DNA from: Candidatus Rubrimentiphilum sp.
GTDB lineage: Bacteria; Vulcanimicrobiota; Vulcanimicrobiia; Vulcanimicrobiales; Vulcanimicrobiaceae
DNA length: 64,000 nt
Assembly: GCA_035710515.1 (NCBI GenBank)
Contig: DASTDE010000001.1
Coordinates: 496,001-560,000 of the forward strand
Direction of reading: 5' to 3'
The first letter of the stretch is position 1, and the number at the start of each line of letters is the position of its first letter. Below the pieces are notes generated by a model. It had not been told where the DNA came from. It ran no database searches and saw only the letters and a list, made by a program, of their open reading frames with translations. Shown in pieces: positions 1 to 64,000 of this stretch. A program made the translations under genes and the position numbers.

Positions 1-765
1 AGCCTCGAAGCGGGCGGTGACCGCCCGGCATGGCCCGACACCGTCGGCTGTCTAACGCCTGAAGCGGCGCGCTGGTACTGCTCGCGCATCGTCGCGGCGA
101 TGCCGGCAGGTTTGCCGATGGTTTGTCATTTTCACAACGATTACGGATTGGGCACGATCAACGCGATCACCGCAGTCGGATGCGGCTTCAAAGTGGTTTC
201 GGTAACTGCCAACGGTTACGGCGAACGTGCCGGTAATGTAAAACTGCACGAATTCGTCACCGCGCTCAACGTCCTGTACGGGGTCGAAATCCCGGGCTTC
301 AAATACGACAAGCTGCGCGACCTCGCTCGCTTCATGGAGCGCATGAGCGGCGTGCCGATGCAGCAGCACGAACCGATCGTCGGCTCCAAAGTCTTCGCGC
401 ACGAGTCCGGGATCCACACACATGCGATGCTGATCGACCGGCGCATGTACGAGGCTGTGCCCGCGAACTTGGTCGGCGGCGAGATCTCGTGGATCTTTGG
501 AAAGCATTCGGGCGTTGCGCTAGTGGAAGATACGCTGCGCAAGCATGCCGCCGAACTGGCGAAGCGCGGAGTCGAGCCTACTCCCGGGCTGGCGCAGCGC
601 GTCACCGAGGAGATCAAGCGGTTGCGCGAAGAGCGCGCCGCCAGCAGCAAGAGCGAAGAAACGATAGCGGCCTATGAGAAGGCGATGGGAGAACTTTCGC
701 TGGACGAATCGGACGTGGTTGAGATTGCGACCGCGCTCGCCCAGGCCTCGCCTGTAGCCCACTGA
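1..765 (+). CDS. Homocitrate / 2-isopropylmalate synthase family protein, 3' part (5' end outside window)
   Basis: The reading frame is open from base 1, so the gene starts upstream; 254 C-terminal residues are visible. DTVG, the HFHND metal-binding pair of histidines and the NGYGERAGN loop are signatures of the DRE-TIM metallolyase family, which condenses acetyl-CoA with a 2-oxoacid. FAHESGIHTHA and FGKHSG belong to the C-terminal accessory region shared by homocitrate and isopropylmalate synthases. The large LeuA-type regulatory domain appears absent, because the protein ends soon after the accessory helices. That favours a homocitrate synthase-like or short IPMS-like enzyme, but substrate cannot be read from sequence. 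The gene converges on the next one with 12 bases between them. Confidence 0.85.
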   Translation, partial: SLEAGGDRPAWPDTVGCLTPEAARWYCSRIVAAMPAGLPMVCHFHNDYGLGTINAITAVGCGFKVVSVTANGYGERAGNVKLHEFVTALNVLYGVEIPGFKYDKLRDLARFMERMSGVPMQQHEPIVGSKVFAHESGIHTHAMLIDRRMYEAVPANLVGGEISWIFGKHSGVALVEDTLRKHAAELAKRGVEPTPGLAQRVTEEIKRLREERAASSKSEETIAAYEKAMGELSLDESDVVEIATALAQASPVAH

Positions 766-777
766 GCCATTAGAGCG

Positions 778-1851
778 TCACTGGCAGGGATTGCGCCCGG
801 AATTCGCGGCGGCCGCAAGCCGAACTGAAGTAGCCGCGATCTGCGGACCCTGCGCGCCGATCGAAAAGTTGCCGGTGACTAATACCGTTTGGCCGTAGAG
901 TGAGGGCGTCGGTAACACGCCGTGCGGAAGTAGCAACTGCGCGATTGTGTTTCCTTGCGCATCCTGCAAGACGTACGAACCGCACATTCCGCCGATGACG
1001 CCGAGAAACGAGGCCTGAACCGTTTTTTGCGGCTGGACGGAGAAAGTGAACGAACCGTTTTTGTGGGCCGGGATGTCGTCCGCATAGTCGAGCTTCGCGA
1101 CGATGTTCGCAAATCCGGAAGTCGGCGGCGTCCACGAAAGCGCGACCGTATCGCTGTCCCCGGGGATGAGCGGCTTCACCCGCTCCGATGCTATCGTTTG
1201 TCCTCCGGCGGTGACCATCACGTTCGCTCCGGTAGCCGGAAACGATCCGCGGTTCTCGATGCGCACGAGAATAGCCGAAGGTATTCCCGCGACAGGGTCG
1301 CCGTCCACGCTGATTGACGCAACCGCGAGATCGTGAATCGGCATTCCCCCGGAAACCGTTCCAAGCGTGAAATTCGCGATGGGCGAAAATATCGTTGCGG
1401 TGCCGCCGTTTATCGCGCGAACGCGCCAGTGATACGGACCGCCCGGCAGCGGGACTCCGGCCGGTTGCAACGCGGTGAAGCCGGAACCGGGAACGTTGAG
1501 ATTCGAAAACCCGTAGGCAATGCCCGGAACAACGACGTCCACGAGCACGTGCGAACGAACGTCGAAGCGATCCGAAATCTGCAGCTCGTAACGCGTCGCA
1601 CCGTTTACCGGCGTCCACAGAAAGCTGAACGGCGGATTTGCCTGCAGTCCGGCCATAATCGGATAGATCGGTGAAGGTGGAGCGATGCCGCGCGGCAACG
1701 GGCGCGGCGACGGCGTCGGAGTAGGAATTGGCGTTGGCGAGGGAGTCGGCGTTGGCCTGACTTGCGCAACGGCATTGGCGGTGCACGCCGCGAGCATCGC
1801 TGCGACAAGGACTGCCCGCTGTACGAACTTAGAACTGTGTTCCAAGCGCAA
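778..1851 (-). CDS. Secreted protein with proline/threonine linker and CARDB-like beta domain
   Basis: 357 residues from a TTG start. There is an N-terminal signal peptide ending near AVAQ, then a low-complexity TP/SP-rich linker (about residues 31-58). An FN3-like segment follows (about 60-160) and then a CARDB-like segment (about 170-275; the pattern VRIENRGSFPATGANV is typical). The C-terminal 80 residues are unassigned. It overlaps the upstream gene by 23 bases, so the two are probably translationally coupled and exported together. No catalytic motif is visible; an adhesive or structural surface role is inference. The start is the only initiation codon placed correctly ahead of the signal peptide. 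Confidence 0.7.
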   Translation of the reverse strand: MRLEHSSKFVQRAVLVAAMLAACTANAVAQVRPTPTPSPTPIPTPTPSPRPLPRGIAPPSPIYPIMAGLQANPPFSFLWTPVNGATRYELQISDRFDVRSHVLVDVVVPGIAYGFSNLNVPGSGFTALQPAGVPLPGGPYHWRVRAINGGTATIFSPIANFTLGTVSGGMPIHDLAVASISVDGDPVAGIPSAILVRIENRGSFPATGANVMVTAGGQTIASERVKPLIPGDSDTVALSWTPPTSGFANIVAKLDYADDIPAHKNGSFTFSVQPQKTVQASFLGVIGGMCGSYVLQDAQGNTIAQLLLPHGVLPTPSLYGQTVLVTGNFSIGAQGPQIAATSVRLAAAANSGRNPCQ

Positions 1852-3598
1852 TATTCCCCGTCGATGCCGGAAACTGTCCGTTAATTTTCGTCATCGAAAA
1901 CTTCAATGCCAGGTGGCTCGGCAGATTGAACTGGATTCCCTCATTCAGCGATAGTGTTTGTGGTGGCGCATCGCCGGTTCCCGGCTGCATTGCTGAATTC
2001 GACAGCGACGTCGAAAGCGTCCAAGGATTGCGCGAGTAAGAGAACGTCACGAAATTCGTGCGGTTAAAAGAGGCACTGTCCATACTGCTCGCCCGCACTC
2101 CGGCCAGATTCGTTCCCAGCGTCACGCTCAACCCTTCAGCAACGACTCGCGAAACTGTAATGCCCGACTGCACTTGGGTCTGCTGTTGATCCGGCCCCGA
2201 GGTCGCGCCTACCACACCGTAGCTCAACTGAACGCTTTGCGCGCCACGCCGCAACAGATAGACCGCCGCCACTCCGTTGGTCGCATAGGTTGAAGGAAAG
2301 TCTCCTGATTGCTGCTGCGATCCGCCGGTGAACGTCAGCGTTGCAACATCGTTGCGTACCGGAATTGAAAACGTAGCGTTCTCGGTCCAGTTGTTCGTTC
2401 TTACCGAAAGATCCGCGCCCGGCAGATCGTCGTGGTAGCCTTCCACCGACAGGGTCACCGCCGCTTGTCCCAGCGGAAATGATCCGGCAAGCCTTTGCGC
2501 GTCGCGATCTGCGATGATCCCCGGCGCACCGGGCGCAACGTAGAACGGGCCGGTCCTGAACTCATCGAGCGTCCATTGCGTGGCGCCGATTGAAAGTGTA
2601 GCGAGCGCCTCATATGCGCGATCGACGCGACGGGTCAGGCCGTCGGCATCCATATAGTTGACCAGACCAAAGCGGAACCCAAACGATTGCCGCTGCGGCG
2701 GCGGCTGCCAGGTGAGCGAGAGTGTTGCAAAGTTACCGTCGCCCCAATTCGACAGACCGCCGTAATCGGGCACGGATGGGGAGCGTATGTGCCCGGCATT
2801 GAGTCCCGCGACCAGAGTTGGTGATCGCACGGTGTATTGCAAAGCTGCGACCGACGGACCGGCCGGCGTGCCTTGCTCGCGAAGCCATGTGGCCTCCAAG
2901 GAATGCTGGGTTCCCCAATTCTGCTGGAAAGACGCGCCATAGCCGCTGACGTTGTTCAATGCCAACGGATCGATCTGCGGGGTAAGCGCGCCGCCACGAA
3001 AACGGCTATCCGATGTATCCAGTTCGAGCACGGGTTGAACCGAGCTCGGAGCCGACGAGAAACCTTCGGTCAGCGAGTAGCTGCCGTTCCCCGGCAGACA
3101 TCCATTGAACGAAAACAAGATCGTTTCGCTCTGTTGTTGTCCGAAGTTGTCTGTACTGTTCGTGGATCCGTGAACGCAGCTCGGCGCAGGCGGTTGACTC
3201 GCCTGCGCAACGATCACCGCAATTGGGGAAGACGTTGCGAGCACGGTGCCTCCGTGCAGCAACGTGACTTCCAGCTTGTAATACCCCGAAAGACCCGCCG
3301 GTAGCGTCCACCGCGCGATCGAAAGCGTGACGTGTCCCGGCTGCACCGGTTGTGTTCCGGGAATCGCGGGGCTCTCGGCGGCGATCGATCCGTCGGACGA
3401 GCGAAGCCGCAGCGTAAATGCGTAATCGGTCGCAGCCCAGCCGCCGGCGTCGTCCGCCGTTACGCCGACTTCAACTGAAATCGGCTGGTTGGCGGCGGGC
3501 GTTTTTGTGGTGACGTACACCGTTACGATCGAACTCGCAGCGTCGGCCGAGCTCAACGCAAGAACGAGGGCCGCCGATACGAGGACCCAAGCACGCAC
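1829..3598 (-). CDS. Putative outer-membrane beta-barrel protein
   Basis: 589 residues from a GTG start, with a signal peptide cut near SSADA. Residues 22-130 look like an Ig-like beta domain. From about 170 to the end there are alternating amphipathic beta-strands with Ser/Thr/Gln-rich turns, and the last residue is Phe (GTQF), the classical C-terminal signal for outer-membrane barrel assembly. No family name can be given. The downstream secreted gene overlaps it by 23 bases, suggesting one operon and perhaps one surface complex. If the barrel reading is right, the organism is diderm. Confidence 0.65.
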   Translation of the reverse strand: MRAWVLVSAALVLALSSADAASSIVTVYVTTKTPAANQPISVEVGVTADDAGGWAATDYAFTLRLRSSDGSIAAESPAIPGTQPVQPGHVTLSIARWTLPAGLSGYYKLEVTLLHGGTVLATSSPIAVIVAQASQPPAPSCVHGSTNSTDNFGQQQSETILFSFNGCLPGNGSYSLTEGFSSAPSSVQPVLELDTSDSRFRGGALTPQIDPLALNNVSGYGASFQQNWGTQHSLEATWLREQGTPAGPSVAALQYTVRSPTLVAGLNAGHIRSPSVPDYGGLSNWGDGNFATLSLTWQPPPQRQSFGFRFGLVNYMDADGLTRRVDRAYEALATLSIGATQWTLDEFRTGPFYVAPGAPGIIADRDAQRLAGSFPLGQAAVTLSVEGYHDDLPGADLSVRTNNWTENATFSIPVRNDVATLTFTGGSQQQSGDFPSTYATNGVAAVYLLRRGAQSVQLSYGVVGATSGPDQQQTQVQSGITVSRVVAEGLSVTLGTNLAGVRASSMDSASFNRTNFVTFSYSRNPWTLSTSLSNSAMQPGTGDAPPQTLSLNEGIQFNLPSHLALKFSMTKINGQFPASTGNIALGTQF

Positions 3599-3663
3599 GA
3601 CTTCAGAATAGCGTCGGGTGTATCTTCCCGCAAGAGAAGCGCGAGGCGGCTAGGTCATTTGGA

Positions 3664-4488
3664 CTATGCGATGCCGCCCAACCGGAAAGCCGCCACGAAA
3701 GCCTTAAACACCGTCGGATAATCTGTGCTCGTGAAGCGTACAGTGCGGTCTCCGCTGCGTTCGAAGCCTGGGATCACCGCGATCCAATCCGCTTGCTCGA
3801 CCTTCGCTAGATCGATCTCCATTGTAACCGGCGGCTCGAACCGGAAGGGCTGCGCATCCTTCGCCGAGCGGGCTGCCCGCGCGGCTCCTTCGCGGATGGC
3901 ATCCTGCGCAGCTTGCGGCGACATCGAATCCACGGCGAAGTTGCCGATACTTTCCTTGACGATCACGCCCGTTATCCACGGCATTTGCGCTTTGGCGGTC
4001 TCGATGGTCGCACGGTCGCCGGTAATCAGCAAAACCGGAACGCCATGATGGCCCGCCAGCGCCGCATTGAGCGTGGCTTCGCTGCAGCGCACGCCGTTGA
4101 TTCGCACGTCGTAGATTACGGACGGCGTGTACGTGTGACAGAGCGTCGCGTTGGGTTCACCGATAGCGCCGTGGTAACCGGTGAAGAAGACGCCGCCGAA
4201 CGTGCCGTCCAGGTCCTGGACCATCGAGAAGGGCTTGCGGTTTCCAAAAATGATCCGCGCGTCATCGGGCAGTTCGTCGAGAAGCAGATTGCGCATCGGC
4301 CCATGCGAATCGTTGACCAGGAACTCGCGCGCGCCGCCTTTACGGCCGCCATCGATGGCGGCACACACCTCGGCGGTCATGATTTTTTGGTAAATGAAGT
4401 AATCGGCAGTGTAGCTGCGCGCATCGACTTGATCCCAGCTGCAGACGCCGGCCGTGCCTTCCATGTCGGCCGAAATATAGACCTTCAT
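3664..4488 (-). CDS. M55 family D-aminopeptidase (DppA-like)
   Basis: 274 residues, close to the usual length of DppA. The N-terminal SADMEGTAG is the SxDxEG metal-binding signature. By position D8, E10, H62, H106 and E137 match the zinc ligands of DppA, and H118 (CHTYT) matches the catalytic histidine. The family releases N-terminal D-amino acids from short peptides in the cytoplasm and is linked to recycling of D-Ala peptides. It overlaps the next M55 gene by 4 bases; the two proteins are clear paralogues along their full length. No dipeptide ABC transporter, the usual partner of dppA, is nearby. Confidence 0.9.
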   Translation of the reverse strand: MKVYISADMEGTAGVCSWDQVDARSYTADYFIYQKIMTAEVCAAIDGGRKGGAREFLVNDSHGPMRNLLLDELPDDARIIFGNRKPFSMVQDLDGTFGGVFFTGYHGAIGEPNATLCHTYTPSVIYDVRINGVRCSEATLNAALAGHHGVPVLLITGDRATIETAKAQMPWITGVIVKESIGNFAVDSMSPQAAQDAIREGAARAARSAKDAQPFRFEPPVTMEIDLAKVEQADWIAVIPGFERSGDRTVRFTSTDYPTVFKAFVAAFRLGGIA

Positions 4489-5318
4489 GCGCGCACGTTA
4501 GCGGCTCCGCCTAGGCGGAAGGCGGCGGCGAAGGCGCGGAAGATCGAAGGGTAGTCGCCGGCTTCGAAACGCACCGTCCGTCCGGCGATTCGCTGATAGC
4601 CGGGCATCAACTCGATGAAGTCAGCTTGTTCGGCGTGAACGGTGTCGATTTCGAGTGCGAGCGGTGGTTCGAACGTAAACAATTTAGCGTTGGATGCGTC
4701 GCGTACCGCCCGCGTGGCCGCCTCGCGAATCGCCGCTTGCGCCGCTTTGGGGGTCAGCGAATTTGCGGCGTAGTGACCGATGCCGTCTTTCACGATGACG
4801 CCGGTTACCCACGGCATATGCTCGGCGACGTGCTCTACAACCACGCGATCGCCCGTAACCATGAGCAGCGGAATGCCGTAGTGGCCCGCCATCGCCGCAT
4901 TCAGCAGCGCCTCGCTGCATGCCACGCCGTTGACCCGGACGTTGTAAATCGTCTCGCCGGTGTATGTGTGAGCGAGCACACCGTTCTCGTCGCCCGCGCG
5001 CGCGTGATATCCGGTGAAAATCGCGCCGTTGAAACGTTCGTCCATCCCTTGGGTCATCGAAAAGGGTTTGCGCGCGCCTGAAATCACGCGCACGTCGGCG
5101 GGCAGTTCGTCCCAGAGAAGATTGCGCATATCCCAGTGCGAGTCGTTCACGACGACATCGGTCGCACCGCCCTTGCGGGCGCCGTCGATCGCGGCGCGCA
5201 CTTCCTGCGTCATATAGCGGCGGTAGATCGGATACTCGTGCGCGTTCGATGGATCGCATTGCAGCCAGCTGCAGACGCCGGCCGTGCCTTCCATATCGCA
5301 TGAAACGTATAACCGCAC
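4485..5318 (-). CDS. M55 family D-aminopeptidase (DppA-like), second copy
   Basis: 277 residues from a GTG start whose G is the last base of the upstream TAG (TAGTG), so translation is probably coupled to the TPR gene. SCDMEGTAG carries D8 and E10; H61, H105 and E136 complete the likely metal site, and H117 is the catalytic histidine. It is a tandem paralogue of the downstream gene, which starts inside its last four bases. Both catalytic sets look intact, so the pair may form hetero-oligomers (M55 enzymes are decameric) or differ in peptide preference. That last point is inference. Confidence 0.9.
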   Translation of the reverse strand: MRLYVSCDMEGTAGVCSWLQCDPSNAHEYPIYRRYMTQEVRAAIDGARKGGATDVVVNDSHWDMRNLLWDELPADVRVISGARKPFSMTQGMDERFNGAIFTGYHARAGDENGVLAHTYTGETIYNVRVNGVACSEALLNAAMAGHYGIPLLMVTGDRVVVEHVAEHMPWVTGVIVKDGIGHYAANSLTPKAAQAAIREAATRAVRDASNAKLFTFEPPLALEIDTVHAEQADFIELMPGYQRIAGRTVRFEAGDYPSIFRAFAAAFRLGGAANVRA

Positions 5319-5761
5319 TAGGGAGAATCTTTCAGATCGGCGCGCGCTTCGGTCAAACCTTCGTGCGCGGCCACGTTGTGAGGATTTGTGGCCAGTGCGC
5401 GCGTGTAGTAAGGGATTGCTTCGCTGTACTTTCCAACCGCAAGGTAGAGATCGCCAAGTTGCGTCAGCGCTACGTCGTCTTTAGGGCTTCGCGCGATCCG
5501 GTCGCGCAACTCTTGCAGCTGCACGCGAACGCCGGCGGGCGGTCCTCCCTGGACATTGACCGACGCGGGCCCGGCGGTCGCGGCGCCCGAGGCACTTGCT
5601 TGCCGGTTCGCGCCGGTGCCGGTCCCGAAAACGGATCCGCCCGTAGAGAAGCCGATTTTTACAAGATAGCCGATGATGCCCAAAAAGAGCGCGCCAACAA
5701 CGATAACGATGGGAACATAGACGCGCGGCGGTAAGCCGCGCTTGGGAGTGTCGACCACCAA
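5318..5761 (-). CDS. Single-pass membrane protein with C-terminal TPR
   Basis: 147 residues. One transmembrane helix lies at about 14-37 (PIVIVVGALFLGIIGYL), followed by a Gly/Ala/Ser-rich linker. The C-terminal 65 residues hold about one and a half TPR units (ALTQLGDLYLAVGKYSEAI, then YYTRALATNPHN). The start is TTG, with an in-frame GTG in the next codon as an equal alternative. It is first in a minus-strand run with the two M55 peptidases. A TPR anchor co-expressed with D-aminopeptidases may place them at the membrane, but nothing in the sequence proves this. Confidence 0.65.
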   Translation of the reverse strand: MVVDTPKRGLPPRVYVPIVIVVGALFLGIIGYLVKIGFSTGGSVFGTGTGANRQASASGAATAGPASVNVQGGPPAGVRVQLQELRDRIARSPKDDVALTQLGDLYLAVGKYSEAIPYYTRALATNPHNVAAHEGLTEARADLKDSP

Positions 5762-5794
5762 GAAAACGTTGGACGAAGGTCGAACAAACTCTTC

Positions 5795-6337
5795 GTGCCG
5801 AGCGAAACCGATCTGCAGCTGCTGTTCGCCGAGTTGAACAACTATTATTTCAACGGAGAGGTGCCCGTCTGCCGGATTCGCTACAACTCGCGCTTCTCGA
5901 ACTCGGCCGGACGCATCACCTATAGCACCAGGCCGGTCCTGATCGAGCTCTCAACCAAGCACTTCCGCGAGCACCCGGAGGCTTTGCGTGAAACGCTGCT
6001 GCACGAGATGATTCACGCCTGGCTTTACGATCGGACGGGCGACACCGGCCACGGCTCGGAGTTTCGCAAGAAGATGGCCGAGTGCGGCTTGACTTCGATC
6101 TATCACGACCTCGGCAACATGAAGCCGTTCAACGAATCCGCCAAGCGATATATCCTACGCTGCGAGCAGTGCGCGCTCGAGATTCTTCGTCGCCGGTTGC
6201 CGCGCGCGGCCATGAGTTGCGGCCGCTGCAGCAAGCAGGGCTACGATCCGCGCTTTCCCTTAACGTTGCTGGAAGTTACCGAAACGCGCGAGCTCGGCGT
6301 AACCGTTCCGCGCGCCGCATTTAAGTCTCAGCCCTAG
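5795..6337 (+). CDS. SprT-like zinc metalloprotease domain protein
   Basis: 180 residues from a GTG start. HEMIH (residues 70-74) is the zinc/catalytic motif and H86 in GHGSEF is the likely third ligand, as in SprT and Spartan SprT domains. A CEQC...CGRC pair (about 126-150) forms a C-terminal zinc ribbon. SprT-family proteins resemble the protease part of SPRTN, which degrades DNA-protein crosslinks; the bacterial role is poorly known. It is transcribed divergently from the TPR/M55 operon, 33 bases away, so the two units share a very short promoter region. Confidence 0.85.
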   Translation: MPSETDLQLLFAELNNYYFNGEVPVCRIRYNSRFSNSAGRITYSTRPVLIELSTKHFREHPEALRETLLHEMIHAWLYDRTGDTGHGSEFRKKMAECGLTSIYHDLGNMKPFNESAKRYILRCEQCALEILRRRLPRAAMSCGRCSKQGYDPRFPLTLLEVTETRELGVTVPRAAFKSQP

Positions 6338-6567
6338 AACGAGTCTTCCACAGCGCTGCGAGCGCTCACGTGCAGGGGCAGGCAGCGATAAGCCGGCGAG
6401 CCCGGGTATTGCAAGCCTCTCGTCTTAAAGAATCGTACCGATAGGTCGACTGTTTCGTTCGCTTTGAGTGTGCCTTTCATGCACATTGATGAGCACCCGG
6501 ATCGGCTCACGGAAAGTGTCGTAAGGCCAGGCGTTACATTCAGAAAATAGAACCTGCCGTCGCGCAT
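6334..6567 (-). pseudogene. Fragment resembling the end of a carboxypeptidase-regulatory-like beta domain
   Basis: A 77-codon frame. The pattern DGRFYFLNVTPGLTTLSVS resembles the last strands of carboxypeptidase regulatory-like domains, which usually follow a longer protein. The frame is closed by a TGA nine codons before the ATG, there is no clear ribosome binding site, and no signal peptide. I read it as a gene remnant, but a small real protein is not excluded. Its stop overlaps the stop of the convergent SprT-like gene. Confidence 0.3.
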
Positions 6568-6630
6568 GGCCGTGACGAGGCCTAGTGAAAATCACCGGAA
6601 CGCGTGATAGACTATGCGGGAGGATGGATC

Positions 6631-6870
6631 TTGAGCGCGCAGCCCATGGATATTAGAATGGCCCACCTGGAGGGAGCCTACGAGCAAGTCAGCCAGCGGC
6701 TGAACGGCATCGACCTGCGCCTGAACGGCATCGATTCCCGCTTGGCTTCTCTTGAAACACGAATCGACCAGCGCTTTGCCGCGATGGACCAGAAGTTTCT
6801 TTGGGTGATAGGGCTCGTGATTGTTTCCATTCTGTTGCCGCTCGTGCAGCGCTTCGTCCCGCACGGCTAA
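6631..6870 (+). CDS. Small coiled-coil protein with C-terminal membrane anchor
   Basis: About 79 residues. The heptad-like segment (QVSQRLNGIDLRLNGIDSRL) repeats the unit RLNGID twice and is predicted to form a coiled coil. The last 25 residues are one hydrophobic helix (WVIGLVIVSILLPLVQ) followed by a short polar tail. I chose the TTG at 6631 because GGAGG at 6619-6623 lies seven bases before it. A GTG at 6604 and an ATG at 6646 are in frame as alternatives. It resembles many small tail-anchored hypothetical proteins; function unknown. The next gene, fumC, begins 62 bases later. Confidence 0.6.
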   Translation: MSAQPMDIRMAHLEGAYEQVSQRLNGIDLRLNGIDSRLASLETRIDQRFAAMDQKFLWVIGLVIVSILLPLVQRFVPHG

Positions 6871-6932
6871 AAAGAACGCGGCTCCGACCTTTATAGAGGC
6901 AGAACCCGGCCCCCAAGCGAGAAGATAGGGGC

Positions 6933-8333
6933 GTGAAAACACGCATCGAGTCCGACTCCATGGGGCAAATTCAGGTCCCCGCCGACAAATATTATGGGGC
7001 GCAATCCGCCCGATCCCTTATTCATTTTGATATCGGCGACGGTGAGTCGCCGCGCGACGTGATGCCGCGGCAGGTCATTCGCGCGATGGCGACCCTAAAG
7101 AAGGCCGCTGCGTCGGTGAACCGCGAGCTCGGCAAACTGAGTGATGAGAAGGCGAAGCTGATTTCGGCGGCCGCCGATGAGGTGATCGCCGGCAACCTCT
7201 ACGCGCACTTTCCGCTGCGCGTTTGGCAGACGGGTTCGGGCACGCAGACCAACATGAACGTCAACGAAGTGATCTCGAACCGGGCGATCGAGATTGCGGG
7301 CGGCGAGATGGGCAGTAAGAAGCCCATCCATCCCAACGATGACGTCAACATGTCGCAATCCTCGAACGATACGTTTCCGACCGCCATGCATATGGCCGCG
7401 GCCGAAGCGATGGTCGACATGCTGCCGGCAGTCAAGAAACTGCGCGACGCTCTCGATGCAAAGTCCAAACAATGGGCGAGGATCGTCAAGGTCGGACGCA
7501 CGCATCTGCAGGATGCGACGCCGCTGACGCTGGGTCAGGAGTTCTCCGGCTACGTCACCCAGCTCGATCGCGCCATGGCTGCATGCAAGACGGCACTGGA
7601 CCCGCTGTACGACCTCGCCATTGGCGGAACTGCCGTCGGCACCGGCATGAACGCGCATCCCGAATTCGGCGAGCGCGTTGCCAAGAAGATCGCCGAGCTT
7701 ACAGGGCTGCCGTTCCGGTCCCATCCGAACAAGTTTACAGCGCTGGCCTCGCACGACGACTTCGTCTTCGCTTCGGGTGCGCTGAAGATGCTTGGTGCAG
7801 CTTTAATGAAGATCGCCAACGATATACGCTGGCTGGCTTCCGGGCCGCGCGCCGGCATCGGCGAGCTGACGCTGCCCGAAAACGAGCCGGGCTCGTCGAT
7901 CATGCCGGGGAAAGTCAACCCGACGCAGTCGGAAGCGATGACAATGGTCGTGGCGCAGGTGTACGGCAACGATCTTGCGATCAGCTTCGGCGCATCGCAG
8001 GGCAACTTCGAACTCAACGTCTTCAATCCGGTCATGATTTACAACTTCTTGCACTCGTGCAGACTCTTGCGCGATGCGTGCACGATGTTCCGCGAGCACG
8101 CGGTCGAAGGGTTGAGCGCCAACGAGGAGACGATCGCGAAATACCTGCGCGAGTCATTGATGACCGTGACGGCGCTCTCGCCGAAGATCGGCTACGACAA
8201 GGCGGCGGAGATCGCCAAGCACGCGCATCACCACAAGACGACTTTAAAAGAAGCAGCGGTGAATCTGGGGCACGTCACGGCTGAGGATTTTGATAAGTAC
8301 GTCGTCCCGCACGAAATGACGAAGCCGTCATGA
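6933..8333 (+). CDS. fumC: Fumarate hydratase class II
   Basis: 466 residues, the normal length for class II fumarase, from a GTG start. It interconverts fumarate and malate in the citric acid cycle and needs no metal. [12 protein letters not shown], the [14 protein letters not shown] region and the superfamily signature [11 protein letters not shown] (about residues 323-333) are all present and intact. The downstream VOC frame begins in its last four bases (ATGA), so the two were probably co-translated before the VOC gene acquired its frameshift. Confidence 0.97.
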
Positions 8334-8715
8334 CGGAAACAAAATCAGCCCGAAAGGTCCTCCGAACGCGACACGTGCTCGCGGTAAAGATCTTCGCACG
8401 GAAGCGGACTATTACGTCGAAAAGCTCGGTTTCGATCGGGACTTTACGGTGCCGGGCTGGGAGTTTCTCTCATTCGGTGATTTTAAAGTCATGCTCGGCG
8501 AATGTGCGGACGAAATGCTCGCACGCGACACCGGCGACCATTCATATTATGCCCACGTTATTGTCGACAACGTAGTCGACGTCTATCGCGAGCTGATCGA
8601 ACGCGGCGCCAAAATATTGTCGCCGATCGAAGACAAGCCTTGGGGATTACGCGAATTCGGCGTAGTGACTCCGGACGGCCACCGCATCGTTTTTGGCCAG
8701 GAGATCCGGAGCTAG
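8330..8715 (+). pseudogene. VOC (glyoxalase/bleomycin resistance) family gene with a frameshift
   Basis: The ATG at 8330 overlaps the fumC stop and opens a frame giving VLRTRHVLAVK, the typical first strand of a VOC domain. The rest of the domain (DLRTEADYYVEKLGFDRDF, then VDVYRELIERGAKI and TPDGHRIVFGQ) is in a different frame, +1 relative to position 1. The two halves join perfectly if one base is added near 8388-8391 (after GTAAA). Without it the first frame stops at 8575. This is a recent single-base deletion, a sequencing error, or less likely programmed frameshifting. VOC proteins bind metals and act in diverse detoxification reactions; this subfamily is unknown. Confidence 0.75.
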
Positions 8716-8716
8716 T

Positions 8717-8884
8717 CTAGTTGTTGCTTAGCAGGACGATCGTGCAGGCGGCAAAGGTGGTTCGCCAATCGACTTCGTCCCACGCTCCGCCGGCGCGCCG
8801 TTCCGAGCTGAGCAGATCCAACGCCCAGTTCTTGTAGTACAGGCGATCGGCCTCAAGGGCCATGACCTCGCGACCCGGTTCCAT
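8717..8884 (-). CDS. Small hypothetical protein (55 residues)
   Basis: A short frame reading MEPGREVMALEADRLYY at its start and ending CTIVLLSNN. It is rich in Trp and charged residues. It fills the gap between the hpnI stop (31 bases upstream, same strand) and the convergent VOC pseudogene end, in a genome that leaves almost no gaps. A GGGGG run sits just ahead of the ATG but is closer than usual for a ribosome binding site. No family recognised; it may be the last gene of the hpnK-hpnI unit. Confidence 0.4.
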   Translation of the reverse strand: MEPGREVMALEADRLYYKNWALDLLSSERRAGGAWDEVDWRTTFAACTIVLLSNN

Positions 8885-8915
8885 ACCCCCAACATCGGCA
8901 GATCGCGCTAAGAGT

Positions 8916-10058
8916 TTACATTAAGTGGCCGCCGTCCTGAATCTCGTACCGGTCGCCGCGCCATGTGACGTCCGAGCCGAAGAAGGCGGCAATCCACGTT
9001 GCAAAGACGAGTGCATCGGCGGCCGGAATCAGCCAGGGCGCGAGATGCGTCTCGGGAGCGAACGTCTTGCGAGCCTCGTCATGGACGATGACTCGCAGCG
9101 TCACCGCGCCCGCAAGCGTCGCCCCCGCGAGGATCGGCGAGCGGTTGAGCAGCGCTGAAATGCACGCCAGCGGCAGCACGTAGGTTACGAGCGAACCGGC
9201 GAATCCTCGGGGACGCGACGCGCGGACGGTCCGTTGCCAGCGAAGATGGTGGAGCCAGAGCGTTCGAACATCCGGGTCGGCGACCGTCATGCGCACGACG
9301 TACGGGCAGAGCGCAATCTCGTAACCGGCCTCGGAGACGAGTTTGCCCAGCATGAAGTCGTCGCCGATAAATCCGCCCAGCGCCGCGAGCCCGCCGATCC
9401 GCTCGAGCGCTTCGCGGCGCACCGCCATTGTGGCCCCGAATGTGTAGGCCAGCGGCTCGATCATCAGAGCCACCAACACTGACGCCATAAAATGCTCGTT
9501 GACGATCGTCGCGCCGAGCTGCGGCGCGATTCCGTCCAGCGGCACCCCGCCATATAAACACGTTGCGGCGCCGACGCACGGGTCGCGGAAAGCCGAAGCC
9601 ACGGCCCTCAAGTATTCCGTTCCGACGCGAATGTCGCTGTCGGCGATGACCAGCACATCATGTTTGGCGCTACCGATCATGCCGAGCAGGTTCCCGATCT
9701 TTGGGTTCGGCGTCCTTACGCCGGAACTCGCGACAACGCACAGATCGCGCTCGGGAAACTCCTGAACGAGCCGGCGAGCCACGTCGAGTGCCGGGTCGAG
9801 CGGATCCCGCGCGCCGAAAATTACCTGGTATTGCGGATAGGTCTGCTCGCAAAACGAGCGCAGGTTCTCATAAAGCTGCGGCTCGCCGCCATGCAGCGGC
9901 TTGAGAATCGTGATCGGCGGGAGTGAAGCCGGCGGCGCAGGCGGAGAGCGCCGCCGAAAGCGACGCATGCCGGCAATCTCGGCAACGGAATACGCCAGCC
10001 CCGCGGCGGTTAGGGCAAGAGCGGTCGCAGCGGCGACGTCGCGCAGTTTAAACGCCAT
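8916..10058 (-). CDS. hpnI: Hopanoid glycosyltransferase HpnI
   Basis: 380 residues. A short N-terminal membrane helix is followed by a GT-A fold of the ceramide glucosyltransferase-like type (GT21), then two to three C-terminal membrane helices. Visible motifs are ILKPLHG, the DSDIRV metal-binding aspartates, GFIGDDFMLG, and HHLRWQRT, the (Q/R)xxRW-type motif. HpnI transfers N-acetylglucosamine to bacteriohopanetetrol; HpnK then deacetylates it. The gene overlaps hpnK by 11 bases, which supports the pairing. It is expected in the cytoplasmic membrane. Confidence 0.92.
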   Translation of the reverse strand: MAFKLRDVAAATALALTAAGLAYSVAEIAGMRRFRRRSPPAPPASLPPITILKPLHGGEPQLYENLRSFCEQTYPQYQVIFGARDPLDPALDVARRLVQEFPERDLCVVASSGVRTPNPKIGNLLGMIGSAKHDVLVIADSDIRVGTEYLRAVASAFRDPCVGAATCLYGGVPLDGIAPQLGATIVNEHFMASVLVALMIEPLAYTFGATMAVRREALERIGGLAALGGFIGDDFMLGKLVSEAGYEIALCPYVVRMTVADPDVRTLWLHHLRWQRTVRASRPRGFAGSLVTYVLPLACISALLNRSPILAGATLAGAVTLRVIVHDEARKTFAPETHLAPWLIPAADALVFATWIAAFFGSDVTWRGDRYEIQDGGHLM

Positions 10059-10908
10059 CGTGCGCCAAATCGCTGAAGCTGGCCGGCGTTATGTTCGATG
10101 TTTGCAGGTCGGCGATCACCGATCGGTCGATCAGCGCAGCGAATTCGCCGGCGTAGTCGGCATCGGGCGGATCGGCCTGCGCCCATCCTGCGGTCGCCGG
10201 GTGCGAATAGATCTCCGAGACTCCCGATGGCAGCTGAGCGATAAATCCGCGGAGCTGCTGCGCGTCCATGTGGCCGGAATCGATCATGCCAAAAACATAG
10301 TCGTTGGCTGCAAAGCCGTTTGCGCGCACGCGGCTTTTCATCAGGGCCAGCCACGGTGACAAGAAGATGCTCTGCGCGCAACGCGAGCCGAAATGTGTAC
10401 CTGTAGCGCGCCAGGCAGGCCCGAACGGTTCGTTCGGAATGCGAATCGCGCGCAACCCGAACTCGCGCCCGACTTTCATCATCAGCGAGAGTACTGTCGG
10501 ATGGACATGCATGTGATTTTGCGCATTGGCGTGGTCAAGCTGGAGTCCGGTTTGCGAAAATAGCCGAAACTGTTCCCGGATCTCATCTTCGAGCTGCCGT
10601 CGCACCCCTGGTTTGAAAAAGTAGCGAACGCCGGCCGCAAAGAGATTGGCTGCAAACCGGCCTTGCGAATCCACCAAGTCCGGAACGCGCTCGGCAGCCA
10701 GCGCCGGACGGCCGTTGACGAGCACCACGTGCAATCCGACGCGCAGCTTCGGCAAATGGCGAGCTCGCTCAACGGCGTCGGCCGTTTCGGGCGCCGCAAC
10801 CATCAGGCTGGCGGTCGACAAGATCCCGTGCAGGTGCGCCCGCTCGACGGCCTCGTTCACGGGAATCGCCAATCCGAAGTCGTCCGCGGTCACAATCAGG
10901 CGGCGCAT
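10048..10908 (-). CDS. hpnK: Hopanoid deacetylase HpnK (YdjC-like)
   Basis: 286 residues from the ATG at 10908, where the family N-terminus (RRLIVTADDFGL) begins; an in-frame GTG at 10935 would add nine unconserved residues. The TADDFG motif and the GLHVVLVNG histidine segment are the metal-binding signatures of the YdjC/ChbG deacetylase fold. HpnK removes the acetyl group from BHT-N-acetylglucosamine, giving BHT-glucosamine. It is divergent from idi2 with only 53 bases between starts, so both arms of the hopanoid locus must share one compact promoter region. Confidence 0.92.
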   Translation of the reverse strand: MRRLIVTADDFGLAIPVNEAVERAHLHGILSTASLMVAAPETADAVERARHLPKLRVGLHVVLVNGRPALAAERVPDLVDSQGRFAANLFAAGVRYFFKPGVRRQLEDEIREQFRLFSQTGLQLDHANAQNHMHVHPTVLSLMMKVGREFGLRAIRIPNEPFGPAWRATGTHFGSRCAQSIFLSPWLALMKSRVRANGFAANDYVFGMIDSGHMDAQQLRGFIAQLPSGVSEIYSHPATAGWAQADPPDADYAGEFAALIDRSVIADLQTSNITPASFSDLAHDGV

Positions 10909-10961
10909 CGCCGCTTCTTTCACCAAGGAACTCACGCGACCATCGAAGGAAGGCCGCAGAG

Positions 10962-12014
10962 ATGGAGGAGACGGTCGCTGACGGCACGGTCGCGCGCAAA
11001 GCCGACCACGTGCGTATAAACCTGGAAGGCGACGTCAATGCCAAGGGCGTCGGCAGCGGATTCGACGAGTACCGCTTCGTCAATTGTGCACTGCCGGAGA
11101 TCGATCTCGCCGAGGTCGATACGTCGACCACCCTGTTCGGCCGCAAGCTCGGTGCTCCGATTCTTATCTCGTGCATGACCGGCGGGACGGAAGAAGCCCG
11201 GGCCATCAACCATGTTCTCGCAAAGCTCGCGCAGGAACGTGGCCTTGCGATGGGACTCGGTTCGGCGCGCGCACTGCTGGAACGGCCGGAGCTCATCGAA
11301 ACGTTTGACGTGCGATCCGCTGCGCCCGACGTCTTGCTCTTCGCAAACCTCGGAGCGGTGCAACTCAACAAAGGCTACGGAGCCAGCGACTGCCGGCGTT
11401 TGCTGGATCTCTTGCGGGCCGACGCGCTGGTGTTGCATTTGAACGCGATTCAGGAAGCCGTGCAGCCCGCCGGCGATACGTGCTTTCGCGGATTGCTCGA
11501 AAAGATCGAAGAGCTGTGCGACGCGTTGAAAGCGCCGGTCATCGTAAAAGAAGTTGGCTGGGGCATCGCGCCCAAAGAAGTGCGCGCGCTTTTTAAAGCC
11601 GGCGTGGCGGCGGTGGACTTAGCGGGCGCCGGTGGAACCTCGTGGAGCGAAGTCGAGCGGCACCGCATCGAAGAGCCATGGCGCGCAAGCGTCGCGGGCG
11701 CGTTTGCCGGCTGGGGAATTCCCACGGCCGAATGCTTGCGCGCAGCTCGCAAGGCGCAGCCGAAGGGGATCCTGATTGCGAGCGGCGGCATTCGCAGCGG
11801 GCTCGACGTCGTGAAAGCCATAGCGCTTGGCGCCGATCTCGTTGGAATCGCCGGGCCATTCTTGCGCGCGGCGGCGAAAGGTTCGCAAGCGGTTGACGAT
11901 TTAGCTCGCGAGTACATCGAGGTGCTGCGGATCGCAATGTTCGGATTGGGCGAACGTACGCTGAACGACTTGCGCCGGACGAAGAGGCTGAGGCGAGCAG
12001 GTGAAGAGCTGTGA
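10962..12014 (+). CDS. fni: Type 2 isopentenyl-diphosphate isomerase
   Basis: 350 residues, typical of the FMN-dependent type 2 enzyme that interconverts IPP and DMAPP. Family segments in order: RKADHVRINL, ISCMTGG, GLGSARALLE, LHLNAIQE (Gln/Glu of the active site and magnesium site), VKEVGWG, LAGAGGTSWSEVE and ASGGIRSGLDVVKA. As first gene of the plus-strand hopanoid operon it supplies the C5 building blocks. The downstream hpnC starts at a GTG inside its last four bases. Idi genes are not a standard part of hpn clusters, so the placement suggests co-regulation of precursor balance with squalene synthesis. Confidence 0.95.
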   Translation: MEETVADGTVARKADHVRINLEGDVNAKGVGSGFDEYRFVNCALPEIDLAEVDTSTTLFGRKLGAPILISCMTGGTEEARAINHVLAKLAQERGLAMGLGSARALLERPELIETFDVRSAAPDVLLFANLGAVQLNKGYGASDCRRLLDLLRADALVLHLNAIQEAVQPAGDTCFRGLLEKIEELCDALKAPVIVKEVGWGIAPKEVRALFKAGVAAVDLAGAGGTSWSEVERHRIEEPWRASVAGAFAGWGIPTAECLRAARKAQPKGILIASGGIRSGLDVVKAIALGADLVGIAGPFLRAAAKGSQAVDDLAREYIEVLRIAMFGLGERTLNDLRRTKRLRRAGEEL

Positions 12015-12835
12015 CGAGCGCCGACGCGTACTGCCGCGAGCTGGCGACCAAGCATTACGAAAACTTCGCGGTGGCTTCGTGGTTTGTGCCGTCGGATCTG
12101 CGCTTGGATCTCATGCGCTTTTACGCGTTTTGCCGCACGACCGACGATCTCGGAGACGAAAGCCCCTCAAGGGAGTCCGCGCTCGCGGGTTTGGCGCGTT
12201 GGCGCGAAGAGACCGAAGCGCTATTCGCGGGCAAGGAGCCGGCGCACCCGGTACTGATAGCGTTGCGCGAAACGATCGCGCGTCATGGGTTGGAGGCGCA
12301 GCCGTTTTTGGATTTGATTTCGGCCAACGTGCAGGACCAAACCGTGCACTCGTATCAGGCGTGGCCGGAACTCCTTGGATACTGCATGCTGTCGGCGGCG
12401 CCGGTTGGCCGAGTGGTCTTGAAGATCTTCGGTCTGCACGACGGCGCGGCGCGAAAACTCTCCGACGACGTCTGCATCGGTTTGCAGCTGGCTAACCACG
12501 CGCAAGATGTGAGCCGAGATGTAAAGATCGGGCGCTCGTACCTGCTGCAAGAAGACGTCGACACAAGCGGCGTGCATGGGGCGGTGCGGGCGCTGGTCGA
12601 ACGCGCCCGGGCGCTCTTGGCGTCGGGCGAGAGTCTCGAAGCGATGACTCGCGGCGCCCTGCGCTTGCAGCTCGCGCTCTATCGCCTGGGAGGCTTGGCG
12701 ATTTGCGACGCGATCGAGCGCATCCAGTTCCGCACGGATGTAACGCGGCCGTCGGTATCGAAGGCGACGAAGGTGGCGCTTTTGATTCGGGCGGCGATTG
12801 CTTTGGCCCAGCGCAACGGCAGGACAGAGTGCTGA
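12011..12835 (+). CDS. hpnC: Hydroxysqualene synthase HpnC
   Basis: 274 residues, trans-isoprenyl diphosphate synthase (squalene/phytoene synthase) fold. The first aspartate-rich motif is RTTDDLGDE and the second is ANHAQDVSRD. In the HpnCDE route HpnC converts presqualene diphosphate to hydroxysqualene, which HpnE reduces to squalene. The start overlaps the fni stop (GTGA) and hpnD begins 7 bases before its end. Assignment to HpnC rather than HpnD rests on position and on the HpnC-like motif 2 (compare NILRDV in the next gene). Confidence 0.93.
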   Translation: MTSADAYCRELATKHYENFAVASWFVPSDLRLDLMRFYAFCRTTDDLGDESPSRESALAGLARWREETEALFAGKEPAHPVLIALRETIARHGLEAQPFLDLISANVQDQTVHSYQAWPELLGYCMLSAAPVGRVVLKIFGLHDGAARKLSDDVCIGLQLANHAQDVSRDVKIGRSYLLQEDVDTSGVHGAVRALVERARALLASGESLEAMTRGALRLQLALYRLGGLAICDAIERIQFRTDVTRPSVSKATKVALLIRAAIALAQRNGRTEC

Positions 12836-13689
12836 ACGCGCTCGCAGTCGAGCAGGAGGCCGAGCGTTTCTGCCGCGAGATGGCGCGCCGCGAGGCCAAG
12901 AATTTTTACTGGGGATTCATATCGCTGCCGCATGAGCAGCGTATTGCGATCTATTCGCTTTACGATTTTGCCCGCCAGGTTGACGACGAAGTCGACAGCG
13001 CGCCGCGCCCGGAACTGATTCCGCAACGCTTGTCGGCGCAACGCGAACGCGCGAGCGCTGCGGAACATTCGCCCGAGGCCGATCCCGTCATGTACGTCTT
13101 GTCGCGGGCGGTCGAGCGCTACAACATTCCGCAAGCTGAACTGCAAGCACTGATCGACGGAGTCGAACAGGACTTCACGCGCACGCGTTACGCGACGTGG
13201 CCCGAGCTGCGCGAATACTGCACGCTCGTCGCATCGATCGTCGGCCGCATGTGCGTCCGCATCTTCGGGTTTGACGATCCCGAAGCGCTCGACCGTGCCG
13301 ACGATTTGGGTCTTGCTCTTCAGATGACCAACATTCTGCGCGACGTACGCGAAGACGCCGGGATGGGACGCGTCTACCTGCCGCAAGAAGATTTGCAACG
13401 CTTCGGGGTCTCCGAAGACGATTTGCTGCGCGGCGAGCCGGGCGGATCGTGGGACGAACTGGTCGCGTTCGAGACGCGGCGCACGCGCGAGCTGTTTGAG
13501 AGCGGCTACGGCGTGCTGCGTTTCATTCCGCGGCGCGCGGCGGCGTGCGTGCAGACGATGGCCGGCATCTACGAGCGCATTCTCGAGAAGATCGAACGCG
13601 ATCCGCGCCTGCCGCTGCGCGAACGCGCGGCGCTTTCGAATGGAGAGAAGCTGCGCGTCGTCGTCTCCTCGTGGCTGCGCCCCGGATAG
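12829..13689 (+). CDS. hpnD: Presqualene diphosphate synthase HpnD
   Basis: 286 residues from the GTG at 12829, preceded by AGGA. The open frame extends upstream into hpnC, but that part has no homology. Both aspartate-rich motifs are intact: YDFARQVDDEVD near the N-terminus and QMTNILRDVREDAGMGR, followed by VYLPQEDL. HpnD couples two farnesyl diphosphates to presqualene diphosphate, the first committed squalene step in HpnCDE organisms. It overlaps hpnC by 7 bases and hpnE by 19. Confidence 0.95.
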   Translation: MLNALAVEQEAERFCREMARREAKNFYWGFISLPHEQRIAIYSLYDFARQVDDEVDSAPRPELIPQRLSAQRERASAAEHSPEADPVMYVLSRAVERYNIPQAELQALIDGVEQDFTRTRYATWPELREYCTLVASIVGRMCVRIFGFDDPEALDRADDLGLALQMTNILRDVREDAGMGRVYLPQEDLQRFGVSEDDLLRGEPGGSWDELVAFETRRTRELFESGYGVLRFIPRRAAACVQTMAGIYERILEKIERDPRLPLRERAALSNGEKLRVVVSSWLRPG

Positions 13690-14954
13690 CGGTAGCCGGC
13701 GGCGGCCTCGCCGGACTTGCCGCCGCCATGGAATTGCAGGATGCCGGCTGCAGCGTCGATCTCTTCGAACGGAGCCGCCTGTTGGGCGGCCGCGCCACTT
13801 CATTTGAAGTTGACGGCCACGAAGTCGATAACGGCCAGCACGTCTATCTCGCGTGCTGCACCGAGTTCGAGCGCTTTGTCGAGCGAGCCGGGATGGCGGA
13901 CGCGCTCTATCTCCAAGACCGGTTCGACGTCACGGTCTATTCGAAAGGGATCCGCAGCGGTCTGCGGGCGGCGAACTTGCCGGCGCCTTGGCATCTCCTT
14001 GCGCCGGTGGCGTCGTACAAATTCCTAAGCATTCGCGGAAAGATGCAATTGGCGCGCGCGCTTCTCGCGCTGATGCGCGAGCAGGCTGCGCCGTCCGGAA
14101 CTTTCGCGGCATGGCTGCGCGCGCACGGACAGGCAGAGGAGACGCTGCGTGCTTTTTGGGAGCCGTTCATGGTCCCCGCGCTGAACGCGCCGCTGGATCG
14201 CATGAGCGCCGCCGATGCGGCGTTCGTGATTTCAACCGCGTTTCTGCACGATCGCAACGCGGCGCGCTTTGGGTACTCGACCGTGCCGCTCGCCCGGATC
14301 ATGGAAGCCGCGGCGGCAAAGCTGAATGCGTTCCATCGCTCGACGGCGGTGTCGGGAGTCGAGTCGCACGACGGCACGGTGACGCTGCGCACCGTGAGCG
14401 GCGAGAGCGCGAACTTTGACGGCGCCGTGCTGGCGCTGCCGCCGCGCGCACTCGAGCGCGTGCTCGGCGATGCCGAGGGTTTTGGAGTAGATAGCTTGGA
14501 TGGTTATGAGGCGAGCGCGATCATGGACGTGCACTTGTGGCACGATCGCGGACGGCTGGATTTCGATTTCTGCGCGCTGCTCGATTCGCCGGTGCAGTGG
14601 ATCTTTCAGAAAGCTGACGGGTATCTGTGCTGCAGTTTGAGCGCCGCGGATGCGCTGGTCGCCAATCCGACCGCCGAAATGGTCGAGCGCGCATGGGGCG
14701 AAGTGTCGGCGGCGCTTCCGCAGCTCGCGGGAGCGCACTTGGTTCGTGGAGCTGCCACGCGGAATCCTGAGGGAACGTTTTCAGCCAAACCCGGCACGGT
14801 GCGCCCTGGAGCGCGCACGCGCCGGGAGAACGTAACGATCGCGGGGTCGTGGACTGCGACGGGCTGGCCGGATACGATGGAGTCGGCGGTTCGCAGCGGC
14901 ATCACGGCCGCTACTCTATTGATGGAACAGAACGCGTGGAAGACCCGGCGCTAA
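13671..14954 (+). CDS. hpnE: Hydroxysqualene dehydroxylase HpnE
   Basis: 427 residues from the GTG at 13671. The N-terminal VAGGGLAGLAAAMEL is a Rossmann FAD-binding loop and FERSRLLGGRATSF is the following amine-oxidase-type motif; TGWPDTMESAVRSG near the end is the C-terminal FAD contact. HpnE reduces hydroxysqualene to squalene with FAD. Frames further upstream within hpnD lack homology and were excluded. The 19-base overlaps at both ends show tight coupling in the operon. Confidence 0.93.
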   Translation: MAAPRIAVAGGGLAGLAAAMELQDAGCSVDLFERSRLLGGRATSFEVDGHEVDNGQHVYLACCTEFERFVERAGMADALYLQDRFDVTVYSKGIRSGLRAANLPAPWHLLAPVASYKFLSIRGKMQLARALLALMREQAAPSGTFAAWLRAHGQAEETLRAFWEPFMVPALNAPLDRMSAADAAFVISTAFLHDRNAARFGYSTVPLARIMEAAAAKLNAFHRSTAVSGVESHDGTVTLRTVSGESANFDGAVLALPPRALERVLGDAEGFGVDSLDGYEASAIMDVHLWHDRGRLDFDFCALLDSPVQWIFQKADGYLCCSLSAADALVANPTAEMVERAWGEVSAALPQLAGAHLVRGAATRNPEGTFSAKPGTVRPGARTRRENVTIAGSWTATGWPDTMESAVRSGITAATLLMEQNAWKTRR

Positions 14955-16825
14955 CTCAGTCCGTGAACTGGCTGCTGGAACGGCAATCTCCGGCGGGCTG
15001 GTGGACGGACGAGCTCGAGACCAACGTGACGATGACGGCGGAGCACGTGCTGCTGCTGCGTTTCTTGGGCATTCCGGTCGATCCGATCCGCGACGGCGCA
15101 ATCCGCCACATTCTGCACCACCAGCGAGAGGACGGATCGTGGGCGCTCTATTTCGACGGCCCCGCCGATCTCAGCACGACGATCGAAGCTTACGTCGCGC
15201 TCAAAGTGCTCGGCCTCGATCCTTCGCGCGACGAGATGCAGCGCGCGCTTGCGACGATTCGCGCGCTCGGCGGACTAGTGGAAGCGCGCGTCTTTACGAA
15301 GATTTGGTTGGCGCTCTTCGGCATCTATCCGTGGGACGGCATTCCGACGATGCCGCCGGAGATCGTGTATCTTCCGCCGTCCGTTCCGTTTAATCTGTAC
15401 TCGTTCTCGTGCTGGGCACGCGGAACGGTGGCGCCGCTGTGTATAGTGATCGCGCGCCGGCCGCGGCGCGACCTCGGCGTGGACGTCCGTGAGATCGTCA
15501 ACCCGGGAACCGAAACGCGCATGCACGCGGTGCCCGGCTCGGGCTGGTTGTGGTGGACGGATCAACTCTTGAAGCTGTACGAGCGCCTTCCATATAAACC
15601 GGGCCGCAATGCGGCCTGCACCAAGATGATCGACTGGGTCGTGCAGCGTCAGGAAGCCGACGGAAGCTGGGGCGGCATTCAGCCGCCGTGGGTGTACTCG
15701 CTGATCGCGCTGGACCTCGAGGGTTACGGCTTGGATCATCCGGTGATGCGCAAAGGCTTGCAAGGGATGCAAAGATTTGCCTTTGCCGATGAAACGGGTT
15801 GGCGCTTCCAAGCGTGCATGTCGCCCGTATGGGATACCGCATGGGCGATTCGCGCGCTCTTTCAAGCCGGTTTCCGCGCCGATCATCCGGCGATGCGCCG
15901 TGCGGTGGACTGGATGCTGGCCGAGCAAATTCCGGCGAACGCGTGGGGCGACTGGCAAGTGCGCTGCAAAGGCGAGCCGTGCGGCGGCTGGGCCTTTGAA
16001 TTCGACAACGATATCTATCCGGACATCGACGACACGGCGGTGATCGTGTGCTCGCTGCTCGAAGGCGGTGCCGGCCCGGCGGTGCAGGCTTCGATCGACC
16101 GCGCGGTTCGCTGGACGCTGGCGATGCGATCGAACAACGGCGCTTGGGCGGCTTTCGATCGCGACAACACCAGCGAGATTCTCTACAAAATGCCGTTTTC
16201 GGATTTCGGCGCCATGATCGATCCGCCGACCGAGGACGTCACCGCTCACGTGCTCGAGATGCTCGCGATGCTGGGACGCAACGAGCGCGATCCATACGTT
16301 TACGGCGGCCTGAAATATCTGCGTGAAACGCAGAAGCCGCGCGGACACTGGTTCGGACGCTGGGGCGTCAATCACATCTACGGAACGTGGTGCGTCGTGT
16401 CGGCGCTGGCGCAGCTGGGCAGCGGGCGCGATATGGTCGAGCGCGCGACCGAGTGGACGATCGCGGTGAGCAACAGCGACGGCGGGTGGGGCGAGAGCTG
16501 CCACTCGTACGACGACGAGACGTTTGCCGGCGTCGGCACGAGCACACCTTCGCAGACGGCGTGGGCGGTAATGACGCTGCAGTGGGCGGGCCTGGGAGAG
16601 CATCCGGCCGCGCAGGGCGGCCTGCGATTCTTGCGCGAGCGTCAGCGTCCCGACGGCACTTGGGACGAGCCGTCTTTCAGCGGCACGGGCTTTCCGCGCG
16701 ACTTTTATCTGAACTATCACATGTACCGCCATCTCTTTCCGATGATGGCCCTGGCCATGGACCGGTCGAAGGGGCCCGTGCAGGGGGGAATATCGCCGGA
16801 AAGCCAGCAGATAACCGTCTCATGA
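14936..16825 (+). CDS. shc: Squalene-hopene cyclase
   Basis: 629 residues from the GTG at 14936, close to the family norm. The catalytic DxDD motif is present as PDIDDTAV, and QW repeats are clear (QREDGSW, QEADGSWGG, SNNGAWAAF, SDGGWGES, RPDGTWDEPSF). The C-terminus ends with the conserved FPRDFYLNYHMYRHLFPM. It cyclises squalene to hopene/hopanol at the inner face of the cytoplasmic membrane. It overlaps hpnE by 19 bases and hpnH by 4 (ATGA). Also called hpnF. Confidence 0.97.
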   Translation: MEDPALTQSVNWLLERQSPAGWWTDELETNVTMTAEHVLLLRFLGIPVDPIRDGAIRHILHHQREDGSWALYFDGPADLSTTIEAYVALKVLGLDPSRDEMQRALATIRALGGLVEARVFTKIWLALFGIYPWDGIPTMPPEIVYLPPSVPFNLYSFSCWARGTVAPLCIVIARRPRRDLGVDVREIVNPGTETRMHAVPGSGWLWWTDQLLKLYERLPYKPGRNAACTKMIDWVVQRQEADGSWGGIQPPWVYSLIALDLEGYGLDHPVMRKGLQGMQRFAFADETGWRFQACMSPVWDTAWAIRALFQAGFRADHPAMRRAVDWMLAEQIPANAWGDWQVRCKGEPCGGWAFEFDNDIYPDIDDTAVIVCSLLEGGAGPAVQASIDRAVRWTLAMRSNNGAWAAFDRDNTSEILYKMPFSDFGAMIDPPTEDVTAHVLEMLAMLGRNERDPYVYGGLKYLRETQKPRGHWFGRWGVNHIYGTWCVVSALAQLGSGRDMVERATEWTIAVSNSDGGWGESCHSYDDETFAGVGTSTPSQTAWAVMTLQWAGLGEHPAAQGGLRFLRERQRPDGTWDEPSFSGTGFPRDFYLNYHMYRHLFPMMALAMDRSKGPVQGGISPESQQITVS

Positions 16826-17829
16826 GTACGCCCTTCGCGCAAAAAGCCGCCATCGCCAAATACGTCCTCAGCAAAAAGCTGGCCGGCGTCGAAAAATACG
16901 CGCTCGTGATGGAGCTCGAGCCGCTCTATCAGTGTAATCTCGCGTGCGCGGGCTGCGGCAAGATTCAACATCCGGCCGAGACGTTGCGCAAGCGGTTAAG
17001 TGTGGAGCAATGCCTGGCCGCGATCGACGAGTGCGGCGCGCCCGTCATTTCGATCGCCGGCGGCGAGCCGCTCGTCTATGAAGATTTGCCCGAGCTGGTG
17101 ACCGAACTCGTGCGCCGCAAGAAGGTCGTGATCGTCTGCACGAATGCGCTGCTGCTCGAGAAGAAGATCGACAAGTTCAAACCGTCCGCGTACTTTACGT
17201 GGATGATCCACCTGGACGGCATGCGTGAGCGCCACGATCAAGTCGTCTGCCGCGACGGCACCTTCGACAAGGCCATCGCCGCCATCAAAGTCGCCAAGGC
17301 GAAAGGTTTTCGCGTTGGAACGAACACGACGTTCTTCGACCCTGACGACGCCACCGCGATCCGCGGCGTGCTGGATTATCTGAACGACGAAATCGGCGTC
17401 GACGCGATGCAGATTTCGCCCGGCTATGCATACGAGAAGGCGCCCGACCAGGAACACTTCCTGGGCGTCGATCGGACGCGCGCGATCTTCAAGGAAGCCT
17501 TCGCCGGCGGCAAGCGCAAGAAGTGGCGCCTAAACCACAGCCCGCTCTATCTCGATTTCCTCGAGGGCAAATTCGACATGGAATGCACGCCGTGGGGCAT
17601 TCCGTCGTACTCGATTCTCGGCTGGCAGCGTCCGTGTTACTTGATGTCCGACGCGCCGTACGCGCAGACGTACAAAGAACTCATCGAGGAGACGGACTGG
17701 TCGCTCTACGGCCGCGGGAAGAATCCAAAGTGCGCAAACTGCATGGCGCACTGCGGTTACGAACCGACCGCCGTTCTCAAAACGACTGGTTCAATGAAGG
17801 AGAGCATTCGCGCGGCACTTGCCCACTGA
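16822..17829 (+). CDS. hpnH: Adenosylhopane synthase HpnH (radical SAM)
   Basis: 335 residues. The radical SAM cluster is C38, C42 and C45 in CNLACAGC, and ISIAGGEPL is the GGE SAM-binding motif. A C-terminal cysteine group (CANCMAHCGYE) matches other HpnH proteins. HpnH adds the 5'-deoxyadenosyl radical to diploptene, giving adenosylhopane, the first step of the C35 side chain. The ATG overlaps the shc stop; hpnA starts inside its last 11 bases. Confidence 0.95.
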   Translation: MSTPFAQKAAIAKYVLSKKLAGVEKYALVMELEPLYQCNLACAGCGKIQHPAETLRKRLSVEQCLAAIDECGAPVISIAGGEPLVYEDLPELVTELVRRKKVVIVCTNALLLEKKIDKFKPSAYFTWMIHLDGMRERHDQVVCRDGTFDKAIAAIKVAKAKGFRVGTNTTFFDPDDATAIRGVLDYLNDEIGVDAMQISPGYAYEKAPDQEHFLGVDRTRAIFKEAFAGGKRKKWRLNHSPLYLDFLEGKFDMECTPWGIPSYSILGWQRPCYLMSDAPYAQTYKELIEETDWSLYGRGKNPKCANCMAHCGYEPTAVLKTTGSMKESIRAALAH

Positions 17830-18802
17830 CCGCGTTTTCCTGACCGGTGCGAGCGGCTTCGTCGGCTCGCACATTCTTCGCGAACTTTTAAACGCCGGGT
17901 ATTCGGTGCGCGCTTTGGCGCGTGATCGTCATCCTGAGGTATCGAAGGACCCTGAGCCCTTCGTCAAGCTCAGGACAGGCTTTGTCGAAGGGCGCTCCGA
18001 TAAACTAGAAATCGTGGCGGGTGACTTAACGCGGGTCGGCGATTTTGCGCGATCGTTGGAAGGCTGCCGTTACGTCGTACACTGCGCCGCGCTGTACTCT
18101 TTCGCGCCGCGCGATCGGGCCGCGATGGAAAAAACCAACGTGCGCGGGACTGCGGGTTTGATGGAAGCGGCGCGCGTTGCCGGAGTCGAGCGCGTGGTGC
18201 TGACGTCGAGCACGGGAACGCTGCACGAATCTCATTCCGCATACCATCGCTCGAAAGTATTGCAGGAGCGCGCAGCCTTTGCCGGCCGCGTTCCCGTGGT
18301 GGCGCTGTTGCCGAGCGCGCCGGTCGGGCCGGGCGATTGGAAACCCACGCCTACCGGAAAGCTCGTGCTCGATTTTACGTGTGGCCGGATCTTCGTGAAG
18401 CCGCCGCATGGCGGATTGAACATGGTTCCGGTTGAGGACGTCGCGCGCGCACACGTTACGGCGCTCGAGCGCGGACGGCCCGGCGAGCGATATATTTTAG
18501 GCGGCGAAGATTTGACGTTCGATCGTGTGTGGGAGCTCTTGAGTGCCGTTACGGGGCGGCCGTTGCCGCGTGGCCGCATACCCTATCCGTTATTGATTGC
18601 GATTGCTTCTGTTGACGAAGTACGAAGCCGGCTGTTTCGTGCCGATCCGCTGATTCCGCTTGAGGGCGTGCGCCTTTCGCGCGAGTTGATGTATGCGGAC
18701 AGCACTAAAGCCGCGCGCGAATTGGATTTTCATCCCGGGTCCGTGAAAGCCGCGCTCGAGCGCGCGGTGGAATGGTATCGGGCGCATGGCTATTGCAGCT
18801 GA
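17819..18802 (+). CDS. hpnA: Hopanoid-associated sugar epimerase HpnA, carrying an inserted palindromic element
   Basis: 327 residues from a TTG start. It is an extended SDR: the LTGASGFVGSH NAD(P) loop, DLTR, and the catalytic Tyr/Lys in SAYHRSK. HpnA accompanies hopanoid loci, but its reaction is not firmly known. Residues 37-59 (about HPEVSKDPEPF to GFVEGR) have no counterpart in ordinary HpnA, which passes directly from the second strand to the acidic loop. The DNA beneath them, 17928-17994, is a palindromic repeat also found in uvrC and upstream of ssrA. The insertion keeps frame and lies in a surface loop, so the enzyme may still work. Confidence 0.9.
   Translation: MPTDRVFLTGASGFVGSHILRELLNAGYSVRALARDRHPEVSKDPEPFVKLRTGFVEGRSDKLEIVAGDLTRVGDFARSLEGCRYVVHCAALYSFAPRDRAAMEKTNVRGTAGLMEAARVAGVERVVLTSSTGTLHESHSAYHRSKVLQERAAFAGRVPVVALLPSAPVGPGDWKPTPTGKLVLDFTCGRIFVKPPHGGLNMVPVEDVARAHVTALERGRPGERYILGGEDLTFDRVWELLSAVTGRPLPRGRIPYPLLIAIASVDEVRSRLFRADPLIPLEGVRLSRELMYADSTKAARELDFHPGSVKAALERAVEWYRAHGYCS
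17928..17994 (+). repeat. Palindromic repeat element inserted in hpnA
   Basis: 67 bases beginning GTCATCCTGAGG and ending GTCGAAGGGCG, with internal inverted pieces (CCCTGAGCCC, CTCAGGACAGG and TCGAAGG appear in both orientations). The same ends occur at 41941-41984 and, reversed, at 43419-43445. Elements of this look are dispersed in many bacterial genomes and behave like small non-autonomous palindromic units. This one is read through as protein, like the palindromic elements described in Rickettsia genes. Confidence 0.75.
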
Positions 18803-19388
18803 TCGCGTCACGGTCGTAACCGCGACTGCATTTGAGGCACGAGCCGCGCGAGCGCAGCTCGGCGGTCGCGCGCGTGTTATCGAAGCCGGCATTGCCTTGC
18901 GCCGTTTGAACGCAGATCTTGGTTCCATCGCGATCAGCTGTGGCCTGGCGGGTGGGCTGCGAAACGATTTGCCCACCGGCACGGTGCTCGTACCGCGAAG
19001 CGTGCGCCGCCCCGACGGCTCGATACTCGCATGCGATCCGGATCTCGTCGAAAATCTCTTACAAGCGGCGCGCGAGCTGGGCGCGCCGGCCATCGACGCG
19101 CCGCTCGTAACAGCCGCGCGGATCATCCGGGGTGCGGACCGGGCGCGATGGGCGAACGAAGGCTATGCGGGAGCGGATATGGAGACGGGCGCGCTCTACG
19201 CTGCGCGCGTTGCGTGCGTTCGAGTGATTCTCGACACGCCCGCGCGCGAACTCTCTCCGGCATGGGAACATCCGGCCCGAGTCTTCCTCAGGCCGGATGC
19301 TTGGTTCGATCTCCCGTTTTTGGCACGCGAGGCGCCGCGCTGCGCGGCGCTCGCCGCCCGAGTGATTGCGAAGGCTCTTCCCTTTTAG
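18786..19388 (+). CDS. hpnG: Hopanoid nucleosidase/phosphorylase HpnG
   Basis: 200 residues, phosphorylase/nucleosidase fold. GADMETGALY (residues 129-138) is the ribose-binding Met-Glu signature of this family. HpnG removes adenine from adenosylhopane to give a ribosyl- or phosphoribosylhopane, the step after HpnH. It starts 17 bases inside hpnA and ends the operon. It is a little short for the family, and its purine-pocket residues cannot be judged without alignment. Confidence 0.88.
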   Translation: MAIAADRVTVVTATAFEARAARAQLGGRARVIEAGIALRRLNADLGSIAISCGLAGGLRNDLPTGTVLVPRSVRRPDGSILACDPDLVENLLQAARELGAPAIDAPLVTAARIIRGADRARWANEGYAGADMETGALYAARVACVRVILDTPARELSPAWEHPARVFLRPDAWFDLPFLAREAPRCAALAARVIAKALPF

Positions 19389-20051
19389 CTAGGGCGAGCT
19401 CCACGTGGACGTGTGCGCTGAATCCCAGAACTGCGCGCCGCTCGAACCGTCGCTGTACATGCCGAAGAATCCGCGCTCGGTGTGGCTCGTGTCGAAGATC
19501 TTCAGGACCGGACTTTCGCCTGTCGCTCCACCGATGACCAGACGTTCCGTGCCCGTGTGATCGTAAACGCGCATGAACGGAATATCACCGGTCCCCATTC
19601 CAACGAAGAGCCGATCGTGTCCGCCGGCGTCGTAGAAGTCCATCGAGTTGAGGTCGAGCCAGAACCGGTCTTTACCGGCGCTGTCTTCGAATTTGAGGCT
19701 CGGATCGTTGTCGGGCGTGATGTACGCCCGGAAACGAACGAGACCGTTCTTGTCCGCTAACCTGAAGGTCGGCTGATTGGACGTGTTGACGAGGGCGGAC
19801 AGCCGTTCCCGGCCCTTGCTGTCAAAAATGTGAAGCCCCAGCGCGTCGAGTTTCACGCGCGCGTGGCCTGCACTGTCGACGATTGCGAACGATTTTGACG
19901 TGGTCGTTCCCGAGACGGCGGCCGCGCCTATTGCGGTAACGGCAACCAACGCAAGCGTCGTCACAAGCGAAACGCGCCGCAGCATGCGGCCTTCGCGTTC
20001 CAATTTGTCGATTCGCGCAGCGATCTCGGGCGAAACAGAAAGATCGGCCAT
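19389..20051 (-). CDS. Membrane-anchored beta-repeat protein, paralogue A
   Basis: 220 residues. A short cytoplasmic coiled segment (KLEREGRMLRRV) precedes one transmembrane helix (about 29-48). The exported part is made of repeats of 20-30 residues with the core (F/L)xDxxGxxR: IVDSAGHARVKLD, IFDSKGRERLSA, LADKNGLVRFRAY, FEDSAGKDRFWLD, FYDAGGHDRLFVG, VYDHTGTERLVIG and FDTSHTERGF. This suggests a beta-solenoid or stacked hairpin stalk. GGAGG stands nine bases before the ATG. It is a tandem paralogue of the next gene; function unknown. Confidence 0.75.
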   Translation of the reverse strand: MADLSVSPEIAARIDKLEREGRMLRRVSLVTTLALVAVTAIGAAAVSGTTTSKSFAIVDSAGHARVKLDALGLHIFDSKGRERLSALVNTSNQPTFRLADKNGLVRFRAYITPDNDPSLKFEDSAGKDRFWLDLNSMDFYDAGGHDRLFVGMGTGDIPFMRVYDHTGTERLVIGGATGESPVLKIFDTSHTERGFFGMYSDGSSGAQFWDSAHTSTWSSP

Positions 20052-20118
20052 GAGTAAAAGCCTCCTGGTGACAGAGTTTTGTGGAAGCTTTTAAGGCTAA
20101 CCTAGGAAGTCCTATTTG

Positions 20119-20850
20119 CTAGGGCACACTCCAAGTCGCCGTGCCCGAGGCGTTCTTTAGAAATGCGCCTGACGTTCCGTCGGTATACATCCCAAGGAAT
20201 CCGCGTTGGTTCTTCGACGCGTCAAAGATTTCGAGGGTCGGAATGTAAGCGCTCGAGATACCCACGAACGTGCGCCTGACGGCCTTGAGATCTTGGACGC
20301 TGAGCCCATACGGGCCGAGTGTTGCCGTTTGGACTTTCTTCTGGTTCAGCCCAACGAACGGCACGCTGTCCGTTACGTCCGTCATGCCGAGCTCCATCTG
20401 GCGCGTTCCGCTCGAGTCTCCGAACCAGAGTTGGGGATATTTTCCATCCACCAAGCCGAGAATCGCGCGCGTGTAGCGCTCGTCTTCCAGCGCCAGATAG
20501 GCGTCAGATTTCACCATATAGACGGAGAGTCGCGAGATGCCGCGGGGGTCGAAGAGTTTAAAACTCGGCTCGTGCGACTTTTTGTCAAATGCCGCCGAGA
20601 GCCGCTCCTTGCCGCCTGAGTCGAGCAAGTGAAGGCCGGCCGCATCAATCTTTACGCGCGTGACGCCCGAGCTGTCAACGATGCTGAGCTGGCTCGCGCG
20701 CAGCGCTCCGGAGCCCGCTGCGGCGCCGATTGCCGTAACCGCGACGAGCGCGATGGTCATTACGAGCGACACTCGCTTGAGCATGCGGCTCTCCCGCTCG
20801 AGCTTCTCGAAGCGTGCCGCGACTTCGGGTGAAAAAGAAGAATCGGCCAT
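20119..20850 (-). CDS. Membrane-anchored beta-repeat protein, paralogue B
   Basis: 243 residues, with the same layout as its neighbour: coiled N-terminus, one transmembrane helix (about 29-48), then (F/L)xDxxGxxR repeats (IVDSSGVTRVKID, LLDSGGKERLSA, LFDPRGISRLSVY, FGDSSGTRQMELG). Both proteins close with an almost identical RGF(L/F)GMY(T/S)DG(T/S)SGA segment. A GGAG ribosome site precedes the ATG. Duplication of a one-gene ancestor is clear from the sequences. It lies 23 bases after the GGDEF-EAL gene and may be co-transcribed with it. Confidence 0.75.
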   Translation of the reverse strand: MADSSFSPEVAARFEKLERESRMLKRVSLVMTIALVAVTAIGAAAGSGALRASQLSIVDSSGVTRVKIDAAGLHLLDSGGKERLSAAFDKKSHEPSFKLFDPRGISRLSVYMVKSDAYLALEDERYTRAILGLVDGKYPQLWFGDSSGTRQMELGMTDVTDSVPFVGLNQKKVQTATLGPYGLSVQDLKAVRRTFVGISSAYIPTLEIFDASKNQRGFLGMYTDGTSGAFLKNASGTATWSVP

Positions 20851-20873
20851 GTGGGGTCTCCTGTAGTGCAGTT

Positions 20874-22745
20874 CTAGTGAAGTAGGGCGGAGATATCTTC
20901 GGCGGGCAGTGGTGCGTGAAAGTAAATACCCTGTCCCGACTTGCAGCCCAGCGAAATGAGCGTTTTCGCCTGCCTCTCGGTCTCCACGCCTTCGGCCGTT
21001 ACGCGCAAGCCGCAGGCTTCTCCCAAGCCGACCAGCAGCCGTACGATCTGCTCGCCTTTTGGTTCGCTGAGCGCGGCGATGAAGCTTTGATCGATCTTAA
21101 ATGAATCGATTGGCAGCGACGTGATGTACTGCAGCGAGGAATAGCCCGTTCCAAAGTCGTCGAGACAGAGATCGACGCCGGCGGCTTTAAGCATTTCGAG
21201 AATCCCCTCGGCGCGGTGTTCGCTCTGCAGGATCGACGTCTCTGTGATCTCGAGCGTCAGCATCTTGGGTTTAATGGCGTACGTGCGCACCAGCTTGCGC
21301 AAGAAGTCGGGGAGGTTCGGCTGCAAGACTTCTTGCACCGACAGGTTGACGTTAAGTCCCAAGTTTGGGAAGCCGGATTTTTGCCAGCGCGCGAGATCGC
21401 GGCAGGCTGTGTCGAGAACGAATCGACCGACGGGCTCCATGAGGCCGAGCTCTTCGGCCAGGGGTAGAAACGCAGCCGGTGCGAGGTAACCTTGGCCGGG
21501 ATGGTTCCAGCGCAGCAGCGCCTCGACACATTCGATGTGACCCGTCGCCAGGTTGACGATGGGCTGATACATCACAACGAGCTGGCGTTCTTCGATCGCA
21601 GCACGAAGGTCCAGACGAAGCGACAGCCGCTGCAGCGCTTCTTCGTGCATCGTCGGCGTGAAGATGGCGTTGCGATCGCGTCCTTGATTCTTGGCCCGGT
21701 ACATCGCCGTCTCCGCGTCGCGCACGACTTCGGCAATCGAGGTGTAGCCTTGATCGACCGAGACCACGCCGATGCTCGCGGTCATGACCAGGGTTCGTCC
21801 GGCTATCGCGAAGGGCCGGCGCAGCATTTCATGGATGGTGTCCAGCACGCCTTGAATCGCTGCGGTTGACGTTCCCGGAACGAGCACGGCGAACTCGTCG
21901 CCCGCCATGCGCGCGACCATCGCGCGCTCGTCCACGACCATGCGCAGGCGTTGGGCGGTCTCTCGCAGCACGTCGTCGCCGGCCAAATGGCCCAGCGTGT
22001 CGTTGATCGATTTGAATTCGTCGAGATCCAGATAGAGCACGCTGTGCGGCTCGCCTTCGCCGCGATGCGCCGCTTCGAGCGTGCGGGCCAGCTGCAGCGA
22101 AAACACCATGCGGTTCGGCAGCGCGGTCAACGGATCGTGGGTGGCTTCGTATTGCAGGCGGCTCTGCGAACGCGCGTTGACGAGCGCGAGTCCCATCAGG
22201 TTGACGAATACCTGCATGGCGCGCAGCGTCTGCACCGTTGGAATCTCGCCGTTGAGCGGGCCGTCGGGCGACATGTAGCCGATCATGATGCCGTCACGAT
22301 CGTGCAGCGTCAGAACGAGCGCATCACGCTCTTGCCATTGGTTTGGATATTGACGCTTGGTTTCGTTCGGGTTGAATCCGGTATAGATTGACCGTTCCCA
22401 CTCGTGCTCGCGCTCGGCCGGAAAGAAATAGCAGTCGTCAAAAAAACGGACCGCGTGTTCCAGCATTGCCGAGAACGCTTCGCGATCAATATTCTCATGC
22501 AGGCGTTCCTTGACGGTCTCTTCAGAGAAGCCGAGCATTACCCGGCGCCGCAGTTCGCCGTTGGGCTCCTCCGCCGCGACCATCGTAACGAAACGCCAGC
22601 CGAAGAGTTCCTGAACGCCGTGGGCCAACGACGTAAGCGCCGCATCTAAAGTGGGCGCATCCAGAACATCGCGTGTGATCTCAAAGAGCCGCTCAAGCTC
22701 GGTGGCCGAACCCGTACGGCCCGAAACAGTCCCGATTTGCTGCAT
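20874..22745 (-). CDS. GAF-GGDEF-EAL cyclic-di-GMP signalling protein
   Basis: 623 residues. I chose the ATG at 22745 because GAGG lies eight bases before it; the frame extends to 22841 without homology. Residues about 15-180 look like a GAF-type sensor, followed by a diguanylate cyclase domain (HDPLTALPNR, LDEFKSINDTLGH, with the catalytic loop as RMAGDEF) and an EAL phosphodiesterase domain (VEALLRWNHP, DDFGTGYSSL, KIDQSFI). The first Gly of GGDEF is Ala, a change tolerated in some active cyclases. The EAL motif is intact. It likely tunes c-di-GMP; no transmembrane segment is seen. Confidence 0.92.
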   Translation of the reverse strand: MQQIGTVSGRTGSATELERLFEITRDVLDAPTLDAALTSLAHGVQELFGWRFVTMVAAEEPNGELRRRVMLGFSEETVKERLHENIDREAFSAMLEHAVRFFDDCYFFPAEREHEWERSIYTGFNPNETKRQYPNQWQERDALVLTLHDRDGIMIGYMSPDGPLNGEIPTVQTLRAMQVFVNLMGLALVNARSQSRLQYEATHDPLTALPNRMVFSLQLARTLEAAHRGEGEPHSVLYLDLDEFKSINDTLGHLAGDDVLRETAQRLRMVVDERAMVARMAGDEFAVLVPGTSTAAIQGVLDTIHEMLRRPFAIAGRTLVMTASIGVVSVDQGYTSIAEVVRDAETAMYRAKNQGRDRNAIFTPTMHEEALQRLSLRLDLRAAIEERQLVVMYQPIVNLATGHIECVEALLRWNHPGQGYLAPAAFLPLAEELGLMEPVGRFVLDTACRDLARWQKSGFPNLGLNVNLSVQEVLQPNLPDFLRKLVRTYAIKPKMLTLEITETSILQSEHRAEGILEMLKAAGVDLCLDDFGTGYSSLQYITSLPIDSFKIDQSFIAALSEPKGEQIVRLLVGLGEACGLRVTAEGVETERQAKTLISLGCKSGQGIYFHAPLPAEDISALLH

Positions 22746-22782
22746 CGGCAACGCCTCTATTGAGCCTTTGGGCCCACGGTCC

Positions 22783-23532
22783 CTACCCGAAGATGTCGCG
22801 GAAGACCAATGCGAACGCCGCCACGGTGAGCGCCCCGGCAACGCAGAGCATCAAAACGGGCGATTTTAGCCGCAAAGAAAGTCTCGCGCCGATGGGGCCG
22901 CCCAAGATTCCGCCCAGCACGAGCGGGATTACATAGTTCCACGCGACGTCGTGTTGTAGAAGCTGAGTGAGGAAACCGACCGGCGACGTGAGCAGGATCG
23001 CAAATTGGGAGGTCGCCGCGATCACGTGCGCCGGCAGCGTCGAGAAGTACAGCAGCGAAGGGATCAGAATCACGCCGCCGCCCACGCCGAACAGACTGGA
23101 GACGAACCCGACCGCAAAACCGGTGAACAGCGTGCCGGTCGCATTGTCTTGACCGCCGGCCGTGCGATGTGCCAACCGCCGCTCGCGATTGATGACGATA
23201 TCCGCTGAAACGGCGAGCAAAAATGCGGCGAAGAGCCAGTCGAATACGCGTGGCGAGGCGTGCTTGACCGCGATCGCGCCCAGAATGCCGCCGGGAATTC
23301 CGCCGGCGGCGATTAGCCAGCCCGTGCGCAGGTGCACGCGGCGTTGCAAGAGATACGACGTCGAGGCGCTCGCACTGTTCGCAATCACCAGCGCGAGCGA
23401 CGTTCCGGCCGCCAGCGGCGGCGAGAGTCCGTAGAAGATGCGAAGCACCGGCACGATAATAAACCCGCCGCCCAACCCGACCATCGATCCGAGAATACTG
23501 GCGAGCAAGCCTGCGATAAATAGCCAAAGCAT
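22783..23532 (-). CDS. TSUP family transporter (TauE/SafE-like)
   Basis: 249 residues, about eight membrane helices, with the two internal repeats of the family each marked by a glycine-rich motif (GSMVGLGGGFI and SSLFGVGGGVI). The family exports sulfite, sulfoacetate or other organic anions; the substrate is not evident. A long perfect inverted repeat lies directly before the ATG, so the ribosome binding region would be inside a hairpin of the mRNA. That could mean translational control. Confidence 0.9.
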   Translation of the reverse strand: MLWLFIAGLLASILGSMVGLGGGFIIVPVLRIFYGLSPPLAAGTSLALVIANSASASTSYLLQRRVHLRTGWLIAAGGIPGGILGAIAVKHASPRVFDWLFAAFLLAVSADIVINRERRLAHRTAGGQDNATGTLFTGFAVGFVSSLFGVGGGVILIPSLLYFSTLPAHVIAATSQFAILLTSPVGFLTQLLQHDVAWNYVIPLVLGGILGGPIGARLSLRLKSPVLMLCVAGALTVAAFALVFRDIFG

Positions 23533-23582
23533 CAGGTCAATTTCGTTTCAGGCGCATGTTTAAGAAACGAAATTGACCTGAT
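23531..23582. repeat. Perfect 19-bp inverted repeat overlapping the start of the TSUP gene
   Basis: Arms 23531-23549 (ATCAGGTCAATTTCGTTTC) and 23564-23582 are exactly complementary, with a 14-base loop. On the TSUP mRNA the arms bracket everything from about -50 to the A of the start codon. No T-run follows, so it is a poor intrinsic terminator for the upstream efp gene. It could be a protein operator, a translation-blocking hairpin, or the remains of a small mobile element. I saw no other copy in the window. Confidence 0.7.
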
Positions 23583-23646
23583 GCCTTGGCACTATCGTGG
23601 CCTTTAAATATATATTGGACAGAGTGTGCCCTGACACGGTGCTAGG

Positions 23647-24204
23647 CTACACGCGCCCAATATAGCGACGGTCCCGAGTGTCGATTCGGATCGTGTCGCC
23701 GGGGTTGACGAAGAGTGGGACGTTGACGACGGCGCCGGTTTCGAGCGTCGCAGGCTTGCTCGTTCCCGTGGCGGTGTCGCCCTTGAATCCCGGATCGGTC
23801 GTGACGATGCGCAGTTCGACGTGTGCGGGAAGGTCGCAGCCGATCGGAAGGCCGTCGTGAAACTGGACGTCGACCACCATGCCGTCCTTCAGGAAATCCG
23901 CCGGGCCGCCAATCAGATCGCGCTGCAGCGTTACGTTTTCGAACGTCTCTTGGTCCATGAAATGGTAGCCGTCCGCGTCGTTGTAGAGCATTTGCATCGC
24001 CCGGTTGTCGACGATCGCCCGCTCCAGCTTTTCGCCTGCCCGGAACGTGCGCTCGACGGTCGCCCCGGTCTTGACGTTCTTCATACGCGTGCGCACGAAG
24101 GCGGAGCCTTTGCCGGGTTTGACGTGCTGGAACTCCACGACGGTCCAGAGATGGCCGTCCACCACGATCGTGATGCCGTTGCGCAAGTCGTTCGAAGAGA
24201 TCAT
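23647..24204 (-). CDS. efp: Elongation factor P
   Basis: 185 residues with the three OB-type domains of EF-P. The tip loop reads KPGKGSAF, with K32 at the position that is post-translationally modified in many bacteria. MQMLYNDADGYHFMD and the C-terminal GDTIRIDTRDRRYIGR are typical. EF-P rescues ribosomes stalled at polyproline. No epm, earP or ymfI modification gene is in the window. It is third in the der-plsY-efp run. Confidence 0.96.
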   Translation of the reverse strand: MISSNDLRNGITIVVDGHLWTVVEFQHVKPGKGSAFVRTRMKNVKTGATVERTFRAGEKLERAIVDNRAMQMLYNDADGYHFMDQETFENVTLQRDLIGGPADFLKDGMVVDVQFHDGLPIGCDLPAHVELRIVTTDPGFKGDTATGTSKPATLETGAVVNVPLFVNPGDTIRIDTRDRRYIGRV

Positions 24205-24247
24205 GACCGGGCCATACGCAGCCCGGTATGCCGAGCCCTACAATCGG

Positions 24248-24835
24248 CTAGAGCTTGATGGCGTTTTCGCGGCCCGCAAGCAGGCGGGCAATGTTTTCCC
24301 GGTGCGTATATAAAATGAAGGCCGCCGCAAAAACGCCGTAGGCCGTGAACCACGGGTCGTGCGTGAAGTACCACAGCGCGATCGCCGCCAGAATGCTGCC
24401 GAGCATCGAGCCCACCGAAGAATAACGCGTGATCGCCGCGCCGATCGCCCAGCCCGCGACGGCAACGACTCCGGCCGGCCACGCCAGCGCGAAGATCGCG
24501 CCGAAAGACGTGGCCACGCCTTTGCCGCCTTTCCATCCCAGCCAAGGCGAATAGCAATGTCCGAGCACGGCAAGAGCGGCCGCGAGCGCCGCCGTCCATG
24601 GCGGCGCGAAGTGGTAGTGCAGGATGAGAAGCGGCGGGACGAAGCCCTTGAGCGCGTCGAGTACAAACACGGCAGCTCCGCCGGCTTTGCCGATCGTGCG
24701 CAGCGCGTTCATTGCGCCGATGTTTCCGCTGCCGCTTTGCCGGATGTCGGTGTGGAAGAAGAGCCGGCCGATAATGTACCCCGTCGGAATCGAGCCGATT
24801 GCGAATGCCGCCAGAGCGATGAGCGCGATCGTCAT
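24248..24835 (-). CDS. plsY: Acyl-phosphate glycerol-3-phosphate acyltransferase
   Basis: 195 residues, about five membrane helices. Conserved PlsY motifs are present: GSIPTGYIIGR, SGNIGAMNALR and GWKGGKGVATSFG. PlsY makes lysophosphatidate from acyl-phosphate and glycerol 3-phosphate, the first step of bacterial phospholipid synthesis, in the cytoplasmic membrane. The start overlaps the der stop by 4 bases; der-plsY is a common gene pair. Confidence 0.95.
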   Translation of the reverse strand: MTIALIALAAFAIGSIPTGYIIGRLFFHTDIRQSGSGNIGAMNALRTIGKAGGAAVFVLDALKGFVPPLLILHYHFAPPWTAALAAALAVLGHCYSPWLGWKGGKGVATSFGAIFALAWPAGVVAVAGWAIGAAITRYSSVGSMLGSILAAIALWYFTHDPWFTAYGVFAAAFILYTHRENIARLLAGRENAIKL

Positions 24836-26208
24836 TCGCGCGTCTCACGGGTGCGTTCGCGGAATTCGAGTTTCAGCGGAACGCCTTCGAAGTCGAAGTT
24901 GCTACGGATCGTATTTTCCAGAAAACGGCGGTACGACGTCTGCACGAGTTTCGGATCGTTCACATGGAAGACGAAGAGCGGTGGATGCACTGCCGGTTGC
25001 GAGCCGAAAAGGATCTTGAGCGGCTTGCCGCCGATCGCGGGCGCCGGATGTGCCAGCGAGGCGTCGCGGATGATGTTGTTCAGCTGCGGCGTCGGAATGC
25101 GGCGATCGAGATTAGCCGCTACCTTCATGACGACCGGCATCAAGCTTCCCAGCCGCCGCTGCGTCTTGGCCGAAAGAAACGTCACAGGCGCAAAACGCGC
25201 AAACGGCAGCTGCTCGTGAATCACGTTGGTGAGTTCGCCTTGGCTGTACTCGCCTTGTTCGCGCACTAAATCCCACTTATTGCCGGCGAGGATCAGACCT
25301 TTGCGCTCCTCGAGAATCAAGCCGGCGAGGCGGCGTTCCTGCGCGAGTATTCCGTGCATCGTATCGAAGAGCAGGATGGCGATGTCGCAGCGCGCGATTG
25401 CCGAAAGCGCGCGCAGCGCGGCGTAGTACTCGATTGCGCCGTGCTGTTTAGGTTTGCTGCGGATGCCGGCCGTATCGATCAGTCGCAGGCGCCGGTCTTG
25501 GTACGGAAAGATCGAGTCGATGGCATCGCGCGTCGTTCCGGGAACGTCGGAGACGACGGAGCGTTCCGACCCCAGCAAAGCATTGAGCAGCGAGCTCTTG
25601 CCGACGTTCGGCCTTCCGACGATCGCGATTGAAAGTTCGCCCGCCAGATCCTCGGGTGGCGCATCGGGCGGCAGAAGTTCCGCGATGCGATCGAGCAGAT
25701 CGCCGGTGCCCTCTCCGTGAATGGCCGAAACGGCGAGCGGATCGCCGAATCCGAGCGGTCCGAATTCAGCGTAGATTGCGGCCTGTGCACTTGGCGATTC
25801 AGCCTTGTTGCAGACCAGCACGACCGGGCGCCGGGCCTTGCGCAGAATTTTGGCGACGTCGTCGTCGACCGGATTTCGGCCCGCCGCGGCGTCAACGACG
25901 AAGAGCACGGCGTCCGCTTCTTGCGCCGCGGCCTCGGCTTGGCGCTGGGTTGCGGCGATGGCGTTGTCCGGATCCTTTTCAACCTCAGGATCGATCCCGG
26001 CGGTATCGATAAGGCTAAACGTTCGCCCGCGCCATTCGCACAAAGCATACAAGCGGTCGCGCGTTACGCCGGGCGTATCTTCGACGATTGCCATCCGTTG
26101 GCCGATCAAGCGATTGAAGAGCGCACTCTTTCCGACGTTCGGCCGTCCGACGATTGCCACGGTCGCCGGACGAAGCATGGCGCCGTCGGTTTGTTCGTCA
26201 GTCTGCAC
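24832..26208 (-). CDS. der: Ribosome-assembly GTPase Der (EngA)
   Basis: 458 residues with two consecutive GTPase domains and a C-terminal KH-like domain. Walker A motifs are GRPNVGKSALFN and GRPNVGKSSLLN; the G3 motifs are DTAG in both; G4 is NKAE in the first domain and NKWD in the second. Der acts in 50S subunit maturation. The frame opens at GTG 26208; an ATG at 26178 (MLRPATVAIVG) fits the family N-terminus equally well. Divergent from miaB, with about 60 bases between. Confidence 0.96.
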   Translation of the reverse strand: MQTDEQTDGAMLRPATVAIVGRPNVGKSALFNRLIGQRMAIVEDTPGVTRDRLYALCEWRGRTFSLIDTAGIDPEVEKDPDNAIAATQRQAEAAAQEADAVLFVVDAAAGRNPVDDDVAKILRKARRPVVLVCNKAESPSAQAAIYAEFGPLGFGDPLAVSAIHGEGTGDLLDRIAELLPPDAPPEDLAGELSIAIVGRPNVGKSSLLNALLGSERSVVSDVPGTTRDAIDSIFPYQDRRLRLIDTAGIRSKPKQHGAIEYYAALRALSAIARCDIAILLFDTMHGILAQERRLAGLILEERKGLILAGNKWDLVREQGEYSQGELTNVIHEQLPFARFAPVTFLSAKTQRRLGSLMPVVMKVAANLDRRIPTPQLNNIIRDASLAHPAPAIGGKPLKILFGSQPAVHPPLFVFHVNDPKLVQTSYRRFLENTIRSNFDFEGVPLKLEFRERTRETRE

Positions 26209-26270
26209 GAGTGGGAAGGTTCCGTCGTTATCGGGGTATTCCCGCGGCCCTGGGCGAACAGCGCAAGCCG

Positions 26271-27674
26271 ATGGCGAGCATCTACATCGAAACGTTCGGC
26301 TGCCAAATGAACGAGGCGGATTCGCAGTACATTGCGGATCGGGCCGCGGCGGCTGGTTACGTTGTGGCCGACCAAGCGGAAGATGCCAACGTCGTCATCA
26401 TCAATACGTGCACCGTACGCGACAATGCCGAGCGCCGGGCATACGGCCGGATTGGGCATTTGAAAATGCTCAAGGACGCCGATCCCGCGTTAAGACTCGT
26501 GGTGACGGGTTGTCTGGCCGAACAGGATCGCGATTCGATGCAGCGGCGTGCGCCGCATATCGACGCGGTTTTTGGAACGAGCGAATTGCGTCAGCTCGGT
26601 GACACGATCTCGCGCTGGCGAGAACAGTTTGCCGATTCCGATCGCAGCGAGGAACGCGCGCTGATCATGCCGGTGGGCGGCGCGGCTGATTGCATTACGG
26701 ATGCGTTTTCACACTTGCGCGGTTTCGTGACGGTGCAGCGCGGCTGTTCGTACTACTGCACGTTTTGCATCGTCCCGCACGTGCGCGGCCGGTTCGACCA
26801 TCGCCCGATGAGCGACGTCCTCGGCGAGGCGCGTCAGCGCGTGGACGAAGGAGCGCGCGAGATTATGCTCGTTGGTCAGACGGTCAACGCCTATCGCGAT
26901 CCGGTGAGCAACGACGATTTCGCCGAGCTGTGCCGTCGCGCCGCGCAGAGTTCGGGACTCGAACGCCTGGCGTTTATCTCGCCGCACCCAAAGGATTTCA
27001 ACGAGAAGACGATCGCCGAATTGGCACAGATTCCGCAGCTGAACCCGCGCATTCATTTGCCGCTGCAATCGGCGAGCGATGCGGTCCTGCGGCGCATGAA
27101 CCGGAAGTACACGCTCGCGCAGTTCCAAGAAAAGGTCGCCTGGATTCAGCAGTACATGCCGGGAGCGGCGATCACGACGGACGTTATCGTCGGATTCCCG
27201 GGTGAAACGGAAGAAGATTTTCGAGCGACGCTCGATTATGCCGCGAGCGGGATCTTCGCAAACGCGTATATGTTCATCTACTCAAAACGCCGCGGCACGC
27301 CCGCCGCGCATTGGGAGCAAGTCCCCGCTCCGGTTGCGAGCGAACGCTTCGAACGGTTGGCAGAAGCCCAGAATCGAGTGACTCGCGCCTACCACGATCG
27401 CAAGCTCGGCACAACGGTTCGCGCGCTCATCCAAGGCATATCCAAAAAGGATCGCTCGAAGCTGGCCGCCAGGACGTTGGACAACGTAACCGTCATCGTG
27501 CCGCTGCCTCCGGACTACGATGAACGGCGCTACGCGCGCGAGCCGTGGCTCGACGTGAAGATCGACACCGCTTTCGTCTGGGGCTGCTCCGGAACGGCAA
27601 TGCGGCGAGCCGAGCGCTTCGAGGGCGAAGGCGTTTTGCTCGAATCTCCGTTAGTAAGCTTGCTCACAGCGTAA
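26271..27674 (+). CDS. miaB: tRNA-2-methylthio-N6-dimethylallyladenosine synthase MiaB
   Basis: 467 residues from the ATG at 26271, where the family N-terminus begins (IYIETFGCQMN). The three N-terminal cysteines for the auxiliary cluster (GCQMN, NTCTVR, TGCLAE) and the radical SAM CSYYCTFC are all present; a C-terminal TRAM domain follows (about 380-445). MiaB methylthiolates i6A37 of tRNA, the product of MiaA, whose gene lies about 5 kb further along the same strand. Confidence 0.96.
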   Translation: MASIYIETFGCQMNEADSQYIADRAAAAGYVVADQAEDANVVIINTCTVRDNAERRAYGRIGHLKMLKDADPALRLVVTGCLAEQDRDSMQRRAPHIDAVFGTSELRQLGDTISRWREQFADSDRSEERALIMPVGGAADCITDAFSHLRGFVTVQRGCSYYCTFCIVPHVRGRFDHRPMSDVLGEARQRVDEGAREIMLVGQTVNAYRDPVSNDDFAELCRRAAQSSGLERLAFISPHPKDFNEKTIAELAQIPQLNPRIHLPLQSASDAVLRRMNRKYTLAQFQEKVAWIQQYMPGAAITTDVIVGFPGETEEDFRATLDYAASGIFANAYMFIYSKRRGTPAAHWEQVPAPVASERFERLAEAQNRVTRAYHDRKLGTTVRALIQGISKKDRSKLAARTLDNVTVIVPLPPDYDERRYAREPWLDVKIDTAFVWGCSGTAMRRAERFEGEGVLLESPLVSLLTA

Positions 27675-27717
27675 TCGCAAGTTATCCACAGGGCGCGTCC
27701 CGAAACGCCGTTCCAGC

Positions 27718-30213
27718 GTGAGCGAACGGTATTCACCGATGCTCGAGCAGTATTTTGGGATGAAAGCCCGTCATCCCGAAGCTATTCTGCTTTCGCGAGT
27801 CGGTGATTTTTACGAAGCGTATGGAGAGGATGCGGAAACGATCGCGCCCGCGCTTTCGATTGCGCTTACGTCGAAAGAAGCAGGCAGCGGCCAAAAGATA
27901 GCGATGGCAGGCGTGCCGCATCACGCCCTGTCACAATACTTAGCTCGCCTCGTCCAGCAGCGCTTCATCGTGGCGCTGGCCGAGCAGCTCGAAGTTGCGC
28001 AACCGAACAAACTGGTGCGCCGCGACGTCGTGCGCATCGTTACTCCCGGCACGTTGATCGAAGATCAGCTGCTCGACGGCAAGCAAAACAATTATTTGGC
28101 GGCGATCACTGCCATCGACGACACGTTCGGCTTGGCATACGCGGACGTTTCTACCGGCCTCTGTGCGGCGACGTCGCTAACGGGCGAATCGGGATACGAA
28201 GAGCTGCTGGCCGAGATCGGTCGCATCGGTCCGTCGGAGATTATCGCCGATATGCCACCGGGTTTACGTGCGAGTTTGGCTGCGGCGCTCGAGAGCTCGG
28301 GCGTGCGCGTGGCCGCGCCGGCTCTTTGCTCCGTCGAAAGCCGCGACCGGCGATCGCTCGACGGTTTCTCGCTCGATGAAGCGCTGGCCATGCATCGCGC
28401 GCTCGATGCGTTGGTCGAGTTCGTGCGCCGCTCCGGTGTCGATCCGTCGAACGGCGCCGGGCAAGCCAAGACGCCGCTCAATCCGCCGCAGTTTTATCGT
28501 CACCGGACGTTTCTGTCGCTGGATCCGAACACGCGCAAGAATCTCGAACTCATTCGAGCTCTGGGCGCAAATCCGAAGGCGACGCTGCTCGCAACGCTGG
28601 ACAAATGCGCCACGTCGATGGGTTCGCGTCTGCTCGCGCGGTGGATCCTCGCTCCGCTCGTCGACCAAAGCGCCATCATTGTACGGCAGGATGCGGTTGC
28701 CGCGCTGATCGCGGAGCACGTCCGCCGGGAGTCGATGCAAGAGCTCTTGCGCGGCTGCTTCGATCTGGAGCGCATCTCGCAGAAGGTTCGCTTCAAGCGG
28801 GCGCTGCCGCGCGATCTCGCGTCGCTGCGTCGTACGTTGGAAAACATGCGGCCGTTGCGCCAGGTCACGCCGCCGGCTTTACACTCGTACGCCGGACGGA
28901 TCGGCGATTTCGAGACGATGCTGGCCGACCTTCACGCCACGCTCGTCGAGGATCCGCCCGCTCAGCTGACCGACGGCGGCGTCGTGCGCCCGGAAGCCGA
29001 CGCTGAACTCATGGAGTGTGTAAGCCTCCGCACCGACGCGCGTGCAAAACTTTCAGAGCTCGAGGAACGCGAACGCGAGCGTACCGGCATCAAAACGCTG
29101 AAAATCAAATACGTCAGCACGTTCGGCTACGCGATCGAAGTCGGGAAGAATTACGCTTCCCGCGTTCCCGAGGATTACGTGCGTAAGCAGACGCTCACGA
29201 CCGGCGAGCGGTACAGCACGCCGGAACTCAAAGAACTCGAGATCGCCATCTCGACTGCGCAGTCGCGCCAGCTCCGCCTCGAGGAGCGGCTTTTTGGCGA
29301 ACTCGTGGATCGCATTGCGGCGCGCATCGACGAGTTGCTGGCGGCGGGAGAAGCGCTGGCCGAGCTCGATGTCTTGTGCTCGCTGGCGCAATGCGCGGCC
29401 GAACGCGGCTATGTGCGGCCGGAATTCGACGAGCAGAGCGTTATGGATATCGAGGCCGGCCGGCATCCGGTGATGGAAGCGATCCTGCGCACCAACTTCG
29501 TTCCCAACGACCTGCATCTGCGCGAAGGCGATCACCGGTTCGTCTTGTTGACCGGTCCAAACATGGGCGGCAAGTCCACCTATTTGCGGCAGGCCGCGCT
29601 GCTAACGATCATGGCGCAGATTGGGTCGTTCGTTCCCGCCAAATCGGCGCGGCTCGGTATTGTCGATCGCATCTTCACGCGGATCGGCGCCGGCGACGAC
29701 CTGGCCTCAGGACAGTCCACCTTCTATGTCGAGATGGCGGAAGCAGCCAACATCTTGCGGCGGTGCACGCATCGCAGTCTGCTCTTGATCGACGAAGTCG
29801 GGCGGGGAACCGGCACCATCGACGGGCTGGCAATCGCGCAAGCTATCTGCGAGTTCTTGCTAGGATTGGAAGAACAGGCGCCGCTGGTGCTTTTTGCAAC
29901 GCATTTCCACGAACTCGTGGCGCTCGCAGAGCATTGGAAGCTCGTCGCAAACTATCACATTACCGCGGTCGAAAAGACGGGCGCCGACGGCGGTCCGGTC
30001 TTTTCGCATCGCGTGCTGGCGGGAAGCACGTCGCGATCGTTTGGCATTGAAGTAGGCCGCATGGCTGGCTTACCCGATGCGGTCGTCGAGCGCGCGCAAG
30101 AGATCGCCGATGCGCTCTCCGGCAAAGCCGACGTCGAAGAACAAGTGCCGCTCCGCCGGCGTCTGCCGAAGATCGTTCCGGCCGAACGTCAACTCACGTT
30201 CTTGGACCAATAG
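27718..30213 (+). CDS. mutS: DNA mismatch repair protein MutS
   Basis: 831 residues from a GTG start; the conserved YSPMLEQYF follows at once, so the later ATG at 27739 is too short. The mismatch-reading motif is GDFYE and the ATPase has TGPNMGGKSTYLRQ (Walker A), LLIDEVGRGT (Walker B) and the ATHFHEL switch. It recognises mismatches and recruits MutL. mutL follows after one small gene. A single TTATCCACA lies 28 bases before the start; I do not assign a role to it. Confidence 0.97.
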   Translation: MSERYSPMLEQYFGMKARHPEAILLSRVGDFYEAYGEDAETIAPALSIALTSKEAGSGQKIAMAGVPHHALSQYLARLVQQRFIVALAEQLEVAQPNKLVRRDVVRIVTPGTLIEDQLLDGKQNNYLAAITAIDDTFGLAYADVSTGLCAATSLTGESGYEELLAEIGRIGPSEIIADMPPGLRASLAAALESSGVRVAAPALCSVESRDRRSLDGFSLDEALAMHRALDALVEFVRRSGVDPSNGAGQAKTPLNPPQFYRHRTFLSLDPNTRKNLELIRALGANPKATLLATLDKCATSMGSRLLARWILAPLVDQSAIIVRQDAVAALIAEHVRRESMQELLRGCFDLERISQKVRFKRALPRDLASLRRTLENMRPLRQVTPPALHSYAGRIGDFETMLADLHATLVEDPPAQLTDGGVVRPEADAELMECVSLRTDARAKLSELEERERERTGIKTLKIKYVSTFGYAIEVGKNYASRVPEDYVRKQTLTTGERYSTPELKELEIAISTAQSRQLRLEERLFGELVDRIAARIDELLAAGEALAELDVLCSLAQCAAERGYVRPEFDEQSVMDIEAGRHPVMEAILRTNFVPNDLHLREGDHRFVLLTGPNMGGKSTYLRQAALLTIMAQIGSFVPAKSARLGIVDRIFTRIGAGDDLASGQSTFYVEMAEAANILRRCTHRSLLLIDEVGRGTGTIDGLAIAQAICEFLLGLEEQAPLVLFATHFHELVALAEHWKLVANYHITAVEKTGADGGPVFSHRVLAGSTSRSFGIEVGRMAGLPDAVVERAQEIADALSGKADVEEQVPLRRRLPKIVPAERQLTFLDQ

Positions 30214-30219
30214 AACCCA

Positions 30220-30735
30220 TTGAAACCAGTATGCTTGCTCGGTGAGAATCCCGTGTACGCAGAAGACTGGACCGTGCTGCAAAAGGCCCGACGGCGGCTT
30301 CCCGACGGGTATTTTTCGGCTGGAGTGGTGTTGGCTAAGTCCTGGAAAGCGACGAGCCTCCTATGGACGCTTAACAGCTTGTACGGTGGCAGCTTTGGCG
30401 ACGAACCATTTCGCTACGATACGGGGGCTCGAACATTCACTTTTTTCGGCGAGCGCGCGGACGAGGCGCACGATCTCTGTGATGCTTTGCGCGACTCCTG
30501 GCTGCACAGGAGCGAGGGCGACCACAACGTTACGCCCACGATGGGTTCGGATGGCGATACGTTAAAGGAATTTGTGGAAACCGTACTCCTCATTGGGCGC
30601 GCCGGTTCCGAGGCCTACTATCGCAATTGGAAGTACTATTTGTTCGTGGCGCCCGATGAAGATTCGCTCCGCGAAACGCGTGCCGAGATCGCCCTATTCG
30701 CCGCCGAGATGGAAGAAGGAAAACGCGAGCGATGA
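30220..30735 (+). CDS. Conserved-looking hypothetical protein between mutS and mutL
   Basis: 171 residues from the TTG at 30220. A GTG at 30252 with GGTGAG ahead of it may be the true start, giving 160 residues. The composition is acidic and aromatic (SLLWTLNSLYGG, RNWKYYLFV). No signal peptide, membrane helix or known motif is seen. It lies 6 bases after mutS and its stop overlaps the mutL start (ATGA), so it is surely co-expressed with mismatch repair. A role as a repair accessory factor is inference from position only. Confidence 0.7.
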   Translation: MKPVCLLGENPVYAEDWTVLQKARRRLPDGYFSAGVVLAKSWKATSLLWTLNSLYGGSFGDEPFRYDTGARTFTFFGERADEAHDLCDALRDSWLHRSEGDHNVTPTMGSDGDTLKEFVETVLLIGRAGSEAYYRNWKYYLFVAPDEDSLRETRAEIALFAAEMEEGKRER

Positions 30736-32408
30736 TCCACGTCCTCGATTCGCAAACGGTCGGACAAATCGCGGCCGGCGAGGTGATCGAGCGTCCGCTC
30801 TCGGTCGTCAAAGAGCTGGTTGAAAACGCGGTCGATGCAGGCGCAACGCGCGTGGCGGTTTCGCTGACGGATGGCGGCGTCTCGCTCATTGAAGTGGCTG
30901 ATAATGGCTCCGGCATAGAGCCCGAGGATTTGGCGCTTGCTGTGCGCCGTCACGCGACGAGCAAACTTTCGCAGGCTGAAGATCTTGAATCGATCGCTAC
31001 TCTGGGATTTCGCGGAGAAGGCTTGGCGAGCATCGCAGCGGTTTCGCAGCTCGAGATCGTGACACGTACACCGCAAAGCGAGATTGGGGTTCGCATAACC
31101 GCACATGCGGAAGAAGCCGGCGCGATTGAAAAGGCAGCCGCGCCGGTCGGGACGATCGTTCGCGCGCGCGACCTCTTCGCAAACGTCCCGGTGCGGCGCG
31201 AGTATCTCAAGTCCGCCTCCACAGAGTTGGCGAGAGTCTCGAGCTGGCTGTCGACCTTCGCGTTGGCCTACCCCGCCGTCACGTTCTCGCTGCACCACGA
31301 CGGCAAAGAAGTATGGGTGATGCCGGCGGTGGACGATCAGCGCGCGCGGCTGGCGATGGTTTTTGGAAAGTCTGCCGCCGAGACGCTTATTCCGCTGGAC
31401 GGCGAGGTAACGCGCGACATGCATGGCGTTCTCTCCGGGTTTATCAGCTCACCCGGAAACGATCGCCCGGACCGGCGCATGCAACTCTTGTTCGTCAACG
31501 GGCGGCTCTTGCGCAGTACGCTTTTGGCCGGAGCCTGGAGCGCGGGCTATTCAACCTTTGCCATGACCGGACGCCAACCGTACGGCGTGCTCTTTCTCGA
31601 ATTGCCTCCCGACCACGTTGACCCCAACATCCATCCGACCAAGAGCGACGTACGTTTGCGTTACGGGCAGCAGGTCGTCGGAACGGTCAAGCGCGCAATT
31701 GCAGCAACGCTCCACCATCACGCCACGCAACGGTTCGGCGATGCCGTGACGGCCTCACTCGCGCCCGAAAACATGGACGCCAGTCTGGCGCATTTGCAGA
31801 CGCTCTTCGAACGCACGCCGTCCGGCGATTCGGCCGAAGGCGATTCACCGAGCGGTTTGCGCGTGCTCGCGCAGATCGATCGCACCTACATACTCGCGAC
31901 CGACGGCAGCGCGCTGGTTCTGGTCGATCAGCACGCCGCGCACGAGCGAATCGCCTATGAAAGAATCCTGGCAGCCGCCGACGCGCAAACGCCGCCTGCC
32001 GAACCGCTGCTCGTGCCGTTTGCATTCGAGCTGCCGGCGGACCGTGCCGGGGCGCTCGAGCGCGTGCTGGATCCATTGCGCGAGACCGGCCTCGAAATAG
32101 ACGTCTTCGGTGAGCACAGCTACCGCATCGTTGCGACACCGGCCGGATACGGCGCGCGAGCTTTCGATGTCGCCGGGTTCTTGGACGATCTGACCGACGA
32201 GCCGAAACAGCGCGACGTGCGCGAGCGCATCTGGGCCTCGCTGGCCTGCCATTCGGTCACGCGCGCCGGCGACCGGTTGGAAATGACGGAGATGACCACG
32301 CTGGTCGATCGCTTGCAGCGGTGCGAGAATCCGATGCACTGCCCGCACGGCCGTCCCACGATCGTGCGCTTGGATCCGGCCGCTATCGCCCGACTGTTTA
32401 AGCGATGA
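30732..32408 (+). CDS. mutL: DNA mismatch repair protein MutL (endonuclease type)
   Basis: 558 residues. The N-terminal GHKL ATPase shows ELVENAVDAG, DNGSGI, TLGFRGEGLASI and HPTKSDVRL. The C-terminal domain has DQHAAHERIAYE, matching the DQHA(x)2E(x)4E metal motif of nicking MutL proteins, plus CHS and CPHGRP zinc-site motifs. The organism therefore probably uses the MutH-independent pathway. Start and stop overlap the neighbours by 4 bases each (unknown gene, miaA). Confidence 0.96.
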   Translation: MIHVLDSQTVGQIAAGEVIERPLSVVKELVENAVDAGATRVAVSLTDGGVSLIEVADNGSGIEPEDLALAVRRHATSKLSQAEDLESIATLGFRGEGLASIAAVSQLEIVTRTPQSEIGVRITAHAEEAGAIEKAAAPVGTIVRARDLFANVPVRREYLKSASTELARVSSWLSTFALAYPAVTFSLHHDGKEVWVMPAVDDQRARLAMVFGKSAAETLIPLDGEVTRDMHGVLSGFISSPGNDRPDRRMQLLFVNGRLLRSTLLAGAWSAGYSTFAMTGRQPYGVLFLELPPDHVDPNIHPTKSDVRLRYGQQVVGTVKRAIAATLHHHATQRFGDAVTASLAPENMDASLAHLQTLFERTPSGDSAEGDSPSGLRVLAQIDRTYILATDGSALVLVDQHAAHERIAYERILAAADAQTPPAEPLLVPFAFELPADRAGALERVLDPLRETGLEIDVFGEHSYRIVATPAGYGARAFDVAGFLDDLTDEPKQRDVRERIWASLACHSVTRAGDRLEMTEMTTLVDRLQRCENPMHCPHGRPTIVRLDPAAIARLFKR

Positions 32409-33304
32409 CCGGATCTTCCGGCGTACTGGTAATCGCCGGACCGACCGCGTCGGGGAAGACCGAGCTTGCGATCGCGCTCGCGCAGCGGTACAACGCCGAG
32501 ATCGTGAGCGCCGACTCTCGCCAAATCTACCGCGGCATGCCGATCGGAACCGCGGCACCCACCGCCGAGCAACTCGCAACCGTGCGGCATCATCTCGTCG
32601 GGTTCTTGGATCCGCACGAGCGTTACTCGGCGGCACGTTTTGCCGCCGACGCAGTGAGGGCGATTCGCGACATTCAGGCGCGCGGCAAGCGCGCAATCGT
32701 CGCGGGCGGCACCGGCTTTTACATTCGAGCACTCACCGGCGCAGTCGGGCTGGCGCCGCAACACGATGAAGAGCTCCGGGCGCGACTAGTTCGCGAAGCG
32801 CAGCTGCACGATGCGGAGTTTTTGCACGGCTGGCTGGCGCTGCGCGACAAAGATCGTGCGCAGATGATTCATCCGCAAGATGCATACCGTGTTTTGCGCG
32901 CGCTCGAAGTCGCGCTGGCGCCGGAGTCAATCCGCCGGGAAGGGCCGATACAATCGCTGGTGACGGACGGCATTCTATTTCTCAAGGTGTATCTGGAAGT
33001 CGACGAGGCACAGTTGGAAGAACGCATCGCGCGCCGCACGGATGCGATGCTGGCGGCAGATTTCTTGGAGGAAGCCGAGCGCATCGGCGCAAGTGCGGTG
33101 GCCGCCAGCGCCGTGGGCTACCCGCAAGCTCTCGCCTTTCTGAGCGGCTGGTGCACGCAAGACGAAATGAGAGCGCTGCTCGTTCGAGCCACACGGCGCT
33201 ACGCAAAACGGCAGGCGACGTGGTTTCGCAGCGAACCTGATTTGCTGACGGCTCCGGCGCGCGACGTAGAAAGGCTGGCAAGGGAAAAGCTCGCGTGGGT
33301 TTGA
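32405..33304 (+). CDS. miaA: tRNA dimethylallyltransferase MiaA
   Basis: 299 residues, typical length. AGPTASGKTELA is the P-loop, SADSRQIYRGM and GGTGFYIRAL are MiaA signatures, and TRRYAKRQATWF is the tRNA-binding arginine segment. It transfers the dimethylallyl group to A37 of tRNAs that read UNN codons, making the substrate for MiaB. The order mutL-miaA-hfq is the same as in Escherichia coli. It uses DMAPP, which the fni-encoded isomerase in this window helps supply. Confidence 0.96.
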   Translation: MTGSSGVLVIAGPTASGKTELAIALAQRYNAEIVSADSRQIYRGMPIGTAAPTAEQLATVRHHLVGFLDPHERYSAARFAADAVRAIRDIQARGKRAIVAGGTGFYIRALTGAVGLAPQHDEELRARLVREAQLHDAEFLHGWLALRDKDRAQMIHPQDAYRVLRALEVALAPESIRREGPIQSLVTDGILFLKVYLEVDEAQLEERIARRTDAMLAADFLEEAERIGASAVAASAVGYPQALAFLSGWCTQDEMRALLVRATRRYAKRQATWFRSEPDLLTAPARDVERLAREKLAWV

Positions 33305-33314
33305 AGCGGACTTC

Positions 33315-33575
33315 ATGCCGGGCAGCCTGCAAGACTCATACCTCGCCGAAATACGACGGCAAGGCGTTGCGGTCACGATCTATTTGGTCAACGGCTTCCA
33401 ATTGCGCGGGGTCGTCAAAGGTTTCGATCCGTTCACGATCCTGATCGAATACGAGCGCAAGACGCATCTGATTTACAAGCACGCCGTCTCGACTATTTCA
33501 CCGCAGGGTCCATTTTCAACACCGGGTGACGGTCCGGCGGCGACGCCGGAAGCCGCCGAGGCCACGACCTCGTAA
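33315..33575 (+). CDS. hfq: RNA chaperone Hfq
   Basis: 86 residues. LQDSYL, VYLVNG-type Sm1 (IYLVNGFQLRGVVKGFD) and the Sm2 motif YKHAVSTI are clear; the C-terminal tail is Pro/Ala/Glu-rich and short. Hfq forms a hexamer that brings small RNAs to mRNAs. The stop overlaps the dapF start by one base (TAATG). Its presence argues for small-RNA regulation in this organism. Confidence 0.95.
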   Translation: MPGSLQDSYLAEIRRQGVAVTIYLVNGFQLRGVVKGFDPFTILIEYERKTHLIYKHAVSTISPQGPFSTPGDGPAATPEAAEATTS

Positions 33576-34366
33576 TGTCCGGCGTGGCCGTGACCAAGAT
33601 GCACGGCACGTTCAACGACTTCGCCGTCATCGATGAACGCAAATCCGGTCAAATAGAAGATCCGGCCTCTTTCGCGCGCCGCATCTGCGATCGCCGCGGC
33701 GGCATCGGCTGCGACGGATTGATTCTCATTCAGCCTTCCACTGCAGCGGATGTATGGATGCGCATCTACAATGCCGACGGGACCGAGGCGGAGATGTGCG
33801 GCAATGGACTGCGCTGCGTGGTGCGTTACCTTTCCGAGCTCGGTGAAGGCGATCGCTTCCGCATTGAAACCATTGCGGGCATCATTCCGGCTCAAGTCTT
33901 GACTGCGGGCGATGTCTATCACGTACGTGCGCAGATTGGCGTGCCGCACATAAAACCCAAAGCTCTGCCGTTTCCGAACGCGGTCTACGTGGAAGTGGGC
34001 AATCCGCACGTCGTCATTCTTGAAAGCGCGCTCGACGTGCTGGATCTTGTTGCGGTTGCCGCGCAGCTGCAGCCACTGTTTCCCAGCGGCGTCAACGTGC
34101 ATCTGGCCGTCGTCTTGGATGGCCAGACGCTCGATGTCCGGCACTGGGAGCGCGGCGTTGGACTAACGCAAGCTTGCGGCACGGGCGCCGCGGCCTGCGC
34201 CGCCGCGGCCATGCATCTCGGTCTGGCGAAAAGCCCGGTTGAAGTCCGCGTTCCGGGCGGCGTTCTCAGAATAGAGTGGGACGGCAAACACGAAGCCTTC
34301 CTGACAGGCCCGGCGGTTCGCGTCTTTGACACGACGATCGCGGCGCGGCATGCTGCACCCGTCTGA
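33575..34366 (+). CDS. dapF: Diaminopimelate epimerase
   Basis: 263 residues. Both active-site cysteines are present, in EMCGNGLRC and in ACGTGAAAC. It converts LL- to meso-diaminopimelate for lysine and peptidoglycan synthesis. It is coupled to hfq by a TAATG junction. The C-terminus overlaps the downstream GNAT gene by 17 bases. Confidence 0.96.
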   Translation: MSGVAVTKMHGTFNDFAVIDERKSGQIEDPASFARRICDRRGGIGCDGLILIQPSTAADVWMRIYNADGTEAEMCGNGLRCVVRYLSELGEGDRFRIETIAGIIPAQVLTAGDVYHVRAQIGVPHIKPKALPFPNAVYVEVGNPHVVILESALDVLDLVAVAAQLQPLFPSGVNVHLAVVLDGQTLDVRHWERGVGLTQACGTGAAACAAAAMHLGLAKSPVEVRVPGGVLRIEWDGKHEAFLTGPAVRVFDTTIAARHAAPV

Positions 34367-34799
34367 CGATCTAGCAGTCTCCGTACGCGATGCCTTGCCG
34401 GCGGATGCCGAACGCCTGGTCACGCTCGCCCTGCAGCTCGGTTACGAGGTTCCGCTCGCGCACGTCGAGGCGATCTTGCGCTCGAGCGAGGCGGATCGCG
34501 CGATCATGGTGGCGGTCGTCCCCCGCGCCGGCGTGGTCGGCTGGATAGTCGTTACTCACCATGAGACGCTGATTGCCAGCCGCCGTGCGCACGTCGAAGG
34601 TTTGGTCGTCGAGGACGAATTCCGCGGCAATCGCATTGGGGCGCTGCTCATCGAAGCCGCCGAAGAGTGGGCGCGTAAACGCGGATGCACGACCCTGCGC
34701 TTGCTCTCAAACGTCATCCGGGAACGCGCGCACACGTTTTATGCCCGCCTCGGCTACGACGTGATTAAAACCGAATACGTTTTTCAAAAAAACCTGTGA
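34350..34799 (+). CDS. GNAT family N-acetyltransferase
   Basis: 149 residues from the ATG at 34350; the frame opens at 34326 but the family fold begins at VSVRDALPADAE. The acetyl-CoA loop is RGNRIGALLIEAAEEWA, followed by the typical C-terminal HTFYARLGYDVIKTEY. The substrate is unknown. It overlaps dapF by 17 bases and the radical SAM gene by 4, so it belongs to the same transcript. Confidence 0.88.
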   Translation: MLHPSDDLAVSVRDALPADAERLVTLALQLGYEVPLAHVEAILRSSEADRAIMVAVVPRAGVVGWIVVTHHETLIASRRAHVEGLVVEDEFRGNRIGALLIEAAEEWARKRGCTTLRLLSNVIRERAHTFYARLGYDVIKTEYVFQKNL

Positions 34800-36004
34800 T
34801 CGGCCTGGCATACTGCGACAAGGCCGGTCGCATTTTTTACGACGAGAAGCGCGAGCCGCTGGCGGATGGCGGGATTGTCCGTCGCGTTGACGATGTGGAG
34901 TTACTGCCGGCGCCGCCGGGAGCCGTGCCGATGGTGCTGCCGGCCAGGCATCCGCGCCTTCGGGAAAGCGTTGCGCACAGGCGCCAAACGCTCGCGGTCA
35001 TGCTGCCGGCCGGGTATACCCGCTTGCTGTTGCCCGCGTACGAGTGCGATGCGGACGCCCCGGCGTTGCCCTTGTTTGGCTATACATTCGCGTGCGCGAT
35101 CGGCGAGCAGTTGCACGTTGCCGCGATGCGCACTGACGAAAGCGAAGACTGGCAGCCCCGCGATTTTAAACCAGGGCAGCTCGAAGATCTCGTTGAGAAG
35201 CGCCTAAAGACAGCAGAACAGAATCGCGTCCTGCGGCAACTCTCGAAATGCTCGCTTGAGTATCACTGCTTTACTGCGCAGAACGTATTTTTGGAACGTG
35301 GCGAAGCCGCATTGCCGGTTTCGCCAACCTGCAACGCGCGGTGCGTCGGCTGCATCTCCGAGCAAGAGCCGGATAGCGGCGTGCCGTCGCCGCAGGCTCG
35401 CATCGCCGAAGAGATGACCGCGCGCGAACTGGCGCAGATCGCCATTCATCATCTCGAGCGAGTACCGGACGGTATCGTTTCGTTCGGGCAAGGATGCGAG
35501 GGCGAGCCACTCTTGCGCTCGGTCGCGATCGCGAAGGCGATAGAACTCATCCGCCGCACGCGCGCGAACGGAACGATAAACCTGAACACCAACGGAAGCC
35601 TGCCGCTTGCGATGCAGCGCTGTATCGATGCCGGGCTGCAGTCGGTGCGGGTGAGCCTCAACTCCTTCAGGCCGGAAACCTACGCCGCCTATTATCGTCC
35701 GATCGGCTACGACTTGAACGACGTGTTCGCGTCAATACGAATCGCGTCGGCGGCCGGTTTGCGCGTCTCGCTCAATTTGCTGACGCACCCGGGCGTGACC
35801 GACGACGTCGCCGAGCTGGAGGCGATGCGCGCTTTCTTGCGGACGGTTAGGGTGGACATGATTCAAACGCGCACGCTCAACATCGATCCCGAATGGTATT
35901 TCGAGACAGTGGGGCGCCCGGCCGAAGTCGTCGGGATGCGCGAAGCGATCGCCGAGATGCGTGAGGCGGGCGTTCGCGTGGGCAATTTCACCCACACGCA
36001 CTGA
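34796..36004 (+). CDS. Radical SAM protein of unknown function
   Basis: 402 residues from a GTG overlapping the previous stop. The cluster is CNARCVGC (C179, C183, C186), and FGQGCEGEPLL takes the place of the usual GGEP motif. The 170 residues before the core are unlike standard radical SAM proteins and have no recognised domain. The N-terminal half may bind substrate, and C152 and C158 could add to a second cluster. Its place after hfq-dapF-GNAT suggests a housekeeping or tailoring role; product unknown. Confidence 0.8.
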   Translation: MIGLAYCDKAGRIFYDEKREPLADGGIVRRVDDVELLPAPPGAVPMVLPARHPRLRESVAHRRQTLAVMLPAGYTRLLLPAYECDADAPALPLFGYTFACAIGEQLHVAAMRTDESEDWQPRDFKPGQLEDLVEKRLKTAEQNRVLRQLSKCSLEYHCFTAQNVFLERGEAALPVSPTCNARCVGCISEQEPDSGVPSPQARIAEEMTARELAQIAIHHLERVPDGIVSFGQGCEGEPLLRSVAIAKAIELIRRTRANGTINLNTNGSLPLAMQRCIDAGLQSVRVSLNSFRPETYAAYYRPIGYDLNDVFASIRIASAAGLRVSLNLLTHPGVTDDVAELEAMRAFLRTVRVDMIQTRTLNIDPEWYFETVGRPAEVVGMREAIAEMREAGVRVGNFTHTH

Positions 36005-36006
36005 CG

Positions 36007-37113
36007 ATGCAACTCCCCCTGATCGCCGTTCTGCTGGTTGCCGGAATAATCGTCGGCGTCGTCTTTCCGGGGCGGCTGACGGATGTTTTCGGCGCGGCGA
36101 CGCTCTACGTGTTTTTGCCTGCGCTGATCTTTGAAGGCGCGTGGCGCTTGGAGACGCCGATGATGCGGCGCATGTGGCGCCCGATCGCGCTGCTGGCCAT
36201 TCCGGGAGTGCTTTGTACTGCGGGCATCATTGCGGTCTGCATTCATTACTTGGGCGGCGTCTCGTGGGTCTCCGCATTATTGCTTGGCGCGATTCTGAGC
36301 GCGACGGATCCGGTGGCCGTGCTGGCGATTTTCCGGCGCCTGCAGCTTCCGCCGCTGCTCACGACCATTGTGGAAAGCGAGGCCTTGCTCAACGATGCCG
36401 CCGCCGTTGTCGTCTATCGCGCGGTGCTTGCCTCCGCTGTGGCGGCAACTGCTGCCGCGCTTTGGCATGTTGCTTGGGACGCAGTTTTGGGAACCGTTCT
36501 GGGAATTGGGTGCGGCGTTGTCATTGCGTATCTCTTAGCGCTAGTGCTTCGCCGGTTCCCGTCTCCGGCCGCGTATGCGGTCCTTACGATGGCCGGAGGA
36601 TACGGTTCATATTTTCTGGCCAATCGCTACGGCTGGTCGGGCATTTTCGCCGTGCTCGTTTTTGCGATAGCGCTTCGCTTGATTCAGACGAGGTCACTGA
36701 GCGCGGCGAATGCGGCGTTCGTCGGTAAATTCTGGGAAGGCATCGCGCTCGTCGCCAACGCGGCGCTGTTCTTTTTGATCGGAGCGGCGCTCGACCTGAC
36801 GCAATTGGGGCCGGCCGTACCTATTGCGCTGCTCACTCTCGCAGCCGTCTTTCTCGCGCGCTTTGCAATCGTCTACGGCTTGCTGCACCTAGCACGCCCG
36901 CGTTTACACATCGCTTGGATGACCGTCGTGCGGCTGGCCGGCATCCGGGGAGCCTTGTCGCTGGCGCTGGCCCTCGCCGTGCCGGTGGCATTTGCCGACC
37001 GCGAACTGATCGTCGACGCGACCTTCGTGGTCGTGATCGTGACCCTGCTGGTAGGTTCGCTGACGATTGCTAGACGGCTGAAGTCAACTGTTTATGAATC
37101 GCATCCAGGATAA
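36007..37113 (+). CDS. CPA1 family Na+/H+ antiporter
   Basis: 368 residues with about eleven or twelve membrane helices. The core motif SATDPVAVLAIF and ESEALLNDAAAVVVY are the CPA1 (NhaP/NHE-type) ion-binding signatures, with the Asp and Asn/Asp pair intact. There is no C-terminal cytoplasmic regulatory domain. Its 3' end overlaps by 44 bases the 3' end of a convergent TrkA-N gene. Confidence 0.9.
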   Translation: MQLPLIAVLLVAGIIVGVVFPGRLTDVFGAATLYVFLPALIFEGAWRLETPMMRRMWRPIALLAIPGVLCTAGIIAVCIHYLGGVSWVSALLLGAILSATDPVAVLAIFRRLQLPPLLTTIVESEALLNDAAAVVVYRAVLASAVAATAAALWHVAWDAVLGTVLGIGCGVVIAYLLALVLRRFPSPAAYAVLTMAGGYGSYFLANRYGWSGIFAVLVFAIALRLIQTRSLSAANAAFVGKFWEGIALVANAALFFLIGAALDLTQLGPAVPIALLTLAAVFLARFAIVYGLLHLARPRLHIAWMTVVRLAGIRGALSLALALAVPVAFADRELIVDATFVVVIVTLLVGSLTIARRLKSTVYESHPG

Positions 37114-37486
37114 TCTCGGTCGACGAAACGACCGTGACCGGATCTTGCGGATCGAGCGATTCGAATATCATTTTGTTGCGCGGATTGTTGACGCGCGCGA
37201 TGCAGCGTGAGGTCGAGTTTTTCTTCGTAATGATGCAAACCACGAGGTTGTCCTCGTCGTCGCCCGTGTCGGCGATGACGACGTCGGCGCGTTTGAGGCC
37301 GGCCTGCTCGAGCACCAGCGGATCGCAGCCGTCCCCGATAACGGCGAAGTTCTGCCCGATCAATTGCTCGAGCATGCGCGCCTTGCGCTCCGATTTCTCG
37401 ACGATGACGACCTCGTGTCCTTGATCGACCAAAGCGCGCGTCAGATACGATCCAACCTTGCCCCCGCCGACGATGAGGACGAACAT
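37070..37486 (-). CDS. TrkA-N (RCK) domain protein, short
   Basis: 138 residues: one Rossmann RCK-N domain (FVLIVGGGKVGSYL with the acidic residue at EKS) and no RCK-C. Such proteins gate potassium uptake or cation exchange by binding NAD(H) or nucleotides. It overlaps the preceding full-length TrkA gene by one base, and the two probably work as a pair. No TrkH or Ktr channel gene is in the window. Confidence 0.9.
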   Translation of the reverse strand: MFVLIVGGGKVGSYLTRALVDQGHEVVIVEKSERKARMLEQLIGQNFAVIGDGCDPLVLEQAGLKRADVVIADTGDDEDNLVVCIITKKNSTSRCIARVNNPRNKMIFESLDPQDPVTVVSSTEIILDAIHKQLTSAV

Positions 37487-38157
37487 TACACGACGCCTTC
37501 CGGAACGCGGGCGGTTTGAAACATCTGCGCGAAGTCGCTGATCGCCTCGGGCGCAACGATCGCGTTGATTTCATCCCCTTCGGCGAGAATCGTGTCGTTG
37601 GCGGGAACGCGCACACTCTTGCTCGTGCGGATGGCGGCAATGCGAATGCGGCCGGGTTTTTCGAACTCGGAGACGCGCTTACCGGCGTCGCTTGGCGGAA
37701 CGATCGCGCTCAGCGAGGTCACAGCGCCAAAATCGAAGGACTGTAGCGTATCCCATGGCGCGTCCATCAAAACGTCGCGGATCATCTTCGCGCCGGTAGT
37801 TGTTGGACAGACCGTGTCGATTCCCAACTCGCGATACATCATGCCGCGCGTGGGGTCGTAGATGCGCGCCACGATCTTCTTGATGTGAAACATGCGTTGC
37901 GCGATGAGCGCCGCCATGACGTTGCGATTGTCGCCGTTGGTGACCGCGATGAAGCCGTCGGCCTGCGCGGCGCCGGCGCGCTTGAGAACGTCGTAGTCGA
38001 TTCCGGTTCCGACCATGACGTGGCCTTTGAATTTCTGTCCCAAACGCTTGAATGCGTTCGGATCTTCGTCGACGACGATGACTTCGTTGTTGTCGGCGTC
38101 GAGGAGCTTCGCGAGGGTCGAACCGACGCGGCCGCAGCCGACGATGAGGTATCTCAT
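37486..38157 (-). CDS. TrkA family potassium uptake regulator (RCK-N plus RCK-C)
   Basis: 223 residues. RCK-N begins RYLIVGCGRVGSTL with the acidic end of the second strand at DEDP; an RCK-C domain fills about residues 140-215 (RVPANDTILAEGDEINAI). It is a cytoplasmic regulatory subunit for a Trk/Ktr-type transporter or perhaps for the neighbouring antiporter. It reads away from tRNA-Pro, 100 bases from it. Confidence 0.92.
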   Translation of the reverse strand: MRYLIVGCGRVGSTLAKLLDADNNEVIVVDEDPNAFKRLGQKFKGHVMVGTGIDYDVLKRAGAAQADGFIAVTNGDNRNVMAALIAQRMFHIKKIVARIYDPTRGMMYRELGIDTVCPTTTGAKMIRDVLMDAPWDTLQSFDFGAVTSLSAIVPPSDAGKRVSEFEKPGRIRIAAIRTSKSVRVPANDTILAEGDEINAIVAPEAISDFAQMFQTARVPEGVV

Positions 38158-38257
38158 GGGTGTTGGGGTAAACTTTTGGATAGCACGCGCGTTTCCCCGT
38201 TCGACACCCGAGCAGGAGGGGGAGGGGACCGACCGAACCTACGGGAGCACGAATTTC

Positions 38258-38331
38258 CGGGGCGTGGCTCAGCTTGGTAGAGCGCTTCGTTCGGGACGAA
38301 GAGGCCGCTGGTTCGAATCCAGTCGCCCCGA
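38258..38331 (+). tRNA. tRNA-Pro (anticodon CGG)
   Basis: A complete cloverleaf of 74 bases. The acceptor arms CGGGGCG and CGCCCCG pair fully. The anticodon stem is CTTCG/CGAAG with the loop TTCGGGA, giving anticodon CGG at 38292-38294; the T-arm has the normal GGTTCGAATCC. The CCA end is not encoded. It reads CCG codons, which are common in a GC-rich genome. Confidence 0.97.
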
Positions 38332-38365
38332 AATTCTTTTAAGAGGGCACCAGCTAAAGGGCACG

Positions 38366-38770
38366 TTGTTCGCAAAATTTAGCCCGGCATCAGGCCGCGT
38401 GCTGCGCGCGGCCGAACAAGAGTGCCGCAACCACAACCACTATTACATCGGCGTCGAGCACCTGCTCGTCGCTTTGGTACAGGAACCCGACGGCGCGACT
38501 TCCGAGCGCTTACGCAACGAGAGAATAGATGTCGCCGAAGTGCACGCCGAGATGCGCCGCTCGCTCGGCACCGGAGAGGATCGCAGTTGGGAAGGCATCC
38601 TCGTAACGCCGCGCGTGCGCAACATCGTAAGCATCGCGGAGAGCAAAGTTGAAGACCGCCTGATCGAACCCGTCGATCTGCTCGAAGCGATCGAGATCGA
38701 GGGTGGAAGCCGCGCGGCCGATGTGCTGCGGCGCGCGAAGATGCGAAACACCGTTCCAGCCGCCGAGTAG
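38366..38770 (+). CDS. Stand-alone Clp N-domain protein
   Basis: 134 residues from the TTG at 38366, preceded by AAAGGG. The N-terminal MFAKFSPASGRVLRAAEQE and HYYIGVEHLLVALV are the hallmarks of the ClpA/ClpC N-domain, here present as its two repeats and no ATPase. Such proteins resemble ClpC adaptors or decoys and occur in several phyla. The frame extends upstream through the tRNA without homology. The gene follows the tRNA by 34 bases. Confidence 0.8.
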   Translation: MFAKFSPASGRVLRAAEQECRNHNHYYIGVEHLLVALVQEPDGATSERLRNERIDVAEVHAEMRRSLGTGEDRSWEGILVTPRVRNIVSIAESKVEDRLIEPVDLLEAIEIEGGSRAADVLRRAKMRNTVPAAE

Positions 38771-38779
38771 AATCTCGTC

Positions 38780-39391
38780 GTGCACGAGATCTCCCAGTTT
38801 TTTCTTCAGTTGGTCGATCACTACGGCTATTTCGGCTTGTACGTCGTCATGACGCTGGCAAACGTCGGAGCTCCGGTGGGAAGTGAGCTTGTCTTGCCCG
38901 CCGCCGGTGCACTGGCCGCCACCGGTCACCTTTCGAGTGTTTGGCTGACGATTGCGGTCGCGGTCGCGGGCGAACTCTCCGGTCAAACGATCGGCTACGC
39001 GGTCGGGCGCTACGGCGGACGCCCTTTTGTAGAGCGATTCGGGAAGTACGTGCACCTGGGGCACGCGGAAATCGAACGCGCGCACAGTTTTTTTGAGCGG
39101 TGGGGCAGTTTCGCGGTCTTCATTTGCCGGTTCGTGCCGTTCATTCGCGGCGTCGTCGGCGTTCCGGCCGGCATCGCGGAGATGCCGCTGGTGCCTTTTT
39201 ACCTTTGGACGTTCTTCGGTTCGCTGATCTTTTGCGCAGGGTTCGTGCTGCTCGGCAGTTCGCTCGGCGCGCATGCGGGCGTTGTAGCCGAGGCTTTGCG
39301 GCGCTGGGCGATCGTGATCGCCGCCGTCGCGATCGTTGCCGCGGCGATCTATTTCATCGTCAGAAGCCGCTCGAAGAAAACAACCGCCTAA
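38780..39391 (+). CDS. DedA family membrane protein
   Basis: 203 residues, with about five membrane segments. GAPVGSELVLPAAGAL, GQTIGYAVGRYGG and RFVPFIRGVVGVPAGIAEM are DedA (SNARE-associated/VTT) motifs, including the two conserved re-entrant-loop arginines. DedA proteins act as lipid scramblases/undecaprenyl phosphate flippases in several species. Ends convergently, overlapping the asparaginase gene by 4 bases. Confidence 0.9.
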   Translation: MHEISQFFLQLVDHYGYFGLYVVMTLANVGAPVGSELVLPAAGALAATGHLSSVWLTIAVAVAGELSGQTIGYAVGRYGGRPFVERFGKYVHLGHAEIERAHSFFERWGSFAVFICRFVPFIRGVVGVPAGIAEMPLVPFYLWTFFGSLIFCAGFVLLGSSLGAHAGVVAEALRRWAIVIAAVAIVAAAIYFIVRSRSKKTTA

Positions 39392-40368
39392 AACACCACG
39401 GCCGAATCGACCAGCGAACTCAAACCATTACGCCAGAGCGCGTATTGAAATTTTGTTGCGGCATTCATGGCCGCCGCGCCTATCTCCCCACTTGGTGTAA
39501 TTGCGATCACCGCAGCTTGCGTCTGTTTAGTGGCGGGATTCGTACGCACCATCTGGCGCAGCACTTCCTCACAGGCCTCTTGCGGGTGCAGCCCGCGTTC
39601 CATTTGGAAGACGATGCGAGCGCTGGTGCAGTAGTTTGCCATGACGTCACCATCGCCGGTTGCGGAGGCTGCGCCGGCGTTGTCGTCTGCGAAGACGCCG
39701 CAGCCTACGAGCGGCGAGTCTGCCACGCGTCCCGGAATCTTCCAGGCGAGTCCGCTGGTCGAACAGCCCGAGACGACATGCGAGCCGTTCGCGCCGAGCA
39801 TCCCGATCGTGTCGTGGTTCTCGCCGTCGATCCAGAAGGTGCGGTGATCCGGCGTATTCTTCCATTTCAGCCATGCGTCCAGGGCCTTGTCCGTGAGCAG
39901 TTGCTGCGGAACAAATCCCATCGCGATCGCAAACCGCAGCGCGCCGGCGCCGGCCATCGTCGTATGGCGCGTTTTCTCCAAAACCTGACGCGCAACCGAA
40001 ATCGGGTTCTTTATTGTATGCAAGTTGCAAATCGCACCGGCCCGGTGGCGGGTGCCATCCATGATCGCCGCGTCGAGCTCCACCTCACCCTCGGCGTTCG
40101 GTAATCCGCCGTACCCCACGCTCGTAATCTCCGGGTCGTTCTCGGTTACGTTAATGCCTTTCTCGACGGCGTCGAGCAGCGAACCGCCGCTGACGTACAC
40201 TTGCGCGGCTTGTTCATTCGCGGGCTTACCGTGCGGCCACGTCGAGATGAAGACGGCGCTGCGAGTGGCCGCGCCCACGCGTAGCGGCGTGCTTGCAACC
40301 TCGAGCGAGCCGAGCGCAGTCGCGCCGGCTACAGCTCCCAGAAAGGTTCGGCGATCCACGGGCTCCAT
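39388..40368 (-). CDS. Tat-exported N4-(beta-N-acetylglucosaminyl)-asparaginase family hydrolase
   Basis: 326 residues. The N-terminus carries a twin-arginine signal (DRRTFLG) followed by a hydrophobic stretch. HDTIGM holds the likely autoproteolytic nucleophile Thr187 of this Ntn-hydrolase family (glycosylasparaginase / isoaspartyl peptidase), and SGCSTSGLAWKIPGRV and ATGDGD are downstream family motifs. It cleaves the bond between asparagine and GlcNAc or related amides in the periplasm. GGAGG precedes the ATG. Divergent from uvrC, 36 bases away. Confidence 0.9.
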   Translation of the reverse strand: MEPVDRRTFLGAVAGATALGSLEVASTPLRVGAATRSAVFISTWPHGKPANEQAAQVYVSGGSLLDAVEKGINVTENDPEITSVGYGGLPNAEGEVELDAAIMDGTRHRAGAICNLHTIKNPISVARQVLEKTRHTTMAGAGALRFAIAMGFVPQQLLTDKALDAWLKWKNTPDHRTFWIDGENHDTIGMLGANGSHVVSGCSTSGLAWKIPGRVADSPLVGCGVFADDNAGAASATGDGDVMANYCTSARIVFQMERGLHPQEACEEVLRQMVRTNPATKQTQAAVIAITPSGEIGAAAMNAATKFQYALWRNGLSSLVDSAVVF

Positions 40369-40404
40369 GAAAACCTCCTTCGCGCCTGGAATAGTTTTAC
40401 GTCG

Positions 40405-42486
40405 ATGAACGCGCCGCCCGCTCCCCTCCCCGAAACGCTAGGACAGATTTCCGACTCGCCCGGCGTCTATTTGATGCTGGACAAACATGGCGACGTTCTG
40501 TACATCGGCAAGGCCGTGTCGCTACGCAATCGCGTCCGGTCCTACTTTCAGGAAAGTGCAGCGCACACCGCCCGCACGCAGGCTATGGTCGAGCGTGTCG
40601 TTGACGTGCGCACCGTCGTCGTAACCAACGAAGTCGAGGCGCTCATCCTCGAGGCGAACCTGATCAAGCGTTATCAGCCACCCTACAACGTGAGTTTGCG
40701 GGACGACAAGCGCTATCCATATTTAAAGGTAACGAACGAGGCATTTCCGCGCGTGCTTTTTACGCGCGTCGTAAAAAACGACGGCGCGCGGTATTTTGGG
40801 CCGTACACAAACGCGCATGGGCTGCGTGAACTCGTCGATCTCGTGCGGCTCGTCTTTCCGTTGCGCACCTGCCCCGAGCCAATCGACGGGCGGCGGCGCC
40901 GTCCATGCCTGCAATACCATATAAAACGCTGCTTGGCGCCGTGTGTTGGTTATCAGAGTGAAGAAGAATACGATCGGATGATCGAGGAAGTCGTGCTGTT
41001 CCTCGAGGGCAAACAAGAGTCGCTGCTTTCGCGCTTACAGCGCGAGATGGTGACCTCCGCCGAGTCGTACAACTTCGAAGCTGCCGCGCGACTTCGCGAC
41101 CGCATTGTAGCCGTGCGCCGCGTTACCGAATCGCAAAAGGTCGTCTGGCGTTCGCGCATCGACATGGATCTGATCGGTCTCGCGCGTGCGCAAGGCCAGG
41201 CCTGCATGGAAGTCTTTATGGTGCGCGCCGGAAAGCTGCTGGCGCAGGAGCACTTTATTCTGGACGGCGTTGCCGACCAACCTGACGCCGAACTCTTCAG
41301 CCAGTTCCTTAAGCAGTTCTACACCGCGCGCACGGCGAGTGCGCCGCAGACGCCGGGCGTCTCGCCGCTGGCGAGTGTGCGCACCGCGCGCGGCGTCGAG
41401 TCGCCCGTGCCGCTGCCGAAAGCAAGAGCGGACGCGCGGCGTACTTCGGCGTCCGCCATTCCAAAAGAGATTCTCGTGCAAGCCACGCCTTCGGACGCCA
41501 GCGTGATCGAGGCATGGCTGACCGAGTTCAAAGGAACGCGCGTTCGCCTGCTGTTGCCGCGGCGCGGCGAGCGATTGCAATACTTGAAGCTGGCGCAGAA
41601 AAACGCCGAGCAGAACCTGAAAGCGTTTCTCGCGCACCAAGAAGTGCAGGAAACGGCGCAGGCACAGGCGCTCACCGAGCTGGCTGACGCGCTGGAACTT
41701 CCCGAGCCGCCGCACCGCATCGAGTGTTATGACGTTTCGAACATTCAGGGATCGAACGCGGTCAGTTCGATGGTCGTCTTCCAAGAAGGGCGCGCGAAAA
41801 AGAGCGACTACCGCAAGTTCAAAATTCAGTACGACAAAGGCCCGAACGATTTCGCGATGATGCAGGAGACGCTGCGCCGCCGCCTGCGGTATCTGCGCAC
41901 GAAGACCGACATCGATGTAGCGAATCGAGAAGAAAACGGTGTCATCCTGAGCGGCGCGCAGAATGCGCGCCCAGTCGAAGGGCGCCCGAGCGAAGCCGAG
42001 GGCCGTACCAAGCTCATCGACGAGCTTGCGCGCAAAGAGAAGTTCAATAAGAAACCCGATCTGTTATTGATCGATGGTGGTAAAGGACAGCTCAGCGCGG
42101 TGCTGGAGGTAATCGAGGAGATGGATATGACGGGCCTCTCCGTCGCCGGCTTGGCCAAGGAAAACGAATGGCTTTACGTCCCGGGGCAATCGGAGCCGGT
42201 CGTGCTGCCGCCCAATTCCGCCGCCCTCCATCTTGTGATGCGCATCCGCGATGAGGCACATCGGTTCGCCGTCACCTATCACCGCACGCGCCGAGGAAAA
42301 GAGATGACGCGTTCGGCTATCGACGCATTGGCAGGGGTCGGTCCGGTTCGCAAGAAGCGCTTGCTGACTGCCTTTGGCTCCGCGGCGGCGATTCGCCGCG
42401 CCAGCGTGGACGAGATCGCGGCGGTAAAAGGCATGACGCCCGCTTTGGCCTCGCGAGTGAAGGCCGCATTAGAGAAGTCGCCTTAA
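40405..42486 (+). CDS. uvrC: Excinuclease ABC subunit C, with two insertions
   Basis: 693 residues, longer than the usual 600-620. The order is GIY-YIG nuclease domain ([20 protein letters not shown]), UVR motif (about 204-235), RNase H-like endonuclease core ([26 protein letters not shown]) and the C-terminal helix-hairpin-helix pair. Two stretches are absent from ordinary UvrC. About residues 309-352 form a Pro/Ala/Ser/Arg-rich stretch just before IPKEILV. About 507-547 lie just before PDLLLIDGG and contain the palindromic repeat at 41941-41984. Both insertions keep the frame and lie in loops. UvrC makes both incisions in nucleotide excision repair. Confidence 0.95.
41941..41984 (+). repeat. 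Palindromic repeat element inserted in uvrC
   Basis: Begins GTCATCCTGAGC and ends GTCGAAGGGCG, the same ends as the hpnA element, with the internal palindrome GGCGCGCAGAATGCGCGCC. A second related piece (GAGCGAAGCCGAGGG) follows directly. It is translated as [20 protein letters not shown], which has no counterpart in the UvrC family. Confidence 0.75.
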
Positions 42487-42497
42487 AAGGAGTGACG

Positions 42498-42860
42498 ATG
42501 CAACTATTGATTCGCCTGTTGATCAACGCGTTGGCTTTTTGGCTGATCGCGAAGTATGTGCCGGGATTTCACATGACCGGCAGCTTTTGGACGCCGATCA
42601 TTGCTGCGCTCATCTTCGGTATCGTGAACGCGCTGATCCGCCCGATCGTACTGTTGATCACTTTGCCTCTGACGGTCGTGACGCTCGGTTTGTTCATCAT
42701 CATCGTGAACGCGCTGATGTTCTGGCTGGTTACCTGGATCACGCCCAACTTTAAGGTTGACGGCTTCGTGCCGGCGCTGATCGGCGCGGTCATCATGATG
42801 ATCGTATCGTACATCGTCAGCCACGTGTTCGCAGCTGAAGAAGGCCGGGCAGCCGCCTAA
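42498..42860 (+). CDS. Small four-helix membrane protein, phage holin family 4 / YvlD-like
   Basis: 120 residues with four predicted membrane helices. AAGGAG lies five bases before the ATG at 42498, so I prefer it over the GTG at 42492. NALIRPIVLLITLPLTVVTLGLF and NALMFWL are the typical repeats of this family (YvlD in Bacillus). The name holin comes from family grouping; a role in lysis is unproven. It is 11 bases after uvrC and converges on the next gene with 4 bases of overlap. Confidence 0.85.
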   Translation: MQLLIRLLINALAFWLIAKYVPGFHMTGSFWTPIIAALIFGIVNALIRPIVLLITLPLTVVTLGLFIIIVNALMFWLVTWITPNFKVDGFVPALIGAVIMMIVSYIVSHVFAAEEGRAAA

Positions 42861-43354
42861 CGTTTAGGCTTTGCGGCGAAATACGTCGGGTTGCCGTAGT
42901 CGCCGTAGAGCACGTCCATAGACTGACCGTTTGCTTCAACGTGCATGCTCACCGGGAGATCATGCGCGTTGATCCAAACGGTTTCGATTACGCCGCTCCG
43001 ATCGACAAGGCGGTAACCCTCGACATTCATGCCATAAAGCGATTTGTGTCCGAGCGGCGTCACCGTAAAGAGTTGACGCACATCGGTTGAGCGATCGCCG
43101 CCGGGCTGGGTAGCGTAATCGAGGAGCAGCTGATTGTTCGAAACGCCGGCCGCCGCGACACGCGGTGCTGCCGACGGCGCCAGCTGGATGGTAGCCACGG
43201 CTCCGTTCGAAAATCTCTCTACTAGTTGTACGGATTGGACGCCTGAAAAGGCGGTTCGCATCTGCTCGATAGCCGAATACGGGTCGCCGGCTGCGCCGGC
43301 GGTCAGTGGGGCGAATGCCAGCAGCGCGAGGGTCAGTGCAGAGACCGTTCGCAT
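42857..43354 (-). CDS. Secreted protein, possibly LolA-like fold
   Basis: 165 residues from the ATG at 43354, with GGAGG seven bases upstream and a signal peptide cut near TAGA; the longer frame to 43399 has no support. The exported domain has the pattern of a half-barrel: strands broken by QLVERFSNG, LFTVTPLG, YRLVDRSGVIETVWI and LPVSMHVEANGQSMDVLYGDY. This is like LolA/LolB-type or outer-membrane sorting domains. The assignment is tentative. Confidence 0.6.
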   Translation of the reverse strand: MRTVSALTLALLAFAPLTAGAAGDPYSAIEQMRTAFSGVQSVQLVERFSNGAVATIQLAPSAAPRVAAAGVSNNQLLLDYATQPGGDRSTDVRQLFTVTPLGHKSLYGMNVEGYRLVDRSGVIETVWINAHDLPVSMHVEANGQSMDVLYGDYGNPTYFAAKPKR

Positions 43355-43418
43355 GGTTGGTTCCTCCGTTTCCGGGGACTGCATCCAGCTCTTACCCACC
43401 CCGTGTTATACTGAACGG

Positions 43419-43445
43419 CGCCCCTTCGACAGGGCTCAGGATGAC
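43419..43445 (-). repeat. Palindromic repeat element just upstream of ssrA
   Basis: On the minus strand it reads GTCATCCTGAG, then CCCTGTCGAAGGGGCG, a minimal copy of the hpnA and uvrC elements. It sits 10 bases before the mature 5' end of tmRNA, between that end and a TATACT hexamer at 43407-43412. It may alter ssrA transcription or 5' processing, or simply have inserted into the leader. Confidence 0.65.
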
Positions 43446-43454
43446 AACCAGTAT

Positions 43455-43809
43455 GGGGCTGAAATAGGTTCGACGGGAAGATCCGCGATCAACGTAAGCA
43501 GGCGGAGTTGCGAGCACTCCTAAAACGATCGCAAGCGTTCTAAACGCAAATAACCAATACGCTCTGGCTGCCTAATCTAGGTTAGCCACCGGACGCAGAG
43601 AGTCGGCCCGAACTACTTTGCACTCCGGTCACGAACTCGGGCTGGCACGATCGACCGACTCTACAATCGTGTAAGAAACAGAGTCTGCTGCGAACGGTAA
43701 TCCACGCTTTGAGGAGTACGTTCGAGTAAGGAAAATTCGAAGCTGAGCCTGGAGAAAGCTTTGGTCCGGCTTTTCGGACTCGGGGGGCAGCACCCCGACA
43801 GCTCCACCA
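43455..43809 (+). ncRNA. ssrA: tmRNA (transfer-messenger RNA)
   Basis: The 5' end GGGGCTGAAATAGGTTCGAC is diagnostic. The GGGGCTG start pairs with CAGCTCC before the terminal ACCA, and CCA is encoded. The tag frame is GCA AAT AAC CAA TAC GCT CTG GCT GCC TAA at 43546-43575, that is ANNQYALAA with an ordinary proteolysis signal. The length is about 355. The T-arm is odd: the stem CGGGG/CCCCG encloses GGCAGCA rather than the expected TTC-containing loop. tmRNA with SmpB rescues stalled ribosomes; smpB is not in the window. Confidence 0.95.
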
Positions 43810-43822
43810 ATTTTCCAATTTT
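43807..43822 (+). repeat. Left member of a 16-bp near-direct repeat at the ssrA 3' end
   Basis: CCAATTTTCCAATTTT begins in the last bases of tmRNA and matches 15 of 16 bases at 46490-46505. tmRNA 3' ends are frequent attachment sites of integrative elements, so the pair may mark an old island of about 2.7 kb. There is no integrase, and the sequence is simple, so the call is weak. Confidence 0.4.
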
Positions 43823-43967
43823 ACAATTTTATGCCGCATCACAAGAATTCGATTTCTTGAGGAATTCCTGCGTTAAGCCCCCGTAGCTAATCCGGTTCTT
43901 AGACCTACAATACGATTGACCGCTAGCGGCCTAGAATTTTCTGCACTATCCTAATGAATGATCAAAT

Positions 43968-43996
43968 CAGCACAATGAATTGGCTTCATTGTGCTG
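43968..43996 (-). terminator. Hairpin after the minus-strand TPR-like gene
   Basis: A perfect 12-bp stem (CAGCACAATGAA with TTCATTGTGCTG) closes a five-base loop and starts four bases after the stop of the gene at 44001. The following bases on the minus strand are AT-rich (ATTTGATCATT) but not a clean T-run. It is a plausible intrinsic terminator, or a bidirectional one also serving ssrA. Confidence 0.55.
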
Positions 43997-44000
43997 CTTT

Positions 44001-44786
44001 CTAGCTATATTTCAACAATAGCCGAATCGCGTCGTACTGTGCGGTCGTTATGTCGGCCCCTGTAGAGGGATCCCAGCCTTCAAGCACGGCCAGCCACTCG
44101 TGCCGCGCCGTCGTGAAGCGCTGCTCCATGGCTGCAATAACGCCTAACGCTAAATGGGGAACCTGGAACCCGCTGTCGCATTCGACCGAGTATCCGAGAA
44201 AGGTTTTTGCAGCAGCGATGTCGCCTTGCGCGGCCGCGTTCAGCCCCCGCTGCATGTTGTAGGCCGAGCCATCGTCGCCGAAAGTGGCCGCGTTAAAACG
44301 CGGAGGCGACACCGCGAACCTCACAAGCGCGTCTCGGAAACGGCCTTTCAAGACTAGCGAAGTCGCTGAATCGGAAGTCCGATACGGCGCGTCTTTCAGG
44401 ATCCTTTGCCACTCCAATTTTGCTTCGTGGATTCGGTGCGCTCGGTAGAGCGCGTCGCTCAGCGGTAGCCTGTAGCCCACATCCGCTTCGTATCGCCGCA
44501 AGGTAGTTTCGCTAAGGGCGCGACGAAACGCAATTATCGCCTCGCCGTACCGGCCGTGATCCATAGCATAATGCGCGGCGTAGCTATCGTACCCCTCGGG
44601 GAGTGCATACTCATGTCGGACGCGCGGATCTGTCGGCGGTAGGAAATGAGCTGGTCGTTCAACGTCGGCGACGACGCAACGGTGAGCCGTTAGGTGATAT
44701 CCAGACGCGAGCCGAGAGGCGTCCGGCGGCACCGGTTTTGGAAAGGTGATGGCAACGGCTAACAAGAGCGAGCTAAACAGAATCAT
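44001..44786 (-). CDS. Exported protein with tetratricopeptide-like helices
   Basis: 261 residues. The first 17 residues are a hydrophobic signal sequence. The rest is helical with TPR-like spacing (YAMDHGRYGEAIIAFRRAL, ALYRAHRIHEAKLEW, GLNAAAQGDIAAAKTFLGY and ALGVIAAMEQRFTTARHEW). No enzymatic motif. It is the first gene of the accessory-looking stretch after ssrA, and the DNA around it is visibly richer in A and T than the hpn or mut regions. Confidence 0.6.
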   Translation of the reverse strand: MILFSSLLLAVAITFPKPVPPDASRLASGYHLTAHRCVVADVERPAHFLPPTDPRVRHEYALPEGYDSYAAHYAMDHGRYGEAIIAFRRALSETTLRRYEADVGYRLPLSDALYRAHRIHEAKLEWQRILKDAPYRTSDSATSLVLKGRFRDALVRFAVSPPRFNAATFGDDGSAYNMQRGLNAAAQGDIAAAKTFLGYSVECDSGFQVPHLALGVIAAMEQRFTTARHEWLAVLEGWDPSTGADITTAQYDAIRLLLKYS

Positions 44787-44876
44787 TTGATAAAGACACT
44801 TGAAACGGCAAAACTCAAAAACATTGCGGCCGGCCTTCCAAATAACAATGCGGCGTCTTGCAAGGCCTATTGAGCC

Positions 44877-46088
44877 TCAAGGGTGCAAGTAAATGGCGTC
44901 TGTTTCATCAGATGGATCGGACCAGTTGACAATGATCTTGCAAACTGGGTTGCCAGGCGTTCCGCAATTCAGAGTATTGATCGGATTGTCGAAATATTGC
45001 TGCACCAGGCTCGCCGTGATGGGCGTAGTGCAGATAAGATTTGGGTTCGCGCTACCGCCGTTACCCGGGTCGACGCCCTCGCAAAGGTTGGCCGGAGAGG
45101 TCCATGCGATCAAGGGTGTCGTGTCGCATGGCGCGCTCGAGTGTTGCTGCTTACAGAGTCCAAAGAAGTCTCCCAGGTTGTAACTGTTGTTGCCCTGAGG
45201 CTCAGCTATACTCACAACACGCTTCACCTGGATGCCCGGATCAAATGACTTCCAACCCGTCGTGCCAATCAATTGAATTCCGAAGAAGTATGATGTGACG
45301 TACGAGCAGTCGGGCATGAAATCAAATAAATTGCAGCCCGAAGGAGTCATGCCAGCGTCCCACTGTACCGTCAGGTCCGTGCCATCAGTGCCGGAATAGA
45401 AGGCAAAAAAGCCGTTCGAACCGCTCGGCACAGTGGCACCTACGAACAGGCCCGGCACGCCTTGAACCAGATAGAAGAGGTTGTAATTATCGTTTTTCGG
45501 GCTGTATTGAAGCCCCGCGTCAACCGCAAAGCCGTCGCTGCCCCAGCCACCTGAGTAAATATATCCGGTGTCATAGGGGTGTCCGTTCAGCACGGTAAGG
45601 AACGAATCTTTACTAGGCAGATAAAGGTAACCCCCAAAGGCGCTGTATCCCGGCACGAACATTGTCGCGCGAAGAGCTCCCGTCGTTGTCGAGAACGAGT
45701 TCGTTAGAGGCCTTATTCCGCGGGGTATCTTCGGCGGTGCCACGATCGTCTCGCCGCTGGCGTTGGCTAATATCAAACCAGAAGCATCCACGGGTTGATA
45801 AACGTCCGTTTGCTGCAATAATTCGGGGCGAGAAGCGTAAAATTGTTTGCTCGCGGTCAGAAAAACCCAGTTTTGCGGTACGCCCTTATTTTTGAACTGC
45901 TCAAGGAAATGCTCGACCGCGACCTGATCTGCCTCTGACTTGAATGCGGGAAAAACCTCATTTCCAGCTGTCGAAGGCGGCGCAGTTACCGCGGGGACCG
46001 CTGACGCGGATTTCTGACCGCATCCACCCAATAACGTTAGAGCTGTTGCAGCAAGCAACGAAGCTGATACGCGAAAGCAATGAGACAC
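44877..46088 (-). CDS. Lipoprotein of unknown function
   Basis: 403 residues from the GTG at 46088, which has AAGGGGTG six bases upstream; the longer frame to 46313 has no such signal. The N-terminus SLLAATALTLLGGC is a lipoprotein signal with the lipobox LGGC. The mature part is rich in Gly, Asn, Ser and aromatic residues, with several cysteines near the C-terminus (LCEGVDPG, LICTTP, LNCGTPGNPVC) that may form disulfides. It looks like a beta-rich secreted protein; no family recognised. Confidence 0.65.
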   Translation of the reverse strand: MSHCFRVSASLLAATALTLLGGCGQKSASAVPAVTAPPSTAGNEVFPAFKSEADQVAVEHFLEQFKNKGVPQNWVFLTASKQFYASRPELLQQTDVYQPVDASGLILANASGETIVAPPKIPRGIRPLTNSFSTTTGALRATMFVPGYSAFGGYLYLPSKDSFLTVLNGHPYDTGYIYSGGWGSDGFAVDAGLQYSPKNDNYNLFYLVQGVPGLFVGATVPSGSNGFFAFYSGTDGTDLTVQWDAGMTPSGCNLFDFMPDCSYVTSYFFGIQLIGTTGWKSFDPGIQVKRVVSIAEPQGNNSYNLGDFFGLCKQQHSSAPCDTTPLIAWTSPANLCEGVDPGNGGSANPNLICTTPITASLVQQYFDNPINTLNCGTPGNPVCKIIVNWSDPSDETDAIYLHP

Positions 46089-46417
46089 TAGAACACCCCT
46101 TCTAAAACTAGGAACCGACAGCGCTAGTCGTGCTGCCGGCCATTCAGTGAGCTTATCGGCACTCAGGGGCCCCTTCTTAGAAGCCAGCCTGCTGTGCAGG
46201 CAAGCATGAATTGCATGGGCGGGAGCGCCGTCGGCGCCGATAGCGCACTGCGTTTGGGGCCCTAGCGGTCGCCCGGAGAGTACAGACCCGAAGTGACGCT
46301 CGCGTCCGGCCAATGTTGGCGCGAGCCAACATCGCGATTCTTTGTCCCGCCCATCGTTGCGTTGCTAGGGCTACCGACGCCCGTGACCTAAATACGCAAA
46401 TAATCGGTAGGCCTCGA

Positions 46418-46470
46418 ATTCTTGTATTAAGGGTGGCACCTTACGAGGAACGCATTCTTGTGTTAAGGGT
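46418..46470 (+). repeat. Two-copy direct repeat, period 36
   Basis: ATTCTTGTATTAAGGGT at 46418-46434 recurs as ATTCTTGTGTTAAGGGT at 46454-46470, one mismatch in 17. The spacing of 36 is a multiple of three. It might be a pair of regulator sites about three and a half helical turns apart, or a small tandem duplication. Confidence 0.6.
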
Positions 46471-46489
46471 CGATTCTTATGATGCCGCC

Positions 46490-46505
46490 CCAATTTTTCA
46501 ATTTT
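46490..46505 (+). repeat. Right member of the 16-bp near-direct repeat
   Basis: CCAATTTTTCAATTTT matches the sequence at the ssrA 3' end (43807-43822) with one difference. It lies 41 bases before the next gene. See the left member for meaning and doubt. Confidence 0.35.
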
Positions 46506-46546
46506 CATCTGTTGGCCGGGTCACGTGACGTTCTCAATGAACGTTC

Positions 46547-48376
46547 ATGGGTGACTGTGAGCGCGGGAAATACGTTGTGATCGCGGCGCTGTCGACTGTA
46601 CTTCTGGCGGCGATATTCGTACAGGTCCCGCCTCCAAGCGGGGCGGACCTGAACGCTGCGCGTTTCGAGGCGCGTCCATGGCGCGCAAGTTTCCGCGGCG
46701 AAAAGATCGTTATTTCAAAGGATCCGTTGCAACAGCCTCGGCTACCATTTAGGCCGCCTCAGGAGAGCTGGACGGCCTCGCATTTTGCGGTGCCGAACGA
46801 GACACTGCACGTTCCCGGCTATTGGTTCGCGTCCTACAATGCCGGCGAATTCGGCGGCGACCTATGGGTGTACAACGAGGACGGTTCGGTAGGCCGGCGA
46901 TTGTTGGGGCAACCAAGCTATGGCTTATTGCCTTATGGCGACGACGTGCTCGCCGAGAGCGGCGCTCGTTCGCCGTTTTTTTCGCCGCCGTGGCGAATCC
47001 ATAGATTCGCTTTGCGTAACGGCGGCTGGCAAGAGATCAGCCACACCGACTTTCCGCTCAATGTTGTTGGACTAGTAAACTTGCGCGGGAAGTTTTATGG
47101 TATCGGGGCCGTTAGTTATAAGACCATCTCCCTGGTTACGCTGTCGCTTGCCGGAGAGATTCAGCGCTTGTGGACGCTTAACGGCGACTTGTCGCTGCGC
47201 AGCATAGCGATGTCGGCGGAGGGCGATCTGGCGATTGGGGCGCGTGGATATGTCATTCGACTACACCCTACGAGCAACGGTTTCGCAGCGACGTGGTACG
47301 CACCCAGCGATTGTGTGCGCTATTCTGCAGACGAAAATGAGGGCTTCGATGCACGCTGCATAGGAATGTTAGGCACGCGCTCATACGAGCACCATTATCA
47401 AGCGCCGCCGTTACGGTATGTGATCTCCCGCGACGGTAATTGGATCTTACCCTGTTGCAATAAAGAAGCGCTGCATTTCGTTGGCGGACGATGGACTACG
47501 ACCACGGACGTCCCGCCCGTTAGCAAGCCATATTTCGAATCGATTGAGGCCGCCGGCGATGACTTGTTCGTGTACGATGCGCGCGGTGCGTGGGTCCGGC
47601 ACCTAGGCGTTTGGTCAAAGGTCGGCTCGGAACTCGACTGTGGGCCCGTTCCGACGGTCGCGCAAACGGTCGCGTGGTGCTTTTTGAGTTCGCCGACAAA
47701 TGCTACCGTCACCGGTTTCAGGGCGGACGGCTCATCGTTGAAGGTCGACGCGGGGCCTTCGGATTTGCTCGCGGCCGGTTTGGAAGATGACGCGTGGTTT
47801 TCGGAGCCGGGCAAACCCGTTTTGGGGCACATTTCTTCGGCGGGAGTTGTTCAAGGATTGACGGTTCAATCGCCGATTGCGTCGCTTTCGCGCGGCTCGA
47901 GCGCGATGTGGTTTACCGAGAGAGACCGTTTGCATTACGGCTACGTTGATGCAAAGGGCGCTGTACACGAGTTTGATCTATTTGCCGATTCGCCAGTTAT
48001 TGCAATTCAAGGTGCGCGGCGAGGTGCGTGGATAGAATACTCGTTTCTTAATAGGCGGCTGTTCGTAAGACACGTTGCCGAAACGCAAAACGGGGTTGAC
48101 AATCAGTATATCGGCGATATTCGCTCGTTTATAGTAGCGCCGGATGGAGCGGCATGGGCTCAAAGCAACAACGCGCAAACGATCGAGCGTTTAAGCGAGG
48201 AAGGCGACGCTACCCTGTATCGCGTCCCGTGCTTCGATCCAAATCTGCGCCTGTTTCACGCGCCGGAGAGCGGCGTGTGGTTCATTAGCAATCTCTCTCA
48301 CTGCAGCGGGCTGATCGATCGCTCGGGAATTCACGTTCGCAGCCTTCCGCTTGTGGATTACGTTGAGTACAAGTGA
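46547..48376 (+). CDS. Exported beta-propeller-like protein
   Basis: 609 residues. A single hydrophobic segment near the N-terminus (YVVIAALSTVLLAAIFVQV) serves as signal peptide or anchor. The remainder has recurring four-strand units with Trp or Tyr closings (GGDLWVYNEDGSVGR, LRSIAMSAEGDLAIGARG, GNWILPCCNKEALHFVGGRW, GAWVRHLGVWSKV, AAGLEDDAWFSEPGK, IVAPDGAAWAQSNNAQ). This pattern fits a beta-propeller of the virginiamycin-lyase/two-component-propeller kind. No catalytic residues can be assigned. Confidence 0.6.
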   Translation: MGDCERGKYVVIAALSTVLLAAIFVQVPPPSGADLNAARFEARPWRASFRGEKIVISKDPLQQPRLPFRPPQESWTASHFAVPNETLHVPGYWFASYNAGEFGGDLWVYNEDGSVGRRLLGQPSYGLLPYGDDVLAESGARSPFFSPPWRIHRFALRNGGWQEISHTDFPLNVVGLVNLRGKFYGIGAVSYKTISLVTLSLAGEIQRLWTLNGDLSLRSIAMSAEGDLAIGARGYVIRLHPTSNGFAATWYAPSDCVRYSADENEGFDARCIGMLGTRSYEHHYQAPPLRYVISRDGNWILPCCNKEALHFVGGRWTTTTDVPPVSKPYFESIEAAGDDLFVYDARGAWVRHLGVWSKVGSELDCGPVPTVAQTVAWCFLSSPTNATVTGFRADGSSLKVDAGPSDLLAAGLEDDAWFSEPGKPVLGHISSAGVVQGLTVQSPIASLSRGSSAMWFTERDRLHYGYVDAKGAVHEFDLFADSPVIAIQGARRGAWIEYSFLNRRLFVRHVAETQNGVDNQYIGDIRSFIVAPDGAAWAQSNNAQTIERLSEEGDATLYRVPCFDPNLRLFHAPESGVWFISNLSHCSGLIDRSGIHVRSLPLVDYVEYK

Positions 48377-48420
48377 GTAAGCGGCAGGAAATCGGCGAGG
48401 CTTAGATTGACACCTCGGAC

Positions 48421-49200
48421 ATGGTAACGGCTGCGGCAACAAGCAGCGAGGTGGCACGACTTCGCGCTCTTTACCTCGACAACATGGAGCGCATTCTCTG
48501 CAATTCAATCTATCCGGACCCAGGTTTGCAATTCGTGAGTGCGGACGGTTTGGACGACGCTGAAAGCCTTCGTCGTGAAGGACGCGACTGGCCCATCGTC
48601 GCGCATACCATGATCGGACTCCGGCGCATTCATCAACTGCGCAGCTGTGTCGAACAGGTTTTGATCGACGACGTACCCGGTGATCTGATCGAGACGGGGG
48701 TCTGGCGTGGCGGCGCCACCATCATGATGAGTGCGGTTCTCGCAGCCTATGGAGTCTCCGATCGAGTCGTGTGGGTTGCGGATTCGTTTCGCGGCTTGCC
48801 GGCACCCAATCCCGATAAGTATCCACACGACGAGGGACTCAACTTTGTTGATTTTGCCGAGCTGTCCGTTTCCGTAGAAGACGTAAAGGCCAATTTTCGC
48901 AAGTACGAGCTGTTGAACGATCGCGTGAAGTTTGTCGAGGGTTGGTTCTCCAAAACGCTTCATAGTATTGACGCCCGTGAATTCGCAGTGATTCGCCTTG
49001 ACGGTGATCTCTACGAGTCAACGATGGACGCCCTAACTGCTCTGTATCCGCGCCTGTCACCGGGAGGGTTTGCGATCATCGATGACTATGGTGCCGTAGC
49101 CGCTTGCAAAGCAGCGACTGATGACTACCGGGAGACGAACGGCATCGTAGAGCCCGTGCAAACGATTGACTGGACCGGTGTCTATTGGCGCAAGAGGTGA
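48421..49200 (+). CDS. TylF/MycF-type O-methyltransferase
   Basis: 259 residues. LIDDVPGDLIETGVWRGGATIMM, the acidic loop VADSFRGLP, IRLDGDLYESTMDAL and GGFAIIDDYGA match the macrocin O-methyltransferase family, with the metal-binding Asp residues in LDGD and IDDY. These enzymes methylate sugar hydroxyls on glycosides and glycans. It ends where the next, convergent gene ends, and joins two further methyltransferase domains encoded there, so a role in methylating a surface glycan is plausible. Confidence 0.9.
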   Translation: MVTAAATSSEVARLRALYLDNMERILCNSIYPDPGLQFVSADGLDDAESLRREGRDWPIVAHTMIGLRRIHQLRSCVEQVLIDDVPGDLIETGVWRGGATIMMSAVLAAYGVSDRVVWVADSFRGLPAPNPDKYPHDEGLNFVDFAELSVSVEDVKANFRKYELLNDRVKFVEGWFSKTLHSIDAREFAVIRLDGDLYESTMDALTALYPRLSPGGFAIIDDYGAVAACKAATDDYRETNGIVEPVQTIDWTGVYWRKR

Positions 49201-51030
49201 TTACGGCGCGAGTGCGCGCTGCGTCGCTTCGAGATAACCTGTACCGAAACGCCGGTCGGGCTCGAGATGCGCGCCTTCAGCCCATTCGTTCCAAGCGTTG
49301 ACGAAGACGAGGCGATGCGCGGGGTCTGTAAGGCGCGCTTCGCTCACGAGCGCGCGCAACCACTTCTCGTAAGTTTCGGGACTTGCGCCGTGATAGACCG
49401 TCGCGCGATGCGCAAGGCGCGCCGTATTGTCCCAGCCGGCCATCGCGGTCCGATATGTTCGAAAGGGTCGTGGCGGCAGGCCGAGCTGCATTTCGACGGT
49501 GGCGCCATAATCAAAAATTTGTCCGCTGAAATTCGCATCGACCCCTGTCGCGTTGTACGGATCGCCGGAGAGGGCATCACCGTGCGGCGGAAACTCGACT
49601 GCCGCATCGAAGCCGAGCGGCCGTGGATCCTTCAGCCCGAACGTCAATGCGGCCACTAAGTGAAGGTCCGGCACGCCCCAGCGCCGTGCCGCCGCTCGCC
49701 AGCGCGCAGTGGCCGCTTGCGGATCGGGAATGTCGGTTGCTTTGTAGACGAGCAAGACCGGCGCCCCATTGATCCGCAGATAACGGCGGTCCAGAAAGTA
49801 TGGAATCATTTCGTCGATCAGAGCACCGTCGAGTTCGGGACCGTATCGCTGCTCGATCAAGGATGCGCGTTCCGCGCCATCCCATTTACGCGTCCAGTTT
49901 TCGTTCGCCCAGCAAAGGCAAAACGGCAGGTCGGGTTCACCGCTTGTGAGCATCTCGCGAAGCGGGCGATCGAGTAGCGTTTTCGTGCCGAATGAATAGT
50001 AGTAGTAGCAAAAACCAGTGACGCCGTAACTGCGCGCGAGCGCGGCTTGTCGCAAGAGCGTTTCCGGGAGGCGAAGATCATAAAATCCTAAGCGTTCCGG
50101 AACGTGTGGTTGATAGTGGTCCGAATACTGTTTGCGGCCGCGCGCGACTTTGGTCCACTCCGTGAAGCCTTCGCCCCACCAGCGATCGTTTTCCGGGATG
50201 GGGTGAAACTGCGGAAGGTAGAAGGCGAAGAGCTTCACGTCCTCGGCGCGTTGCGGTTTCCCGTTCTGCGCGGCCGGTGCGCCGGCACGCCATGAGCGCC
50301 GGCGGATATGATCGGCGAGCGCGAAATCTTGCGCGCGTTCGTTACCGTCGCCGCGTTCGATAACGACGAAGCCTTCGTGTACCGCCATCCTACGAATCAG
50401 TGTGCGCGACGTGCCCGTCGCGGCAACCAAATCGTCGACCAGGAGTTTGAGGGACTCTTCGCCGGCCCAAAAGTTCTTGGGATCTTGAAATTCCGGCCAG
50501 TGCTCCCAGGCCCAGTCTTCGATGATATAGAGCCCGCCCGCCGGTAACAGCGGAAAGAGCGTCTCGAAACTCGCGCGTGTCGGCGCGTACAGGTGAGACC
50601 CATCGTCGATGACCAGGTCAACCTTGCCCCCGAGATCCTCGTCAACGATTTTTAGCAAGGTCGCGCGGTCAGCTTGGTTGACGCCCCAACGCGTGACGAT
50701 CCGTTCGTGCAGTTTGCGGTCGTCCAGGTAGCGGCGGAAATACGGGCTGTCACCGCGCTCCAACAGGTCGATCGCGACCAGCTTTTCAGGACGGAGCGCT
50801 TCATACCAAAGCGCCGTGCTGCCGCCATCCCAAATCCCAATCTCGAACACGCGTTGCGGACGAAAGTCCGTCGAGGACCAAAAGCGGCTAAACTGCTCTA
50901 AGAGTTGACGATTCTTATAGAGCGCAAAATCGGCATCGTGGACCTGCGGGCTGGCGCCCGGCGTCTCGAAGCGAAAGATCAAATCGCCCAGCAATGCGCG
51001 ATCGGATTCCCAGGTTAGGAACTCGAACAA
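49201..51030 (-). CDS. Fusion of a CmcI-like methyltransferase and a WbsX glycosyltransferase-like domain
   Basis: 609 residues. Residues 1-240 are a class I SAM methyltransferase (FEIGIWDGGSTALWY, LVAIDLLE, DLVIDDGSHLY, LYIIEDWAWEHW), similar to cephalosporin hydroxylase/rhamnosyl O-methyltransferase types. Residues 262-609 are a WbsX domain, with FYLPQFHPIPENDRWWGEGF, CYYYYSF, WANENWTRKWD and VNAWNEWAEGAHLEPD intact. WbsX domains occur in O-antigen and other polysaccharide clusters and resemble GH99 mannosidases. It overlaps the big radical SAM fusion by 16 bases. Confidence 0.85.
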   Translation of the reverse strand: MFEFLTWESDRALLGDLIFRFETPGASPQVHDADFALYKNRQLLEQFSRFWSSTDFRPQRVFEIGIWDGGSTALWYEALRPEKLVAIDLLERGDSPYFRRYLDDRKLHERIVTRWGVNQADRATLLKIVDEDLGGKVDLVIDDGSHLYAPTRASFETLFPLLPAGGLYIIEDWAWEHWPEFQDPKNFWAGEESLKLLVDDLVAATGTSRTLIRRMAVHEGFVVIERGDGNERAQDFALADHIRRRSWRAGAPAAQNGKPQRAEDVKLFAFYLPQFHPIPENDRWWGEGFTEWTKVARGRKQYSDHYQPHVPERLGFYDLRLPETLLRQAALARSYGVTGFCYYYYSFGTKTLLDRPLREMLTSGEPDLPFCLCWANENWTRKWDGAERASLIEQRYGPELDGALIDEMIPYFLDRRYLRINGAPVLLVYKATDIPDPQAATARWRAAARRWGVPDLHLVAALTFGLKDPRPLGFDAAVEFPPHGDALSGDPYNATGVDANFSGQIFDYGATVEMQLGLPPRPFRTYRTAMAGWDNTARLAHRATVYHGASPETYEKWLRALVSEARLTDPAHRLVFVNAWNEWAEGAHLEPDRRFGTGYLEATQRALAP

Positions 51031-54000
51031 TCGGCCTCCGCGCGGGTGACGACGACAGGTGTGAGATCGCGGAAGGTCGCGTCCGGGGTGCGGTGTATGA
51101 CCGCGATGCGATACGAACCGGCGGGAACGTCGTCGAGCGGCAGCCGCGCTTCAAAACCGCAGGCTAAGGGATAGCCGGGATTCTGCGCCGCGACGTGTTC
51201 GCACGAGAACCGCTTATGAATGGGAAAGACTCGGTCCCCTTTCCCGTCGCAGGACTCCAGCGCGATGAAGAGATCGACGAGCTCGGGAGGCGTGGCGCCG
51301 TCGTGAGCCCAGCCCACGAGGTGTGTGTCAGCATTGCGCAGCGCAACCGGTTCCATGACAGTGTGAAGCCTAGCGCCGCCGATGCCGTCGAGGTAGTCGA
51401 TCGCTGCTTTTCCGCCTGACGCAGGCAAGTGACGGCTCAAGACGCGCACCCATTGTGCAACGCCGTTCTGTTGCTGATCGGTCTGTTCAAGGGAGGCTTC
51501 GATCGCAGCTTGTAACCGGCCGCGGCTGTGTTCGTGCGACGCCATGACTTGCTCTATCTCCTCAACCGTATGGGTGACATCGGCGCCGTTGTTGCCGGCG
51601 AGTGCATCCCGCAACCGCCGCACGAGCACGAGCCCGCTTAGCGGGCCGCGCGTAGCGCGCCGTGTTGCTTCGAGCGCGGCGCGATCGGTGCGCTCGTCCG
51701 GCTCGAGATATGCACCGTTCGACCAATCATTCCAGGAGTCGAGAACGACGACGTGATCGCCATGCTTGCGCGCCGCGCCAATTGCCGCATGCAGCCAATG
51801 TTCGTACGCTCCTAACGCCTCGGAGTCGCTTCCGTTGCGATCGCAGCGGACTGTGTGAATCGTTCGATAGGCGCCCCGGGCTGCTGTAAGCGACGATGCG
51901 ATTCCCGCCACGCCGTTCTGTACGGGCGGCGGCTCCAAGAACGAATCGAACCCGTAGTCTTCAGGGACGCTGTCCGAGCCAACGTTCATGGTGCAAAGGT
52001 GAAGGTCGCCCAATCCCGTGCGCTGGGCTTCCTTTCGCCAGGCTATGGCAGTCGCGCGCGGTTGGGCCAAGCGCTCGATGTGGGCGACGAAGATCGGTAG
52101 GCGGTTTTCGATTCGCAAGTAGCGGGAATCCGCAAAGGCCGGCGCGAGATTCTCGAAAATCAGCATGGCAGCTTCCACGTCGACCGGTTGGGACGATTCG
52201 ATTTCAAGCATCAGTGCGAACGGGAAATGGGGCCGCCCACTCGACAGCATGGCTCGCAGCGGGGCGTCCCAGTGCGGTCCCCGATCCCAAAAATAGCGAT
52301 AAACGAACGCGTCGATGCCGTGCCGAGCCGCGAGTTCAGCTTGCGCCTCGCGAGTTTCGGCGACGCGGGGATCCGCGAAGCCGAGTGCGGTTGGAAGCGG
52401 TCGCGGCGGATCCGAGTCCACGAGATGTATCCACGCACTTTCGCCCGGGTCTCCGTTCTCGGCGGCATAGCAACGCGGATCGTACAGCGCGATGAGCGAA
52501 ACATCGCGGGCGACTTTGGGAGCAGCCGGAGTTGTTGAGACTACGATCCCGGGCTTACGAAGCACGGCCAGCTCTTGGCCGAAATTCGGCGACTCGAAGG
52601 GAAGCGCGAGCACTTCCAAGCCTGCGGCTTCAATCTCACGACGAACGACATCGGCCGTAGCGAAGGTGACGCCATAGTGCGGTTCGTTGCCGTACTGCGA
52701 CGTCAGGGAAGCGAAGCCGAAACCGTCTTCCCCAACGCGGCGGACGACCTTATCTTTTAATTCGGCAGAGTAGTCGCCGTAATGCGCCATCTCGCCGGCC
52801 AGCCACAGCGGCAAACGCCGTTCCGAAAGATAGGTGAATGCGGCGACGCCGCCTGGGCGCAACATGCGGGCCCAGGCTCTCAACGACCGCCGCCAGTGAT
52901 CGAGCGTCGTGTGCGTCAGCAGTGAGAAGCAGACGATCGCATCGAGGTCTACCGGTAGCGCGTCCTCTTCGGGCCGCCAGCCCATTATGACCGGCAGCGC
53001 GCCCAACTCGTCGGCGCAGAATTGAACGGCCCCAGGATCGATGTCGCATGCATACACGGCGGCATCCGGAAGCGCCGCCCGCAAGGCACGCGTGATCCGG
53101 CCGTAGTGCGAGGCGACGTCGGCGACTGCGCGACTGTTCACAAGTCCGTCGTGACCGTTCTCGCGCAACACGGTGTCGATGTCCACAACGGCCTGGACGG
53201 CGGAACTAAAATACAATCCTGTTCCGTACTGTTCGAAGCCCGGAAAGATGTAGTCCATATCCGAAACGCTGCGGTTTACTCGCGTCAGGATTTCGTCGGC
53301 TGCGAGAGCAGTATCGGGACCGGTGGGAGTGGTGTGGAGTCGAGCCTCCGTCCATTCTATGCCCGCCGAGCGTATAAGCGCGAAGAGCTCGGGAATGGCT
53401 TCGCGCATGTTTTCATTCCGGCTCGCATCCAAATCATTCGTGAACTTCATAAAGTTTTCAAACGCCGTTGGGTCGAACGCGTCGTTTGTTGAGCTAAGTG
53501 CATCTCGGAACGTACGTACGACGTCTACATTGTGCGGTTTGCACTCGCTGTCGAGATAGTTCTGCAAACGCCGCTCGGCGATGCGGCGAACGCTTGGAGG
53601 CAGGCACGTAGGGGCGAGCCACAGTGGTTCGTTCGCAATATTGAACCATAAGCGAGTGTCGCGTTCGTCGAGAACACGAAAGAGCCTGACGAGATCAAGC
53701 GCGTTGTAATTTTGTAACGTCGGAACGACGCCCAGGTTCACGCCCGGGATCTCACGCAAAACATCCAGCGTAGCGAGCAGTCGCGACCAGCTGGCGCCGT
53801 TGCGCATGTACTCGTACACCTTACCGTAGGCGTCCACGCTAACCGTCAGATTGAAGCCGCGAAAGTTCGGCGCGAGCTCGGCGAGCATCGGATGATCTTG
53901 CTGCCCGTTCGTGCACAGCGCGGCGTACGTGCGCTTCGAAGCTCCGCGCTCGACGAGGGACGTTAGTAACTGCCAGACGCTTGGAATAAGGAACGGTTCG

Positions 54001-54596
54001 CCACCCATCACCGTGAGAAACACGTCGGTCTCGGCGGCAGACTTCGCGAGCATATCCGCTAACGCGTCTGTATTCTTATACCATGCCGAACCATTTATGC
54101 GGATCGGGCGGGACACGTCCGCTCCGCCGACCCATGCTGAATGGATGGGGTCGGCAGCAATGCGCGTGCTCAGGAAGCCGGAGCAGCTGCGGCACTTTAA
54201 ACTGCAAACGCTGCCCATTTCTAAGACAAAATGAGTGGGCGGGGAATCCAGCTTGTATCCGGTAGCCGCGCCGACTTCGGGCAATTTCTCGAGTTGGTAG
54301 GCCGCGTGATCGCGGTAACCGGCGTTCATTAAGAGACGCCGGCTCATGCCGCCTTCCGACTCGCGTTTCCAGCAGGCGCCGCACGCCTCCGGCCTCTCGC
54401 CCGCCGCCATCGCGGCGCGAACGTTGACGATTTCGGGCGCATTCCACAAACTTTCGAGGGAATCACGCCCGATGTGGCCGACGCCACCGTCCACAGTCAT
54501 CGGTTCATGAATTTCGCAGCAAAAAGTTACTGCGCCGTCGGGTTGGACGACAAAATTGGTCCAGGGGATGATGCAGACGGTGTTGGACAATCCCAC
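51015..54596 (-). CDS. Radical SAM-methyltransferase-WbsX multidomain fusion
   Basis: 1193 residues from a GTG start. Residues 1-80 form a SPASM/twitch-like cysteine region (C8, C26, C27, C72, C75) placed N-terminally. The radical SAM core (about 120-330) has C131, C135 and C138 (CSLKCRSC) and MGGEPF. About 440-690 is a class I methyltransferase (YACDIDPG, CFSLLTHTTLDHW, LRPGGVAAFTYL). About 697-985 is a WbsX-like domain whose closing motif is WNDWSNG instead of WNEWAEG. A helical linker and a C-terminal beta-sandwich-like domain follow (about 1075-1185). The next gene overlaps by 16 bases and repeats the methyltransferase-WbsX pairing. No such full architecture is known to me; substrate unknown, probably a surface glycan. 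Confidence 0.8.
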   Translation of the reverse strand: MGLSNTVCIIPWTNFVVQPDGAVTFCCEIHEPMTVDGGVGHIGRDSLESLWNAPEIVNVRAAMAAGERPEACGACWKRESEGGMSRRLLMNAGYRDHAAYQLEKLPEVGAATGYKLDSPPTHFVLEMGSVCSLKCRSCSGFLSTRIAADPIHSAWVGGADVSRPIRINGSAWYKNTDALADMLAKSAAETDVFLTVMGGEPFLIPSVWQLLTSLVERGASKRTYAALCTNGQQDHPMLAELAPNFRGFNLTVSVDAYGKVYEYMRNGASWSRLLATLDVLREIPGVNLGVVPTLQNYNALDLVRLFRVLDERDTRLWFNIANEPLWLAPTCLPPSVRRIAERRLQNYLDSECKPHNVDVVRTFRDALSSTNDAFDPTAFENFMKFTNDLDASRNENMREAIPELFALIRSAGIEWTEARLHTTPTGPDTALAADEILTRVNRSVSDMDYIFPGFEQYGTGLYFSSAVQAVVDIDTVLRENGHDGLVNSRAVADVASHYGRITRALRAALPDAAVYACDIDPGAVQFCADELGALPVIMGWRPEEDALPVDLDAIVCFSLLTHTTLDHWRRSLRAWARMLRPGGVAAFTYLSERRLPLWLAGEMAHYGDYSAELKDKVVRRVGEDGFGFASLTSQYGNEPHYGVTFATADVVRREIEAAGLEVLALPFESPNFGQELAVLRKPGIVVSTTPAAPKVARDVSLIALYDPRCYAAENGDPGESAWIHLVDSDPPRPLPTALGFADPRVAETREAQAELAARHGIDAFVYRYFWDRGPHWDAPLRAMLSSGRPHFPFALMLEIESSQPVDVEAAMLIFENLAPAFADSRYLRIENRLPIFVAHIERLAQPRATAIAWRKEAQRTGLGDLHLCTMNVGSDSVPEDYGFDSFLEPPPVQNGVAGIASSLTAARGAYRTIHTVRCDRNGSDSEALGAYEHWLHAAIGAARKHGDHVVVLDSWNDWSNGAYLEPDERTDRAALEATRRATRGPLSGLVLVRRLRDALAGNNGADVTHTVEEIEQVMASHEHSRGRLQAAIEASLEQTDQQQNGVAQWVRVLSRHLPASGGKAAIDYLDGIGGARLHTVMEPVALRNADTHLVGWAHDGATPPELVDLFIALESCDGKGDRVFPIHKRFSCEHVAAQNPGYPLACGFEARLPLDDVPAGSYRIAVIHRTPDATFRDLTPVVVTRAEADCSSS

Positions 54597-54697
54597 GTCC
54601 CGATCGAAGATAGAGTAACGTAAACTACGGCCTTTTCGAAAAGACCGGAGAGCCCAAGACTGTTCTCAGCCAGCCGGAAGTCTCCCCTCGCCCGGAG

Positions 54698-55060
54698 CTA
54701 CCAGCTCAGTCCGCCGTTCGAGTGCTCCCTGATTGTCTTGTCGATATCGCCTGAGCTCTTGACATTGTTGTCGCGTAAGTGCCAAATTCTGCCGCTGTTT
54801 TGGCAGTTGCTGTTCTTTCGAGCTTCGCCTTTCAGGCTCTTGATAAAATTGCCGCCGCTGGATTTGTACCACGTTTCCGTGCTCTGTGGCTTAAGGCAGA
54901 GCGTCTTTGCGTTCTTTCCGCTACCGGCTTCATAGAACGTTATCCAGACGCTGAAGCCTGTCGGATTATGAAAGGTAAAGTTTTGTGCTGCAACCGCTGG
55001 AAGTATTAAGGAAATGGTTAGAATAGCCAGCACACACACCGCAACAAGAGACCTTCGCAT
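54698..55060 (-). CDS. Small secreted protein
   Basis: 120 residues with a strong GGAGG six bases before the ATG and a signal peptide ending AVAA. The mature part (about 95 residues) is beta-rich and basic and has two cysteines (KTLCLKPQ, KNSNCQNSG) that may pair. FHNPTGFSVWITFYEAGSG resembles small beta-sandwich secreted proteins, but no family is recognised. It lies 101 bases upstream of the radical SAM fusion on the same strand and may share its transcript. Confidence 0.7.
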   Translation of the reverse strand: MRRSLVAVCVLAILTISLILPAVAAQNFTFHNPTGFSVWITFYEAGSGKNAKTLCLKPQSTETWYKSSGGNFIKSLKGEARKNSNCQNSGRIWHLRDNNVKSSGDIDKTIREHSNGGLSW

Positions 55061-55106
55061 CGGTGCCTCCTTTGAGCTCCAGGCTATTCTGGAGCCCGCT
55101 TTGTTT

Positions 55107-55952
55107 TCATGCTAATCGCTTCTGTGCGGCGGTTAGCGCTGCACGCTCAACGCGCGTGGCGAACTCGGGCGCGCCGAACTGCGCGCACATGGCGGGGAAT
55201 GTCGCAGTCGGTCCGCGCCACTCCAACTCTTCGACATCAACGAAAAGTTTGGCATCGGTTCGAAGGGTGGCCAACTCTTTGAATAACACTGCCAGTCCCT
55301 GGCGCTCGCCGAGCACCTCCCGCGGGAATGCTTCAATCGCTCCGTAGCGCGTGAGCAAAGCTGCAGCGTTCTTAGGACCGATGCCCCGAATACCTGGATA
55401 ACCATCGGAGGCGTCGCCGACGAGCGCAAGATAATCAGGAATCAGCTCGGGATCTACGCCAAACTTCGTTCGAACGCCATCGGCATCCCGGACGACGTTA
55501 CTTCTGCGATCGATTTGAACGACACTATCCCCGCGCACGCATTGCGCAAGATCTTTATCGGGCGTCCAGATGCAAACTTTTCGTACGCGGGAATCCTTTG
55601 ACGCGATAGCGGCCGCCGATGCAAGCGCATCGTCGGCTTCAAGTTCGACCATCGCCCAAACCGGAATCCCCATCGCCCGCAGCCCGTCTTCCAGCGGCTC
55701 AAACTGTGCGCGCAGCGCAGGCTCGATTCCCTCTCCCGTTTTGTATCCGTTCCAGAGCCCATTGCGGAAAGATTCGATAACATGGTCGGTGGCGACGCCA
55801 AGGTGCGTTGCTCCGTCGTCGATCATGTGTAGGATGGTGTTGAGTACGCCAAGGACGGCCCCAAATCGCCGGTCCTTATTGTCCGTGGCGCGACGCAACC
55901 CGTAAAAATGCCGGAAGAGTTCGTAGGTTCCGTCGATCAGATGAACGATCAC
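55107..55952 (-). CDS. 5'-3' exonuclease (FEN superfamily, PIN-like)
   Basis: 281 residues, the exonuclease domain of DNA polymerase I without the polymerase. HLIDGTYELFRHFYG, ELEADDAL and TPDKDLAQCV hold metal-binding aspartates; GDASDGYPGIRGIGPKNAAALL is the helix-3-turn-helix DNA-binding motif. It likely removes RNA primers or flaps. Stand-alone homologues (such as YpcP or Xni) back up PolA in other species. The start is GTG; no neighbour gives further context. Confidence 0.92.
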   Translation of the reverse strand: MIVHLIDGTYELFRHFYGLRRATDNKDRRFGAVLGVLNTILHMIDDGATHLGVATDHVIESFRNGLWNGYKTGEGIEPALRAQFEPLEDGLRAMGIPVWAMVELEADDALASAAAIASKDSRVRKVCIWTPDKDLAQCVRGDSVVQIDRRSNVVRDADGVRTKFGVDPELIPDYLALVGDASDGYPGIRGIGPKNAAALLTRYGAIEAFPREVLGERQGLAVLFKELATLRTDAKLFVDVEELEWRGPTATFPAMCAQFGAPEFATRVERAALTAAQKRLA

Positions 55953-56027
55953 GCCGCGGATGCTTAGCGGGCAGCGACGCGGACCACCTCTTGCTCGCGG
56001 AGAAGTATTGGGTGAGGAGTAGATTCC

Positions 56028-56705
56028 ATGGCTAAGACAATTATGATCGTGGGCTTCGGCCCCGGTACCGCCACCGCCGTGGCGGAGAAATTCGGGGGAA
56101 AGGGATTATCGGTGGCGCTCATCGGCCGAAGCCAAGAACGCCTGGCCGCCGGAGTTATAGCGCTGAAAGCGCAGGGTGTCGACGCATACGCGTTTCCCGC
56201 CGACGCGGGCGACCCGGCATCGATTCGGTCAGCGGTTCAAGCCGTCCAATCGCAGCTCGGGATTGACGTTCTCCACTGGAACGCCTACGGAGGTGTGGAA
56301 GCCGGCGACTTGCTTACCGCCGATGAGGCATCGGTGCACAAATTATTCGATGTGGCTGTATTCGGCCTGATCGCCGCGACGGAAGAAGCGATTCCGGAAC
56401 TTAAGAAAAACGGCGGCGCTGTCATGATATCGAACGGTGCGTTTGGCCTGGTGTCGCCGGAGATGGACGCAGTCCCGGTCAACCTCCACGTGATGGGCCT
56501 CGCTCTTTCAAGCGCCGCAAAGCACAAGCTCGCCGGGATGCTCGCGGAGCGGTTGAAAGGCGAGGGGATCTTCGTCGGCGAGGTTATGGTACACGGCACG
56601 ATCAAGGGACCTGCGGCGCCCGATGGCATCGACCCGGCGGTCATTGCCGACAAACATTGGCAAGTCTATGAGTCCCGCACCGAAACGCGTGCGTCTGTTA
56701 AGTAG
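56028..56705 (+). CDS. Atypical short-chain dehydrogenase/reductase
   Basis: 225 residues with GAGGAG before the ATG. The Rossmann loop is VGFGPGTATAVAEKF rather than the standard TGxxxGxG, and HWNAYGG stands where NNAG is expected. There is no YxxxK anywhere in the protein; at the normal position the sequence reads LALSSAAKHK. It is probably an NAD(P)-binding protein without classical SDR catalysis, or a divergent enzyme. It converges on the TauD gene. Confidence 0.8.
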   Translation: MAKTIMIVGFGPGTATAVAEKFGGKGLSVALIGRSQERLAAGVIALKAQGVDAYAFPADAGDPASIRSAVQAVQSQLGIDVLHWNAYGGVEAGDLLTADEASVHKLFDVAVFGLIAATEEAIPELKKNGGAVMISNGAFGLVSPEMDAVPVNLHVMGLALSSAAKHKLAGMLAERLKGEGIFVGEVMVHGTIKGPAAPDGIDPAVIADKHWQVYESRTETRASVK

Positions 56706-56711
56706 AGGCGA

Positions 56712-57551
56712 TCAGACCGGTACTTCGCCGATTATCGTCGCGCGGCGGACCAGGCGGTGCGCCGGAAAATAGTCGGCGAGCGCGCAGTGCTGCGTCCAGC
56801 GGTTGTCCCACATCGCCACGGTACCTGCGGTCCATCGCCAGCGAACTTGAAACTCCGGCGCGCTCATGTGTTCAAAGAGAAAGCGCAATAAGGCCTCGTT
56901 TTCGCGCGGCGAAACTCCCTCGATGCGCGAAGTAAAATCTTGATTGACGAACAGCGCCTTTCTCCCGGTCGCCGGGTTCGTTCGCGCGACGGGGTGCGAG
57001 ACGGGCGGATGCTGCGCGTAAATCTCATCGCGGCGATCTTCCATGCCAAGCGCGGTAAAACGCTCGGGCGTGAAGTTCTTCGCGAAGGAGTGAACCGCTC
57101 GCAGCCGGCCGACAAGCTCCTTCATCGGGTCGGAGAGCGCTTCGTACGCCAGGTACATATTCGCCCACAGCGTGTCGCCGCCGAGCGGCGGTATATCTTC
57201 CGCGTAAAGTACCGCGGCCTTCGGCGGCGTCGCCAGATACGTGACGTCGTTGTGCCAGCGATCGCTGTTCGCACGCCGGGTCGCGTCATGCTCCAAGACC
57301 ATAACCTCCGGCGCTTCTTTATGACCCGGATAGAACGGATGGAGGTAGAGGGGTCCGAAGCGCGCCGCAAAGTCGCGTTGTTGCACCGGCGTAAGCGACT
57401 GGTTTAAGAAGAAGAGGACCAGACGGTCGTCGAGCGCCGCGCTGATTTCCGCGATATCGCTTGCAGAGAGTGGTCCGCGTAGATCGATGCCCTCGATAAC
57501 AGCGCCGATTGCGGGCGTTAGCGGTGTCATCTTCAGCTGCACACGAGCCAT
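56712..57551 (-). CDS. TauD/TfdA family 2-oxoglutarate-dependent dioxygenase
   Basis: 279 residues from the ATG at 57551 (a GTG at 57560 is also possible). RWHNDVTYLATPP gives the HxD iron ligands, NRWTQHCALADY the distal histidine, and HRLVRRATI the 2-oxoglutarate-binding arginine. Members oxidise taurine, alkyl sulfates, 2,4-D and similar compounds; the substrate here is open. There are no sulfonate transporter genes nearby, although a TSUP transporter lies elsewhere in the window. Confidence 0.93.
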   Translation of the reverse strand: MARVQLKMTPLTPAIGAVIEGIDLRGPLSASDIAEISAALDDRLVLFFLNQSLTPVQQRDFAARFGPLYLHPFYPGHKEAPEVMVLEHDATRRANSDRWHNDVTYLATPPKAAVLYAEDIPPLGGDTLWANMYLAYEALSDPMKELVGRLRAVHSFAKNFTPERFTALGMEDRRDEIYAQHPPVSHPVARTNPATGRKALFVNQDFTSRIEGVSPRENEALLRFLFEHMSAPEFQVRWRWTAGTVAMWDNRWTQHCALADYFPAHRLVRRATIIGEVPV

Positions 57552-57633
57552 ACCGGTCACTACGACAGCGCGGCGTCCTTACCCGTCCAATAGCTGAAGG
57601 TTTCACAAGGAGCTGCGCGGGAAAACCGCCGGG

Positions 57634-60120
57634 ATGAAAAGCCGTATCATTGTGGCCGCGGTTTTTGCTGCCGCCTCCCTCTTTGTCGCCGGCACGCAAG
57701 CGCGCGCGCAATCGTCAGGGTACGTGACCTTCACGGCCGGCGCGCAAGGGAAACACGGCTTGTTCACAATCTGGCAAAAAGGCAATAAGACCTATTTGGA
57801 GCTTGCGCCCAATCAATTCAACAAGGATTACTTGGAGACGATCGTCCCCGGCAACGGCCTTGGCCAACAGCCGGTCTGGTGGGGCGATACGGATTATATC
57901 CCGAGCGAGCTCGTGCGCTTCGAACGCCGCGGCGATCAGGTAGTGATTCTATGGCCCAATTGGTATGCGCAGGCACCGGGCAGCCCGTCTGCCGAGCTGG
58001 CTAATCTTTCGAATTTCCCAGACTCCGTTGTTGGCATCGGTGCGATCGCCGCCGAGGATCCCGCCAGCGGCGACATCGTCTTCGATGTCTCCTCGCTGCT
58101 CAACGACCAACTCGATCTGCGAAACATCATCGATCAGAATTTGCCGCCCGATCGCTCGTACCGATTGGATCCGTCGCTTTCATATGTTGATAAGGTCAAA
58201 GCATTTCCCGAGAACGACGTCATCACCGTCTCGCAAACGTGGTCGACCGATGCGAAACACGTTATCGATACGGCTCCCGACGCGCGCCGGCTGCGCATTT
58301 TCGTCGTCTACAATTTCGTCCAGTTACCCAACGATAACTATCGGCCACGTTTCGCGGACGATCGCGTAGGAATTTACAACGACATCTACCTCGATTTCGC
58401 GAACGACCGCCGCGACGAGCGGCTGATGCGCTATTTGATACGTTGGAATTTCGACCCGGCCGACCCGAACCGCCCGTCGGTCGCGCGCCACCCGATGGTC
58501 ATCACGCTGAGTAACACGATTCCGCCGCAATACCGCCAGGCGGTGACCGATGCGTGCCTGGTGTGGAATAAGGCGTACGCCAAGATTGGGATTCTTAACG
58601 CGGTTCAAGTTCAGCCGCAGCCGAGCGACCCAAATTTCGATCCCGACGATTTCCGTTACAACGTGATCCGCTGGCTGAACGAAGCCAGCCCCGGATTCGG
58701 AGCCGATTCACAGACGCTTTTCGATCCGCGGACCGGAGAAGAAATTCGCACGGGCGTCATTGTCTCGGCGGTTGAAGGCACGCGCCCCTACTCGCTTTGG
58801 AAGTATACCGTCGACCCCGTGCGATTCGGCCGCACGACCGATCCTGTCCCCGCGAAATTTATCCACGACTCAGTTTTCTCGGCACTCGTGCACGAAATGG
58901 GGCACAACCAGGGGCTGCAGCACAATTTCATCGGGCACGAGGCGTTCACCGCAGCACAGCTGCAGAGCGAGCAATTCACGCGCGCGCACGGCGTCGCGTC
59001 GTCGGTCATGGAATACGCTCCGCTGAACCTTTGGCCGCGCGGCATCAGCCAGGGAGAATTCTTCCAAACGACGCTTGGTCCATACGATTACTACGCGATT
59101 AAGTATGGCTACGCGAATATTCCGGGCGCAAGAACCCCCGCCGATGAAATTCCGACGCTGCACCGCTGGGCAAGCGGATGGAGCAATCCCTGGACGCGTT
59201 ACGCCTCCGATGAAGACGTGAGCTGGCAGAACGGGCACGCGGCCGATCCGCGCGTGGACACCGGCATGTTAACGAATAACGAGCTGCGCTGGTGCGACAC
59301 GCAAATGAACCTGGATCGCTCGCGCATCTCCCAGATCGCGCGGCTTTGGCCGCAGTCCGGCCAGTCCTACCAGCAAGAATTGGATGCGCTGCGTACCCCG
59401 GTTAGCGGCTATTTCAAATGTGCGCAGATGCCCGCGCATTACCTCGGCGGCCAGTATCTCTCACGCGCGCACGCCGGCGATCCCGGGTCTGCTCCGCCGG
59501 TCGTTCCGGTGGATCGCATCAAAGAGCGCCAAGCTTTCGAGTTGCTCGCTAAATACTTGCTCGCCGCCAACCCATTGAATATCTCACCGGCGATGCTGCA
59601 GCACCTGTCGTATGCGGAGTGGTCCGGCTACGGCTACACGGGCTGGGACGGCTACGGCAACCTGCCCCTGTGGGCCTACAATCCGCCGGTGCGGCACGAT
59701 TACACGCTCACCCAACGCGTCAATGCCGCACAAATGCAAACGATAGACTATCTCTTCAATCCGGTGGTTCTCGCGCGCATCGACGAGAATCCGGCCTTGG
59801 CGATAAAACCGACAATGTCGATCGCCGATCTTTTCAATTGGCTGCACGCGGCCATTTACAATGATTTGTCGATGCGCGATATCGCGCTGGTACGCCGCAA
59901 TCTGCAAGCGGCGTTCGTCGACAAAATGGGCGACCTTGCGAACAAGGCGGCAAAGGGTACACCTGCCGACGCGATCGCGCTCGCGCGCGTCGAGCTTCAC
60001 CGCATCGCGTCAGCCGCGGCAAAGGCGATGCGCGGAAACCACGATGAGATCACGGCAGCGCATCTTCTGGATTTGGTGCATCGAGCGAACGCCGCTTCAA
60101 ACCCGCCGCCCGCACCGTAG
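57634..60120 (+). CDS. Secreted zinc metalloprotease (DUF5117/DUF5118-type)
   Basis: 828 residues with a signal peptide cut near ARAQ. HEMGHNQGLQHNF begins at residue 420 and is the extended HExxHxxGLxHN zinc motif; SVMEYAPLN after it is the Met-turn. The region before (KGNKTYLELAP, EFVRFERRGDQVV-like, VDPVRFGR) matches the N-terminal domains of large metzincin-like proteases found in soil bacteria. It should act in the periplasm or outside. GGAGC at 57609 is far from the ATG; no closer ribosome site is evident. Confidence 0.88.
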   Translation: MKSRIIVAAVFAAASLFVAGTQARAQSSGYVTFTAGAQGKHGLFTIWQKGNKTYLELAPNQFNKDYLETIVPGNGLGQQPVWWGDTDYIPSELVRFERRGDQVVILWPNWYAQAPGSPSAELANLSNFPDSVVGIGAIAAEDPASGDIVFDVSSLLNDQLDLRNIIDQNLPPDRSYRLDPSLSYVDKVKAFPENDVITVSQTWSTDAKHVIDTAPDARRLRIFVVYNFVQLPNDNYRPRFADDRVGIYNDIYLDFANDRRDERLMRYLIRWNFDPADPNRPSVARHPMVITLSNTIPPQYRQAVTDACLVWNKAYAKIGILNAVQVQPQPSDPNFDPDDFRYNVIRWLNEASPGFGADSQTLFDPRTGEEIRTGVIVSAVEGTRPYSLWKYTVDPVRFGRTTDPVPAKFIHDSVFSALVHEMGHNQGLQHNFIGHEAFTAAQLQSEQFTRAHGVASSVMEYAPLNLWPRGISQGEFFQTTLGPYDYYAIKYGYANIPGARTPADEIPTLHRWASGWSNPWTRYASDEDVSWQNGHAADPRVDTGMLTNNELRWCDTQMNLDRSRISQIARLWPQSGQSYQQELDALRTPVSGYFKCAQMPAHYLGGQYLSRAHAGDPGSAPPVVPVDRIKERQAFELLAKYLLAANPLNISPAMLQHLSYAEWSGYGYTGWDGYGNLPLWAYNPPVRHDYTLTQRVNAAQMQTIDYLFNPVVLARIDENPALAIKPTMSIADLFNWLHAAIYNDLSMRDIALVRRNLQAAFVDKMGDLANKAAKGTPADAIALARVELHRIASAAAKAMRGNHDEITAAHLLDLVHRANAASNPPPAP

Positions 60121-60131
60121 CGCCTACGGGT

Positions 60132-60575
60132 TCACGGTTGTGCGGGCGCCTTCCAGATCGTGCCGTCGCTGAAGGTCGCCTCAAGCACCGAGCATGCAGT
60201 GGGGCCACTTCCTCCGGCGCGGGCAAAGGCATGGACGTCGCTACCGTGATCGCGCAGCCGGTGCGTAACCTGCTGTGCGGGCGCAAACGATCCCGCATCG
60301 CCGACGACGTAACGCGATTTGTCGAACTCGATCTGAAATTGGATGCGCTTTACCGTGACGCTTCCCGTATTCGTGAACGTCACGTTGAAGAAATTGTAGC
60401 CTTTGCCGTTGACGAAGAGGTTGCCGAGGCCCATTTGGGTGTGGACTTTCTTCACATCGCACGAATCGATGCGAATCGGGCTCGCAGACTGGGCCGTAAC
60501 AGCATCCGGGCGAAGGAGCGTCAGAGTGGCCGCGACGGCGATGGCGCAAATAGCGAGCCGTTGCCGATAGCTCAT
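60132..60575 (-). CDS. Small secreted protein, function unknown
   Basis: 147 residues from the ATG at 60575 (the TTG one codon earlier is less likely). Signal peptide to about TAQS. The mature part is a single beta-sandwich-like domain (YNFFNVTFTNTGSVTVKRIQFQIEFD) with two cysteines. It lies after the glycosidase-like lipoprotein on the same strand, with 7 bases between, so the two are likely one unit. Confidence 0.7.
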   Translation of the reverse strand: MSYRQRLAICAIAVAATLTLLRPDAVTAQSASPIRIDSCDVKKVHTQMGLGNLFVNGKGYNFFNVTFTNTGSVTVKRIQFQIEFDKSRYVVGDAGSFAPAQQVTHRLRDHGSDVHAFARAGGSGPTACSVLEATFSDGTIWKAPAQP

Positions 60576-60582
60576 CAAATCC

Positions 60583-61848
60583 CTAAGGTTCGTTCGCCCA
60601 GGCGTTCTTTAGAGTCTGAAGACTCGATCGAGCTGTCAGGACATCGGGCGCGCCCTGCGGAGTGCCGAGCGAGACGGCGTTCAATCCATACCAGCTCTCG
60701 TCGTTGAAACAGCCCGGAAACGCTCCATTCGTGACGCTCATGCCGGTGTGAACAGTCGGATTGGGATTGTTGAGCTTCCACCACTCATCTTGCCATTCAA
60801 GGTAGAAACCACCCGACACGACGCCGCCGGACTTGAATCCGTTATACATCGCCGTTGCCACGTTCGTTATCAAGTCATTGAGGCCGGTCATGCTTGGGTT
60901 TCCGGTCGCTGCCAGCTCCGATACATTCGCGTCTGTAAGCGCCCCCGGATTCGAGTATGTACAGCTGCCGATATCCGTTGGCCCCGTGCCGAAGGTATAC
61001 GACGGGCCCGCCGGTAGATGCGTCGATGCCGGCGCACCCCATTCGGTAATGAGTACGGGTTTATTCGTGGCAGAGTGGATATCAGAGAGGAGTGTAGTGA
61101 GCGTTCGTCCACGGAAAACATTGACGCCATACGCATCGACTGCCGCATTGTTTGTTTCCGCCGCGGCGATGAACTTCTCTTTTCCGCCCGCCACTCCGTC
61201 TGCCTCGGCAGTCATTACGAGAGCGCTCGGTGCGCCGGCATCTATGAGCCCCTGTTTCGCGGCTCTCGCGATCTGGTTAAAACGCCCCCACTCGGTAGCA
61301 TCAAATGTGTCTAATCCAAGCTCGTTGCTGATCGTCACACCCATAAATGCTTGTTTGCCGCCGTATTTTTTGGTGAAGTCGTGGTATTGGTTCGCAATGG
61401 CGTTGGTCGCATCTTGATTCGACAGCACGTTGCCGCGGGTAAAGAAGATAGTCGCTATAACGTATATCGGATTGATCCCGCCGTTCCAGGCTGCGTCCAA
61501 GAAGGCGTCCATCGTTCCAGGTCCCGAATCGAAATTCGGTACGGGCGCATCATACACGCGGACGGCGTTTACGCCCATTGCGCGCATGAGCGGCAAATCG
61601 CGGGACCAGACGGCGGAATTATTACTTCCCACACTTCCGCCTGCAGTCGGCGTTTTCCCGATTGCAACCGGTGCATAGTCAACACCCTTAACAAAGAACG
61701 CCGATGGGGCGGGCGCACTGGGCGCGTTGATGATGCAAATCGAGCTCCCGCAGTCGACAAAATCCGGATTGGGAGCGGCGGCCGGCGTCACGGCCGAACC
61801 ACAAGAGCACATCAGTGCTGCGATAAGAAGAACGCAGAGTTTCTTCAT
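60583..61848 (-). CDS. Lipoprotein with a glycoside hydrolase clan A-like barrel
   Basis: 421 residues from the ATG at 61848, with GGGGTG upstream. KKLCVLLIAALMCSC is a lipoprotein signal (lipobox ending in Cys). The body resembles GH72/GH17-type (beta/alpha)8 proteins: VKGVDYAP, LPLMRAMGVNAVRVYDAP, the putative acid/base Glu in TISNELGLDTF and the nucleophile Glu in LITEWGAPAS. These enzymes hydrolyse or rearrange beta-1,3-glucans, but the distance from known members prevents a firm call. It is likely at the cell surface. Confidence 0.75.
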   Translation of the reverse strand: MKKLCVLLIAALMCSCGSAVTPAAAPNPDFVDCGSSICIINAPSAPAPSAFFVKGVDYAPVAIGKTPTAGGSVGSNNSAVWSRDLPLMRAMGVNAVRVYDAPVPNFDSGPGTMDAFLDAAWNGGINPIYVIATIFFTRGNVLSNQDATNAIANQYHDFTKKYGGKQAFMGVTISNELGLDTFDATEWGRFNQIARAAKQGLIDAGAPSALVMTAEADGVAGGKEKFIAAAETNNAAVDAYGVNVFRGRTLTTLLSDIHSATNKPVLITEWGAPASTHLPAGPSYTFGTGPTDIGSCTYSNPGALTDANVSELAATGNPSMTGLNDLITNVATAMYNGFKSGGVVSGGFYLEWQDEWWKLNNPNPTVHTGMSVTNGAFPGCFNDESWYGLNAVSLGTPQGAPDVLTARSSLQTLKNAWANEP

Positions 61849-61932
61849 GGGAAGCACCCCTTTTTTGCGCGGGTTTTGTTCTGCCGGATTCCATTTCGCT
61901 CCTTGCCACCGCTGGGGCGAAAATGTTAAGAA

Positions 61933-62307
61933 TCAACGGCGCCTACTGATTAGCCTCGCCCCTCGCGGCCAGCGAGCAATGCGTATGTCGACGCGGTCGC
62001 CTTTGAACGGCACGCCTTCCTTGCGGAGGCGCTCGCGTTGTCTTCGTCCTTGCGTCACGCTGCCGTCGGCTCGCACAACGCGATGCCACGGGATGTCCTG
62101 CGTCGTTGTTGCGAGCACATGACCGACGAGACGCGGCGCGTGCGCGTCGATGTCGCCGTACGTTTGGACGAAGCCCTTTGGAATAGCACGCACGAGCGCC
62201 AGAATGCGCGCGGTGCGTTCGTCTGGGACAGGAATAAGGTGCCTAGGGCGCCGGTGCAGGCTTTGCTGAGAGCGCGCCGATTGCAGCGAGAGCCGCGAAA
62301 CCGGCAT
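61933..62307 (-). CDS. Alkyltransferase-like (ATL) DNA-binding protein
   Basis: The conserved domain runs from about DERTARILALVRAIPKGF to the end. It has the MGMT fold (FVQTYGDI, VGHVLATT), but the reactive PCHRV motif is PWHRV, with Trp in place of Cys. That defines ATL proteins, which bind O6-alkylguanine and hand it to excision repair instead of transferring the alkyl group. The start is uncertain: I use the ATG at 62307, which overlaps the amine oxidase gene by 65 bases. uvrC, the usual partner pathway, is in the window. Confidence 0.8.
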   Translation of the reverse strand: MPVSRLSLQSARSQQSLHRRPRHLIPVPDERTARILALVRAIPKGFVQTYGDIDAHAPRLVGHVLATTTQDIPWHRVVRADGSVTQGRRQRERLRKEGVPFKGDRVDIRIARWPRGARLISRRR

Positions 62308-63610
62308 CGGTTCCGGAAGCCCACGCGCCGTGCACCTGACTATGCGAATGGACGCTGCAGGCTTCGCCCGCAAACCACACTTGGTTATTGATCGGCTTCG
62401 CGAGTTCCAGCCGTGCTGAAGCTTTGCCGGGTTTAGCATAGCTGATGCATCCCAATGTGTAAGGATTCGATTGCCACGTACTCGCCAAGATTTCTCCGGT
62501 CCATGCGGCAGTAATTCCGGGGAAGGTTGGTTCCAGCATCGTACAGATTTGCTTTCCCGCGGCTGACGGCGCCAGCGCCTCAAATGAGAGAGCGTCCTCT
62601 CCTTCGCAGGCAATCATCAGGAACGGTCCGGCGCCGGGATTCATGTCGGCAAGATAGTTCGCGAAAAATGTCGGCGTCGTTCCGTCTACCAACGGCACGA
62701 GATTGGCCATCTTGCCGGCCTTGACGCCGAGCGACGCGTTAACAAACGGTTCTCCGTTAAATTTTAGGAGTGCCTTATAGGCATGGCCCATGGTAATTCC
62801 CGACAGCGCGGTCGTGTACGCCGCGGGCAATGCCGGAGAAAATGCGATCGAACCGGCCTTCAGCACGTTTACGGAGGCGGTAACGATAACCGCTTTGGCC
62901 TGGTAGGTTGCGCCGGCCGCGGTCTTAACGCCGACAGTGTTCCCACCGTACGTGATGCTCTGGACTGGAGATGAGATCTGAATCGGCAAGCCTTCGGCAA
63001 GCCGCGACAAGAGCGCGCCATAACCGCTCGGTACAAATAGCGAATCATTCGGTGGATAGAAGAATGGAAGCGGCGAGAATTGACCAAAGTTGTAAAGATC
63101 TTCGACCGATTGATCGGCCGGGTCGCCGGTGTCCACCACCGAGACGCAAATCTGTTCTACGAGTTTTACGTAATCTGCATTTGCAAGGCCGGCTCCGGCA
63201 ATCACTTGATGCGCCGATAAATCCGGCTCCCCGAGTGTAATACTGAGACCGTAAGCCAGCAGCGCAGTGTTCGCTAATCCAAACGTTGCGGCAAAATCGG
63301 CTTGCTCGAGGTCCGATGACTTCGTTCCGGTGGCAAGATCGAAGAAAACCGGCGGAAAGACTGCTCCGTCGACCGTGTCAATGCCAAGTTGCTTGGCGAT
63401 CGGGTAGAGTACGGTGTTGAGCGACTGAGCCTGCGAAATGAATTGCGCCCCGGGCTCGTAGGGAACGCCGAGCGACGTGTCCGTCCAACAACGCCCGCCG
63501 GTGCGGTCCATCGCTTCGAGCACGAGCACCGAGCGGTTCGATGACTGCACGGCGCGAGCCGCGGCGATTCCCGCTGACCCTGCGCCTATCACGATTACAT
63601 CATATTCCAA
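62243..63610 (-). CDS. Flavin monoamine oxidase family protein
   Basis: 455 residues from a TTG start. DVIVIGAGSAGIAAARAV is the FAD loop, LEAMDRTGGRCWTDTS the second FAD motif and VWFAGEACS near the end the isoalloxazine contact. No signal peptide is visible; the substrate cannot be predicted. A second protein of the same superfamily is divergently encoded 65 bases away. The 3' end overlaps the ATL gene. Confidence 0.9.
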   Translation of the reverse strand: MEYDVIVIGAGSAGIAAARAVQSSNRSVLVLEAMDRTGGRCWTDTSLGVPYEPGAQFISQAQSLNTVLYPIAKQLGIDTVDGAVFPPVFFDLATGTKSSDLEQADFAATFGLANTALLAYGLSITLGEPDLSAHQVIAGAGLANADYVKLVEQICVSVVDTGDPADQSVEDLYNFGQFSPLPFFYPPNDSLFVPSGYGALLSRLAEGLPIQISSPVQSITYGGNTVGVKTAAGATYQAKAVIVTASVNVLKAGSIAFSPALPAAYTTALSGITMGHAYKALLKFNGEPFVNASLGVKAGKMANLVPLVDGTTPTFFANYLADMNPGAGPFLMIACEGEDALSFEALAPSAAGKQICTMLEPTFPGITAAWTGEILASTWQSNPYTLGCISYAKPGKASARLELAKPINNQVWFAGEACSVHSHSQVHGAWASGTDAGFAALAAIGALSAKPAPAP

Positions 63611-63675
63611 AACGTTTTGGCGGGCTTCGTCCGCCCGAAGAAGCCACCCTTGCGCCCGGCCGGGGCCTCGCCGAG

Positions 63676-64000
63676 ATGTGGTCGAACGAAAAGCCGGTGA
63701 CGGACATCAACACAGAAGTAGCAATTATCGGGGCCGGCGCCGCCGGACTCGCAGCCGCCCGGCGGTTACATGAACGCGGAATCGATGCCGTCGTTCTCGA
63801 GGCGCGCGATCGGATAGGAGGCCGCGCGTACACGCTGCAGCCGTCACGCGAGTCGGCGCCGGTCGAGCTCGGAGCCGAGTTTATCCATGGCACGCCGCCC
63901 GTCACGCTTTCGTTGATGCACGAGTGCGGCGAAAAGGCCGCAGATGTCCCGAGCCGAGCCTTCCAGTTCGGGAACGAAGACTTCGAAGACCGGTCCGATC
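63676..64000 (+). CDS. FAD-dependent amine oxidase, 5' part (3' end outside window)
   Basis: The first 108 codons of a gene that continues past the window. VAIIGAGAAGLAAARRL is the FAD loop and LEARDRIGGRAYTL the following motif; ELGAEFIHG fits monoamine oxidases and related FAD enzymes. The ATG at 63676 is the upstream choice, and a GTG at 63697 is the alternative. It is divergent from the amine oxidase at 62243-63610, with which it shares only the FAD-binding motifs visible here. Confidence 0.85.
   Translation, partial: MWSNEKPVTDINTEVAIIGAGAAGLAAARRLHERGIDAVVLEARDRIGGRAYTLQPSRESAPVELGAEFIHGTPPVTLSLMHECGEKAADVPSRAFQFGNEDFEDRSD

Follow-up and report, generated by a model that had tools for sequence, protein, structure and literature searches.

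Two overlapping genes on the minus strand of the window (the whole stretch of 64,000 nucleotides analysed here) encode two multi-part enzymes that make up a rare pair. Three related bacteria share this conserved pair, whose probable role is to decorate a sugar chain in a manner so far undescribed. Gene 1 (51015-54596; 1193 aa, GTG start) combines an N-twitch radical SAM part, a methyltransferase, a degenerate WbsX (GH99-like) domain and a C-terminal region, and gene 2 (49201-51030; 609 aa, TTG start) joins an MT24 methyltransferase to a second WbsX domain. It is somewhat probable, in our judgement, that the two products constitute a cytoplasmic two-protein module tailoring an oligo- or polysaccharide that contains deoxysugars and may be rich in rhamnose.

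The conserved gene pair and its convergent neighbour

The three adjoining open reading frames described in an earlier sequence-only reading are all present where it had placed them; the domain composition proposed there (three methyltransferase domains, two WbsX domains, one radical SAM core) was borne out by Pfam and NCBIfam matches, and the overlap of the two large genes is real (51015-51030, minus strand, 16 bases). The same pair, in the same order and with an overlap of the same length, occurs in two other Candidatus Eremiobacterota genomes (starts TTG/GTG/TTG; the three genomes represent two genera), the protein identity being 48-49% for the gene 1 orthologues (loci L083 and L084) and 68-72% for those of gene 2. 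Because order and overlap are identical in the three genomes, genes 1 and 2 are considered one conserved module and are probably translationally coupled, as had been supposed; indeed, a check for homologues split into separate genes without co-occurrence found the pair to co-occur, within one bacterial family.

The third gene encodes a TylF-type O-methyltransferase (48421-49200, plus strand; 259 aa; PF05711, 325 bits), whose closest solved structures are 4cdz, NovP and MycF, and which meets gene 2 stop-to-stop and base-to-base at 49200/49201; being convergent, on the opposite strand, it lies outside the transcription unit of the two large genes. No TylF gene was found in one of the other genomes (G122, 74% complete, where the contig stops 113 bases past gene 2), and the second (G125) has only a weak match, on a different contig from the pair. 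The earlier view of three genes acting as one system holds for the two large genes, while TylF is rejected as a member, since it is convergent and no copy was found beside the pair in either of the other genomes.

Gene 2: an MT24 methyltransferase and an intact GH99-fold barrel

The MT24 domain (50341-51030, minus strand; PF13578, 47.8 bits) is related by sequence and fold to the sugar O-methyltransferases MycE and SpnK (3ssm, E = 7.1e-14; 8ia9, E = 1.5e-10), MycE occupying ranks 1-2 of the Foldseek search; the metal-binding and catalytic motifs are present as DDGSH at residues 142-146 and IED at residues 170-172.

The WbsX domain (49216-50238, minus strand; PF14307, 423 bits) matches the GH99 structure 5ngw by sequence (E = 9.6e-4) and by fold (Z 22.6 over 289 residues, rmsd 3.2), with Z values of about 20 for MANEA and BxGH99 and of about 13 for unrelated barrels. 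The catalytic motif of GH99 enzymes is EW[H/G]E (PMC11025385), and it aligns with EWAE at residues 582-585 (49276-49287), which is found in all three orthologues. The barrel has the GH99 fold and the catalytic EWxE pair, and its activity is a prediction. It may be added that the Pfam name for WbsX is that of a glycosyltransferase, whereas the intact copy shows the fold of GH99 endo-mannosidases.

Gene 1: radical SAM, methyltransferase and degenerate WbsX domains

The N-terminal twitch/SPASM-like region (residues 1-80; 54357-54596, minus strand; PF13186, 8.8e-10, matched over residues 8-76) carries the cysteines C8, C26, C27, C72 and C75, and is followed by the radical SAM core (residues 120-325; 53622-54239, minus strand), which has the CxxxCxxC motif (C131, C135 and C138, residues 131-138, at 54183-54206) and GGEP at residues 198-201, both present in all three orthologues. 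The N-terminal cysteines are unchanged in six relatives, and CxxxCxxC and GGEP are invariant among relatives too. Residues 4-407 score 262.8 bits (cut-off 170 bits) against the NCBIfam profile NF033640 ("twitch domain-containing radical SAM"), over its positions 1-397 of 398, and the match of Pfam Radical_SAM is sub-threshold (23.9 against 29.5 bits); from the full-length match and the cluster cysteines, gene 1 is predicted to be an N-twitch radical SAM protein of this family. C-methylation had been entertained earlier; a radical SAM reaction of this kind of the cobalamin type found no support, since no cobalamin (B12)-binding domain is among the Pfam matches over the whole protein.

Characterised SPASM/twitch radical SAM enzymes mostly act in peptide maturation (e.g. 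PMC5682303). This usual role, together with a 120-aa secreted-looking open reading frame directly upstream on the same strand (54698-55060), would suit an enzyme modifying a ribosomally made peptide or protein which the sugar domains then decorate. That reading is quite improbable: neither of the other genomes has a counterpart of the upstream frame in front of its pair, the small upstream frames of the three genomes have nothing convincing in common, no conserved small peptide gene was found there, and the best NCBIfam match is NF033640 and not a peptide-maturation family.

The class I methyltransferase domain (residues 463-690; 52527-53210, minus strand; PF08242/PF13649, Methyltransf_12/25 at about residues 491-584) has an unusual motif I, ADxASHYGR, and is the best conserved part of the protein among the three orthologues (62-70% identity, computed per domain). 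It is followed by the second WbsX domain (residues 698-983; 51648-52505, minus strand), matched by PF14307 in two stretches (the best at residues 734-893; 109.9 bits in all). Here the catalytic EWxE pair is replaced by DWSN, the same position reading DWVG and DWTH in the other two genomes, and NEWxEG, WANExWT, YLPQxH and GFTEW are absent from the domain in all three orthologues, which retain 47-61% identity over it. The two WbsX domains reported earlier are therefore both present, with the corrections that one copy is degenerate and that the fold is that of GH99; the gene 1 copy is, as judged from its residues, a conserved pseudo-GH99 domain which has lost the catalytic pair in all three genomes. 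In a tree, the degenerate domains form one clade on a long stem, and no clear sister group was obtained that would point to an origin by tandem duplication. The C-terminal region (residues 984-1193; 51018-51647, minus strand) has no Pfam family match and is the least conserved part (36-43%). The predicted structure of the full 1193-residue protein (pLDDT 43.8) is too poor for use.

Distribution and genomic setting

The rarity of a radical SAM core fused to methyltransferase and WbsX domains was supported: the gene pair occurs in 3 of the 149 genomes of the phylum and in none of six congeners. An alignment-based contig scan, built on two short peptide patterns which distant fusions may escape, returned both orthologues and one stand-alone radical SAM protein; a scan with the single protein as query gave no match. 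In viral contigs, plasmids and phages the whole 1193-aa protein has no relatives, single-domain matches only, and neither WbsX nor either methyltransferase domain lies near viral N-twitch radical SAM genes (0 of 80 loci).

The pair lies in a variable region directly after a tmRNA gene, where collinearity with five congeners ends. This position, the patchy distribution and the degeneration of one barrel are what would be expected of a mobile, mosaic decoration locus with shuffled and partly decaying parts, in which the dead WbsX domain would be a lost function and not a scaffold. Little probability is assigned to this view, because the frames are full-length, the radical SAM and gene 2 active-site motifs are retained and the 16-base overlap is identical at about 50-70% identity, all of which argues for purifying selection; the dead domain is itself conserved. 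Around the stretch, neither a second copy of the 3' end of the tmRNA nor any other att-like repeat was found, and promoter and terminator scans gave results at chance level.

A flanking polysaccharide cluster found no support: no glycosyltransferase, exporter or sugar-nucleotide gene was seen beside the pair in the window. RmlA/B/C-like genes are found elsewhere in the host genome, accompanied by a further TylF gene, a GT2 and a sulfotransferase. In one relative, RYN_345 (L051), the pair is preceded at a distance of about 3 kb by the starts of two NRPS genes, which lie on the opposite strand, and the relatives of known structure of both MT24 and TylF methylate macrolide, spinosyn and aminocoumarin sugars; both observations would fit a module whose target is a sugar carried by a natural product (for instance by a non-ribosomal peptide), a small glycoside and not a surface polymer. 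This is rather unlikely, as the NRPS genes are not conserved (in the window none lies near the pair, and a helicase is present in L050), GH99 substrates are oligo- and polysaccharides, and WbsX relatives sit in O-antigen-type clusters.

Proposed function

In the favoured reading, a module tailoring an oligo- or polysaccharide, the gene 2 barrel would bind a glycan and probably cleave or transfer it, the GH99-like domain of gene 1 would probably be a scaffold to which the glycan binds, a carbon of the sugar would lose a hydrogen to the radical SAM core (leading, by analogy, to epimerisation or oxidation), and both methyltransferases, that of gene 2 presumably metal-dependent, would decorate or cap the chain. 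In its favour stand the conserved pair with its constant overlap, the GH99 fold and EWxE of gene 2, the likeness of MT24 to MycE and SpnK, the O-antigen-type neighbourhoods of WbsX relatives, the genes beside two N-twitch radical SAM genes of another phylum (see below) and the RmlA/B/C-like genes of the host. Counted against it are the lack of flanking glycan genes in the window, the NRPS genes of one relative, the context of G134 (see below), the poor gene 1 model and its atypical methyltransferase motif I. A more specific proposal, offered tentatively and at a low probability, is that the dead domain presents the bound chain to the radical SAM and methyltransferase parts with which it shares a polypeptide. 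The radical reaction would then take place on a pre-formed glycan and not on a free sugar nucleotide, in step with the partner, which would methylate this chain and cleave or transfer it; to our knowledge, hardly any radical SAM enzymes working on assembled glycans are known.

A conserved polypeptide in which an N-twitch radical SAM enzyme is combined with methyltransferase and GH99-like domains provides a concrete, testable substrate hypothesis for the NF033640 subfamily. The findings also suggest that at least some proteins named "glycosyltransferase WbsX" are GH99-fold glycan-processing enzymes, and that a catalytically dead class may have been retained for another role.

Comparison with known systems

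In the literature searched, nothing was found on the function of WbsX, PF14307 or NF033640. To the NF033640 subfamily gene 1 is joined by its full-length, above-cut-off match and all cluster cysteines; the other members examined (Bacteroidota-type G149 and G346, G134, viral contigs) are, in contrast, without the methyltransferase and WbsX parts. The two above-cut-off N-twitch radical SAM genes in a sample of another phylum adjoin sulfotransferase, MT24, methyltransferase and glycosyltransferase genes; in its own phylum G134 is the fourth protein to match NF033640, and it has no recognisable glycan genes beside it.

The gene 2 barrel is 44-48% identical to WbsX proteins encoded by plasmids of Ruegeria, Azospirillum and Methyloprofundus, and in such plasmid clusters, of the O-antigen or rhamnan type and with dTDP-rhamnose genes, a class I methyltransferase gene repeatedly adjoins the WbsX gene (PF14307), unfused; an Enterobacter plasmid cluster of this kind also has an ABC exporter and RgpF. 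These neighbourhoods, with the likeness of MT24 to MycE and SpnK, support the glycan direction of the sequence-only reading. Mosaics of WbsX do exist, as in the Methyloprofundus protein PIG-L-GT2-WbsX-RgpF, but among the WbsX systems annotated as "glycoside hydrolase family 99-like domain" no radical SAM fusion was seen, and the WbsX partners examined retain the NEWxEG which the gene 1 domain has lost.

The GH99 endo-alpha-1,2-mannosidases and mannanases (MANEA, BxGH99) have the fold (Z 19-22.6) and EWxE in common with gene 2, from which they differ in sequence (12-15% identity only) and in the fusion of gene 2 to a methyltransferase, and gene 1 is without the catalytic pair. MycE and SpnK, finally, are matched by the MT24 domain of gene 2 in sequence (E = 7e-14 and 1.5e-10) and share with it the DDGSH and IED motifs, whereas the gene 2 methyltransferase is fused to a GH99-fold barrel.

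The gene pair and its genomic setting

The three open reading frames picked out by the sequence-only reading are all present as described, and its domain calls are borne out by Pfam and NCBIfam: a TylF domain at 48421-49200 (+), Methyltransf_24 (MT24) and WbsX (PF14307) domains at 49201-51030 (-; gene 2, 609 residues), and SPASM, radical SAM, methyltransferase and WbsX domains at 51015-54596 (-; gene 1, 1193 residues). Gene 1 scores under the cut-off of the generic Pfam radical SAM model and matches NF033640, the N-terminal-twitch (N-twitch) subfamily of NCBIfam, from end to end and far over cut-off, its cluster cysteines all being invariant across six diverse relatives; the N-terminal SPASM-like cysteine region remarked upon earlier is thus the hallmark of this known subfamily.

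The strongest evidence that the two large genes form a unit comes from comparison with other genomes. The source genome (2.54 Mb, 96% complete) has its relatives among Candidatus Eremiobacterota drafts. Among 149 genomes from the phylum, four have an NF033640 match over cut-off; three of these four matches lie within a frame of 1193-1241 residues, and it is exactly in these three genomes that an intact WbsX partner adjoins the radical SAM frame. The two further genomes bearing the pair (contigs JAQBPK010000259.1 and JAFAMK010000330.1) represent a different genus in the same family, with identities of 48-49% for gene 1 and 68-72% for gene 2; in all three genomes the last 16 bases of gene 1 overlap the beginning of gene 2, which starts at TTG, GTG and TTG codons, each with purine-rich sequence ahead of it. 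Retention of the overlap despite such divergence points to translational coupling of the two genes, in agreement with the earlier proposal. The TylF gene, which had been counted in the same system, is better set apart: it runs in the opposite direction, its stop abuts that of gene 2, and no TylF gene turned up close to the pair in either of the other genomes, though one of the two contigs ends 113 bases past gene 2.

None of the six congeners searched has the pair. A tmRNA gene, missed by ARAGORN, lies at 43455-43809 (+; Rfam, 119.7 bits); uvrC, two more genes and the tmRNA are collinear across the congeners examined, and collinearity with the window stops right after the tmRNA in five of five, the stretch beyond being a variable region. 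tmRNA genes are common integration sites, and a lineage-specific insertion or rearrangement beside this one is likely; no repeat was found around the stretch, nor did the proteins scanned include an integrase. The window also encodes a 609-residue protein (46547-48376, +) with partial similarity, under the Pfam cut-off, to virginiamycin B lyase (a beta-propeller), and, on the strand of gene 1 and directly upstream of it, a 120-residue reading frame (54698-55060, -) that appears to carry a signal peptide, matches no family and lacks a counterpart in either relative.

WbsX and methyltransferase domains

WbsX carries the name glycosyltransferase in Pfam. A profile built from nine WbsX domains picks up two GH99 enzymes, OpGH99A at E 9.6e-4 and BxGH99 less strongly, with WNEWAEG of WbsX set against NEWHEG of GH99. 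The model predicted for the gene 2 protein has a mean pLDDT of 71, with higher values over most of the barrel, and reaches Z 19-22.6 against GH99 enzymes, compared with 17-18 against the related GH71 and about 13 against other barrels. Both catalytic glutamates of GH99 lie within EW[H/G]E (PMC11025385), where gene 2 has EWAE; its barrel is like GH99 both in predicted fold and in the EWxE motif. The WbsX domain of gene 1 reads DWSN, DWVG or DWTH at the equivalent stretch in the three orthologues and is devoid of YLPQxH, GFTEW and WANExWT; the degenerate copies group as one clade with a very long stem. By contrast, NEWxEG is kept in the paired WbsX proteins encoded by plasmid clusters. On these sequence grounds, the gene 1 domain is regarded as a conserved pseudo-enzyme.

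In both sequence and fold, the MT24 domain of gene 2 resembles MycE and SpnK, which are sugar O-methyltransferases, and it retains DDGSH and IED. In gene 1, no part is better conserved than the methyltransferase (62-70%), which has an unusual motif I (ADxASHYGR) and no informative relative among known structures; we infer that it is active.

Glycan context

A link to glycans is suggested by other loci; against it, no glycan-related gene stands next to the pair in the window, and NRPS genes lie near the pair in one relative. On another contig the host has RmlA-, RmlB- and RmlC-like genes and a second TylF (56% identical), together with a GT2, DegT aminotransferases and a sulfotransferase. The Enterobacter roggenkampii plasmid pMCR10_090065 has a class I methyltransferase gene adjoining a WbsX gene, the two jointly covering residues 61-607 of gene 2 at 43%. 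They belong to an O-antigen-like cluster (L088:12137-20688, +) that lies between IS elements and comprises rfbC, ABC exporter and methyltransferase genes, two WbsX genes, and genes for a rhamnan-synthesis F protein (RgpF) and a GT2; a Klebsiella pneumoniae plasmid gives a similar match. In Ruegeria, rfbABCD is adjoined by one methyltransferase and two WbsX genes; in Methyloprofundus, a PIG-L-GT2-WbsX-RgpF protein is encoded close to an LPS ABC exporter and a radical SAM gene, the latter outside the N-twitch family. Among 395 sampled genomes from another phylum, only two N-twitch enzymes exceed the cut-off, one adjoining a sulfotransferase and MT24 genes, the other a methyltransferase and a glycosyltransferase mosaic. 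In the relative RYN_345, an NRPS protein (L051:12496-16503, +) contains, between adenylation and carrier domains, an N-acetyl-sugar-amidotransferase-like stretch (residues 819-1131; WbuX, TIGR03573, under cut-off).

N-twitch-type radical SAM genes are abundant on IMG/VR viral contigs (L108-L187): 80 loci hold 319 radical SAM-like reading frames, about four each and often several together, and no WbsX was found beside any of them. A stand-alone N-twitch enzyme of 548 residues (L107:6944-8590, -) has its cysteine motif and GGEP set apart by an insert of about 100 residues.

Proposed mechanism and comparison with known systems

All domains of the two genes belong to known families. Outside the three genomes the scans, within their limits, detected neither the coupled pair nor any radical SAM enzyme joined to a degenerate GH99-like domain, and the distribution of the pair is narrow. 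In the mechanism we propose, the MT24 domain of gene 2 would O-methylate a sugar hydroxyl in a metal-dependent manner and its GH99-fold barrel would cleave or transfer the glycan, while in gene 1 the radical SAM domain would carry out radical chemistry at a sugar carbon, the degenerate GH99-like domain would hold the chain during this step, and the methyltransferase would add a second methylation. C-methylation was among the reactions suggested earlier; its cobalamin type is unlikely, since no B12-binding domain was found among the Pfam matches of gene 1. Sugar-acting radical SAM enzymes of aminoglycoside pathways catalyse epimerisation or oxidation, and by analogy such a reaction would be the nearest precedent for the radical step of gene 1.
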